Origin: Urechis unicinctus
Lineage: Eukaryota > Annelida > Polychaeta > Xenopneusta > Urechidae
Assembly (NCBI GenBank): GCA_034190875.2
Contig: CM067344.1
Coordinates: 28,097,208-28,161,207 of the forward strand
Length of the DNA: 64,000 nucleotides
Direction of reading: 5' to 3'
Below are positions 1-64,000 of the stretch, piece after piece (the first letter of the stretch is position 1; every line of letters starts with the position of its first letter). Made by a program: the position numbers and the translations under genes. The notes beneath the pieces are model-generated. The model ran no database searches. It saw only the letters and a program-made list of their open reading frames with translations, and was not told the DNA's origin.

Positions 1-303
1 ACCTAAAATATGGCTTATTAAGTAACGTTGGATAAAAATCGTTTCCAACAGCTAAAAAAACTGTGCAAAATTAGATGAAAATTGAGGCAGACGCAAATAT
101 TGAGCTAATTTTTCGCCATTAAATGTTCATGAAATGAGGCCAAATGGATACCAACCACCAGTATTAAAATTCAAAATTGCTTTTCGTGAATCTGCAATAG
201 TCATATATATATATATCGAAAATATATTACACGATAAGATGTTCCACGAAAATAAAGTTCCCAGCAAAGCACGGAGAACAGTCCAACGGAATAACTGACT
301 TAC

Positions 304-442
304 CAATAAACACGTGATTAAACAGATTCCAAGAAGCTGCCAAACCAGCTACCAGACAGACGCCTAAGTAAAGACGCAGTTGGAACTGACCGAACCGGCC
401 TAGCTTCATCAGAGCGTCATCAAGATGTACCCAACTGCCCAT
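304..442 (-). CDS. First coding exon of an SLC22-type organic ion transporter (partial)
   Basis: The exon starts at an ATG (442) and ends at a consensus donor GTAAGT (303-298). It encodes about 46 residues: an N-terminal segment with DDALMKLGRFGQFQLRLYL, then a hydrophobic first membrane helix (GVCLVAGLAASWNLFNHVFI). An acidic pair followed by G-x-F-G-x-F-Q-x-R-L-Y-L just before TM1 is typical of SLC22 (organic cation, anion and carnitine transporters of the major facilitator superfamily, in the plasma membrane). The gene runs leftward; the rest lies in or beyond the remaining 300 bases, which look intronic and AT-rich. Family assignment rests on this one short exon, so the substrate cannot be inferred. 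Reading past the donor adds only residues unlike the family. Confidence 0.6.
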
Positions 443-3094
443 GATTTCTTGCTAGCTTGTCTTTTTGAGGATCTCAACTTGTACGTTTATGTCACTGCCC
501 TGATCAAGTTGTCGAGTCTTGTCAGCTGCTGTGCGGACGCTAAAGACGAATGCGAGGCGACGGTACACTATAATGGCGACTCTTCAACGAAACACCAAGT
601 TTATGTAGAGGCGGAATTCAGTTAGTCATCGCCGTTTAACATTCTAGATTATCATCAGTCTATATCAAACTCACTTCAAGTGCTATCATTTTCACTAATT
701 AGTTTATTGAATGACAAGAATAGGAACATTAGAATTTTGTTGCATATCTGTGAGTGCATTCTGTAGCGCAGCCTGTCAATCAACGCGGTATTTTAATCAG
801 AGATGAGGAGGGACAGCGGTTATTGCTCAGCCACTTGTCCAGCCAAAGCCTTTCCGTTACCAGAAGTGCTAAATGAATCATCTGCGTGGGGGCAGTCATA
901 AAATAACCACAGCTGATAGAACCGAACTCATAATTGTAATTACACACTGGGGTCACTTTTGTTTTCAATGAAAACCCGTTCAGCATTGAGATATAAATAG
1001 ATGAGATATCATAAGAGGGTTTACGCAACAGAAGCTGCCAAGCTTGAAATAACTCTTTGTGTGTCTGCCCATGGCTAAATATAGTTCCCCAAATCATATT
1101 GAACTGATAAAATTATACAACGGTATTTGTCATCGCGACGGCATGCTCTGTTAGCTTATGACCTGCAAGACATTTTGGTCAACTAATTTTGACCCAAATC
1201 TCAGACATGGTGCTAAATATGGCACCGGAAACGACCGCAACATGGAGTTCAGAAACAAGGGGTCATTTCAATATTGATTACAGGCTACAGTCATGCGCAG
1301 GGGTCATTTCAATATTGATTTTATGGTACAGTTATGCGCAAATATTCGTTAACGGTGGATGCAAAATACTGTCAACAAGCATCCAGGATACTCGGTGGCT
1401 TGCTCCATGCCAGGTAGGTTTAGGTAAATGCACGGCGACGTCATTATCAAGGCTTCCTTCTGACCGGGCGAGGTTGCTTAGATGGCACAGATAGTACCGG
1501 TAGTCCTCCGCGAACAAATGGATCACTTATGATCCCAATCTTACTGTTACGGAGCTTGTTCACTTAATCCAGCAAAACTAGTGTTTTTGATTCGATCTCT
1601 TGCTCCAGTCATTGCTAATAGTACAGCGATAAGATGGAAAATTGATTCGTTTGTAAGAAAGGCGAGTTTCGAGCGGAGATCTGGGGGATAAGGAACCCTC
1701 TGTCTGTCGCATTACCTCACGGTTATGGTCACAAGCAATTCCTTTTTATGATCAACGCGTAATTCAGTTTCCCTTCCTTTGATAAATAGGACTATCTCTT
1801 CATCTATAGACCGGGGTGGTAATCAATGTTTCGCACGAGAGCAATTCAACTGTTTCCTTCAAACACGACCACACTGGACAATTTCCGCTGGATAGCATAC
1901 TATATTATACAAATGAGACATATGGTTGTGGGGGACGTCAACAAGCCAGGTTTAGACGCTGCTAGAAATGCCACAACTGGCAAATGTAAACAGAATTCGA
2001 TATGTTTACATCAATAAATCTAAATCTTATACATTAGAACTGTAGCTCGGTGTCTCCTCGTCGCAATCATTGCTATCTATGCTGTCCTATATTGTCATGG
2101 CTGCTGGTGCGGCAAGACGTGGACGGGTGGACGAGCCGTGGCCGCTAACAAATGTTGATTTAAATGGCTGATGCTGAATGGAAATGCTCGGAAACATTCA
2201 CGTAGCTTGTTTGGAAGTCTGGAGTCGGTGAACGACCAACTCGTCGAAATAACCTCAGCAACGCTTAGTAATGTTTAATGCAAGACCACGCCACCTAGCG
2301 GATGAAACGATTGATCCATAGCCACGGGTCAAACCTCCGGAAACCTCCCGCTATATACCCATACTCTCTCATGAGGCAGTATAATGGTTCGCTAGAGGGA
2401 TCCACGATCCGGCTGTTGTCTGCTTGGTCGGGGATGCCACATCACACGTGCCCTAACCGACCTCACTCTGTACCGGAGCTCTGGGTCAGTCTAGAATGGG
2501 GCAAGGTTAGCTACATTTTTAAACATACAAGGAATGTTAAATCGCAGCTGGTGCAGGAGAATGGATCGTTGATTGCTAGGTAAACTATATATATTTTTCA
2601 CCATTAGCTCGTTGTCTCTTATTGTGGCTTTGATACCATCTCCACGGCGGCGCAGCTCACTGAACGCCAGCTCTAGTCTACGTGGGTTGAGGATGTTTTA
2701 CTGGAGGTAACAGCCTCACTTGAGGCGCCATACACGCTATGGAATGCAGACATGTATACGTTGGCGGCCTCGTAATCACAAACTTGCTTCTATATCTAGC
2801 GTTACTAATCGAAAACAGTATCATTCACTGGTCTGCTCACAACTTTTAGTAGTGAGGAACTTGTTTATTGGGAATGAATACATCCATACATTATTTTATT
2901 TACAATTTAGTAAGACTGTTCTTGGCTCAGATTATTCCTTGAAAATCCAAGCGAAGCAAAATGTTTGGGAACGAAGATGCAAAACGACAAGTAGGAGTCA
3001 CGTGACAGTACCACATACACTCAAAGACTCACAGCAATTAAATTGTGCAGCTTCTGCATGAAATTGTCCGGCAGCAATCTCAAAATTGTCTGAG
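443..3094. other. Intergenic, no gene supported
   Basis: Between the SLC22-type exon and the 3' end of the lectin receptor I see only short ORFs without domain character. A direct repeat of about 41 bp spacing (GGGGTCATTTCAATATTGATT at 1259 and 1300) is the only local structure. The SLC22 promoter and 5' UTR should lie just right of 442, but no recognisable core motif decides their position. Confidence 0.5.
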
Positions 3095-6000
3095 TTACGT
3101 GGAGCGTCTGTTGCTGTTACGGGGGTCATCGGGGTCCAGTTCGAAATACATTTTCCCGTCATGACCGGGGCCGGGTGCCGGTTCTCCGGGGACTCGGGGC
3201 AGCTCGTATTCGCGACTTTTTTGCCGACCATATGCTGGTCCGGTGTGCGCATGCGTTAAACCCGCTTCCTGGTATCCTTCGACCTGATCACCGTGGTAGA
3301 CGTTGCGCAGAAGATGGTCTTGCCTGCTAGCGGCGTCCGCGGTGTACGGCTGTTTGGAGTCGTACATAAAATGCGCGGGGCTTTTAGGAGTATGAACTCG
3401 CTTGACGGAGACGCTTTCGCCTGGGGAAGATTGCCGAAGTCGTAGTCGAGATTCGTCGGCAGTGCCTGGCCGTCCAAAACGCTGCTGACGTCTGTGAACA
3501 AATACGAATGTGATGAGAGTACAAAGGCTGTGTCAAAATGGCACATGCTGATTCGTATCCGCTATATTTAGCGACAATATAGACAGCCTACAAGAACAAA
3601 CACAAGTCATCACATTTACAGACGCGCTGTAAGCATTCTTAAGTAGTCGTACCTGCCAACTAGATAAAAAAAATCTATGATGACGTCATACCAACCTGCG
3701 TCTGGCGAGAAATAGGATTCCCAGTGATACACTGCCGATGATGACGCCAAGGAAGATACCTAGGATGATGGCGATGATGAGGCCTGATCGACACACAGGT
3801 ATAGAACGCGTTATGGGGCGACAAACAACAGAAGGTGTCTATTAGGAGGGGGTATATTGTGACTGCATGATAACTCGAAGAGTCTCTTGTTGTAGTGGTC
3901 AGGTGGTGATTGCGTAGACAAACCTGGCGAAGTAGACATACAAGAATCAGAAAAGGATACCCAGGTGTGAATAAGCACTTAGTATGAAGTGCAATATCAA
4001 TCCCGCTCTTTGTGACTTAATTATAGACAATCTCGATTGTGTCATAATGCACGGTGCTTGTTGTGCCATGAAACATCATGACGGAAACGCCCAGTCTGAC
4101 CCGACCTCACGAGCTAACGTCATCATAATCACCACTCTGACCCGACCTCACGAGCTAACGTCATCATAATCACCACTCTGACCCAACATCACGAGCTCAC
4201 GAGCTAACGTCATCATAATCACCACTCTAATCACGAGCTAACGTCATCATAATCACCACTCTGACCCGACCTCACGAGCTAACGTCATCATAATCACCAC
4301 TCTGACCCAACATCACGAGCTAACGTCATCATAATCACCAGTCTGACCCAACATCACGAGCTAACGTCATCATAATCACCAGTCTGACCCAACATCACGA
4401 GCTAACGTCATCATAATCACCAGCCTGTCACTGCATCATCGTAGTTTTTCTGCCATACATGGGTCAGATTGTCCACACGACTTGTGCCGATGGTGCATGA
4501 CAGGGGAGGAATTAAGACGGACCATTCGTCATATCACCCGAGGCCTCACTCATTCACGACGTCGAGCCAAAGTTCATATTCACCCAACCCGATCTGGTCC
4601 GCAATAGAAACCACAATCATGTAAAGCTGGCCGTACATATAACACCAAATGTATACCATGTGTACGCTGCCTAAAACTTACCCCAAATGGAACCCAAAGC
4701 AAAACGAATCACGTGCCAAATAGAACTCCCGTAAAACTGACCATCAAAAGAGATATAGAATTAAATTGTGTAAAAACTGACCATAAATAGAACACTTCAC
4801 AGAACGAATAAGTGTACAACTGACCATAAATAGAACACTTCACAGAAAGAAATAGTGAAAAACTGAACATAAGTTGAACAAAGCGCGAATATGTGTAAAA
4901 CCTGCCAAAAAAAGAACGCTTTACAGACCGAATTAGGGTAAAAATGGCCACACAAAGTACGCTTTACAGAACGAATCAGTGTAAACTGACACCAAATAGA
5001 ATGCCTCATGGAAAGAATAAGTGTGAAACTGCCGCCAAATAGCCCACTGACAGGAACACACTGATGACAACTGAACACCATTTCAAGAAGATGCACCTTG
5101 CGTTGACAGAACGCCAAACTATGCTATAACCCATGACAGAATACCACAAGGCGCAGATACATGTTACAATGGTCCAATTTTAGAACGCAACAATAATCTT
5201 ATGTGACACTACCGACTCTTAATGGGGGGTCACAAGATGAGAAGAAACAGCTGTCAACGAACTGCCCTATCTGTTATGCATACCTTGAGGGTAAGGAATA
5301 GAAGATCCAAACACCTTCTGAAACCCGCTTGACGCGCCTAGACACAAACACACACCTCCGATCAATAACCAGAAACACTGCTTAACGGCCACAAGTGAGA
5401 ATTCTAGGAGTGAGAATTGTAGGCTATTTTGGGTGAGTACTCACTGTCCCCGCCGGACGAGCAATTGACCGAGTTGTTACCGAACCATGTGCTGCCCATA
5501 CAGGTGAGGTGCCAAACCTCTCGTGTGAAGTTACATTGCACCTCAAGGCCGCCTTCGATGCGCTTCACGGTGGTGTTGACGGGTGGTCGGATGTCTGGAC
5601 AGCCCAGCACTGTTGGCAGAAGATGGCTCAATATTCATCATTCATATTGAGAGAGGCGAGGGGGTGGGGGGAATTCATTCGTATGAGATGTACGTAAGGT
5701 GGGAAGTATTCATTCGCGTGAGGTTAACGTGATGTGGAGAGTATTCATTCGTGCGAGGTGTTCGTGAGGTTACAAACATTTACTCGTGTGAAGTGTTCGT
5801 GGGGTGGTAATCATTTGTCCGTGTGAGGTGTTCGGTGGGTGGTAATCATTTATTCGTATGAGGTGTTCGGTGGGTGGCAATCATTTATTCGTATGAGGTG
5901 TTCGGTGGGTGGTAATCATTTATTCGTATGAGATGCTCGGTGGGTGGTAATCATTTATCCGTGTGAGGTGTTCGTGGGGTGGTAATCATTTTCCGTGTCG

Positions 6001-7063
6001 TGCTGTGGGTGGTAATCATTTTCGTATGAGGGGGGTGGTGGCAATCATTTATTCGTATGAGGTGTTCGGTGGGTGGTAATCATTTATTCGTGTGAGGTGT
6101 GAGGTGGGTGGTAATCATTTATTCGTATGAGGTGTTCGGTGGGTGGCAATCATTAATTCGTGTGAGGTGTTCGTGGGGAGGTAATCATTTATTCGTGTGA
6201 GGTGTTCGTGGGGTGTTAATCATTTATTCGTGTGAGGTGTTCGTGGGGTGGTAATCATTTATTCGTGTGAGGTGTTCGTGGGGTGGTAATCATTTTTTCG
6301 TGTGAGGTGTTCGTGGGGTGGTAAACATTTATTCGTATGAGGTGTTCGACGGGAGATGCATATTTCTCCATGTGAGGTTAACGTAAGGTAGAAGGCATAC
6401 ATACGTGAGGTGTACTTTAAGTAGGAATAATTCACTCTGGACCACAATCTTCAGAGACAACTATTACCCCAAATGGTTCAATTCGTTAAAGACAATGAAA
6501 CACATAGGGGGGAGATTGATCAGAACGAACACTTCAGGTTTAAGCAGTAAAGAGCGAAGGAATTTGCATCGCCTCGTTAGAGCCAGCCGTTAATCGCACT
6601 TCTCAAGAATGAAAAAAACGTAGGGCACATTAGCCCGTGTAATCCTACCTGTGTAATTAAGAACAAACACGGGTGCTTGTGCCATGTTTCCATTCAGAGA
6701 GAAGTAAACTTCGACCATACTAGAGGCAGAGCGATGGATAGCGCGCGTTGTCTGGTGGCCAGCACATAGCGCTTCCACGAAGGTCGTCGTGCCGTCTTGA
6801 ATGACCACCTCCCAGTTGCACTCACGTCGACCATGGAGAGTTTCGTGAGACTGAGTGCGGTTGTCACTGGCAGGTTTAAACAGCGTCAAGTAGAAGTCGA
6901 AAGTCTGGCCTTTGCGAGCGCGTAACCGCCAGGGGCATTGACTGTCTCCGTGACCGTTCTGTTGCAGGGTCTGACTGGCCAGCAGCCCGGAGGACGAGGT
7001 CAAGAGCGGGGTGTGCTGAGGCATCCGACACGTCAGCTCTTGTGTTGATACTGCATGGGGCGC

Positions 7064-7104
<41 letters not shown>

Positions 7105-7520
7105 ATATTATCAACAACAACAACAACGTCATCATCATCATTAACATAATCGTCATCAACACAATCACAATCACAATCACCAACTAATGTCCTTATATAA
7201 TGGTGCGTTTCAATAATAATCTAAATAAAAATAGAGCAAACCTGGTACGCAATTGTAGCTTGCTTCCAGGTACGACGCGAAGTCCCTCTTACATGGCCGG
7301 ACTTTGTTGACCAGGCTGGACACGAGCATCTCACAATGGCTACGACCCGAGCAGTGTCCGGCAAGTATTGACGACACGTTCAGAGCACAACCCAAGTAGC
7401 CTTCACCGCTGATGCAACTTCCGGTGCGCATGCGCCCATACTGTGCACTTTCTATGAGTATGACGGATCCAAATGGACAAGCCGCCTCGAATTTATTGTC
7501 CACGCAGTAAGATATAATTT
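3095..7520 (-). CDS. Membrane lectin receptor: SUEL - CUB - sushi - TM - cytoplasmic tail (5' end missing)
   Basis: Five exons join in consistent phase: 7520-7242, 7050-6649, 5609-5445, 3783-3696, 3491-3095 (stop). Exon one is a SUEL/rhamnose-binding-lectin domain (SYCVDNKFEAACPFGSVI at its start, YLEASYNCVP at its end). Exon two is CUB-like, with cysteines and a terminal VFVLNYTG. Exon three has a four-cysteine sushi/CCP pattern (GCPD, VQC, LTC, STWFG, VNC). Exon four is a single membrane helix (GVIIGSVSLGILFLARRR at its end) with a basic stop-transfer. Exon five is a tail of about 131 residues with seven tyrosines, including REYELP and MYFEL (a YxxL-type motif). SUEL domains bind galactose or rhamnose; CUB and sushi are extracellular adhesion modules. 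The signal-peptide exon must lie right of 7520 and was not found. A role as a surface glycan receptor is inference. Introns are filled with minisatellites. Confidence 0.72.
4095..4423. repeat. Minisatellite, 41-bp unit, about 8 copies
   Basis: The unit CTGACCCGACCTCACGAGCT plus AACGTCATCATAATCACCAGT repeats head to tail, with one shortened copy and one with an internal CACGAGCT duplication. It lies in the intron between the sushi and transmembrane exons of the lectin receptor. Confidence 0.9.
4670..5050. repeat. Degenerate minisatellite, about 43-bp unit
   Basis: Copies of AACTGACCATAAATAGAACA followed by CTTCACAGAACGAATAAGTGT recur with heavy divergence. The array sits in the same lectin-receptor intron as the 41-bp array but shares no unit with it. 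Confidence 0.75.
5690..6345. repeat. Minisatellite, 35-bp unit, about 18 copies
   Basis: The unit GGTGTTCGTGGGGTGGTAAT plus CATTTATTCGTGTGA repeats through most of the intron between the CUB and sushi exons. Variants alternate between TTCGGTGGG and TTCGTGGGG and between GTGTGA and GTATGA. Confidence 0.9.
7063..7180. repeat. CAT/CAA/CAC microsatellite in the SUEL-CUB intron
   Basis: A run of CAT triplets grades into CAA and TCA-rich sequence and makes up most of the 191-bp intron between the SUEL and CUB exons. The long methionine-rich ORF on the minus strand here is produced by the repeat and is not coding upstream of 7050. Confidence 0.85.
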
Positions 7521-10500
7521 CTGGAAGCAAGAAAGTCATATTGCTGTATGTCTGCGCTGACCATCACGTGCATCCGGTCAGGCAGGCGGAAAATCAATGA
7601 AGTCGGCAAGTACGACAATTATGCAAATATATACTATCAAAAACTGGCGCCAAGAACTGGCCTTTTTAAGCATGTATTTTTGCCAATACATCATATATGT
7701 ATGCTGCCTAGCGAACGGACGCGTGACGCATAATAAGCTTAATAAGCTGATGTGGCAGTTATGTTTTCATGTGCGTACTCGCTTTCTTTGAGTCACACCC
7801 ACACTGCAGACACTGTATTACGTTACACTGTTACAGTGACGAAACCAAGATTGTGATCTGCATCGGAAATAAGCCGTGCAGCAGACTAAAACTGAATATA
7901 AAGATGGATGCTATATTGCCGGGTTCTTCGTCAAATATATCCTATCACCAAACACGATACAGAGACGCTATATACTGGCATGTCGATATGGATCAACTCG
8001 GGACAGGCCGTCGGTTGCCTGAGGACAAACACTTGAATGGTGCGAAAGATTCGTTATTTTGCTACCTTTCTAGATAAACATGCATTGGTCGACGCAGTCT
8101 TCTGCACGCTCGTGTGTTCTTTGACATGTCGGTTCTCGTCCGCTACAAATGTGGTATATAATCATACGCTGAGAATGATAACGCAGTCATTTCTGACAAT
8201 TACTTAGTTTAATTGACAAGAAGAGTTCAAAAGCGTCCGTTCCAATGAGAAGCCGATAACCTACTTTTACTTCGAGCATGCGCGAGATCCAATCGCGAGA
8301 TTGCCGTTTTTGGGATCTTCAACAGTTATGCACATGACGTGTGGTCGGCACCGTGGCACACAGACTGCCGTGCTACAGCTATACCTTCCATGTGCAAAAG
8401 TACACGGTATTGACGATATAACGCTCGTGGTTAACTCAGCGGTGTCTTCTACTTTCCTCATTTGTGACCTACGCAACCCGAAGTACCCTACTAATCGCGA
8501 ACAGCGGAAAATTTACATACAAGTCCGGACAATGCCGCGGAAATAAAAACTTTGCTTTTTGTCTGTCAAATGACTAGCACGCTTCACGTTGGTTAATAGC
8601 AGATGTTTATTAGCATGGATCACTCGTGCTTAATTAGAACATGACTGACACCTTAATGAGGGAAAATAACACCTGCCCATTATCAAATGAAAACACCAGA
8701 GCGTATTACAAGTCCTTACAGTCCCTATGACGTGGTTTCTCCACGGTGTTCAGTGAAGGCAAACTATTCTCTAATAGTCTGTTTTTTATATGCCCCATGC
8801 CCTTTGAAATCCAACCGAACTAAATGTGTTAGCACGGTTGGAAAGACATCAGGTCTTCCGGGTTATATTTCACCGCGCCTAGCTGGGAGACAAGCGACAG
8901 GTTACGGTCACCACAGGTATATACTGTGAACGCATACACATGTCTGCGATTCACTGCTCATTCACTAATGGATTTCATGAAGCATATGTGTAACGGCGGC
9001 ATCAATATGACACAAAACAGCCACACCAGCTCGCAGGGTCAGGATCGCGATCCTATAGCCGCCCCACAATGTCTCTCCTTCCCTGTTGTCCTCAATCCCA
9101 ACCACCCCCCCCCCCCCCCCCCCCACACCCACCACTCCCACTACACCCTCACTGCACCACACCGTGTAACAATATAGCATTAGATTATTCACGCTGGCAT
9201 TTAACTCAGACCTACTCACGGATCGTGTATGAAAACATATCACTAGCTGACATTTCATGTTGTCACCCCGCCCCCCGTATTTAATATCGACAATAATTAC
9301 ATTATTCAAAACTCAATGTAAAGAATACGCATATTTCTGTATTGTGATAGATAGTTCCGGCGACGCTGTTATTGTCTCCCCTGGTGGTTGCATCGCTGCC
9401 TGAGACGGTATAATAGAACAGGAGCAGAATGATAAAGCCGCACATAGTACATTAAAGCATAAAATCAAGGTTCTATGAAGTGAATGGGATGGCAGAAGCA
9501 GGGGCGTTGATGAGATGTGACAGCTTCAGCCGACGTCTACCATTGTCATACGCCATACCTTAAATGACAGGTGACAGCGTAATTAGCCAGCGCATATCTT
9601 CACCCCCATGAATCATATACAGGATATATAGGGCCGTCATCCCGCATATCGAATCCGTTGTGGCACACGTCATGAGTATGAATAATAAACTGTCAGCCGA
9701 AGACACCCCAGCCGAAGAGGACTATTATTTTGCCTCCCATTCGAGATGGGCGGCAATAGTTGGTTGGCGTGAGATGCGACGCGGGACTTCCTCACACGCG
9801 TCAGCTTATGATTCTTAGTAAGCGCTCCTCACTTCAATGACGGCGAAGTAGTACGAGAGATCAATACGCGCCTCACCACGCAGGCATTGGCTACCGGGAC
9901 TCCGCCGCCAGGGACGCTCCTCATATCAGGGAGAGATATGGGAAAGAGACCGACACCACATAACCAATGAATAAAACTACTCTCTCATTGTCTCAAAGCA
10001 CACGACACAATGACACCTTCTGCGCGAGACTGGCGGGAAATAATAACATGGGACGAGTCGAATTTGATGTGGGATCGGCCCCACCCGATGTCAAGGTCAC
10101 ATAATGAGGCCTGGAAGTTAAATAGAGGCGCAATCAACCGGCGCACCAAAGTGATTTCGATCTGTTATACTAGTCAACATATACATCATTAAAAGTTACA
10201 TTGTCAAAAAGCTAAGGAATGTTTACACTGCTAACCAGAAGCGAGTTTATCTTAAAATCTAGTCATTTTATTATTATCATTATTCTGTCTGTCAGGTGAA
10301 CAGGTGCGTCATCATCTTTGATGTTGAACATGATTGGCTGCCGACAATTAAAGGTTGCAGTGCTGTTACCGTGGATGAGAAAAACAATCCATGGTTCTAG
10401 TTTACCAAACAAATAAATCAAATAACTTCGGGGTTTAAATTCGTTTGCAACAACGAGATGATTTCGTGACGGTGATGGATGAGAGTGATTGTGATTGTGA

Positions 10501-10690
10501 AGTTTGGGTGGCACCCTTTAAGTGCAATTACCCAGTAGACACAAACCTGTTTTCTCGACGACAATTTACGATTGTGGAGTAGTAACTTCAGGTTAGTCAG
10601 CAGACAAATTACTGCCTTGGTGTAGTAACTGTAATTTGCGGTTGCGATGAAATATCTTTACAAAGTTTACGATGTTGAAGTAACTTCAAA
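7521..10690. other. No supported gene; expected location of the receptor's 5' exon(s)
   Basis: The missing signal-peptide exon of the lectin receptor should fall here or further right and should end with one base of a split codon. I found no convincing candidate. A poly-C tract sits at about 9106-9124. The remaining ORFs are short and featureless. Confidence 0.45.
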
Positions 10691-10694
10691 CAAT

Positions 10695-11335
10695 TTAGGC
10701 AGGTGATAGAGCAACTCCAGACCATGACAGGCAGGTGCTACAGCAACTCCAGACCATGAAATGCAGGTGCTACAGCAACGCCAGACCATGACAGGCAGGT
10801 GCTACAGCAACGCCAGACCATGAAATGCAGGTGCTACAGCAACGCCAGACCATGACAGGCAGGTGATACAGCAACGCCAGACCATGAAATGCAGGTGCTA
10901 CAGCAACGCCAGACCATGACAGGGAGGTGCTACAGCAACGCCAGACCATGAAATGCAGGTGTTACCGCAACGCCAGACCATGAAATGCAGGTGATAGAGC
11001 AACGCCAGACCATGACAGGCAGGTGCTACAGCAACGCCAGACCATGAAATGCAGGTGCTACAGCAACGCCAGACCATGACAGGCAGGTGCTACAGCAACG
11101 CCAGACCATGAAATGCAGGTGTTACCGCAACGCCAGACCATGAAATGCAGGTGATAGAGCAACGCCAGACCATGACAGGCAGGTGCTACAGCAACGCCAG
11201 ACCATGACAGGCAGGTGCTACAGCAACGCCAGACCATGACAGGCAGGTGCTACAGCAACGCCAGACCATGACAGGCAGGTGCTACAGCAACGCCAGACCA
11301 TGACAGGCAGGTACTACAGCAACGCCAGACCATGG
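10695..11335. repeat. Minisatellite, 32-bp unit with a 64-bp dimeric higher-order repeat
   Basis: The unit ATGACAGGCAGGTGCTACAG plus CAACGCCAGACC repeats about 20 times. In the left two thirds, units carrying ATGACAGGC mostly alternate with units carrying ATGAAATGC, giving a 64-bp dimer. At the right end five or more consecutive units are all of the ATGACAGGC type. Confidence 0.92.
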
Positions 11336-11384
11336 ACGACAGGAATGCATGAACTTTATACAATGAACGGTTGTTTTGCGGTAA

Positions 11385-11760
11385 GCTCATGCAATTTGCG
11401 GTCGGATGTAGTGACATCAAACAATTCAGGGTTGTGATGCAGTGATTTCAAAGAGTTCAGGGTTGTGATGCGGTGTCTTCAAACAAATCAAGGCTGTGAT
11501 GTGTCATCGTCAGACAATTCAGGGCTGTGATGAAATGATTTCAATCAATTCAAGGCTGTGATGCAGTGGCATCAAACATTTGAGGGTTGTGATGAAGTGA
11601 TTTCGAACGATTCAGGGTTATGATATGGTAACGTAATAAAAGTCAAGGTTGTGATGAAGTGATTTCAAACAATGATGGGTTGTGATGAAGTGACTTCAAA
11701 CAATGATGGGTTGTGATGTAGTAACTTCAAACGATTCAGGGATTCGGTGTTGTAGCAACT
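11385..11760. repeat. Decayed minisatellite, about 31-33-bp unit
   Basis: Diverged copies of TTCAGGGTTGTGATGCAGTG followed by ATTTCAAACAA run through this stretch, directly after the 32-bp array but unrelated to it. Similar weaker motifs also occur at about 10560-10690. Confidence 0.7.
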
Positions 11761-12625
11761 GCATTCAATTTACCATTGTGGTGCAGTAATTGATTATGAT
11801 ACAAACGTCAATGTGGTACAGTTGATGTATAATACCGTATATCGCATGTGATCGGCCCTCTCTGTGGAAGTCCTCATCGCCATAGATATTTCGATACAAC
11901 GCGCTGCTTTCTGAGCACGTGGCGTCGCTATTGCCCAGCAAACAAAGGGTGATTGTTTCCACGTTTCTATTAATACTCGGTTGATGTTGTGGAATTTGCG
12001 GTTGATGAGGTGCAAAATGCATGTCACAATTAACAGAAGCTGGGAGGATTTGTCGCGCCCCTTGACGCCTTGTCCCTAGGCTCGCGTCGCTTTGCCTCAT
12101 TGATCGCCCTTTCCCTCCGCCACTCCCTTCCCTAACACCTCATCTCGGCTGCTTTTTGTCACTTGGTTTGTAAGCTAACCCAGGCATTGTTATCCCCATC
12201 TCATATCTGCCTGCATGCACGCCTGGAGCCAGCCAATGCGAGTCATTCGTCATCATCACGGCCATCACACACTGCGCCCTGAGGCGGAGGCGCGAGACAT
12301 GTCGACGATAGTGCCACGCGAAGCTGACGTGAGAACAGTAAAAGCAGCGGTGTTAGCACTCACGAGTCCTAGAGGAATGCTATCACATCTGCGGCTATGC
12401 GCCATATCGGGCAGCGTCCGTGTGTAAAGATAACGACAGCTTATCGGCTTCTCACTCCACCGACATCAATAGAGAAAACCCGTCTGTATAATGTCTTCAT
12501 GTGATGGGCACACAGGCAGATATGTTTGTTTTCATATTCCAGACCACCGATGAAATTCTTTACTCGTCTTATCAATATATCTGCCCTATTAATGCTTGAT
12601 TTGGCATCTCATCCATTTCTCTCTT
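11761..12625. other. No gene supported
   Basis: Unique-looking sequence with short ORFs on both strands that show no domain, splice-site pairing or codon pattern I recognise. Confidence 0.4.
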
Positions 12626-12629
12626 ACCC

Positions 12630-13140
12630 TCCCTTGGATCCTCACCACCTTGTTTGTCTGGATCCTCACCACCTTGTTGGTCTGGAACCTCACCACCTTG
12701 TTGGTCTGAGCCCCACCACCTTGATGGTCTGTATCCTCAACACTTTGTTGGTCTGGATCCTCACCACCTTGTTGGTCTGGATCCTCCCACTTTGTTGGTC
12801 TGAATCCTCAACACCTTGTTGGTCTTTATCCTCACCACCTTGTTGATCCTTATCCTCACCACCTTGTTGGTATGGATCCTCACCACCTTGTTGGTCTGGA
12901 TCCTCACCACCTTATTGGTCTTTATCCTCACCACCTTATTGGTCTGGATCCTCACCACCTTGTTGGTCTCGATCCTCACCACCTTGTTGGTCTGTATCCT
13001 CACCACCTTGTTGGTCTGTATCCTCAACACCTTGTTGGTCTGGATCCTCGCCAGCTTGTTGGTCTGGATCCTCACCACCTTGTTGGTCTGGATCCTCACC
13101 ACCTTGTTGGTTTGGATCCTCACTACCTTGTTGGTCCCTC
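12630..13140. repeat. Minisatellite, 24-bp unit, about 21 copies
   Basis: The unit GGATCCTCACCACCTTGTTG plus GTCT is repeated with few changes. Because 24 is a multiple of three, several frames stay open on both strands, giving eight-residue periodic ORFs (WILTTLLV on the plus strand, RIQTNKVV and GEDPDQQG on the minus). These are by-products of the repeat, not genes. Confidence 0.93.
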
Positions 13141-13299
13141 ATCCTCTCCTTCCTCTCTTCTTCTTACTTGATGTTAGTGACTGCCAGTTTCCTCAATTCT
13201 TCCTTTCTTTCGGTCTTCCCCCAAATCTCCCTTATTCTCCTCACTCACCCATACACTCTCACCCATCCTCATCATCTATCTCGTCCATCCTGATCATCG

Positions 13300-14640
13300 C
13301 TCTCTCCCATCCTCAGTATCCCTCTTTATCATCCTCAGTATCCCTCTTTACCATCCTCAGTATTCCTCTCACCAATACTCAGTATCCCTCTCGCCAATAC
13401 TCAGTATCCCTCCCACCCATACTCAGTATCCCTCTCACCTATACTCAGTATCCCTCTCGCCCACACTCAGTATCCCTCTCACCCATCCACAGTATCCCTC
13501 TCGCCCATACTCAGTATCCCTCCCACCCATACTCAGTATCCCTCTCACCCATCCACAGTATCCCTCTCGCCCATACTTAGTAACCCTCTCACCCATCCAC
13601 AGTATCCCTCTCGCCCATACTCAGTAACCCTCTCACCCATCCACAGTATCCCTCTCGCCCATACTTAGTAACCCTCTCACCCATCCACAGTATCCCTCTC
13701 GCCCATACTCAGTAACCCTCTCACCCATCCACAGTATCCCCCTCGCCCAGACTCAGTATCCCTCTCACCCATCCACAGTATCCCTCTCGCCCATACTCAG
13801 TATCCCTCTCACCCATCCACATTATCCCCCTCGCCCATACTCAGTATCCCTCTCATCCATCCACAGTATCCCTCTCGCCCATACTCAGTATCCCTCTCGC
13901 CCATCCTCAGTATCCCTCTTTACCATCCTCAGTATTCCTCTCGCCAATACTCAGTATCCCTCTCACCCATACTCAGTAGCCCTCTCACCATCCACAGTAT
14001 CCCTCACATCGATATTCAGTATCCCTCTCGCCAATACTCAGTATCCCTTTCACCTATTCTCAGTATCCCTCTCACCCATACTCAGTATCCCTCTCACCCA
14101 TACTCAGTATCCCTCTCACCCATACTCAGTATCCCTCTCACCCATACTCAGTATCCCTCTCAATACTCAGTATCCCTCCTCCCATACTCATATCCCTCTC
14201 CCATACTCAGTATCCCTCTCACCCATACTCAGTATCCCTCTCACCCATACTCAGTATCCCTCTCGCCCATACTCAGTATCCCTCTCACCCATACTCAGTA
14301 TCCCTCTCACCCATACTCAGTATCCCTCTCACCCATACTCAGTATCCCTCTCGCCCATACTCAGTATCCCTCTCTCACCCATACTCAGTATCCCTCTCAC
14401 CCATACTCAGTATCCCTCTTTACCATCCTCAGTATTCCTCTCGCCATCCACAGTATCCCTCACATCGATATTCAGTATCCCTCTCGCCAATACTCAGTAT
14501 CCCTTTCACCTATTCTCAGTATCCCTCTCGCCCATACTCAGTATCCCTCTCGCCCATACTCAGTATCCCTCTCGTCCATCATCAGTATCCCTCTCGCCCA
14601 TACTCAGTATCCCTCTCACCCATCCTTTGCATCCCTCTCC
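13300..14640. repeat. Large minisatellite, 22-bp unit, about 60 copies
   Basis: The unit CTCAGTATCCCTCTCACCCA plus TA dominates 1.3 kb, with subarrays using ATCCACAGTATCCC or AGTAACCC variants. A block of about 130 bp containing TTTACCATCCTCAGTATTCC and CACATCGATATTCAGTATCC appears twice, near 13918 and near 14418, showing a larger internal duplication. Confidence 0.93.
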
Positions 14641-15178
14641 CTCATCATCTCCACTCTTCCCCCATCATCTCCACCCCTCCCCCACCCCCCGCCCCATCAC
14701 TCCTATATTGCATTTCGCCTCAACTTTCAATCACCTCCATTGGACGCTTCGTCACGTTGTAGCATCATTCTAGCGCCCTATAAGCGTGGCTTCAGTAGCT
14801 CTTTAACTGATGACTGGTACCTTATGCGAGGTGCCTCTCGTGGCGCTAATGACCTCTGCAGCCACTCGCTTGCCTCGCTAGTAACTCGGCCACCCTGACA
14901 AATGGGGCATGCTTGCCGTCTTCCATGGTGATAAAGCCCCCATCGTCTTCCATCTTACGCTCGCCCTCAATGAGTTCATTATGAGGCCCTCTGGTCTCTC
15001 TTATACAGAAAGAAAAACCTCAATATCCTAACCACAAAATAAGAGACGTACCGACGGCGATAATGTCATCTTAAGGAAAATTATAATGGTCTATTTTTGT
15101 TGCAATCACAACCCTTGGTCCACAGCCACATATCCTTCATTATAACTATAGCCCGCCCACCTACACCCCCCTTTCTCG

Positions 15179-16555
<1,377 letters not shown>

Positions 16556-16909
16556 GAAGATTACTTGATTGTGATTATGATGATTATGATGACAATTAAG
16601 ATGATGTCGATTGAAACGATGCTGGCGGTAATGGTGATGATGAGTGTAGTAATGTTAATGATTTAATCATAATGAAGATGTACATGTTCATGATGATGAT
16701 GAGTGTAGTAATGTTAATGATTTTAATCATAATGAAGATAATGTTCATAATGAAGATGTACATGTTCATGATGATGATGATGGCTATGGTGATGATAACA
16801 TTGTCATGGCCACGGTGACGAAAGGACTTTGATGACGATGATGTCGACGACGACGAAAATGATGATTATGTTAATGAGAGTGATGATGATGATGATTATG
16901 ATGATGAAA

Positions 16910-16950
<41 letters not shown>
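16556..16950. repeat. Imperfect GAT/ATG microsatellite
   Basis: GATGAT triplets with interruptions extend about 400 bp, ending in a pure run near 16910-16950. A segment of about 50 bp (GATGAGTGTAGTAATGTTAA) is duplicated near 16640 and 16700. Confidence 0.85.
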
Positions 16951-19590
16951 AATGCGGTGGTTGTGGTGGTGAAGGGGTGAGATTCTGTAACAAAGCTTGT
17001 CAGCTGCCCTATTCCAGCTTTGTCATACGGCATAGCGACTTGCTAGACAGCTTAACAGAAGCACGACGTATACCCTCTCTCCATCTCGACGGGCTTACCA
17101 TACAACTCTCCAGTACTGACACCGCATATTCTCCGCACCTGGTCTCAACACGCCACACGACATCGAACGCAACATTCACCATTCACAATCATTCACACCT
17201 GTCTCTATTGTCTCGACAGAATCATAACATGCCGCACACCCGGGTTACCTACCTAACCCCATTCATTGTTTTCTTGCTAATTGGGTGATTATGGCAGAGA
17301 GGACAACTAAATATATAGAAGCTTTCCAAGCAAAGTTTACCTCTGATATAAACCTGGATGGGCTTTGGGATAACGGATGAATATCATGGAAATGAATAAG
17401 ACATTAGCCTTCACGAGAAGTCGTTACCGGGAATAAGGAATGAGTTTATGTACGCAATCCCTAACTTGGAAGAGATCTTGCGTTAGATACATCAATTATG
17501 ACAGACCCATCAATCACAATTATGGTTATCCAAATTTAAACTGTTGCTGCTCATTGAAAACTCACTGCCAAGTAAAAACCATTCATCTTGAACTGATATT
17601 GTCTGGTTTGTGATTAAAGACACTTCTAGTCGTAGTTATCAGCAGCTTTTGTCAGTCAATACGAGCTCCAGACGTCCCGTCATTGAAGGTGCGTACGTCG
17701 TCTCGCCAGGTTTAACGTCAGTTACAGGGGGAATCATCCATCTCCTCCCTTAGTCGCGCAGCACCCGCCCGTCACCCCAAGCCCACTTGTAACGTCCGTC
17801 ACGCCCGCTGTTCAGTCAACTGTGACGGATGACGGAGATCCGTCCGTAAAAGACGCGCTCTGTTTGCCACCTGTTATTGATCTCACGCGGGGAGATAGAA
17901 CATCAGAACGCATCTCCTAACGTCCCTAATGGAACACTCTCCACCTCATTGATGCAACGCGTCACGTGCCGTGCAGTGCTTCCTGTCAAATATGCTGAGT
18001 CCGCCAAGGAATTGACGTGAAACATGGCGTAATTACACTAAAACTACACTAGGCCATGTGGAAGGTTTGAGCACTTTGAGTGTTTTCATGAATAATTCCT
18101 GGGACTTCCGTCGAGCTACAAGCGATTTCTCTCGCCTTGTTTGTGGACGCGGCTCACAGCAACTCCACCCCCTCCCGTCACGTGACTTTAGAATGGTGGA
18201 TGGGGCGGAGCGACACCATTATAGGTTTCACTTCATTAAGGGGCACAACTCATTGAGTAATAAGCATACTGGGCGATAAAACATGTTGAATGTTAACTGG
18301 TGTGCCTGGAACTGGTAGTGCCAGGCGGTTCGTGTCTGGCGATGTGCGCACAGCTCCCAGCACACAGCGTACGACTCACTGCGCACCACGGACGAGATAA
18401 GTACGTTATACTCCCCGCGCCTACAGCGTTTTAGCATGTCACAGACGGTCTTATTCCATCAAACTATACATGTCACAGGCAGTATTATTCCATTAGCCTG
18501 TCTCTGTGTACTCCCTAATTGCATTAGCGTCACATGGCCCCGTGATGGACGCCTTGGCTGTGATGGGATGAGACTGCGAGCTAATTCGACTAATAAGTGC
18601 AGTGCGTCAGGTCCGACATAACAGTCTCCTAGCTTATTAGGATAAAAATCATGAAGGTACTGCACGGTACACTGGAACAGTCAGAGATACGCCGCACCAG
18701 CGGGTAGACTGGATACTTTATAATGGACGTAGGGTTCTTACGGGCAAGCGGGCGTATTTACGCCCAGCAGGAAGTTAGTTGGTAAATGCAGGTTCTGCGC
18801 AGATGATGAAACGTCTTGATAATCGACGGTGAATAAGGACCAATGAGGTATTCCGAAAAACTCAACTGAACTTATTGAAATGATTACCGCCATGCACGGG
18901 CCATCGTCATTGGTGCTACTCTCGAGAAAAAAAACACCTTACTAAAACCTTATCACATTATGATAAGTGTAATCTACGTGACGGTCCCATAAAACATCCC
19001 CACATTATCCACAGAGAAAGGCTACGTGAAACATACTCTAGATGGGTTACACAGAATGGATTTGTTCCACATGTGAGAGAAGGGTGACATAGCATGTGTC
19101 TGTGTCACATTTATGGATTGGGTGACACAGGACGAGCCTGTGTCATCTATGCAGGATGAGTGACGTAGGATGAGCCTTTATCACACACGTAAGATGGATG
19201 ACATATCGAGATGAGTGACGCAGGACGAGCCTGTGTCATATTTATAGAACAACATCAAACAGAGTGTCAGTCTCAGAGGATGACATAACACCAGCTCCTA
19301 TACACGGCAAAACAATTTAGACCGGATGCTGGTGGAATCGAGTACGTTTCGCCAATGCATTACGCTAGGTTGTAATTAATTCGGAATCCTTAGAAAAGTA
19401 GAGCGGCAGCGAGTCCCCAGTCCTAGGGGCACAGTCAACTGACTCGGTCTCCATTGATAACGTATTCATTATGCAAGTAATGTGATGCATCGTGTGTTAT
19501 ATGGCACTCACAAGTTACAAAAATAGATGTTCTGGTTAATGGGTTAGAGGCAGAATGTTTCCATATGCCCTCAATAATGTGGCATAAAGC
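16951..19590. other. No gene supported; weak decayed repeat at 19075-19260
   Basis: Only short ORFs without domain features. Around 19075-19260, motifs such as GACGAGCCTGTGTCAT recur three or four times with poor conservation, probably a heavily decayed minisatellite. Confidence 0.4.
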
Positions 19591-20290
19591 TGCTAGGTAG
19601 CCCGTATCCACATCAAAGAGTCATAAGCTGTGCATGTTTATCTGTCTATGTTGAAATAGCATTAAAAAGTATGATGGTTATGTGGCTACATTGAAGTGTC
19701 ATGAAAACTGTGTGTTGGTCTCTGTCCAAAGAAAAGTGTGCGTTTGTGTCTTTATATATTAAAGTATTTTGGTTATGTGTTCGTTTCTGTCCAAATTATA
19801 GGTTCGTGTTTGCCTGTTTACATATTTAAAATGCCTTAAAACTGTTAAAGTTCCTTTAAGTTTGTCTCTTTCCTCATCAAAGTATCCTGCAACTGTCACT
19901 TCCTACTCGGTGCCAATGAAAGCCACCAGTTTGTGTCTGTCGACATCAAATTGTCATAAGTTATGTATTTGTTGTTGTCCACACTAAATGTCATCAAATG
20001 CATTTATCTGTCTAAATTAATGTGTCATACAACTGTGGGATTGTTTGAGTCAACATCAAAGTCTGTGATTATCTCTCTATCCACGAAAAGATATATATTA
20101 AAACTGTATTTGTATCTATGTCCTGTGAATCTCTCTCTGTCTAAACTAAAGCGTTCTGAAACTAATAGATCGCCTTCGCCCACATTAAATTGAAATGAAA
20201 GTGTGTTTGTCTGCGCCCACACTGAAGTGTCGTTCAATTATTTGTTTGTCTCTGTCCACACCAAAGTGTCATACAATTATGTATTTGGCC
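19590..20290. repeat. Strongly decayed minisatellite, about 45-50-bp unit
   Basis: Motifs of the type GTCTCTGTCCACACCAAAGT followed by GTCATACAACTGT recur through about 700 bp with substitutions and length changes. The rightmost copies, nearest the GT array, are the best conserved. Confidence 0.6.
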
Positions 20291-20333
20291 GTCCAAAATA
20301 AACAGTAATAGGCTGTGTGGTAATCTCTGCCCA

Positions 20334-20491
<158 letters not shown>

Positions 20492-22880
20492 TGTAGGTGC
20501 GTATTTCATTCTGGTTCAAGAGCATGACGTGTATACCATGGCTGCACACGCGCATGTCGTAAGCAGCATTCGATGCACTAGCTTACGTGACGTCAATCAA
20601 CGATCCCGGCAAATGACGCTCGTTTTCGACAGAGGGTATCCATGTTTTTCGCAATGCAAACTCACAATGCAATGTCACTTATTCGCTGGAAGCAATAAAT
20701 AAAAGTCGTTTTGTACGCAAACACCACCAACGCAAAAATAGTACTTATCACTGGGTGTGTGGATCTAACAGCACAGAAACATTGCATTTGCCAGCGTTAG
20801 TGTGGCAGAAGAGGCGATCAACATCGTCATGGGAAACAAAAAATCATCGCTGGCAGCTAATGGGTGGCGGGCGAAGTGACGAAGAGGGTGTGGTCGGGGT
20901 TGTGTGGGGTGCGGGGCATCGCAGCACCCATTCCAGAACAGAATGAGCCTAACTCTCCCTGCGTGATAGACCAACACGGCTTGGTAAGACACCGTCCTCT
21001 AGATCGTGTGGAGTGTGTGGGGTGTGTTTGTGTGTGAGTGTGTGTGGGGCGGGGGGGTGGGGGGGGGGGGTAGAGGGTGCCTTTGCTTCAAATGCTCATA
21101 GTTGCCTGATAGATTTACGCTGATACGATCACCAACCATAGTATACATGAGTATGGATGGTACATAGAGTAAGTGTGAATAAATCGTAGGTTGATTAAGG
21201 GATATGTGGTGGGGGCGGGGTGGGGTGGGGCAAGGGAGGGGGGTGCATGGGGCGTCCCTCCCCCCATGCCGAACTATAGGCCATGATGGCCACATCCTGG
21301 AATCAGGGGAAGGGAGTCGATAAGTTGTTGTGATGTGTCGTGGTAGTTGATGTGTGTCGACCAGCATAGGCCGCCTAATCACACATATCCGTCTTGCTCT
21401 TTCCTCGCTCTCATTCCAAACAGAGCCTGCACCCAGCCTAAATAGCTCTGACCTCTTATGGAAGTAGGGAGGGGAGCCGGAAACTCTTCAAGTGATAGGG
21501 AAGGTAGTGTAGAGGACCCAGCCATTAAGTTAGCCAGGAGAGGTCGTGCAAATGAAATCAATACAGCGCGCCTGTCGTCTGGTGGCGCTGCCGGACATCC
21601 GTGCATTCTGAGTGGACCATTAGTGGAGAGGTGGGCGCTTTTTACGCGTCCTCACCCGGAATACTGATAGCACCCACCGGCAGCCGCTCGTGGAGGGAGT
21701 GCCGTAACCTGGGCTGCTTCAGAGACAAACAGAGATTCCGCTCTACAAATGCACAGTCCAAGGCATAAGTCTGAGAGATTCATGTTTCCCTAATTTAATA
21801 GTAAGCATCGATGTCATAGGAATAAGCACAGTTGAAGTGTAAGGTTACAAGTAGGGTTATAGATCGTGACAGAGGCGAGGGTGTGATGCTATCTGGACCT
21901 GAGGTCACACGACCTTTGTACCGTAAGACCTATAAAGAGAGATTAGTAGGTGAGGGAGCCACTCGCAAATAGTCCAGTGCCACGATACGGGAGAGCCCCG
22001 CCGCATGGCGCGGGTGATAAAGGCGGTGAGTGAAGATAGGCAACGTACGCTGGCTGAATACGCTACGGCATCCATTTATTCTATCATACACGCCAGCCAG
22101 GGCTATTTTTAATGTCTGATAGCATAAGTGAATGTGGTTGGAATACTAGCGATCGCATTGCGGCGCTTGTTGCGGGTGAGAACATGACGATAGTTGAAAT
22201 ATCGGATATTTTATATGAGTGAGCTGTTTTAACATCGCTCCTGGCCAATAGATTCATTTCATATTCAACCAAACTTACTGATCCGCTCATTCAATGTCAT
22301 CTTAGGCTGTATTGGAAATAAGAAATGCATAATCATCTACGCTCCCCAACCCTCCTCATAGACACATGCAGACACCCGAAACCCCCCCCCCCCCACCCCA
22401 AGTATCATGGCATGTGGCAGGCGCCATCAAGATCCGCATTTGTAGGGAGTAGGGATTTTCCAAATAAGTCGTCTTCTTGTTGAGAAGATCGATTGCGATA
22501 GATAGAGTATATTTGTAGTCAGACATTTCAATAGCAAAACATACACTTTGATAATTTTGACAAATTCCAACTGCTCCAGTTACAGTCATATGCGTCACCC
22601 CGACCAATTAAGTTACCCAGTAGCGCCCTATTTCCTTTTCCCTTAAAATACAGTGACTTCATCCATTAAGAAGAAACTTTGCCCGGGAGAATAAGTCAGA
22701 AGCAGATGCGCAGTTGTATCCCGGTCGTATAGCCTCGCAGTGACTAAACTGTATTTCAGCAACCAACATTGCTTGCCGTATCCCCGAATTGACGTCTGGT
22801 TCAAATTGAGCAGAACCCTGTTTCACTAATTCTGTTTAAGGCAACGAGCAGTGATGTGGATATGTCAATTATCACAAGAA
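20492..22880. other. No gene supported; G-rich tracts at about 21040-21070 and 21207-21255
   Basis: Two G-rich tracts on the plus strand contain several runs of four or more G and could form quadruplexes. Otherwise the ORFs here are short and show no domain character. Confidence 0.4.
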
Positions 22881-23110
22881 GTCAGAAATTATGTCCCGTC
22901 TCACGAGTGGTCAGAAATCACGTCAAATATAACGAATAGTAAGAAATCACGTCAGAAATCACGACTCATTTCATGAGTGGTCGGAACTCATGTGACATCA
23001 CAGAAGTGGTCAGACAAATTGTTACATCTCAGGAGTGGTCAGAAATCACGTCACATCCAAGAAGTGGTCAGAAATCCCTTGTCATCACACGAATGGTCAG
23101 GAATCACTTC
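22880..23110. repeat. Decayed minisatellite, about 30-bp unit
   Basis: Copies of AGTGGTCAGAAATCACGTCA followed by CATCACAG-like sequence recur about seven times with moderate divergence. Confidence 0.7.
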
Positions 23111-23692
23111 TCAATTTAACCTACGGGCACTACCACAAACGTTCTCATTATCGAGACTCGCTACTTGTAACATCGTCTCGTCAAGTACTCTCATCACCAG
23201 GTACTCTGCGCGCGAATTCTTTGACCATTATCCGCCTGTCTCATATTCCCACACTCCTTATCAACGCATATGAGGTAGTTTACCACAAACCTTCCCTTAT
23301 TATGCTATGATATACCGCGAACACAGACATAACATTTGCGAGTCTCAGGCTGGTCATGAAATACCGTGCAACTTAATGCCAACTCCGCGCTCACCCATTA
23401 AAAGCCACTTTCTATGAAAGATTTCACCCGTGTCTGTTCCATCCAAATTTTCGACAGAGAGGCAATACATTTATAAACTCTTATTTTCTTCTTTTGCAAA
23501 AACAGTCCCCCTTGCCATTACCATGTAACCATGGTGACTGTGAATGGAAGGGCAGCTGCATGGGAGCATCATTGCCGTGCCCAACGCCATTCTTAGCCTG
23601 GCTTACTAAGCTGTTAGTGTAGTTTATGTACTCATATTCCTTTGGTTATGGCCATTCGTCATTTAATGTCACCGTGATCAGCTAGCAGGACC

Positions 23693-23968
23693 ATGTTCCA
23701 GCGCCTTATGCCACAAATCCTGCGGGAGACGGAACGCCCTCGCTATCTTTCAGCGCATCTTACAGCTTCTCCAGCTTCTGTATCTTTCACACGTAAAAAT
23801 CTAGGCAGGCTGTCGAGCTTTACGCCACAATACCAGGGTTACAGCACGCGTCGTCGTAAGTCGCGAGAAAGTGGTGTCATCGAAGACGCGGCCGACCCCG
23901 AGAAGGGCTATTACTATAAAGGCGTCGGGGGTACATTACAGCGCCTGAGACATCATATGCTGGCATAA
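23693..23968 (+). CDS. Unassigned small ORF, 91 residues
   Basis: An ATG in fair context (GGACCATGT) opens a 91-residue frame whose N-terminal part is rich in Arg, Ser and Leu with few acidic residues, resembling a mitochondrial presequence, and ends with an ordinary mixed segment (EDAADPEKGYYYKG). I do not recognise a family. It is free of simple repeats, unlike most ORFs in this part of the window. It may equally be chance. Confidence 0.18.
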   Translation: MFQRLMPQILRETERPRYLSAHLTASPASVSFTRKNLGRLSSFTPQYQGYSTRRRKSRESGVIEDAADPEKGYYYKGVGGTLQRLRHHMLA

Positions 23969-24289
23969 CGCGACCACATCCATCATAGTCATGTGACAGG
24001 CTGTCATTCTGCATTACTATGGCGTGCCTAGACTACCACCCGCTGCATCCCCGCTAATCTCACCCTACAGGACGCCGTAGTGCTGTGACGCACGACCCAG
24101 CGGCCGCTACGTAGCGCCGCTAACTACAACACTCTCCAGTGTCTTGGCTTCAGTAGCCGTTAATCAGCATGCCTTCTTCCTAATGCACTCATATACAATC
24201 ACTCATGGCCACTTCCGTGTGGCTGGGTTTTAAGTGGGCACCTGACACTATTCAGGCCTAATATAGTCACGTTGTCAAGCGTAAATAAG

Positions 24290-25075
24290 GTGAAAAATGG
24301 GGGAGAGTGTACAAATGGGTGAGTCAATGAATGGGTTAGTGTTTACCGGAGCGAACAAATGGGTGAGTCAGTGAATGAGTTAGTGTTTGCGGAAGTGAAC
24401 AAATGGGTGAGTCAATGAATGAGTTGGTGTTTACCGGAGCGAACAAATGGGTGAGTCAGTGAATGAGTTGGTGTTTGCGGAAGTGAACAAATGGGTGAGT
24501 CAGTGAATGAGTTGGTGTTTGCGGAAGTGAACAAATGGGTGAGTCAATGAATGAGTTGGTGTTTGCGGAAGTGAACAAATGGGTGAGTCAATGAAAGAGT
24601 TGGTGTTTGCGGAAGTGAACAAATGGGTGAGTCAATGAATGAGTTGGTGTTTGCGGAAGTGAACAAATGGGTGAGTCAATGAATGAGTTGGTGTTTGCGG
24701 AAGTGAACAAATGGGTGAGTCAATGAATGAGTTGGTGTTTGCGGAAGTGAACAAATGGGTGAGTCAATGAATGAGTTGGTGTTTGCGGAAGTGAACAAAT
24801 GGGTGAGTCAATGAATGAGTTGGTGTTTGCGGAAGTGAACAAATGGGTGAGTCAATGAAAGAGTTTGGTGTTTGCGGAAGTGAACAAATGGGTGAGTCAA
24901 TGAATGAGTTGGTGTTTGCGGAAGTGAACAAATGGGTGAGTCAATGAATGAGTTGGTGTTTGCGGAAGTGAACAAATGGGTGAGTCAATGAATGAGTTGG
25001 TGTTTGCGGAAGTGAACAAATGGGTGAGTCAATGAATGAGTCGGTGTTTGCGGACGCGAACAAATGAGTCCCCCT
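24290..25075. repeat. Minisatellite, 44-bp unit, about 17 copies
   Basis: The unit GAACAAATGGGTGAGTCAAT plus GAATGAGTTGGTGTTTGCGGAAGT is very homogeneous. Left-edge copies differ more (GTTTACCGGAGC), and single copies carry AAAGAGTT. High uniformity suggests recent expansion. Confidence 0.95.
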
Positions 25076-25094
25076 ACTCCTTGACAACTTAACC

Positions 25095-25400
25095 CTCTCT
25101 TCGCCGCGACACAACATTACAACATTACCCTTTATTCACCGCTATACAACATTACCCTCCATTCGCAGCTACACAACATTGCAACATTATCCTCTATTCA
25201 CTGCTATACAACATTACCCTCCATTCGTCGCTACACAACATTACAATTTTACCCTCTATTCACCGCTATACAACATCACAACATTACCCTCTATTCACCG
25301 CTATACAACATTACAACATTACCCTCCATTCGCTGCTATACAACATCACAACATTATATTCACCGCTATACAACATTACCCTCTATTCGCCGCTTCACAG
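25095..25400. repeat. Minisatellite, irregular 25-37-bp unit
   Basis: ACAACATTACCCTCTATTCA plus CCGCTAT repeats with frequent insertion of a second ACAACATTAC block, giving two unit lengths. It follows the 44-bp array directly. Confidence 0.85.
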
Positions 25401-27595
25401 CCATACCCCCCATCCCACATTCCATGATATCATTATGACGAAAACGCTTCATTCACCCCAACTCCAAAACGCCCTCGCACTAATTACTTCTTCCCACCTC
25501 GTGGACAACTCAATTCACCGCGGCAAACAACATGACCGCCTGGCGACCATTTTTAAATACCCGCTGTTCCTGCCAGCCTGATTAACGGCCGCGTATGAGC
25601 GTATAACGCCTTGTCAGTTTTCTTTCTAATTACGCAGCGCGCGCTGCAATGTGTGACTCTGCATCGCGTCATGCACAGTCGATTCTCGTGTGCATTATCT
25701 GGAAACGGCTCGGTGATGCTTTGTTTGCAACCTCGACGAACGCCATAAACCGATGGCGGTCATCTTCTTAGAAGCTTAATAAACGACCCACTACGGGCAT
25801 CAAACAGCTTAATGGTATTCATAACGCCACCGCCTGGCTGTCCATCGCCAAAGAAATGCAAATGCGAGGGAATATATTTACATATAACCTTTTATCACGG
25901 CAGGCGGCTGGTGTGTGGCGGTGGAGATTAGCATGGCCGAGTCATCAACTTACGTACGCGAGTAGCCGGTGTCAACCACCGAACGCTCCCCACACCGACA
26001 GATATGCGCATGCTGATTCAAGCCAGACACACAGATATAGTCGGATCCAATGCGTTTTATGCAACCTCCAATGGATCCCCAACCGAAAACTGATAGAAGC
26101 TGTTAGTTTTATGAAACCCAGCTGGCATATATTAATTGTTGACTATCTGCTTCAGTGATCCTGCTTGGCATCAAGAGGGACGTGTGCATCAGCGTGGTAC
26201 TTGGTGGAACCAACCCAAATGAAAATAAGACTCCCTTGGAATCCCGCTAAAATGATAAATCTGACAAACACAATTGGTAATGCAAATGCTGTGATTAAGG
26301 CGTTATGCTCGACAGACAATCTATAACACACGTCTCGCTGCATTGTCGGTCTCATATTAAGATACATAGTGGCACGCACCTCCAGCGGGTCCCCCATGTG
26401 ACGTCATCACGGTCAGTAACAGCATGAGCCAGAGGGAAGCTGGAACTCCTGACCAGCATGCAAGGTAATGTCCATAAGTCAGGCCTCTAGCGCCCACACC
26501 ACACGCCATGTTCACCCACGACTGTCTCAGGCCAGTAACAATCAAAATATATCCCAAGTCAATCACTGCTGCCACGAAGCACTCAAGTAGGTCGCTCTCT
26601 GTTGACTTCTTAGCTTTTGTCGGAAGTGTGACAGTCGCTCATTGTAAGTTGTACGAGGAACCTAGAGCACCTCTATGCATTCGCCAATCTGCTGCTGCTG
26701 CTGCTGCTGCTAGCGACGCGGCATATCATGCCAGCATACGCGCTACATCACCGCTACGCTAGTAGTGTCGGGCGGCCGTAGCAGCTTGGCCGTCAGGACC
26801 AGTGGCGCAGGGCCGCCCCGGGGGCTGGGTTAGGGGTGGCGGGTGGCGGGCGGGTATCGCAGCAAGGGAGGCGGGGTATATAAGGGTGGTTATTCTGCCC
26901 CCTAGCGGCACGGAGGTCTTGGGAGTAGTTGGCGCTATTACCTGGTAATTCACCTAGCAGAGCCGAGATGATAACACCTCATCTAGAGTCCCCGTCACGA
27001 TTCATGTGCATCTACTGCTAGGATAGGCCGCAACAAGTTTTACACAACTTGTCAGAAACTAGCTCCACCTCGTGGCAAATTATCTCGGTGTAAGTCACGC
27101 CACAGAAGAGAGACGGTCAGGCACATTCAGACGAATAAGGTTTTTGTAAATTACAGTTTAACTGCAGATGTCAACTGCATGAGAGTAGGGTGGGAATGGA
27201 AGTGGGGGGGGGGGGTGAAGGGGGGATGGATATGTGGTGAAGGTGCTTGAAAAAATGGGTACGTGTGGTGCAGGTGTCCGGAAATGGGTGCTTGCAGTGC
27301 AGGTTCTGGGGCTATACCTGCCCCTGGTCGCTGCATGTTTGGCGCATGCGCATGCTAGTGCAAGCACTGCATGGAACTCGGCATAGTCACTGCGAAGGGA
27401 CCGCAATTATCATTGAATGACGATTCAGAAACACTGTAGTCAGAGGTATTGACAGCCATCGATTTCTGCAGCAATTACTTGGCTAACTAACCACCGGCTC
27501 CAGAAAGAGACACGGAGGGCTGGTAAAATCGTTGCTATTCTTCTAAAGATGTTGTGATTCAAATGACCAAGCAGTACAGTACAGACAGTGGGGTG
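25401..27595. other. No gene supported; CTG run and G-rich tract
   Basis: A short (CTG)n run lies at 26691-26711. A G-rich tract at about 26820-26854 has seven runs of two to four G. Overlapping hydrophobic minus-strand ORFs at 26152-26575 were considered but have no recognisable family. Confidence 0.4.
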
Positions 27596-28395
27596 AATGC
27601 ATCATAACACAGTCTATGTCGTCAATTGCACGGGACAGAACACAATAACACAGACCATGTCGTCATATGCACGGGGCAGAACACAAAAACACAGACCACG
27701 TCGTCATATACACGGGGCAGAACACAATAACACAGACCACGTCGTCATATACACGGGGCAGTATACATCATAACCAAGACCATGTCGTCATATACACGGG
27801 GCAGTATACATCATAACCAAGACCATGTCGTCATATACACGGGGCAGAACACTTCATAACACAGACCACGTCGTCATATACACGGGGCAGAACACAATAA
27901 CACAGACCATGTCGTCATATACACGGGGCAGTATACATCATAACCAAGACCATGTCGTCATATACATGGGACAGAACACATCACATCACACACAATGTCG
28001 TCTTATACACGGGACAGAACACTTCACAACATAGACCATGTCGTCATGTACACGGGACAGAACACTTCACAACACAGACCATGTCGTCATATACACGGTG
28101 TATAACATTTCATAACACAGACCATGTTGTAATAAACACGGGAAAGAACACATCATAACACAGACCATGTCGTCATGTACACGGGACAGAACACTTCACA
28201 ACACAGACCATGTCGTCATATACACGGGGCAGAACACTTCATAACACAGACCATGTCGTCATATACACGGGGCAGAACACTTCATAACACAGACCATGTC
28301 GTCATATACACGGGGCAGAACACTTCATAACACAGACCATGTCGTCATATACACGGGGCAGAACACTTCATAACACAGACCATGTCGTGTTATGT
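27595..28395. repeat. Minisatellite, 43-bp unit, about 18 copies
   Basis: The unit GTCGTCATATACACGGGGCA plus GAACACTTCATAACACAGACCAT repeats, with alternatives GTATACATCATAACCAAGACC and GAACACAATAACACAGACC in the left half. The last four copies are nearly identical. Confidence 0.95.
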
Positions 28396-29830
28396 ACGAT
28401 AATTACAAGAGAATCCAACTCTTGGCTGGACAGCACTTGTATATATACAGCCAGCCAGCAGAGAGGTCACTTTGTCTCAGGAGCAGTAAAGACACGCCCA
28501 CGCTTCATAATGACGGCCATCAAATTCGCGGCTTCTTCTTCGTTCGGATTAACTGAGAGTACTGTGGCCAACTCAAGACTTCACCTGCTGATCCGTGCAT
28601 TTCTCTTCTTCACAGATAACTGCCGATTCGAATGATATAACTTGGAACCACATCGGGTGAAACGAATCAAACTCATGTAATCTGCTGGGACCTGGTCCGA
28701 TCCATCACAGCAAGCCGATAATCAAAGGAACGTTTCCATATCTGATACACAGACGGTTCTATAAATCACAAAACATGCATTTGTCAGGTTTTACTCAATA
28801 CTCTATACAACTGATCGTTGGTACATTCCTGTTCTGTTGTGAAGGCGATCATAAACGCCATTCGATTCCCATCTTCAGGCAGGTGATAACCTGTACTATA
28901 TTAATCTGGTAGATGTGCAATAAGACACGACTTCAAATACAACTTAACAGGACTTGAGAGTGTAATCTCGTCTTGGAAACTCGGGGTGGCGGCCGAGCAG
29001 AGCCGCTAATGGCATCACTGGGTGTCATCCCAGCCAGACACAAGAAGATCAGATTATTGTATTCGTGAACATTTGACGCGCCATCTGATGGGCTGCTTCT
29101 GCCAATATTAATATGGCTCCTAAAGCCAGTTTTGCTGCTATAAAAAGGCTTTGTTCTTCGCACTGGCCTGGCGTCTATAGGGAGGTGGCTGCAGGCGTCG
29201 GACGTGGTGGGCTACTTGGATGCGCGCTGCCGGTAAGTAGCTTAGCGCGGAGCGTGGTTCTCGCCGCGATCCCGGTGGCGAGCGCATGGTCACGCGGGAG
29301 GTTACTACCGCTAGAGCGGGGCCCTGATTACGGGCCTCTAGCAATAGATACCGCGCCATGAATCAAATAAGAAGTAGAGAATGCCATGTTAGGTCTATCA
29401 ATAGTAGCGGGATTATTACAACCTGCCATTTACATTAGCCCGGGTTACAATCGGACAGAGATTATGGACTTTCTTTGTGATATCTTACACTTGCGAGCGC
29501 GGTCAGTCGCCCTGTGCCATACACCAACACGAGGGGATGTCTAACGAGGCTCTTAGCATCGAAGGTCACACGACGACGATGAGATATGACGTTGTTGGTT
29601 ACAACCACAGAGGGAGTCGGGGTGCCATTTCCAACACCAACACATCCGGCTTAGTGCGACTGGTGCTAGGCTAAAGTAAAGCTGATCACAGTACCTCTCT
29701 TCTATCTGCCAGCTACCATTCTTCCTTCGATTAAAATGGACTATCAACATGGCTATTAATGACAGGGCGAGTTGGCCCGCCCTATATCGTTGTTGTCGTC
29801 GTCCTCATCTTCATAATTTTCATTACAATC
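28396..29830. other. No gene supported
   Basis: Unique-looking sequence with short ORFs on both strands. None shows domain motifs or paired splice sites that I can support. Confidence 0.4.
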
Positions 29831-29834
29831 TTTA

Positions 29835-30110
29835 TAATCGTTGTTTTATCATCATCATCATCATCATCATCACCACCACCACCACCACTACCACCACCAC
29901 CATCATCATCATCAGCAGCACTACCAACACCATCATCATCATCATCATCATCATTATAATCATCACCATCACCATCATAATGAGGAACATCGTCATTTTC
30001 CCACCATCGTAAACATCATCAACGTTGTGATCATCATTAATATCATTTGCGTCATCATACTCATCGTCTATATTGTTCTAAGCCATAACAATCATCGCCA
30101 ACGCAATTTT

Positions 30111-30152
<42 letters not shown>

Positions 30153-30165
30153 GTCGTCGTCGCCC
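29835..30165. repeat. TCA/CCA microsatellite in two blocks
   Basis: ATC and ACC triplets at 29848-29985, and a second pure ATC run at 30110-30155. The His-rich, Ser-rich and Ile-rich ORFs across it are repeat artefacts. Confidence 0.9.
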
Positions 30166-30214
30166 TCGTCGCGATAGCTGCTGGAGTTGATCATGATGAG
30201 CTTCGTTGTCATAA

Positions 30215-30368
30215 TGTCACACCCAGAAAGAGTCGTCATAATGTCACACCCAGCAAGAGTCGTCATAATGTCACACCCAGCAAGAGTCGTCATAATGTCA
30301 CACCCAGCAAAATCGTCATAATGTCACACCCAGCAAGATCGTCATAATGTCACACCCAGCAAGAGTCG
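30215..30368. repeat. Minisatellite, 27-bp unit, about 6 copies
   Basis: CGTCATAATGTCACACCCAG plus CAAGAGT is repeated; two copies lack three bases of AGAGT. Confidence 0.92.
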
Positions 30369-30600
30369 TGGAGCAGCTTGAATTCACATGGAATTGAGGC
30401 ATTTGCAACGTATATCATAACGGTCAAAAATTCACGAGCGATGATGGGGTCAATTACACATCAGTCAAAAATACAGAGAAAATAAATGATCTGACTCAAC
30501 AAGAAGCCCTTGGATATATCTAACATTAAAAACCTATATGAAAATAAGTTTTTTGATATTGTTACTGAACAGTGTATGTGTGGTGAGTTATGTCAGGGCT

Positions 30601-30701
30601 GTGACTGAGTAACGTCACCGTAGTGACTGAGTAACGTCACCGTAGTGACTGAGTAACGTCACCTTAGTGACTGAGTAACGTCACCGTAGTGACTGAGTAA
30701 C
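30601..30701. repeat. Minisatellite, 22-bp unit, 4.6 copies
   Basis: GTGACTGAGTAACGTCACCG plus TA is repeated almost perfectly. Each unit holds an imperfect palindrome (GTGACT...GTCAC) with half-sites like those bound by bZIP factors; any regulatory role is only a possibility. Confidence 0.9.
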
Positions 30702-30744
30702 CTATTTCTCAGTATATAGAACACTTAAGGCGTAGGATAACCAG

Positions 30745-31090
30745 GCCTCATTTTGGGCCTACAGAAAAAATATCCACAATAAAATGTATATTATTCTTCA
30801 AAGGACGGCCATAGAAGTATTCGGGTATAAACTTTTTCCTTAGTTGAACTATTTCGGGGTTACTACATTCTAGAAGGACGCAAGAATCGTCGCCTAACTT
30901 GATGCTCTTACATTTGATACATAGTCTAATGGGGCGTGGCACATTCTTGTATCGACCTGTTACTTATTGTATCGCTGACTTATTACGTTTGGTGTTGGCT
31001 CTAAACTGTCTGATTGGAGCCATAATGGCCTTTAAGTCATTGTTGGTAACCTCAACTAATCTCGGTGACCATTTTAACGGCGGTCCCTAT
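30745..31090 (-). mobile_element. Non-LTR retrotransposon (LINE) 3' fragment
   Basis: The minus strand encodes, through one stop, a zinc-knuckle-like C-terminal segment: GRYKNVPRPIRLCIKCKSIK, then a second cysteine in LLECSNPEIVQLRKKFIP. This pattern (R-x-x-R-x-C-x-x-C, an LxEC motif, then N-P-E-I-V-x-L-R) resembles the end of the reverse-transcriptase polyprotein of CR1-like or related LINEs in invertebrates. The rest of the element is missing, so it is 5'-truncated. It ends about 140 bp upstream of the channel ORF. Family is from recognition, not from a search. Confidence 0.55.
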
Positions 31091-31233
31091 CCAGTCGTCC
31101 CGCACTTTTACACTATTTCATCTACCCAATAAATCAAGTGGCTTTAGTCAAACACGTTGAGCACCCATTATGTAAAAATATATGAACATGATCTTGATAT
31201 TTCAAGCTCGAGAGATTTCTTAGTCGAACAAAT

Positions 31234-32804
31234 GTGAATGCGAATGTGATACAGACCTTCGGAATACAACCGGCATCGTTGCAAATACGTTCAAATATGG
31301 GATCCGACAGCGCATTTGAAAATCTGCGGACATTCGCCACGACGACGACAATCAGAGGTCTGCCCAAGTTGATGAAATCTAAAACTGTCTTTCAGTCTGC
31401 GTTATGGTTTCTTACCCTCCTGGGCGGCTCCGCTATGGTCGCGTACCAGCTGCAAGGTCTCCTGCGTGAGTATCTGGCCTACGATACAACCATCAGCTAC
31501 TCCATCACGACCAAAACAGCACGTTTCCCGGACGTTACCATGTGTAACCTCAACCCGACTTGGTCGGATGACCACGTCCAGAAGACTCTCAATTCGTCAA
31601 TAGCCTCCATCAACTTCATCGTGTCGCTCGAGTATCGGAAATTGGTTGAGGCGGGTGACGAGCGCCGGGCGGGTCTCCTCCTTAGCCTCCTCAATACGGC
31701 CGGTATCATGCAGAACATCAACGTGACGGAGATCATGCAGGATCCCGCCAGTAATCCCGTCATCTCCTGCGCCACCAGAGACCGCCACGGACGCATCGAC
31801 ACGGGTGAATGCACGAGTCATATTCGCCCGGTATTCACTCCCCAGTTCGGCGTTTGCTTCACGTACAGCCATCCTCTTGGTTCACCCATCATCCCAACGA
31901 AATTCTCGGCTATATTGTTTTTAAACGACTTCCAGACCCAAAGTATGAGTAACTTTTTCATGAATCCGGCCGCTACGTTCGCATTTGGAGCCCGTGTGCT
32001 TGTCCACGCTCCAGATACGTTTCCGGACATGAATGACGGGATCAATATCGCCCCTGGAACGGAGGCGACGTTTCCTACAGAAGCGATCCAACATAAGGAT
32101 CTGGGCGAGCCTTACAGTAGCTGCCAGAACTACAACCCCATCAAGGCTGGCAATGTAAGCTACACATACACCCAAAAACTCTGCCGCGAATCTTGCATCC
32201 AGAGATATATCTTCCAAAAATGTGGATGCTTTAAGATGGAGCTTATGACCTTGAATCATGAGTTAGGGAACGGCTACTTTTGTGGCAAAAACAGTGTTGA
32301 TGACATCGAGCATTTATTAGGCAACCTTGAATGTTCTCGGGTTGCTATGGTCGGCATGGTGGGTGGCAAAGACGCCGCTAACTGCAGCTGTTTCGAACCT
32401 TGTCAATACATACGATATGCAACGGAAGTGCGCCAGGCTCCTGGCCACACGAGGCCTTTCAACTTAGTTTTTACCACAACATCATCCGACACAGTTATTT
32501 CAAGGATAAATTCGCCATTCTGGAGAACTACACAAGCCTCGCCGACAACCAGGAAGCGTTATTTGAAGAGCTGCGTAGCTCCGATTTGATCAGGCGCAAC
32601 TTCCTTCAGGTGAATGTAGAAATTGAAGCTAACCACACCGTGATTCTGAAGAGCCAACCTACGGTGACTGGGTTCAGTCTAACAGGGAACGTGGGTGGCA
32701 TCCTCAACCTCTGGCTTGGCGTCAACTTTGCTACCTTTATAGATCTGATTGACACCTGTTATCTGATGATCATGGCAAAGGTTAACCGCGTAACCCATGC
32801 TTAA
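31234..32804 (+). pseudogene. DEG/ENaC-family channel, intronless, with one frameshift
   Basis: A DEG/ENaC/ASIC sodium channel subunit spans about 520 residues in a single exon. Visible in order: an N-terminal IRGLPKL where the family usually has a His-Gly gating motif (here R41-G42), TM1 at about residues 53-75, ARFPDVTMCN after TM1, the large cysteine-rich ectodomain (CRESCIQRYIFQKCGCFKM, CSCFEPCQYIRYA), then GSWPHEAF, and TM2 with VGGILNLWLGVNFATFIDLI. Between about 32425 and 32440 the frame shifts by -1: the first frame runs to a stop at 32589, while the conserved SWP motif and TM2 are in the next frame, ending at 32804. The cause may be a real 1-bp deletion or a sequencing error. In the pore, the usual G-x-S is G-V-N. 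No poly-A tail follows, so retrogene origin is unproven. Confidence 0.8.
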
Positions 32805-33037
32805 TCACCCTAACCTCCGTTACCCCCGCCGTGCTAACGCAATCCTATTGGCCCTTGTGGTATGGTCCGGTTTGTATGTTGGTCTGTAGACAATTCTTTG
32901 AATCCGCGATAGCGGTCGCAATTTTTTGAATTTTGTTGTTGTTAATGGAACGTCTTAATGATGCGCAGAAAAAGTATAAATCTGGAATCCCGAATTTCTC
33001 AGTGTATAATTCTTCGATTTTTACAACATTTTGTAGG

Positions 33038-33615
33038 TTAAAGAGACTGTTCAGCCCCATATAAGGAAAGTGGTTGCCTAGCAAGCTGCTTGGTAACAGC
33101 ACCTTGGAAACCAAAAATGTTACATTTTCAGACTTTCAGTCGCTACGCGGCGCTGTGGTCTCAGAAAAAAGATCCTTGCTTCGACAGTCGCCATTTATGT
33201 TGTCGGACATTATCCTTCCTGCTTGTCGGTCTAATGTGTGCACATTTATGCCCACAACTTGAATGAGTGAAGATTTTATGAAATCTACATTATGTAACTA
33301 AAGCGGAAGAATACACATCGTTAGCGAGGTAAATTCAGAGCGCGTTATGATTTACAGCTAACATTCGTGTGGTTCATGGTTTTAGGGAGGCGCCGTTATC
33401 AATGGAACGACATAACTGAATAAAGCAGATCTCCACAGTATATCATGAACATTTCCAGTCAAATAATAATGTTAAAAACTTATCAGCATAACTTCCATCA
33501 TGTAAACTCGGCGGCACAAATTAGAAGATGTCATTACTTACGTCTGCGTTAATCGTAGTAATGTAATAACGAAATGATCCCTGATTGCCTTATATGTGGC
33601 TGAACAGTCTCTTTA
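33038..33615. mobile_element. MITE-like element with terminal inverted repeats
   Basis: The left end TTAAAGAGACTGTTCAGCC (33038-33056) is matched by its reverse complement at the right end (33597-33615), giving 19-bp perfect inverted repeats over about 578 bp with no coding capacity. TTAA lies at each outer edge, compatible with a piggyBac-type TTAA or a TA target duplication. A related copy in opposite orientation lies at about 50965-51320. It follows the channel gene by about 230 bp. Confidence 0.75.
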
Positions 33616-33616
33616 A

Positions 33617-34235
33617 TTTCAATTGCAAACTTTAACTGAATAGGAACAGTTGTAACAAAGCAACAGTTTTCCCAAGCGCCTCAGGTCGAATAATCGTGGC
33701 ATCAGTCCAAATGTCAACAAAAGTTTCATAAGTATTTCGAGCGCTCATAAAACCGTCAATATATATCCGATGGTAACAAAAATATGTTCTCCGTGACAGC
33801 TTAAGTAACAAACTAAAATTTCATGGATGTCGAAATCGTCACTTTCGGTTACGAACGCATCAAAATTTTAAAAAAATGACACAAGTTAAATACTTAATAT
33901 CTTCGTGTATAATAATTCGATTTTAAAACAGTTTACATATTCTGAAAGTGTAATGTATTTATAGCCCTTTTCGGAGTATCTGTAGGTGTAAATAGTGCAT
34001 TGTGAAAAAAATTCTAGCTGGTAGAAAATTTCTGGTAGCCAAAATCGCAATTAATAAACTAATTATTGGCCGATTTAAAAAAAACTTTCTGAAAGCTGAT
34101 CTAATAATCAAACTTTGATTATTGACATATGCTATCAAAATATTCGTCGCCGCTGATATAGTTTCAAGTTAACTTTTGTATGATTGTGCAAGAAGTGCAT
34201 ACAGAGGATAGAAACTTTTTCCATCATAACTTGGA
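33617..34235. other. AT-rich sequence, no gene seen
   Basis: No ORF of note, no tandem repeat and no recognised element. Confidence 0.4.
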
Positions 34236-34239
34236 GCTC

Positions 34240-34594
34240 TTCAGTATGATGATGTTCAGTGTTACTCAAGTGTGCTGCGTTTAGCATTACCTCGTCGCTG
34301 ATCATGAAAATGGAAAAGACAATGATGTGGTGATTATCATGGTGGTGGTCCTGGTTATGGTTGATACAATGAAGATGGTAATAATGATGGCTAGGATGAT
34401 TGTGATTAAGATAATGATTAGGATCATGATAATGATATTATGATAATGATAACAATGTATATGATGTAGATGGTGTTTAAGATGATAATCATGATGATGA
34501 TGATTAAGATGACAGTGATGATGATGAAGATAATGATTGATGAATGATAATGAGATGATGATAATGATGATGATGATGATGATGATGACGATGG

Positions 34595-34631
<37 letters not shown>

Positions 34632-34633
34632 AA

Positions 34634-34732
<99 letters not shown>

Positions 34733-34733
34733 A
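34240..34733. repeat. GAT microsatellite, imperfect then pure
   Basis: Interrupted GAT/GATAAT triplets grade into about 100 bp of pure GAT (34634-34730). Poly-Met, poly-Ser and poly-Ile ORFs here are artefacts. Confidence 0.95.
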
Positions 34734-34739
34734 AAGATT

Positions 34740-36315
34740 GACAAAATTTCATTCCGGTTTGCCACATTTTCATTATGGATTAACGCAGCCACAGACTCTG
34801 AGCGGATATTTAAAAGAAAATCCCCCCCCCCCCCACACCACCACACTTAATATCCTATCAGTCATCTTTACTACCAGACGGCATGAGAGACAATATTGGA
34901 ACACGTGCAGAAGCCTACCAGTCTTAGGATCGCATTCACACTAATGGATTGTTAAGAGCCTTTGTCGATTCAATGTCGACTTTTTGGTCGATAAATTGAC
35001 ACAGTCGCGTGCTAAGACGGTGTTGGCAGTCGATAAAGTAATGTGCGGCTTTTGGAAATGGCGTAAGGTCCTTCCGTGAAGTAATGACGGACCATCATGC
35101 CAACACAAAAACAGGAGTGGCCTCCGAGTCGTGTGCTGATTGGTTGAAGCGATTACTCTGGAAGCGGAGACGGGTTTTCTGGCATCTTTCCTTATAACCG
35201 GGCCTTAAGTTTGATGTATACCGTTAGGGTTTGCGATGTTGCTTCATTCGCAGGAACCATGAACCATAATTCCCTAAATTAAACAGATTTAAGTGTCCTT
35301 TATAGAGAGGTGTTCGTAAAAGGTTGAGACACCTTGGATTGATAATCAGAACTGTTAAGATTTGGACAGGTGACATTTGAATGCAGGTTTCCGATTACAC
35401 ATGTATTACGGCGTTCCATCACAACTAATCTTACATGTAAGCCTACGAAATACACACATGGTACTATTCCATGACTTCGTCAATGATTAGAAAAATGTGG
35501 TGGAGAGATCCAGAGATTCCAAAAGGTGCGAAAGCTATAATGAATAAATATTTTTCCTTGGTATATAAATTAAATCGCCCTCAACGGGTTCCCATGTATA
35601 GCAGGCACTTGTACAACTCGGAAGCCCCTTCGATAAACCAACTGTTCAGAATATCCCTGGTTACACTGAATTGCATCTTACTACAACGAACTTTAAGACC
35701 CGGTCTTCAGAGTTTCCGTTAATGACAGGATGTTTTGCCCTTGATCATACAGTGGCCACGTCGCTCCTTGGTGTATGCAGAAGGATATATGATTTTATAA
35801 AGGCTTCCATCCTGGCACCTTATTCATCCCCTCTCGGCTGATGAAGCGTCATTTCTAACCGACGCTACCAATGAGCCGATATTTACACACGCGTCATATG
35901 CTATTTATATAGGACGTCTCTGCATACAGCCCTGGTGGTTGCAGCGGGTTGAGGTTTCGATTTTACCCATACCAACGCGGCCGCGCTGGTTGACATTGAT
36001 TCCCTAGCGGACCTGGCGGCGGAACTAGCTCGTGGCTTTCATTGAACCATTCCCTTTTGTTTTGCAACTCGGAGGCTGGGAAACTTAATCTGGACATGAA
36101 ACAGTTTCCTTTTGCACAGCAGGTTACAAGTGGGCGACCAAGGAGGCTTCGTCCAAGGGTGTTTGGATTTACGCCACACTGAAATTGCCTGAATATCTTT
36201 ACTTCCGCGAGGATTGAAAATTATCTCATAAAGCTGTGGTGATAATGAATGTATATCGCATTGTACTCGCATTGCAATCGGTTATGTACTAATAATCAGC
36301 TGTGAAAATAACACA
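34740..36315. other. Region upstream of the CNBD2-like gene; no gene supported
   Basis: Contains a C-run at 34822-34834 and short ORFs without domains. The promoter and any noncoding 5' exon of the CNBD2-like gene should be here. No TATA or initiator can be assigned with confidence. Confidence 0.4.
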
Positions 36316-39300
36316 ATGACGATGCCGCAGCCGAAGAAATCAACCGTGTTGACTGCGCGTCCTTCCAGCGCATTAGCATCAGAGCTAATTCCTAATAGAA
36401 TATGCGCCTCATCATCTCACCATTCCGTGATGGATATGCTACAGAATATGAAATTATCGGGCTGCGACACCAAACATATATCCGTGTCTTCTCCATCAGG
36501 ACAGCCGAATGTCCAGGATAAATGTTCGCGGTGGAACAGTCGGGCGTCAAGCGGACTTTCATCGCCTCAAAGACGAGCCCAGTCAGCACCGTCACACAGA
36601 CTTCCACCTTGTGCCGACCGTATCACAACAGGACGCTACATCCGACCAGGAAGTTCCATTCAACGACTGGATAGCACAATGTCATGGTCTGAAGCCCTTC
36701 GTCATATTCGGAGATGGCAAATAGAAGGCAAGTCGCAGACACCCCGACATTTACCCATCCCGCGCGGAAATCGAACAAACACTGACGTTCACCGTCCTAC
36801 CCCTACCGACAGAGCCAAGAGAAGAGTTTCTTTCAATCTCCTCAACGAAGGTGTTTCTATTACAACTGACAATTTACTATCAAATCCCACGGTAGCACCC
36901 TATGGTCTAAGTGTTGGTAGCAAAGAATCCCACAGCAAGGATCGCGAGGAGCCATCTGCAAAAGGTCCAGCGAAGTTAACGATGGCAGCAGCAGCCCGGA
37001 TTGTAACCAAGGCATCCGCGCAAAAGCTGCTGGTTCGACGTAGGAATATGGCTACTGGTCGCTTCAGTCGAATAGCATGGGAGGAAATGGATACTAAAAG
37101 ACTCCGGGTGGGATGATTAACTCGGTCATGTTATCATTCTTGTCTTCATTCTTGTCTTTGTCTTTTTCCAGTTGTATCGTTTATAAAATGGTTGCTGCTG
37201 TCCACGTTGCATTCTTGGCCATTGCTTATAGCAGTTTGATCACCATCATATTAATAGTCATTATCATGTCCATACAAACAGCGTCATCAATGTAGTTATT
37301 AGTCTAGTGGCAGATTCAGTCAAAATTATTGTTAAAATGTCATTGTTAATTCGGTTATTTGATCGTTTGGCTTGAAATGTGCACAAGGAACCTTGGTTCT
37401 ATAGTAAACAGATATATTCAGTACACTCGATTCATACAAATTATAGGCAGTTACCATTTACATTCTGTTTCACACAAATAGAGCATTTCTGGTTGTAAAG
37501 ATTACGTATATTTTATTTCCGATCATGTTTCTTCTTTCTTTTGTGTGAACAGACTCTCAGGAGGTTGCGTTCCGTGCTCCAATCCGTCAAGATAGTGTGT
37601 TCTGTGTCAATACGCATGCGCAATCAGACCAAAGATGCCACAAAGCGTTCGGGAATAACGACACTTCTCTGTCAAAATGGAAACGAAAGCTACCACCTCT
37701 TCTTCGATAAATGGGAATTTTCTCGCGCTAACAGCGTAAGTTAAACAGAAAGATTTTAGTAATTGAGGTAATTTAGTGACACTCATGATGTAATGATACC
37801 CAGTTATAGCCGTACATAATACCACAACACGCTAGGTTCGGTGTGCTCGCCGCTGGATCCAGAGGCCTTTTTCAATTTTATGTCATTCACATTCAAACAG
37901 TTTGTGAAAGAATCGGCTGAAAACTAATTTCCATTTCTCACATGTAACCTTTTGCCATTGGGCTACCAAACACTGGAACAGTTTCAAAATCCTTAGTTTT
38001 CAATTTCTGCGAATGGTGAATAGATTGACTATTCAAATATTATTCGTCAATGTTGTGCGAACACCAGGGCGCCATGAAAGAAAAACATTCGGTCTTGCTT
38101 ATCATTGTATGATTAACTTTCGTCTGCAACAACAGAAAACCATTTTAGTTGCAATATTTGCACAGTGTATTATTCATAAAGGCCTGGCATTAGTCAATAC
38201 CGAAACACATTTCGCCGAGAAACATAGTCTCGAGTTTAGTAGGTAATAATTACTGGCAAAATGCTGCTGAGACCAATCATGCATTGCTTGTTGGTTCCTC
38301 GTCTTTTTCTAGCCAAAAACACTTTGCTATGTTAAGTTTGTAAACTGCCAAGGGGCGTTTATAATTTAAGCCACAAACCTAGTCATGCCTTTCCTCCGTT
38401 GGAGCAACGAGCTTATTTTGACAATACAGTTCAAAATTATTCAATCGACAACGTTGGCTATGGTTGCGGGAAATACGGTTTGTCATTACGCTTGCACCGA
38501 TCGTTAAAGCTCTCGAGAGAATACATGCGTCCACCAAGCTTAGACAGCCCTTACTAATCGAATGGATTGTTCCTGGAACAATCATCCCCCGGGCGATCAC
38601 CACGGAATATTTCGCCCAATTCCGTTCGCATCAGACAGGTAAAGGTCATTATAAGTTTGGCACATTAGCTTTACGCATTTCAAATAAAGTACAACAATAT
38701 TAATGATGAAATTGGTCATTGCTTTGAGAAATGTATCCACTCAGCCTTTGAGATATCCCTAATTGTCCTTTCGCTTCACCAATCCCCATCACTCCGATGT
38801 TACCCTCAGTGTTGTCTGCTACAACAGATGGTTTATATTGACTCATTCTGTCAGCCTATTGGCAGTATTAAGCTATACTTTCTCCTCATTGCCTTAGGTC
38901 AATATTTTGCAATCCTTTGTCCATTCATCAGGCTTTGTTATTGCTGAATAACTACATAACGGGGGTTGATTTAGGTCTCAGCGTGATCATGTCGACTAAA
39001 CGAACAAATCCTTATTGCGTTACATATATTATTTACTGTTTGGGCTAGCAATATAATGGATGCAACACATTCAACCATACCTAATCATATTTGGATAATT
39101 TACTCGTATACAAAGAACGTATATATTGGTTTAGATCGATTTGGCAACCGTTAGTTCATTAAGTCCAGTAGCGATTCACCAATTTCTCATCGACTTTTAT
39201 GAAAGTAATATTACCGAGAAAAAAAATCCCATAATGATATTCAATCTTATAATATGTATGTTTACCCTCTTTAAATTGCCTCAGTGAACATTATATTTTG

Positions 39301-39655
39301 TTAACCTATAAAATGAGCTCGTCAAATAAAAAGTCACACTCCACACAGACAAATAGTGAATTGTCCGAGTCTCTTTGATGGAGTCACATGACGTCGACCT
39401 GCTGTCATGTGTGTGTGTACAGCATAAACTGTCTTTGTCAGCCCGGATAGCGGCGTCAGGACCGCCCGAGCTGAGGACGCCAGCTGACATCGACATCATC
39501 TACAATGTACTCAAGAATCTTGTCGACTTCAAGGAGAAGTTTTCGGACCACATGAAGCGGGAGCTGTGTAAAGTGGTCTGGTATATGACGTGAGTTGATG
39601 TTCAGGTACTGCTTACATGAGTGATGGTGATGAAGATGTTGTTGTTGTTGTTGTT

Positions 39656-39691
<36 letters not shown>

Positions 39692-39732
39692 ATTTGTTTG
39701 AGATGATGATGATGATGATGATGATATGATGT

Positions 39733-39784
<52 letters not shown>

Positions 39785-40794
39785 AATGTTCATGTTGATG
39801 ATGATGATGATAATGTTCATGTTGGGATGATGATGATAATGATGATGATGATAAACGATGTTGGTAATGATGTAAGTTTTTACGATGGTGAATATAATGA
39901 CAAATATGATGATGGCCAATGTGATGATAAATATACATGGGATACGCAATTGGTGAAATTGTATAACTAATTAATATTAATATCAATAGCCATGAGACGA
40001 CGATGAAGTTGGCATTGATTGCAGGTGTGAGAAGGGGCGTGTGGTCGTACGCCAGGGCCATCAAGGTAACCACTTCTACCTCATATACTCGGGCTCTGTA
40101 CTGGTACGGGCGTGTGATGATGATCCAAGCGTGGATGACGTCACAGAGCTGCCGGAGGTCACCAAGTACGGACCAGGCAGTACATTCGGGGTGAGAACCA
40201 AAACCTGTACCGACTTTTGTAATCGCCTTTATATACAGACACATACAGTAACACTCATCTTGGCAGGCCAGTAATTTAGCAGGCACCCGCATATATCGGA
40301 CAGATTATCACAGGCCCTGTTGTTCATGGACATACCTCTTTCAAGATCATGCTTGTACTCGCTGAGCGTCCGTTATCGTAGAAATACGCATTGGTATTTG
40401 TTGTGAAGTGATGAACATACTTCAATTCATGTGGCGCGTTAAATATCATCTAGTGGCTGTCGCTGTACCCAGGAAGTGGCCCTGCTAGAGGAGGAGGGAA
40501 GACGAACTGCCACTGTAGTCTGTAACGAGACCACAGAGTTGTTCCAAATCGACCGCTCGGACTTCTTGTCCGTCTGCGGCGATCTCTTTCGCCAGGAGCT
40601 CCAGACGAAGATCTCGCTCGCCAGGTAAGTTGTGGGAGGACATCATCCAGAGAGCTCAGAGAGCTTGCAGCAAGATCTTTGGTTATAATGTCAATTGCAG
40701 TACATTTCGGATGTTTGGACCGAAAAGAGTAGAAAGCACATTCCATTATATTACTGGAATTCTGTAAACAAATGAGGATTTGATCTTAATGATC

Positions 40795-40857
<63 letters not shown>

Positions 40858-43492
40858 GAAGATCTCGCTCGCCAGGTAAGTTGTGGGAGGACGTCATCCA
40901 CTTTGGATCCCGACGTCAGGGTCAGAGAGCTTGCAGCAAGATCTTTGGTTATAATATCAATTGCAGTACATTTCGGATGTTTGGACCGAAATAAGTAGAA
41001 AGCACATTACTGGAATTCTATAAACAAATGAGGATTTGATCTTAATGATCATCAACATCATCATCATCATCATTATCATCATCATAATCAACAACAACAT
41101 CATCATCATCATTATCATCATCATCATCATCATCAACAACAACATCATCATCAACAATCATTAGAGTCATCCTAATATTTTTGTAACCATCGCCATATTC
41201 ATATTAGTCTTTGTGAATACCGTATACGACCGCCAGGTGTCAGCGTTTGTTTGATGAGTGGGACGAGGCGGCGCTCACGGAGTTGTGTAAGAAATCTGTT
41301 ATCCGCCCTCTGCCTTACGGTGACGTGCTGGAGCGCAACTGGCGAAATGCCCGGCATCTATATCTTGTTATCCAGGCAAGAGATGTTTAAACATGTTAAA
41401 TGAATGTTCTGAATAAGGTAAATTATACATTTTTAAAATCCTCTTGGTTTCGAATGATGTTCACAAACGTAGAATGAACCACGCGACGTGCCCATTTCTT
41501 TCAGGGTAAACTGGAGCTCCTGGTGGAGGTCAAGGCTGATCAAAAGGTCACGGAAACGCACCGAGGATCTGGTCCGATGGGATTTATGGAGAGTATCCTG
41601 AATCAGGTAGAAACAGATACCAATCTCGGGGCGGGAAAACAACACATTCCCGAGTCTATCGCAGCTCCACGAGGCCTGGGGTTGAGCCACCCGTCACAGC
41701 CCGGCGCCAGCACCGGTGGATTCATTTCCGTCGGTCTGATGTATCCTGGAGCGATGAGTGTAAGGCTGACGTGTGTGTATTGATAATGGATAAATAATAA
41801 CAAGCGATGGAGTCTTCTGAGATGCAAAGATATTATTATAAGTCATCTGGTTTTCTTTAATCGATAAATATTTTATATATGCCATGGACGCCGTGTTTGT
41901 GCCACATTTTGCATGAAAGCTTCGTAAGAGTTAATGTTCTCTTCCACAGGCACTCGAGTCATAAAACGCCCCTCCCCTATGGCTTCTCGTATAAATAGAT
42001 TATATATAGAAGAGGGTCGTTTTATGACTCAAGTGCCTGTTCTCTCTTCAGTTTATCCCGTTGACATGACAGAAAATATTTACTTTTGAGCTCAAAGCAT
42101 TGAAACTATGGTTCCGCTTTGATGAACAAGTACCACTAACAAGTTCCACGGAATATATTACATTAACGCAAATGAGTTTTAATCAAAACTGCACCGAATT
42201 ATTATTGGTTAGTTGGTACAAATGTACGAATAGGTTCGTTGAATAGAGTACTGGATGGTTGTTTGTGTGACTTGTGCTGTAGGATGTACGAGTGATTTGC
42301 TCAGAGACGGTTCCGGAAGTGAGGCCCATCATTCTTGTCAGTCTTGGAGTCACAGTTCTGCGATTCTCCACAAGCCTCATCCAGAAACTAGCCCCACCAC
42401 AAGCCAACATGAACTTCATCAGCTCCCACTTCACACCACCCAGGTGCCTCATGTCCTCAAATTGAACGTTGTAGAGTAGTTTTATCACGAGGGCGTAGTG
42501 AGCGATATTATGTATCCGGTGGGTTGGTATAATATATAACAGCGCACGGACCTCTGTTTGTTCTTTGACCCTTGATAGAGCGGACATGTGTTTGTTCTTA
42601 GACCCTTGATATAGCGGACATCTGTTTGTTATTACTCATGTCACTCGTGTTATATGCTGGGCGCTGTGGGCGCTGTGTGGTGCGGTGTGGTGGTGGTGTG
42701 GGGGGGGGGGGATGCGGAAGGGACGGGGGTTATGCTTGTTTTTAAGGTAGACAACGTGTTTTTGGCGTTCAACAAACGTAGTCTATTCTGTGGCGCATGG
42801 TATACAACATGTTCAGATTATTGCAAAAAAGTAGTCAAAAGCAGATATAGTTTTAGTCACAACGTGTAGACAAACTAGAATAGAATAGATTATGAAAATG
42901 AATAAGGTATATAGCGAGGGAGTCTTCTAAAAAGGATGGCGCCGGTTCCTGGACAAAACGGATATCTGCCTTTAAAATCCCTGTTGCGTATATCAACCGC
43001 GAGCCACCACTGCCGTAAGCGGACGTTCCGCTCTGCAATGAAGAGCCGTGTCCAGCACCTTGCGTGCCTGGTGCCAGGTTCCCGGATTTATTTTGCAACT
43101 GTCTCTATTCCCATATACATAGTCTTTTTTCTTTGTCGCACTGATCGGACAAAGGTCAAGAACATTTTTTAATCCTCCGTCAAAACCTCCTTCAAAATGT
43201 TCGATAGCAACAGAATGTTTAACTATGATAAATTAAAGAAGGATAAAATATAAAAAAATATCATTTATAATGTTTGATCTTGCTTTTTGCAAACAGCATT
43301 CCAGAAACCGAGGAGCTAGAACGAACTTATAAATCGAGCTTGAAGTGGAACAAGCTTCGAGGAATGATTGGTCAAACGTTCCTATGGCAACAAGGAACCC
43401 AATACTGCTCTCGCCTTCATACCAGCGTCCCTCAAAGCCTACTAGCAGGACACGTTATGATGACTATTGGCGCGAATCAGTTAACGTTTTGA
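36316..43492 (+). CDS. CNBD2: CNBD2-like cyclic nucleotide-binding domain protein, 9 exons
   Basis: Exons, all phase-compatible: 36316-37107, 37553-37735, 39423-39589, 40025-40190, 40473-40624, 41237-41375, 41505-41759, 42283-42443, 43297-43492; 2211 nt, 736 residues. Exon 1 is a long, Ser/Arg-rich low-complexity N-terminus with a weak GTGGGA donor and is the least certain. Exon 2 holds TLRRLRSVLQSVKIVC. Exons 3-5 form the cNMP-binding domain: TPADIDIIYNVLKNL, KRELCKVVWYMT, GRVVVRQGHQGNHFYLIYSG, YGPGSTFGEVALLEEEGRRT (where many cNMP-binding proteins have FGE-x-AL in the phosphate-binding cassette), VCNETTELFQIDRSDF. Exon 9 has PETEELERTYKSSLKWNKLR, like CNBD2 C-termini. Mammalian CNBD2 binds cAMP and is linked to sperm function; transfer of that role is inference. 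Intron 6 uses a GC donor, and the end of exon 5 is partly duplicated in intron 5. Confidence 0.82.
39615..39855. repeat. GAT/GTT microsatellite in CNBD2-like intron 3
   Basis: GATGAT runs with GTT and TTCATGTTGATG interruptions; a block of about 28 bp (GATGATGATAATGTTCATGTT) is duplicated. The His-rich minus-strand ORF over it is not a gene. Confidence 0.9.
40606..41160 (+). repeat. Tandem duplication of exon 5 end, splice donor and intron start
   Basis: Copy 1 (40606-40856) begins inside exon 5 at CGAAGATCTCGCTCGCCAG, includes the donor GTAAGT, and continues about 180 bp into the intron to an ATC microsatellite. Copy 2 (from 40857) repeats the same order: exon end, GTAAGT, the same intron sequence (GCAGTACATTTCGGATGTTT) and a second ATC array. 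The intron therefore contains a second intact donor preceded by 19 bases of exon-like sequence. Confidence 0.88.
41946..42040. repeat. Hairpin-forming inverted repeat in CNBD2-like intron 7
   Basis: The arm ACAGGCACTCGAGTCATAAA-ACGCCCCTCC (41946-41975) pairs with 42011-42040 at 28 of 30 positions, with a loop of 35 bases containing TATATATAGA. This could be a foldback mini-element or a structured intron segment. Confidence 0.85.
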
Positions 43493-44135
43493 TTATCTTG
43501 GATATGTTGGAGTTCGGATATATTTTACAGAACATTGAAAGCTGGTAATATGGACCATCCTTCAGAGTTGGGCATGGAGAGGAAGTGACTGCTAATGCTT
43601 GCTATCGAACGTATCCGCTTCATGTGTTAAGGAGTGTCTAATTATACACCTGGATTACAAACTCGTACAATTATGGGATGGAAAAAATGATTCAAACGCG
43701 CAATAGCTGATGCTAGAGCTCTGGTTCAGCTCTTTGGCTAGCCCAGACCTAATCAGCTAACTACTGGTGTCTCTTCGTTAGGTATGGAACTGTGACAAAC
43801 AAAAATTGGTGGACTTTCAACCTCCTATCTCACTCACTTTTATAGTGAATGACACCCAAAGATGAACCATCCTGCCCAGCGATGTATTAACTATGACCGT
43901 GAACGTTTCTCATTGTATGTACGATTTTAGAAGAATAAAAACTTCATCAACACTTACGCCGCTACATATCACATTATTTTCGACTTCTTACCCGTAGATC
44001 TCGCCGATATACGAATCGAACATACACCTTGAAGAAAGCGCCTGCCGTCAATTTAAGGTGCATCGGTTCCAAATTCCGTGACCTCTGTTGATTGTATTAC
44101 CAGCGGTCATTCCATGCTGGCTACAAAGTATGACG
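43493..44135. other. Downstream of the CNBD2-like gene, no gene seen
   Basis: The 3' UTR probably begins here. An AATAAA at about 43935 is a possible polyadenylation signal. An alternative frame across exon 9 stays open to 43548, so the C-terminal 20-30 residues of the model are uncertain. Confidence 0.35.
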
Positions 44136-44139
44136 TCAC

Positions 44140-44705
44140 ATCGCTGCTAATACGCTGAAAAAAGACAAGCTCAAATGATGAGACATAAGGCTTATAATAA
44201 ACTGAACAATAGCAAGTTCAAATTTTAAGATATAATGCTGATAATTAGTGGAACAATAGCAGACCAATGATGAGATATGTCCGATAATTAGTGGAACAAT
44301 GGCTGACCAATGATGAGATATGTTGACCAATGATGAGATATGTCCGATAATTAGTGGAACAATGGCTGACCAATGATGAGATATGTCCGATAATTAGTGG
44401 AACAATGGCTGACCAATGATGAGATATGTCCGATAATTAGTGGAACAATGGCTGACCAATGATGAGATATGTCCGATAATTAGTGGAACAATGGCTGACC
44501 AATGATGAGATATGCCCGATAATTAGTGGAACAATGACTGACAATGATGAGATATGTCCGATAATTAGCGAAACAATGGCTGACCAATGATGAGATATGT
44601 CCGATAATTAGCGGAACAATGACTGACCAATGATGAGATATGTCCGATAATTAGTGGAACAATGGCTGACCAATGATGAGATATGTCCGATAATTAGCGA
44701 AACAA
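44140..44705. repeat. Minisatellite, 43-bp unit, about 11 copies
   Basis: The unit CCGATAATTAGTGGAACAAT plus GGCTGACCAATGATGAGATATGT repeats, with divergent left-edge copies and one inserted partial unit at about 44320. Confidence 0.93.
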
Positions 44706-44789
44706 CTTCCAGCTAGGACTGATAATTTAAAGAGTGCACCTAATTAATGCCCGGGGGTAGATGGCATTACATCTTATTCTGGATAGGGA

Positions 44790-45005
44790 TATGCCGCGGG
44801 ACCTCAAAAACCCGTACCCGTCGTACAAGGTCAAAATGGCCAAAAAGCATACCCCGTCGTACAAGGTAATATGCGAATGTATAACCCATCGTACACATTG
44901 AACCTGAAAAAAATACCCCGTCGTACAAGTATGAGGCCCAAAAACCCGTCGTACAAGTCGAGAGGCACAAAAAACATACCCCGTCGCGCGGCACATGTAT
45001 ACTAC
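44790..45005. repeat. Decayed minisatellite around CCCGTCGTACAAG
   Basis: Seven or so copies of ACCCCGTCGTACAAG separated by variable A-rich spacers of about 15-25 bp. Confidence 0.75.
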
Positions 45006-45354
45006 CTCTATACACTTAAGTGCCCCCCCCGGGAATTAATGTTGCCATATATGGAATGTGAGGTGTATGCCATATTTTCCTCGTCATTGTATTTGGATGG
45101 AAACAACATCAACTTTATCGCAGGATAAATGCAATATGCAGTGCAGTAATATAGCGTGTAAATCTATATTCACAGCAACACATACATCACCTGTCATCTA
45201 TATTCACTGTAGCCCAGACAACATATCCTCTACGCCCAGAATTGGTCAAACAACCTATCATTAAATGCTAAGATAATAAATATCACTAATATATTGAGTC
45301 ACCACTTATCCTACACAGGGCAGGAGGTGGGAGTATTGGCGCGGGGTATTACTC

Positions 45355-45610
45355 AGGATAAGAACTGTAACCAGGCTAACAACTGTAACCAAGGCAACAA
45401 CTGTACCCAGGGTTACAATCGTATCAATGGTAACAACTGCACCAAGGGTAACAACTTTAATCAGGGTAATAACTATATCCAGAGTAATAACTCGTCCAAG
45501 CAAAAATACATCCAATATAGTAACTACAGAAATATATCCTTCTTCACCAGAGTCACAACCGTACCAAGTGCAAAAACTGTACGTAGGGTAGCAACTGTTT
45601 AGAGTAACAG
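45355..45610. repeat. Minisatellite, 18-bp unit
   Basis: AACTGTAACCAAGGCAAC-like units repeat, diverging rightward. Being a multiple of three they keep a frame open on each strand (six-residue N-x-G-N-N-x repeats on the plus strand), which I do not regard as coding. Confidence 0.8.
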
Positions 45611-47320
45611 TACGTAATGTACCAACTTAAATGTAACGAGTGTTCCAAGGGCAACAACTGCACAAAAACAAAATCCAATGTATTACCTGTACCAAGCGTT
45701 AAGTACTGTACACAATAAAATAACTGTGCCGAGTATAGCAGACGCCCGAGCGCAAAGGCTCTATATTGTACTTGTTATTTTCGCTATTTTTTGCCTATTG
45801 TGTGATGTGTATTAGCAGTGGAAAGTATCAGCGAAACGAATTTTTTCCTGCTCTCATTAATCACAATGACGTCAACCCTGTATATACATGCAATTTTGTT
45901 TATTACAAGGTAGCATAACTTAACAATGGCTGTGTGTTATTACTAGGAACGATATCATCGCAGAGCCACTGCGAGTGAACCCTCTTAGCAAAGCTTTTAA
46001 CTCTTGAAAAAGCTCCTTGAATAAAGGGCCACTTGAGAGTACAAATACAGTGCTCTCTTTATCCGACGTTGAGTGGATTTTAGTATACATTGATCAGTTA
46101 GCAGAGTTGCTGACTCCTTAAGAAGTGCCATTAAAATTTCTTCATTTTTATTTATTTGGAAAAAAAAACTACTGGTGGCAATCTGAAGTGCTATTTGCCC
46201 TGCATCTCCGTTTGAAAACGTATTATTAAACCATTATAACAAGTATATTAGTTTAAGGAGAGCTGAGAATATGTACTGAAGAAACTAAATAAATTTTTGT
46301 AAACTTAATTTTGTTCTTGCGATACAGGTCGCAATTTTCAACATATTTTGGAATAATTTTTTTTCTAGAATGTGCTTTTCAAACGCAGCACCCAGAGATT
46401 TCAGTTTGACTTTGATTGTTTGTAAAGAATTATTGTCTTGTGATACAGATCGCAATTTTCAAGATATTGTCGAAATATTTTTTTCTATTTGGACGCAATT
46501 TTTTTGATGATGCGCAGAACCCAGAGCCATTTTTTCCCCTTGACCTCAAATCAAGTTCACGATCACCAAAAGATATTTTTATGCATTTATATTTCCATGG
46601 AGAATTGTTCAATCGTAATCAGTGTTGCATATTATGAAAGCCTATCTCAATTGTAAACTTTTAAAAATAAATGTATTGTTAAAAATTGAAAGTTTCCCCA
46701 TTCGTCTCAAAAAATTAAAATCCATAATAACTTGGGCTTTTAGACCGCGTTGCGCTTTTGTCCGAGAGGTGGCAGCACAGAGCAATGCGGTCCTAAGCTC
46801 GACCGGAAGTTATCAGGTAAATGCGCTTACTTCACGGTTTACGCGTAATAATTTTGTTTCACATCGACGAATAAAATTTCTCGCACTACGTCACGCGGTC
46901 ATGAGATATGTGATGGTGACGACATTTAGGATAACGCTGTCACTGTCAATGCACTGTGCGTAGCGGATGAGCATCTCTGAAACGCTGTGAAACGAGCCGG
47001 CCGGCGACGGACAACTGGCCAAGTCGAGATCAAAGAGACCCAGGTATGTCGTTTTCTTGGCTTTATAAATACCAGTACTTTATTCTTGGAAAGGAGCAAA
47101 CTACCAGAAATGTGTGATTAGGGTTACTGTTGAAGAATTCGCCCTATTCATGTTTGTCCCTTTCATTTGATAAGTGACTGTGGGCTCTCAATGGGTTAAT
47201 TATTTATAATTCAATTAAACACTTTGTACTTAAAAGTTTCAAGAGTTTATTATACATTCCACCACATACAATATGCAGGTAAATAATTCCTTAAAGAAAA
47301 AAGAAATTAGTGTGCAAGAC
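45611..47320. other. AT-rich interval with a 122-bp tandem duplication
   Basis: GATACAGGTCGCAATTTTCA (about 46320) recurs as GATACAGATCGCAATTTTCA (about 46442); the flanking 120 bp match imperfectly, so about two tandem copies lie at 46309-46552. A GC-richer patch with CpGs at 46740-47045, ending CCCAG followed by GTATGT, could be a noncoding first exon on the plus strand, but nothing downstream supports it. Confidence 0.45.
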
Positions 47321-47323
47321 TAC

Positions 47324-48905
47324 TTAGTAACAGAAATTGTGAACAAACATTGAATCAAGTACAGCATCTTTGAAATAGTCCCTGAAAAACACTTCTAACT
47401 TTGAAATCATAGTAGTGATAAAGTCATCGTCACGGGTAACTGGAACAATCTCCATACTCTGAGACGTAAAAACCACAAGATGACAAAGTTGACTCTTCGT
47501 GCAAAACAACTGGCCCTGAATTTGGTAATAGTAGTCATGTTGGCTGTTAAGGGTCAGCTGATTGTTCTCACTGACCAGGTACGGCAGGAGTGACTGGTTT
47601 GTCCCTGGTACTTTAGGGGCACTTGACCTCAACAATCATGTCACCAGACACAACACCATCTGGTGAGCATGCGAGGTAGGGGTGAGTTTGGAACATCACA
47701 ATCCGGTACGGCTCGACCTCGGTCCCAGTCAACCCTGCATATTTCCCCAGAGCCACAGGCTTATTACGGATACCATAGTCAATGGCTTTGGCCCGAATCT
47801 GATTGACGCGGGTCAGCGACTTCGCCATACGGACCAAGTCTGTTTTGATAGTTGCTTTGCATTTCCTGCCAAACTGGGTGGACTGCAGTCTCTTACACCT
47901 TTCTAAGTGCCAAGCTTTATTACTGGCTTGTCCCAAAGTTGTATCCCTCACCTCTTGGCACTGAGCTTCTGTGATGTCGGTGATGATTTCATGCTGAAGG
48001 AATTCATCTTGAGGAGCAAGTTTGAAGAAGTCATGGTCATTGGCAATTGCATATTGGTTTGCTGGGGGGAGAGCTGCAGGAAAGGCATGCGGCAGGTGGA
48101 TGAGGAGGCGAAGTTGATGCACTTGTTCCTGGAGGATGAGGGGTAGTCTGGCATAGAGCAGTGGCTGTATGGCCTGGGGTCAAAGTCGTCATTGCAAGAA
48201 GTTGCTTACCTCAGTTTCAGGTTCTGAGCCTTGACAGGCGATCTCTTCAACTTTTTCTTCGGATGGAAGGTCTGGAGCTTCTCTGTGCAGCTTTCCTCAA
48301 GTTGAAGTTTACCAGACACTTTAAAATCTTCCAGTGCACACAGCACAGCACACACATGCTTACAGTGTGCCTCTGGGCCCATGCCTGCACCACAATCACA
48401 CTGGCACTCATTGATGACGCATTACATCAACCTCGTACTCCACTGACTTCTTTATCTGTGCACGGCACCGACCTCTGATGAAGGTAGCTCGCAGGAAACG
48501 GAGGAATCCTTCAGCGTATAATCCCTTTGCGTCTTTGGTAAGCTCTTTGTTGAGGGAGCGGAGATAGGCAATCACCTGGGCCATATCAAAGCAGGGGAGC
48601 AAGGTGTCCGCGTTGATATCCCTATACCTGATAATACACAAACACAATAGACTTAGAATACACAAGCATAATCGACTTGACTCACTTTTTACTCGAACAA
48701 ATGCAGAGGTAATGTGATAAAATTCTGACAGCTAATCATTCATAATTGATAATTAATCACTAACAAAAATGCATTGCCATAAACAAGTAAGGCTGCAAAC
48801 AATTAATCAGCATATTACTTTGCTCCTTCAGGGGTTTTGATGTGGTATCCCTGTCCCACATCTTCTACTCCATTGAAGTTCTTTTTTCGGTCATAAGCTT
48901 CAAGC
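47324..48905 (-). pseudogene. SWIM zinc finger plus YqaJ-type nuclease gene, with introns and two frameshifts
   Basis: Three exons: 48905-48819, 48627-48210, 48147-47324, joined in phase by a 191-bp and a 62-bp intron with good GTAATA and GTAAGC donors. Exon two carries a SWIM finger (ECQCDCGAGMGPEAHCKHVC, CxC...CxH). Exon three carries a YqaJ/lambda-exonuclease-like fold: WHLERCKRLQSTQFGR, the catalytic-type SPDG and EVKC motifs, then YYYQIQGQLFCTKSQLC. Such SWIM-YqaJ proteins are common, multicopy and probably transposon-related in marine invertebrates. A 1-base insertion near 48423 separates KSVEYEVDV from the SWIM finger, and a 1-base loss in the C-run near 47620 follows EVKCP. Further 5' exons right of 48905 are not identified. 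Either frameshift could be a sequence error. Confidence 0.75.
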
Positions 48906-49822
48906 CTGAGGAAAAGATGGCAACACCTTCAATAAACCACAGCCGCTTTGACTGGGTTTAACAAGTGGCGATAACAAGCAGTTTTCAAATAATGCCCATA
49001 CCTAGGTCACTCCTTGTAATTAACCAAGTAGACGGAAGGGGGCGAGGGACCGCATTGCTCCATGGCGCCGCTTAGCGGATTAAAACTCGAGGTCTCTCAT
49101 TGAGCTTCCTCTATATACGTGAAAGCGTAGTCATGCACAGCGCCACCACTGATAGGGCCAGCATTGATCATATGAGCAGCAAGGTGTGTACAGGTGCCCG
49201 CTGAGGGGTTGGGGTGTCGCTAGTACCTACACCATATATACCTTTGGGATGAAGAGGGACGGGGTGCCGATTTTGAATTTTACTGATACCGTTCGCCAAG
49301 TATCCCTCATACATATGGGCCTCTTGATTATTTGTTGTTTTATTTGTTAATAACACTACATATGGGCCTCTTGATTATTTGTTGCTTTATTTGTTAATAA
49401 GTTGACTCGGAAAGTGGCGGTATGTTAAGCAGAAATGGTCGGATGGCTCTACACATTCAGACACATTTTTTTAGAATCTATTAGCACAGAGTCGATTAAA
49501 CGTTTTTTTTATTTAATTAAATTCATGGATCTCCCTGTTCAAGCTGTGTATGAGAGTTTGACGAGACCAGAGTAATTCCTTGGCAGGCGCTGAACAGTCG
49601 AATAACCTCCAATTACAATCTACAGCGGGAGAGGATTAAGAGACATAGATCTTCTGAAGATGCCTCTGATATGACCACACGCTACGATCCTTCCATCCCC
49701 TGTTGACCTGGTGATTAATAGTTTTAACGTAACGACAAAATTGGAATGCAGATGAGCGGTTTAGGCGGCAGAGATCAATACTCTGAATAGTGACACCCGG
49801 CAAAATATTTATAGATTATCTC
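48906..49822. other. No gene supported
   Basis: Upstream flank of the SWIM-YqaJ gene. A direct repeat (CATATGGGCCTCTTGATTAT at 49313 and 49361) is the only structure seen. Confidence 0.4.
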
Positions 49823-50964
49823 TTGAGTGAATATTTCGTTTTGGTATTTTTTCTTTGGTAATTATTAAGGTATTCGCCTGTCGGGTGTCAAATTGGAAAT
49901 GCAAAGCAGACTCAAAAACAATCAAACCCAACTCTGTCTCCCAGCTTCTACCTTTAAGATCACCGATCAAATAATTACTCTACTGCTGCTTACAAACGTA
50001 CTGGTTCTGCATTATACAACACACAATGGCTTGAGCATTTTAGGACTTATTTTAGGTAAACGCGTACACTTTTGCCATGTGTTAAATTCCCAGAATTTAC
50101 ATGCTCTTGAATTCGTCGAGGTACGCTTGAGACCTTGGGCGTTTGAGGATCCATGAATACCACTTGCCGAATATTGCGAACGAGGACTGCGTTGGTTACA
50201 GGGTCCCTGACCTCAACATGGATGATCATGGACGACTTGCCCACCTCAGACGAGACGGTTCGGCAATGATAGGGGTGGCCAGGGCCGCTGAGCTGTAGAA
50301 ATGGTGACTGACTTCCCATAGCTGACTCCCAACTACACCGCGCGCAGAATTATATCCAAAATCGACATTCATGTACTTGTAGCCAATCAATCTATTCACA
50401 TCCAAGATTTTACACACGGCTGCAAAATCAGGAGCACCTGTGGAACAATAAAGATTACAAGGTATATTAGGGATTGTTTGTAAATTTAATAAGAAGTTTC
50501 GCTTCTACTGTGTTCAAAAGAGGGATACATGTGTTAGCTGCATCCTGTTTGCCAAAGAAATATTCTATTCTTACCTGCTTTGTTAAACACTGCATAGGGT
50601 AATCCTTGCAGGACAAATTCTGACGCCAAATCTTTCTTCCATATTTTGACGTCCAAGTCAAAACTCCTGTGAAAAATAAAACATGGGTCTATATCAACCT
50701 GGTCATTATAAAATATTAGAAATAAATAATTTAACAAGTTTTGAAGGCTAGAAAAAGAGAAAGTATATACTTATGGATAACGCACAAAAATAAATAACCT
50801 TATTAAGTTTATATTGTGTTCTTGTCGCGCACCCATGCCATCGGAAGGGAGACTAATCAGTGTACAGAGAACGTCAAAGTGCTCCAATCGCAAGGATTTG
50901 TGATAAGCAACAAAAGATGACCTTTGGTGTCTATGGATTGATGGACTGGAAGGTTACTTCCATA

Positions 50965-51320
50965 TTTCGCCATAGCGAAATCAAGGGATCAGTTTGTTGA
51001 TACATAACTACGTTTAACGCAGACGTAAATAATGTCATCTTTTAATTTGTGCCGCTTAGTTTACATGATCGAAAGTGTCATCAAATCTTTACCCATTAAA
51101 GTTGGGGGCACCATTGCGCAATAGTTAGACCGACAAGCAGGAAGGATCATTTCCGACAACATAAATGACAACAGCCAAAGTAAGGGTCCTATTTTCTGAT
51201 ACCGCAGCGCTACGTAGCGACTGAAAGTCTGAAAACTGAAAACTTTTGGTTTCCAAGGTGCGGTTGTCAAACAGCTTGCTAGGCAACTTCGTTACAAATA
51301 TGGGGCTGAACAGTCTCTTT
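50965..51320. mobile_element. Second MITE-like copy, opposite orientation, one end decayed
   Basis: The reverse complement matches the element at 33038-33615 over both of its flanking parts (CCTGCTTGTCGGTCTAA, GGCACAAATTA, TTACGTCTGCGTTAA) and ends with GGCTGAACAGTCTCTTTAA at its right edge. It lacks about 200 bp that the first copy has internally at about 33300-33500. Its left terminus is not recognisable. It lies in a block absent from thioesterase copy B. Confidence 0.7.
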
Positions 51321-51932
51321 AATGACCAACACAAAACGACACCAATCCCCATGGCTCGTCGTTGGCACATCGTGTCGCAGTTGTCAGTCGCAATCACTCC
51401 ATCAAACGATAGCCATAACGCACAGACCAAGGAGCTCGGTCAGCTCATAGATGATATCTAACAGCCACTCTAAGAGTGTTCACTCCGATCAGCTGTGCAG
51501 TGATCATACAAATGAGTGAAACACACGCCCATGAAATCAACAAAAGCACATGAGACGGTTGATCCAACTTCTCGGGGCTCGGTGTCTGTGAAAAATAACG
51601 AGTCTTCTGATTGGTCGAGAAGACCATGACCCTGAATTAATCAAATAATTCAATGTGGTTTTAAGAGACGCTAACACAAAGCACCATGCTACTCACAGGT
51701 CGCGTGATCAAATATTTTCTCGGGCGGAGGCGCGAGTGAACCCTCTTAGCTACTAACTCTATGAAGAAGATATATATCAAATTTACATGGTTATTAAGAT
51801 AATGCCTAGGGCTACATCATATGGATAATTCATCAGTAAGAAACGTATTCAAAGACAAAAGCGTCAAACAGATCTTGTAAAGAAATGGTACAGGGACCCC
51901 CTATAGTTGTTATTCGTGCATTTTTGATAGCG

Positions 51933-52069
<137 letters not shown>

Positions 52070-52141
52070 CTATATATATAAAAAAAAAACCCCCAAAAAA
52101 CAACTGCCCTAAGGCAGACCAAGTAAGAAGTTTTTGATTCA

Positions 52142-52700
52142 AGCTTACTTGAACTTGGCGGCAGGCTTGGTCATGATATCAGCCACCATGTCATTGGTTG
52201 GGTAATATTTGAGAACTATTTTATCATTGATAACCTCACTTCGAATGAAGTGGTAACGAATATCAATATGCTTTGATCTTTGGTGGTTGACAGGTTTTTA
52301 GCCAAAGCAATTGCACCATGGGTATCCTCAAATAACAAAGCAGGTACATCCTCATCACTTTATCAGTATCTTTCAATAACTGGGTGAGGAACAAGCTTTC
52401 CTGAACAGTAGCTGCTAGTGCCGTGTCTCACAGGATGACAAGGCAACAGTGAGCTGTTTTCTTGACTTTCAAGAAATCAGAGGACCATTTGTGGTCAAAC
52501 TGAAAGGATATCCAGTAATACTACGTCTATCATCTGTTGATGATGCCCAATCAGCATCACTGTAGCCTATTACCCTCATACCATCTTCATTTTTCCTATA
52601 GCACAAATGGTAGTCAATAGTACCCTTCAAATATCTCAACACATGTTTGACAGCCACCCAATGGACTTTGAGTGGTTTAGACAAATATTGTGACAACTAA
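52142..52700 (-). pseudogene. Copia RNase H remnant
   Basis: HWVAVKHVLRYLKGTIDYHL, VIGYSDADWASSTDDRRSIT and, after a TGA replacing the usual Trp, KSRKQLTVALSSCET identify Copia RNase H. Later pieces (ALAATVQESLFLTQLLKD; KHIDIRYHFIRSEVINDKIV; MVADIMTKPAAKFK) lie in changing frames, so several frameshifts are present. Confidence 0.8.
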
Positions 52701-52836
52701 CAATCTAACAAAGATCAGGCCTAGTACATATCATGGCATATATCAGACTGCCAACAGCTTCACGATACTTTCTAGGGTCAAATGGTTCATCACCATCAGA
52801 CTCAAGCTTTTGCTCAGAGGGAGTGGACCTTGGCTT

Positions 52837-53764
52837 TCAATCAAACAATTCAAATCTCTCAAGGACTTTGCATAAATACCTTCTTTGATTCATCTTTACA
52901 ACATTTTCAACTTGCTCAAAGTTAATACCTTTCATTTGGAATTTGGTTTTCAATATATGTTTGACATCACTCAATAGAACATCATTACTTGTTCCAATAA
53001 CCAGATCATCAACCCAGATTAGCAGTACACTCAGTCCACTTTCATCTTGTTTTGTATACAAACAATGATCAACAGAACTCTGTACAAAATTGTTTTCTAA
53101 TAAATAGCTGTGTAACAGATTGTTCCAATTTCTACCTGACTGCTTTAATCCATACAGAGATTTGTTCAACTTGTACACCAGTTTCCCTTCACAATCAGAG
53201 GGAACTTCAAAATCCTTAGCTTGCTCCACATATATTTCGCAATCAATTGGAGCATTGCGATAAGCAGTTTTCACATCCATCTGATGTAAAATCAAATCAT
53301 GATGTGCAGCTATCTGCATCAGAACACGCACTGAGGTAAGGTTGGCAGTTGGAGCAAAAGTTTCCTTACAATCTACACCTTTCACTTGACTGTAACCCTT
53401 AGCTACATATCTAGCTTTGTCAGTTTGAAAACGATTTGAACTTTCTTTGATAGTATATACCCAACGACCCCCCACTGACTTTCGACCTTCTGGTAGGGTG
53501 GTCAGAGTGACTGTATTATTCTCTTTCAGAGAATTCATTTCATCTTTCATTGCCGTTTTCCAGTGGTCAGACTTCATTATAGCTTTGAGGAAACGCAGAT
53601 ACATTGTCACTTACAATAATCCCTCATGTATGTTGGAGGATTTCTTTGCAGGCTAGGATATCTAGCATTGCTACCCAAAAACTCTGAGTCTACCTCTGGT
53701 TGGTGTTTAGGTTCAGAATCTTCTGCAGGCTGACTTGAACCAAAGATCTTGTATAAGATACCCG
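52837..53764 (-). pseudogene. Copia reverse transcriptase remnant
   Basis: After a linker with ARYPSLQRNPPTYMRDYC and a stop, a 257-residue frame (53610-52837) carries the Copia RT: NSLKENNTVTLTTLPEGRKS, VGGRWVYTIKES, QMDVKTAYRNAPIDCEIYVE, NKSLYGLKQSGRNWN and the catalytic LLIWVDDLVIG. The usual Y-V-D-D is W-V-D-D. Just after, the D-L-G-x-x-x-x-F-L-G-I segment expected after FQMK is missing, so a small in-frame deletion is likely. Confidence 0.88.
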
Positions 53765-54451
53765 ACTCGGAGACGTTTGCGTTATGAAGCTCGTGACTAG
53801 CGCGCCACCTGGTTTCGTGGAAGCTAAAATGTAAACAAAAGCGCGTGGCTCAATGGTAAAAGATCGATCGGCGATGGTATGTACTCATAAATACCGCTGT
53901 ATATCTAAAATTTAAACGACTTTTTGATAGAGCCAATACATGCAAACTATTGACAACTTTTTATAAATTTTTGTGACGATTTTTTAACTACAATATTTTT
54001 TTATGAACGTTTGAACGAAGTCGCATATATCAGTATCTACCCCAGGCCTAGCTCCGGTCGAACGGTAATATACATACTTACTCAGACGTCATGTAGGTCT
54101 GAATTTACCCCTTTTTAAGACACAGTCGGACGTTTAGTCTACCCTTATTTGATGTTAAAAGATTAATCTGAATTAAATTAGTTTTGTCATTAGTGTGGAC
54201 ATATAAGAAGTTGATTTAAATACAAGCTCATGATTTCCCGATTGAATGATATTTGATTTGTCACCCGAACCTCCACCCAATCAACATGCTCCATTGTCGG
54301 TTGATGGGGTGCCCTGTGCAGACGTATGATTTTATTATGTAGTACTGTAACATGTATCCTTGCTTATTTGAATAACAATATAATAATGAATTATTTGAGG
54401 ACATAGCATATACTTAAACATCGATGCAGCATGAATTTAATCATCAACGCT
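53765..54451. other. Unidentified insert within the Copia element
   Basis: Sequence between the Copia linker and the TC array has no match to Copia, no ORF of note and no motif I recognise. Confidence 0.4.
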
Positions 54452-54716
<265 letters not shown>

Positions 54717-54732
54717 GGTCATTACAACTAAA

Positions 54733-55050
54733 ACTCCCAGTCTTAATAGCTTACTCAGAACAACCACAAATGAAATGAGATCATCAGCATACATTAGAAA
54801 ATTAACAACAAGCACACTAAAACTACACTGAACACAACAATTATTTAAAACCAGAGCTCAATTCATCCACATAAAACCGATAGGTTTGACAATATGCCTC
54901 CCTGTCTTATGCCATTAAACACACCAAATCATCCAGACATAGTTCTGTCACATCTTACACACACATCTGATTGGAGTGCCATACAACCAACCATTCTAAC
55001 AGTATATCCAGGGAAACCTTTGTTCAACAAGCTCCTCCCACCACTACAAT
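54733..55050 (-). mobile_element. LINE reverse transcriptase fragment nested in Copia
   Basis: Minus-strand reading, with two or more stops, gives FNGIRQGGILSN followed about 50 residues later by FLMYADDLISF. GxRQGxxLS and the YADD polymerase motif at this spacing are diagnostic of non-LTR retrotransposon RT and differ from the Copia RT at 52837-53610. It lies between the transposase fragment and the TC/AT array. Confidence 0.65.
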
Positions 55051-55214
55051 CTAAGGTGCAGTAGTCCTATATACTGGTGTGGATTTATGATAGAAAAGTC
55101 CTTGTACATCTGGCATAGAGGGCTTTCAAGGAACTAAGTAAACAAATATTAATATTTGATGTTTCGGCAATCTACACATACAACAACACCTAAAACAAAT
55201 AAGAGCACAAATTT

Positions 55215-55600
55215 TCATGTGTGGGAAAATGTAAATGTCTTACGATTTTTTCTCTCCTTATGGTCCCTTAACTTACAGTTCACCATAATACATATTACAG
55301 AAACATGACACCTGCATGATTCATATTGGAGTTTCTCTAATGAGACCTCTTTAGCTAGAATGCTTACAGCCCTGGCTTTCACTTGCTTACTATATAATAC
55401 TGTGTCAATGAATTTGCGGCAATGTTCCTTAAGCCTGCATAATGCATCTACTATTGATTTGCTTGGGACAGCGAGCCCTTCCTTTGCACTTAGGTAATTC
55501 TTCTGATCATTGACAACAGAACTTTTGTTCCTGCATATTGCACACAAATTAATTTCTGGGCAATATAGCCAGAGACATATGCTAGAACATTCACTCTAGC
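55215..55600 (-). mobile_element. P-element/THAP9-like transposase C-terminal fragment
   Basis: Directly after the Copia integrase core, the minus strand reads VLAYVSGYIAQKLI, then in a shifted frame CAICRNKS, KEGLAVPSKSIVDALCRLKE and CKLRDHKERKNRKTF. The pattern A-Y-x-x-G-Y-x-x-x-K-L, a C-x-x-C pair, G-L-x-x-P-S-K and a closing K-L-R region resembles the C-terminal part of P-element and THAP9-type transposases. One frameshift lies near 55545. Confidence 0.5.
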
Positions 55601-56530
55601 CATTTCAAATAAGGTTCTCCAGTTTCGCTCAGCGTTGCCATTTTGATGAGGAGAATAAGGTGCAAACGTCTCATGCCTTATTCCCTTCTTTCTGAGGAGT
55701 GATTGATATGCTTCTGAGGTGAACTCACATCCATTTTCAAACCTAATAGCATTAATATGTTCCCATGGGGCAACATCAGCTAGAAATCTCTCAGTAGCAG
55801 CCACAGTCGCACTTTTGTCTTTCAGAAAATACACAAATATTGCACCTGAGAAATCATCAGCAAATACTATGGCATACTTGTAACCTTCTTAAGAAACTGG
55901 ATCAATCGGTCCAGCCAAATCAGTATGTACCATTTCTAATGGGGCAGTTGAGCGAATGCGGGGGTGCTTCTTTCTACCTTGTGTCATTTTACCTAGTACA
56001 CAAACACTACAATCGCTAGGTTTGGTTAGTTTGCCAACCACCTTCATACCCTCAACTACCTTCTCCAACTTCAAAACATCTTCATGATTACAGTGGCCAA
56101 GAATTTCGTGCCAACTATTAACATCACATGCGTAGCTGATTTTGTCAAATGACACATTGTTATGATATGTGTTAAGATAATACAGTCTACCATGTTTTTC
56201 GATGTTGAATTTTGTACCATCAGTGTGTACCAACTCAGCATAATCAGGATGAAACATAACACTGGCACCCTTATCTGTTGCAGCCTGAACAGAAAAAATA
56301 TCTTGAGGATATGACGGGACATACAAAACATTTTTCAATGATGCCTCAACACATTTACCATCAACATTCATAATTGACACACTGACATCGCCCCTCTTGA
56401 GAGCAACATTGTTGCATTGAATCCTATTCTCCAACTCGATACAATGTCTCTCCGGCTTGAATGTCTCGTCAAAGTAGTTGAACTTCGATGAATCTGTGAC
56501 GATATGTACGGTTGCACCAACAGTGTGTTA
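55601..56530 (-). pseudogene. Copia protease and integrase remnant
   Basis: The protease is recognisable as GATVHIVTDSSKFNYFDETF, but the D-S/T-G active-site aspartate position is lost (T-V-G-A). The integrase has its zinc-binding HHCC region (WHEILGHCNHEDVLKLE, CSVCVLGKMTQ), an in-frame TAA near 55887, then the core: ADDFSGAIFVYFLKDKS, IRFENGCEFTSEAY and FAPYSPHQNGNAERNWRTLF. The second catalytic aspartate of R-x-D-N-G is Glu here. Homology stops near 55600, where a transposase fragment begins. Confidence 0.8.
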
Positions 56531-57394
56531 GTCTTCACACATTTGCTACAATCACCAGCAAAAGCATTTGCCTCAAATGCGAAAGAATGTTGTGACTCAT
56601 TCTCAGCTACAGTAACATCAGGTAACCTTGTCTCTGTTTTGACCATCTCTTCCTTTCCCCTTTCTGCGGCATGAACTGTCATTATGGGAAGAAATTTGGC
56701 AAAAGTTACACCACAGTTTGGCTCAAGGTCTGTTTCCAACTTGACCACATTTGACTCGTTCATAGGGCCATTCACAGTTTTCATTATGGAATCATCACTC
56801 ATCGCAGTTCTGGCATGCTCAGTATATTCAAAACTACGTAACGCAACTTTAAATTCACTGAATGTTTGCTGTTTGTCACTCTGTGTAATAATAACAACAA
56901 ACGATTTGTAACTGTCTGGTAGATCTTTCAAAGCCATAGCAATCAAAAGGCTATCACTCACAGTCTCGTTTGCATTTCTCAAAGCAGCTGCAGCATTTTC
57001 TGCCCTTATAACATAGTCAGTCACACTTCGTTTGGCTGTTTCACTAACGAAGTCAGTTCAGTGTACAATGATATAATCCTACGTTTTCCCGTACCTGCAT
57101 AATATTGCCTCAGAATCTTCAGGTCTTTTCTCCCATCGTCAGTAGCCTCTCTCATCACCGAAAAGAGACTTTTATCATCAAGAAACTGAATCAATTCGGC
57201 GAAAGCTTCCTCGTTCTTGGTCGCATCGACAGCAGTATCCTCCGGCGTCAGGATAATTTCCCTTAACTGTTGCAGCGCATATAGCCGAGGAACTTGACTT
57301 CCCATTGCTCATATTTTCGTTCATCCCCATCAAAAATTAATCTTCCATACCTCGTACTGGGCCAATAACCTGTAAGAGGTCCACGTTCTGCCAT
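56530..57394 (-). pseudogene. Copia Gag remnant
   Basis: The start MAERGPLTGYWPSTRYGRLI and YEQWEVKFLGYM match the N-terminus of animal Copia Gag. A 1-base loss near 57275 moves the frame to LQQLREIILTPEDTAVDATK, and a second shift near 57030 leads to SVTDYVIRAENAAAALRNAN and ALKDLPDSYKSFVV. No CCHC zinc knuckle is visible in the open frame, so it is deleted or out of frame. Confidence 0.75.
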
Positions 57395-57913
57395 GATGAG
57401 GGCACTGGTAAAAAGTTAAGTCAACACATCGTGCGCTCGCCATAACCGAAAGAAGTAATTCTACGGGTTTTTTTTCATTGCGACACATATTTCAAAAATA
57501 TAACGCCAGATGGCGTCGACAAACAGGTCCCGTATTTTAGCGGATAACCACAGATGGAGATCACTACTATCCAACACCTTACATGCCTATCTGCAATTCT
57601 GTGAAACATAAAAAAACGCGTACCGTGCTAGTCTCGCGATGGCTCGATCTCTCATCAACTGATCCATTGTACATCCCTCGCAGAGAACACGCGACTACTA
57701 GATTAAAATGATTGTGACGTGAGGGTCCCGCACACTGTTATATCTGACCCGGTGGGGTCGAGGTTCAGAATCCTTAAATCTCACGCCAACAAACATATGT
57801 TCCCTTGTCTGGCATTCTGACACCGGAAATTAACAACAAAATGGCACCCTACGGCAAGCCATTTATTAATTTATTGTTAATTTTTTTCCAGAATGGTGTC
57901 AAACCTCGATTTT

Positions 57914-58620
57914 TAAGTAAACTTGGTCTTCTGGTGCAGTGATATATGTATTATGAACAGAAATTAAAATAATTATATGTCAACGAAGTCTATGGGAAGC
58001 CACAATGATTTTTGGTGTATTCTGTGAATGTGGTCTATTACAATATTCAAATCTCCATAGAGCAAATGTGACCACTGACTTATTAAGTAAACTTGATGAT
58101 ATGGTGCAGTAATATATGTACTATGAATAGAAATTTTAAAAAAATATAGGTCATCGAAGTCTATGGGAAGCCACAATGGTTGTTTTGCTGTATTCCGTTA
58201 GTGTGGTCTATCATAATATTCAAACCTCCATAAAAAAAATGTGACCACTGAATTTTTAAGTAAACTTGGTGATATGGTATAGTAATATATGTTCCATGAA
58301 CAGAAATTTATAAAAATATAGGTCATCGAAGTCTATGGGAAGCCACAATAGATTTTTTTTGTATTCCGTGAGTGTGGTCTATAAAAATATTCAAACCTCC
58401 ATAAAAAAATGAGACCACTGACATTTCAAGTAAACTTGGTGACATGGTGCAGTTATATATGTACTAGAAACAGAAATTCAAAAAAATATAGGTTATCGAA
58501 GTCTATGGGAAGCCACAATGGATTTTGTTGTTGTATTCCGCGAGTGTGGTCTATAACGATATTCCACTGACTTTTTAAGTAAACTTGGTAATATGGTGCA
58601 GTTAAATATATACCATGAAC
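57914..58620. repeat. Satellite-like tandem repeat, about 170-bp unit, just over 4 copies
   Basis: AAGTAAACTTGG-type anchors occur at 57915, 58085, 58258, 58428 and 58577, giving spacings of 170, 173, 170 and 149. Units share GTCATCGAAGTCTATGGGAA, GTGTGGTCTAT and ATATTCAAACCTCCAT. The last unit runs into an AT array. Confidence 0.9.
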
Positions 58621-58650
58621 AGAAATATATATATATATATATATATATAT

Positions 58651-58734
<84 letters not shown>

Positions 58735-58762
58735 ATATACAGATGTATATGCATATATATAT

Positions 58763-58803
<41 letters not shown>

Positions 58804-58959
58804 TATATATATACAGATGTAGATAGAGAGAAAAAGGGAAATAATATATAGATATACAGAGGGAGAGATAGATATATATATATATATATATATAAATTTA
58901 AATATATATATGTAGATACATATGTATATATACATATATATATATCTAAATATAGAGAT

Positions 58960-58997
<38 letters not shown>

Positions 58998-59073
58998 TAT
59001 ATAGATATATATATAGATCTCTATATATATATATATATATCTATATATATATATATATCTATATATCTATCTA

Positions 59074-59128
<55 letters not shown>
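58621..59128. repeat. (AT)n array with GATA/CATA interruptions
   Basis: About 500 bp of AT dinucleotides, broken by CATATG, GATATAG and ATATCTAT variants. Ile-Tyr ORFs over it are artefacts. Confidence 0.95.
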
Positions 59129-59133
<5 letters not shown>

Positions 59134-60042
59134 GAACACTGCCGAACGAGCTCGTTAAGTGAATTGACTTGGGTGACTGTGAATAGAGCACGCCTACTGT
59201 AATTATAAGCGCATTTAGCATCACTCTTAATTGTTGGCTTCCATTCATGTTAGCATAGATGATCGGTGAAGAGCTCTGGAATCGTTAAACAGAACGGACT
59301 CGCATAATTTTCATTGTAATGTTTTATTTGCATCATAGAAAGCATGAATTCACGCTATATATACATAATATACATTTATATTCATCGCAATCTTTCAAGC
59401 TGAATAAGTGACTAAATAGCAAATTAGCTTGACATTATATGCATTTATCAATCATGTACTTCAATCCAACAACTGCAGCTGCTCCGTGCGAACAACTGGA
59501 GCATTCAGGACCGAACAGACGCGAAGTACATCCTAGACTGTTTTCCTGCTTCTTCTAGGCATCCCACACCTCAATGATGACTTTCTGATTCTGTCTGTAG
59601 GTGGAGCATTGCATGCACTTTAATGAAGACGGTGATTGGGACAACCCGGGATACTGGGCAGTTTGAAATTTGTCTGACGAGCTGAGATGTGCTTGTGAAG
59701 AGTCAACATGGAAACCAGTGATTTCTGCCCGCGTTGATTTTGGCATGAGGATTTCAGCCTTCTGTTACGATTTATATTTCATACTTATTTTGAGCAAGTA
59801 AACGAAAGTAACGGCGATAATTTTAAAATAAAGCATAGCTAAGGTTATTTACCAACAAATTAAATGTGTTACTTGGTTCTGTAGCGAAAGAAACGCGTCG
59901 GTGCTCTCGGTCCATTGCTTCATTCAGAGTGGTGCATGGGTTGGTAGAGCAAGATGGCAATACCACATTCTTTATGTCGCGGCGCAAGAAAAGCGGCTAC
60001 AAAAAATTCTTTCAGCATCGCCACACACAAACAAACATATAT
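59129..60042. other. No gene supported
   Basis: A 63-residue minus-strand ORF (59555-59746) has ordinary composition but no recognisable family or splice context. Confidence 0.4.
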
Positions 60043-60813
<771 letters not shown>

Positions 60814-61367
60814 ATTGAGTGAATTTTTCGTTTTGGTATTTATTTGGTTATTATTAAGGTATTCGCCTGTCGGGTGACAAATTGGAAATGCTACGCAGAC
60901 TCAAAAACAACCAAACCTAACTCTCTCTCTCAGGTTCTAATTGGAAATGCTAAGCTGACACAAAAGCAATCAAACCCAACTCTCTCTACCAGCTTCTGCC
61001 TTTAAGATCACAATCAAATAATTAATTTACTGCTGCTTACAGACGTACTGGTTCTGCATTATACAACACACAATAGCTTGAGCATTTTTGGACTTACAGA
61101 GCTTAAGATAGGCAGAACACATCAAAGCACATATAATAATATGAAACAGCATTGCCAAATGACAGCAAACTGCAACGAATAAGTAACCTTCATCCCAAAG
61201 AAGCAGTGTGATAGCAATGACGTCCCAGGGAACTGTTGTGAACATAGATGTTTAGCATACAATTTCCTGTCAAAAAGTATTTAGCCCACTTTAATTACTA
61301 ATTTCTACGAGATGAAGCCAGCCGATAGCAATTAAATCTAACGATGCCCCATGCTACTCATTGACGC

Positions 61368-63039
61368 CTATAATTTGGACTGATTGGCGCAATGAAGAAA
61401 TAACCTCACCCTAGCAACGCCACTATCGTCCTTATTGATTATATAACACATGACAACGCCGTTCTCTCTTTTCTCTTCCTCCCAACATATCACATTCATC
61501 TGATCTCCCGCGAAAGACTCCTTCATATATTTGATTTCGGCGCGCTGAACCTGCATTTCAGCAGGGTCGCAATGGACATGGGGCAGATAGTTCTTTTTCC
61601 AAGCGAAATATGTAGCATTTAAGCAGAAGCGGAAGTAGGCGCTTTGGTTGACATGTTGCAAGAAGTCGATATCGTCTGGTTCCGCGGTGATGGGATAATG
61701 AAACACAGGAGCGTCGGTAGGTGGCGCTGTCGGTAGGTGAACGCGTAGACTTTTGCCAGGTGTTAAATTCCCAGAATCTACATGCTCTTTAATTAGTCGA
61801 GGTACGCTTGAGGCTTTGAACGTTTGAGGATCCATGAATACCACTTGCCGAATATTGCGAACGAGGACTGCGTTGGTTACAGGGTCTCTGACCTCAATGT
61901 GAAAGTTCATGGACGACTTGCCCACCTCAGACGAGAAGACTCGGCAATGATAAGGGGTGGCCAGGGCCGCTGAGGTGTAGAAATGGGGACTGACTTCCCA
62001 TAGCTGACTCCCAACTACACCGCGAGCAGAATTATCTCCGAAATCGACATTCTTGTACCTGTAGCCAATCAATCTATTCATTTCGAAGATTTTACACACG
62101 GCTGCAAAATCAGGAATACCTGTGGAGCATTCAAGATTACAAGGTAAGTTAGGGATTGTTTGTAGATTTATTATGAAGTTCTGCTTCTATAGTGTTCTAA
62201 AGGGGGATACTAAAAGTGAATAGATTGCCACATGTATTAGCTGCATCCTGTTTGCCAAAGAAATATTCTATTCTTACCTGCTTTGTTAAACACTGCATAG
62301 GGTAATCCTTGCAGGACAAATTCTGACGCCAAATCTTTTTTCCATGTCTTGATGTCCAAGTCAAAACTCCTGTGAAAAATAATATGGGTCTATAACAGCC
62401 TGGACAATCATAAAATATTAGAAAAAGCATAATTTAACCAGTTCTGAAGGCTAATCAAAGAGAAAGTATATACCTATGGATAACGCACACAAATAAATAA
62501 CCTTAATAAGTTTATATTTAGTTCTTGCCGCACACCCATGCCGTCGGAAGGGACACTAATCAGTGTACAGAGAACGCATGAGTGTTTCAATCGCAAGGAT
62601 TTGAGATAAGCAACAAAATATGGCCTTCGGACCGTTGATCAAACATCTCGGAGCTCGGCGACTGTGAAAATATGGAGTCTTCTGATTGGTCTGGGCGACC
62701 AAGCCCCTGAATTTATCAGATAATTCAATGTGGTTATAAGAGATGCTAACACAAAGCACCATGCTACACACAGGTAGCGTGAGGCGCGAGTGAGCCCTCT
62801 TAGCTTAGCTACTAACTCTATTAAGAAGATATATATCAAATTTACATGGTTATTAAGATAATGACTTGGGCTACAGCATATGGATAATTCATCAGTAAGA
62901 AACGTATTCAAAGACAAAGGCGTCAAACAAATCTTGTAAAGCAATGGTACAGGGACCCCCTTTAGTTGTTTTACGTGCATATTAGCTGGCGCGACGTGGG
63001 GTCGGATGGGATTAAGACGACTTCCCATTGCAGCCCTAT

Positions 63040-63072
<33 letters not shown>

Positions 63073-63341
63073 GAGATATATATATATATATAGAGAGATA
63101 GAGAGATATATATATATAGAGGAGATATAGAGAGAGAGAAGAGAGATATATAGAGATAGGAGATATCTATAGAGATATATATACATATATATAGAAATAT
63201 ATCTATCTATATATATATATATATCTCTATATATAGATATATAGATATATATATCATATATATATAGACATATATATATATATCCTCTATATATATCTTA
63301 TATATATCTCTCTATATATATATATATATATCTATCTATAT

Positions 63342-63398
<57 letters not shown>

Positions 63399-63695
63399 GT
63401 GCTGTCGCTATTTTCCCATCCGACCCCACGTTGAGCCCGCAAGTGGCGATAATAGCCAACCTGTGTCCAAGTACAGGTGTTAATGGAGCCAGTTAAAGAC
63501 TGTTATCAGCGATAGGACGTCAAACTTTGTGGCCCTAATACATCGGAGTACAGAGGTTGGTTTAATGCAGCAACTGCATTTAGGCCACGTGGCTTGCACC
63601 TACCCTTGCATGCCGATATACAATTCTGTGAAACATACAAAAAACGCTTACCGTGCTAGCCTCGCGATAGCTCGACCTCTCATCAGCTGATCCAT
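61368..63695 (-). CDS. Double-hotdog acyl thioesterase-like protein, 3 exons, intact
   Basis: Exon 1 63695-63652 ([15 protein letters not shown], donor GTAAGC), exon 2 62369-62278 ([20 protein letters not shown]), exon 3 62119-61368; 888 nt, 295 residues, all junctions in phase. The C-terminal half reads like a 4HBT/acyl-ACP thioesterase hotdog: [20 protein letters not shown], then [13 protein letters not shown] and [17 protein letters not shown]-x-D-x-x-x-H-V-N is the usual hotdog active-site helix entry. The N-terminal half ([40 protein letters not shown]) looks like a first, diverged hotdog, giving a FatA/FatB-like double-hotdog layout. Hydrolysis of an acyl-CoA or acyl-ACP is expected for the family; the actual substrate is unknown. 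No signal peptide or targeting sequence is obvious. Confidence 0.78.
62994..63431. repeat. 18-bp perfect inverted repeat flanking an AT array
   Basis: ACGTGGGGTCGGATGGGA (62994-63011) and its exact reverse complement (63414-63431) bracket about 360 bp of AT, GATA and TCTATA repeat (63035-63395). Pairing extends imperfectly inward (ATTAAGACGACTTC against AAAATAGCGACAGC). It lies in intron 1 of the intact thioesterase-like gene, at the point where copies A and B diverge. Confidence 0.88.
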
Positions 63696-64000
63696 TGTAC
63701 AGCCTTTGCAGAGAACACGCCACTACTAGATTAAAATTATTGTGACCAGAGGGTCCCGCACACTGTACTCTCTGACCGGTGGGGTCAAGGTTCAGAATCC
63801 TTAAATCTCACGCCAACAGATCAATGTTCGCTTATCTGACATTCTGACACCGGAAATTAACAACGAAGTGGAAGCCATAATGCGCGTTATGATATCTCCA
63901 TTCCCTCCAACGATTTTGCCACGTCTGCTTCTCCGCATCACCGAAGACCCAATTGGCTTTGTCCTTATAACGATCTGTGTCCTTGGTCTGAACATGAGGT
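63696..64000. other. 5' flank of the intact thioesterase-like gene
   Basis: 63696-63875 is conserved with 57668-57843 upstream of copy A exon 1 (for example GGTTCAGAATCCTTAAATCT), so it probably holds the shared 5' UTR and promoter-proximal sequence. Beyond 63875 the copies differ. The ORF at 63801-63995 has no domain. Confidence 0.5.

Follow-up and report, generated by a model that had tools for sequence, protein, structure and literature searches.

A large gene family of Urechis unicinctus encodes predicted SUEL-CUB membrane receptors that lack the complete known SUEL sugar site

The window, by which we mean the whole 64,000-nucleotide stretch of Urechis unicinctus DNA analysed here (GCA_034190875.2, contig CM067344.1, positions 28,097,208 to 28,161,207), contains a five-exon gene that runs on the minus strand from 7520 down to 3095 and encodes, in this order, a SUEL domain, a CUB domain, a four-cysteine module, a membrane helix and a 131-residue tail. 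Exon 1 (E1, 7242..7520), entered and left in phase 1, encodes the SUEL (rhamnose-binding-lectin) fold, recognized by Pfam PF02140. The CUB exon (E2, 6649..7050), linked to cubilin by a family profile, has phase 1 on both sides and an alternative in-frame acceptor 12 bases further in, which would move its start to 7038. E3 (5445..5609) carries the four-cysteine module, of the type GCPD..C..W.L.C..W.G..NCS, and was supported by matches elsewhere in the genome and by a family alignment. E4 (3696..3783; phase 1 in, phase 2 out) encodes the membrane helix, with a 19-residue mean hydropathy of up to 2.79, and the same exon type is seen in the paralogs. E5 (3095..3491) encodes the cytoplasmic tail in 131 whole codons, with seven tyrosines, YELP, YFELDPDDP and a TAA stop, and two AATAAA polyadenylation-like signals (2895..2900 and 2864..2869) lie 3' of this stop on the same strand. 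More than half of intron 2 (5610..6648) is a 35-base minisatellite (5673-6348, 19.6 copies), and intron 3 (3784..5444) holds tandem repeats of 41 bases (4091-4422) and 43 bases (4768-5031).

All five exons are open, have GT..AG borders and splice in phases 1, 1, 1, 2 into a reading of 442 residues with one hydrophobic helix and, N-terminal to it, seven N-glycosylation sequons. The exon order SUEL, CUB, four-cysteine, membrane recurs in 16 of 19 paralogous genes, and a chance joining of E1 to E5 is therefore very unlikely. The gene is real and its five-exon structure, as proposed in the first-pass annotation, is confirmed; the predicted receptor, which crosses the membrane once and combines SUEL and CUB with a tail containing tyrosines, is also supported. 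A rival tail frame, reached through acceptors at 3485 or 3482, is disfavoured by a synonymous-codon score, base periodicity and paralog homology. A codon score derived from two neighbour genes preferred this rival (-4.8 for the chosen frame vs +3.8). We favour the chosen frame because its base periodicity continues beyond the stop of the rival frame and because, of the three frames, it gives the best match to the tails of the paralogs (E 6.5e-4, compared with 0.014 and 0.68). Scans upstream of the gene gave no convincing signal-peptide exon (three candidates on the gene strand vs ten on the opposite strand). Among 17 genes scanned, a signal-peptide-like exon with a phase-1 donor was found in two, the near-identical paralogs L026b and L032, and no convincing one in the other 15, for most of which less than 1 kb upstream was covered.

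The three outer domains differ in how well they match known families. The SUEL domain scored 41.5 bits against PF02140 (E 1.8e-10), above the curated cut-off of 31.4, and matched the rhamnose-binding lectin 5h4s at 2.2e-9 and also latrophilins (8suf, 2jx9) in the PDB. It corresponds to C3:28104456-28104689 in the own-genome search and is the only SUEL exon found by tblastn over the window, beyond which further exons could lie. The exact E2 remained below the cut-off of Pfam PF00431 (18.1 bits, E 0.0034; cut-off 21.4), and none of six E2 shuffles with fixed cysteines matched any family. A profile built from 14 CUB exons of the family itself reached cubilin at 3.4e-14, PCPE-1 at 7e-8 and MASP-2 at 1.1e-5, and nine of the 14 members matched Pfam CUB with E values of 1 or less, the best being 6.1e-7; the CUB identity is thus confirmed at the level of the family profile. 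An AlphaFold2 model of the lone CUB exon had a mean pLDDT of 41 and was set aside. Sushi/CCP domains are marked by four cysteines with a tryptophan between the third and fourth. This pattern is present in E3 and was reached by 0.6% of shuffles, having been set after the exon was seen; across the family, three of the cysteines and the tryptophan are invariant and the fourth cysteine is at least 90% conserved. Neither E3 nor a 16-member family set gave a sushi match in Pfam (PF00084) or in the PDB. A sushi identity is therefore not supported beyond a resemblance in cysteine spacing, so that of the "four-cysteine sushi-like domain" first described the cysteines stand and the sushi label lacks support.

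The architecture had been considered uncommon, and within its own genome it is common. A SUEL search of the 1.19 Gb assembly gave at least 150 scored matches out of 260 candidates, one with an internal stop and a few partial, and the four-cysteine exon gave 91, including that of the window. For 67 of the 91, a scored SUEL match lies on the same strand and no more than 8 kb upstream, compared with 21 downstream and 7 on the opposite strand as controls; outside dense clusters the count is 23 of 41, with 0 and 0 for the controls. Clusters lie on contig C8, at 9.41-9.65 and 47.70-47.87 Mb. These figures amount to dozens of copies. When 20 loci were taken from the SUEL list, 14 contained family genes (15 genes) and six did not (L024, L025, L028 and the dense SUEL arrays L010-L012). 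Four further loci are biased towards the family because they were picked from the four-cysteine list.

We aligned the SUEL domain to 2jx9 and found that the two sugar-site residues, a glutamate following the first cysteine and a lysine in loop 2 (mouse Lat-1 Glu42 and Lys120), are Val and Ser in the window gene. Among 37 related SUEL exons (39 rows minus two incomplete), none has both residues: the lysine is missing from all 37, and the glutamate is present in five (four of the 19 from paralogous genes and one of the 18 from arrays and other loci). As a control, three of five ordinary SUEL domains taken complete from this genome keep both residues, as judged by eye; the pattern used yielded no line for L006 or L024, and L005 and L028 were without the N-terminal part. 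A degenerate SUEL domain that serves protein contacts might belong to a developmental or neural guidance co-receptor like EVA-1 or latrophilin. We consider this rather unlikely, since guidance receptors are few and conserved, unlike the dozens of copies seen here, which have diverged strongly and lie partly in tandem, and since neither a second SUEL exon nor a seven-transmembrane region was found in the window, even though the closest solved structures include SUEL domains of latrophilins and EVA-1, a Slit co-receptor, has domains without the sugar residues according to the accessible part of PMC2430599. In the glycan-sensing receptor suggested by the first-pass annotation, the SUEL domain would bind sugars resembling rhamnose or galactose, and signalling would go through the tail. 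The fold is sound, the YGR motif is retained in the window domain and some relatives keep the glutamate, but every substitution tried at the glutamate or lysine of latrophilin-1, even a conservative one, strongly reduced or abolished binding (PMC2430599, accessible part). Because both residues are gone here and no relative examined keeps the pair, sugar sensing through the known SUEL site is unlikely for this gene, and we give a glycan-sensing receptor as a whole little credence; the fold might bind sugars through another site.

The tail motifs of the window gene gain meaning only from the paralogs. Within the window tail alone YFEL and YELP occur at chance level (p 0.65 and 0.51), PxxP is modestly high (p 0.015), and a motif scan found no ITAM, ITIM, NPxY or dileucine. 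Both YELP and YFEL coincide with motifs common to paralog tails, so that the two sites first pointed out are unremarkable within this tail and gain support from their recurrence in the family. Of 20 genes, 15 contributed a tail to the comparison, namely the window gene and 14 paralogs (L023, L027, L029, L026b and L032 were left out); we selected the paralog tails among open frames by visual inspection and picked the motifs after reading them. YF.LD[PK] occurs in five of the 15 vs 0.001 expected from shuffles and is absent from ten, YE[SL][PT] is absent from eight, and a looser Y.[SL]P is found in six, with 1.55 expected and up to seven in shuffles. Because the tails had been picked by eye, we counted the motifs in the remaining 756 open frames of these loci, 73,404 residues in all. 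YE[SL][PT] occurred once, in a CUB exon, Y[TA]H[IV]W not at all, and YF.LD[PK] once, in the L026b tail itself, whose frame, left out of the 15, carries YFVLDKDY. A cubilin-like receptor for endocytic scavenging or nutrient uptake, in which CUB binds cargo and YF.L is the sorting signal, would fit the Yxx-hydrophobic form of YFEL and the fact that the CUB profile matches cubilin best. It leaves the adjoining conserved LD[PK] and the separate YE[SL][PT] site unexplained, and with YFEL at chance in the window tail it appears improbable. A decaying or unexpressed copy is very unlikely: the gene lies outside the clusters, has minisatellites in its introns and gave no signal-peptide exon, but its reading frame is open through all five exons, the exon borders are intact and its tail keeps the family motif.

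From these data, we suggest that the gene probably encodes a type I cell-surface receptor of a large paralog family, with a protein or other non-rhamnose ligand and a tyrosine-motif tail. The gene structure, the family, the sugar-residue loss, the recurrence of tail motifs and the uneven divergence of three tandem genes (below) are shown by the data; surface location, protein ligands and phosphorylation are inferred, as is any immune, self-recognition or gamete role. A protein or non-rhamnose ligand, bound by the outer part (SUEL, CUB and four-cysteine module), is most likely because none of the related exons examined keeps the known SUEL sugar pocket intact. The tail would couple to the cell through its tyrosine motifs: a phosphorylated YE[SL]P could dock SH2 domains, and YF.LD could act as a phosphorylation site or in endocytic sorting. 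In three tandem paralogs the ectodomain diverges more than the tail, with identities of 0.93-0.99 in the tail, 0.63-0.79 in SUEL and 0.49-0.89 in CUB. In no exon of these paralogs did dN/dS exceed 1 (CUB 0.12-0.26, four-cysteine 0.06-0.11; SUEL was not computable), so diversifying selection is without support from dN/dS, and gene conversion would also account for the low dS of the tail exon. Differing outer domains over a much more uniform tail could give different ligands one common response.

The loss of sugar residues together with shared tail motifs suggests recognition receptors that have diversified as a set, and not a lone sugar sensor. Large receptor families with a variable ectodomain and a common tail are how several animals distinguish self, partner and microbe, and the family might have an immune, adhesion, self-recognition or gamete role. 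More tentatively, it may be a new invertebrate recognition repertoire, in which dozens of SUEL-CUB-four-cysteine receptors have given up sugar binding, swap or diversify SUEL-CUB between tandem copies, and lead many ligands through a uniform tyrosine tail into one signalling route for immune, self- or gamete recognition. If true, a lectin-fold family without its sugar site would add a new case to such repertoires. Automatic "lectin" labels on such genes probably give the wrong function. The family would also test the suggestion, made in the accessible part of PMC2430599, that SUEL domains of receptors act through protein contacts.

No description of SUEL and CUB in one receptor family was found among the literature matches listed, which included the accessible parts of PMC2430599, PMC8878817, PMC9334734, PMC3269628, PMC6626399, PMC9382459, PMC3390340 and PMC2629781; with subscription papers mostly outside this scope, novelty is provisional. 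The window gene shares the CUB fold, by the family profile, with cubilin, PCPE-1, MASP-2, NETO2 and neuropilin. To our knowledge, cubilin and other CUB proteins have no SUEL domain and follow other architectures. The latrophilin (ADGRL) RBL domain has detectable SUEL-fold similarity to that of the window (8suf, 2jx9), but latrophilins are seven-transmembrane proteins and mouse Lat-1 has the sugar residues (PMC2430599, accessible part), whereas the window gene has one helix and has lost them. EVA-1/EVA1C (C21orf63), the Slit co-receptor, is closer in being single-pass with SUEL, and its C-terminal SUEL domain is also without the sugar glutamate and lysine; it has two SUEL domains, with no CUB or four-cysteine module mentioned in the accessible part of PMC2430599, whereas the window, with its single SUEL exon, departs from this architecture of two SUEL domains and a membrane helix, and the gene adds a CUB domain and a four-cysteine module and exists in dozens of copies. 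The Hydractinia rhamnospondins are secreted proteins that carry thrombospondin repeats and, at the C terminus, a SUEL domain, and the accessible part of PMC3269628 mentions no CUB domain or membrane helix in them; they are likewise a duplicated family of SUEL-domain genes, and have been proposed to be immune recognition molecules.

The first-pass annotation had joined five exons into one receptor gene, and these proved real: on the minus strand, exon 1 (SUEL, 7520-7242), exon 2 (CUB, 7050-6649), exon 3 (a four-cysteine module, 5609-5445), exon 4 (membrane helix, 3783-3696) and exon 5 (tail, 3491-3095) have GT..AG borders and splice in phases 1, 1, 1 and 2. The 442-residue product keeps this order, with a four-cysteine module of ~55 residues, a single membrane helix, and a tail whose exon holds 131 whole codons and seven tyrosines and is followed 3' by two AATAAA signals. 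For the tail, an alternative reading frame was weighed and judged less likely, despite one codon score in its favour. The 23 kb scanned upstream yielded no convincing signal-peptide exon. Between 4091 and 14684 lie numerous minisatellites (periods of 20 to 43 bases), including three within introns of this gene and a 63-copy array at 13256-14639.

SUEL and CUB do occur in one predicted protein, as the annotation had proposed. The SUEL exon scores above the Pfam cut-off (1.8e-10), and its PDB matches include the rhamnose-binding lectin 5h4s and latrophilins. Alone, the CUB exon scores 18.1 bits (E 0.0034) where the cut-off is 21.4, and none of six fixed-cysteine shuffles matches anything; its identity is settled by a profile built from CUB exons of the gene and its paralogs (14 in all), which finds cubilin (3.4e-14), PCPE-1 (7e-8) and MASP-2 (1.1e-5). 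The sushi-like label given to exon 3 was not borne out, since neither Pfam nor the PDB returned a sushi match for it, alone or in a set of 16. Four cysteines and two tryptophans are kept at ≥90% in the alignment of these exons, and their spacing is like that of a short CCP, so the module may be a degenerate one.

The gene belongs to a large family in its own 1.19-Gb genome. Scoring 150 of 260 SUEL candidates placed all 150 above the cut-off, giving at least 150 matches, 115 of them on a single contig, C8. The four-cysteine exon gave 91 matches (E up to 1, window exon counted). For 67 of these, a scored SUEL match lies no more than 8 kb upstream in the same orientation; the downstream control gave 21 and the opposite-strand control 7. 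With the dense clusters set aside, 23 of 41 have such a match, and both controls give 0. We read 19 paralogous genes (loci L009, L013-L023, two in L026, L027 and L029-L032). All 19 have the SUEL and four-cysteine exons, and 15 have a CUB exon (tblastn, E <0.7); in L026a, L026b and L032 the exon at the CUB position is a putative CUB exon that aligns with the CUB set, and that of L009 is weak (E 0.99). A membrane exon stands at the expected place in 16 paralogs and was not seen there in L023, L027 and L029; among 12 scored, the best acceptor phase is 1 in all (one tie) and the best donor phase is 2 in nine. In two near-identical paralogs, among 17 genes scanned, the first exon looks like a signal-peptide exon and its donor is in phase 1. 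A tree of the window gene with 18 paralogs places it beside L009, likewise on its own contig, C3 (weak support, 0.45), and also with L029 (0.73).

Elsewhere on C8, the dense array at 9410000-9655000 holds 76 scored SUEL but only 17 four-cysteine matches, with many successive SUEL matches ~1 kb apart, suggesting either genes with several SUEL domains or a distinct array of SUEL alone. The SUEL match at C8:47705976-47706215 lies within a 1985-residue open frame, far longer than the others listed. A small contig, C838 (1-17000), has four SUEL and four four-cysteine matches and may represent the C8 cluster in another haplotype.

Taken alone, the window tail carries motifs at chance level. Across 15 tails (the window gene and 14 paralogs, drawn from 20 genes), chosen by eye and with motifs picked after reading, YE[SL][PT] occurs in 7 against 0.14 expected from 2000 shuffles, and YF.LD[PK] in 5 against 0.001 from as many; Y[TA]H[IV]W, which the 2000 shuffles never produce, is present in 4. 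A looser form, Y.[SL]P, is present in 6 (1.55 expected, with shuffles reaching 7). When 756 further open frames from these loci were checked, YE[SL][PT] turned up once, in a CUB exon, and YF.LD[PK] once, within L026b's own tail; Y[TA]H[IV]W was absent. YELP and YFELDPDDP stand in the window tail and YESP and YFELDPDSP in that of L014; the window and L017 tails match at E 8e-4. In L032 (2433-2636, sense orientation) the tail match ends at residue 80 of ~106 and the open frame runs on with other residues; L032 is possibly a disrupted copy.

Divergence was compared between L026a, L026b and L032, which lie in one cluster at 47.8 Mb on C8. Tail identity is 0.93-0.99 (dN/dS 0.03-0.11), CUB identity 0.49-0.89 (dN/dS 0.12-0.26), and SUEL identity 0.63-0.79, with synonymous change too large for computing. 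No exon computed in these genes has dN/dS above 1, and diversifying selection is therefore not demonstrated. At the DNA level, L026b and L032 share 93% identity around the first exon; this drops to 77% across SUEL and CUB, returns to 92% across the four-cysteine exon with its intron, and is 82% for the helix and tail. This divergent patch between similar flanks points to block exchange or fast outer-domain change, a pointer from three genes and not proof. At C8 47.79-47.85 Mb (L026, L032), tail exons are 91-92% identical between genes with non-aligning introns.

The window also holds, on the plus strand, a DEG/ENaC-type sodium channel gene (31198-32804; PF00858, 1.8e-50), whose top match among solved structures is the FMRFamide-gated channel FaNaC1 (8on7), and a cyclic-nucleotide-binding-domain frame just under the Pfam cut-off (39996-40274; 25.5 of 27.5 bits). 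On the minus strand are Copia-type gag, integrase and reverse transcriptase pieces (52837-57057), a YqaJ-type nuclease domain (47613-48179; 4.4e-8), perhaps from a mobile element, and a thioesterase-like reading frame (61368-62186) with a second partial copy, recognised by eye, 11 kb away (50047-50504; no Pfam match at 0.01).

Among the open-access matches listed, mostly at title level, no description of a SUEL-CUB receptor family was found. A review of SUEL-domain architectures never mentions CUB in its main text (PMC3269628); the parts consulted of a rotifer survey place SUEL within large multidomain membrane proteins of bdelloids (PMC8878817), and those of an Aplysia immunome report three SUEL genes (PMC9334734). 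As this check covered open-access literature, the family could already have database entries with automatic names.

In mouse latrophilin-1, according to the portion consulted of PMC2430599, rhamnose is held by Glu42, adjoining the first cysteine, and Lys120, and every substitution tried, even conservative, abolished or strongly lowered binding. Aligned to 2jx9, the window SUEL has Val and Ser at these positions. Among 37 distinct, complete related SUEL exons (19 from the paralogous genes), Glu is kept in five, Lys in none and thus both in none; judged from these residues, the known sugar site is lost across the related exons. Of five ordinary complete SUEL domains on contigs C1, C11 and C13 of the same genome, read by eye, three by contrast keep both.

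Most likely, then, a family member is a single-pass receptor whose SUEL-CUB head would bind protein or other non-rhamnose ligands differing from member to member, and whose tail would carry tyrosine sites for kinases, SH2 proteins or sorting adaptors to act on. Such receptors may serve in immunity, self-recognition or gamete interaction. The main rivals are an uptake function like that of cubilin, which is among the matches of the CUB profile, and a guidance function like that of EVA-1; a loss of sugar-site residues comparable to that seen here is described for EVA-1 and PKD1-like 2 in the same portion of PMC2430599.
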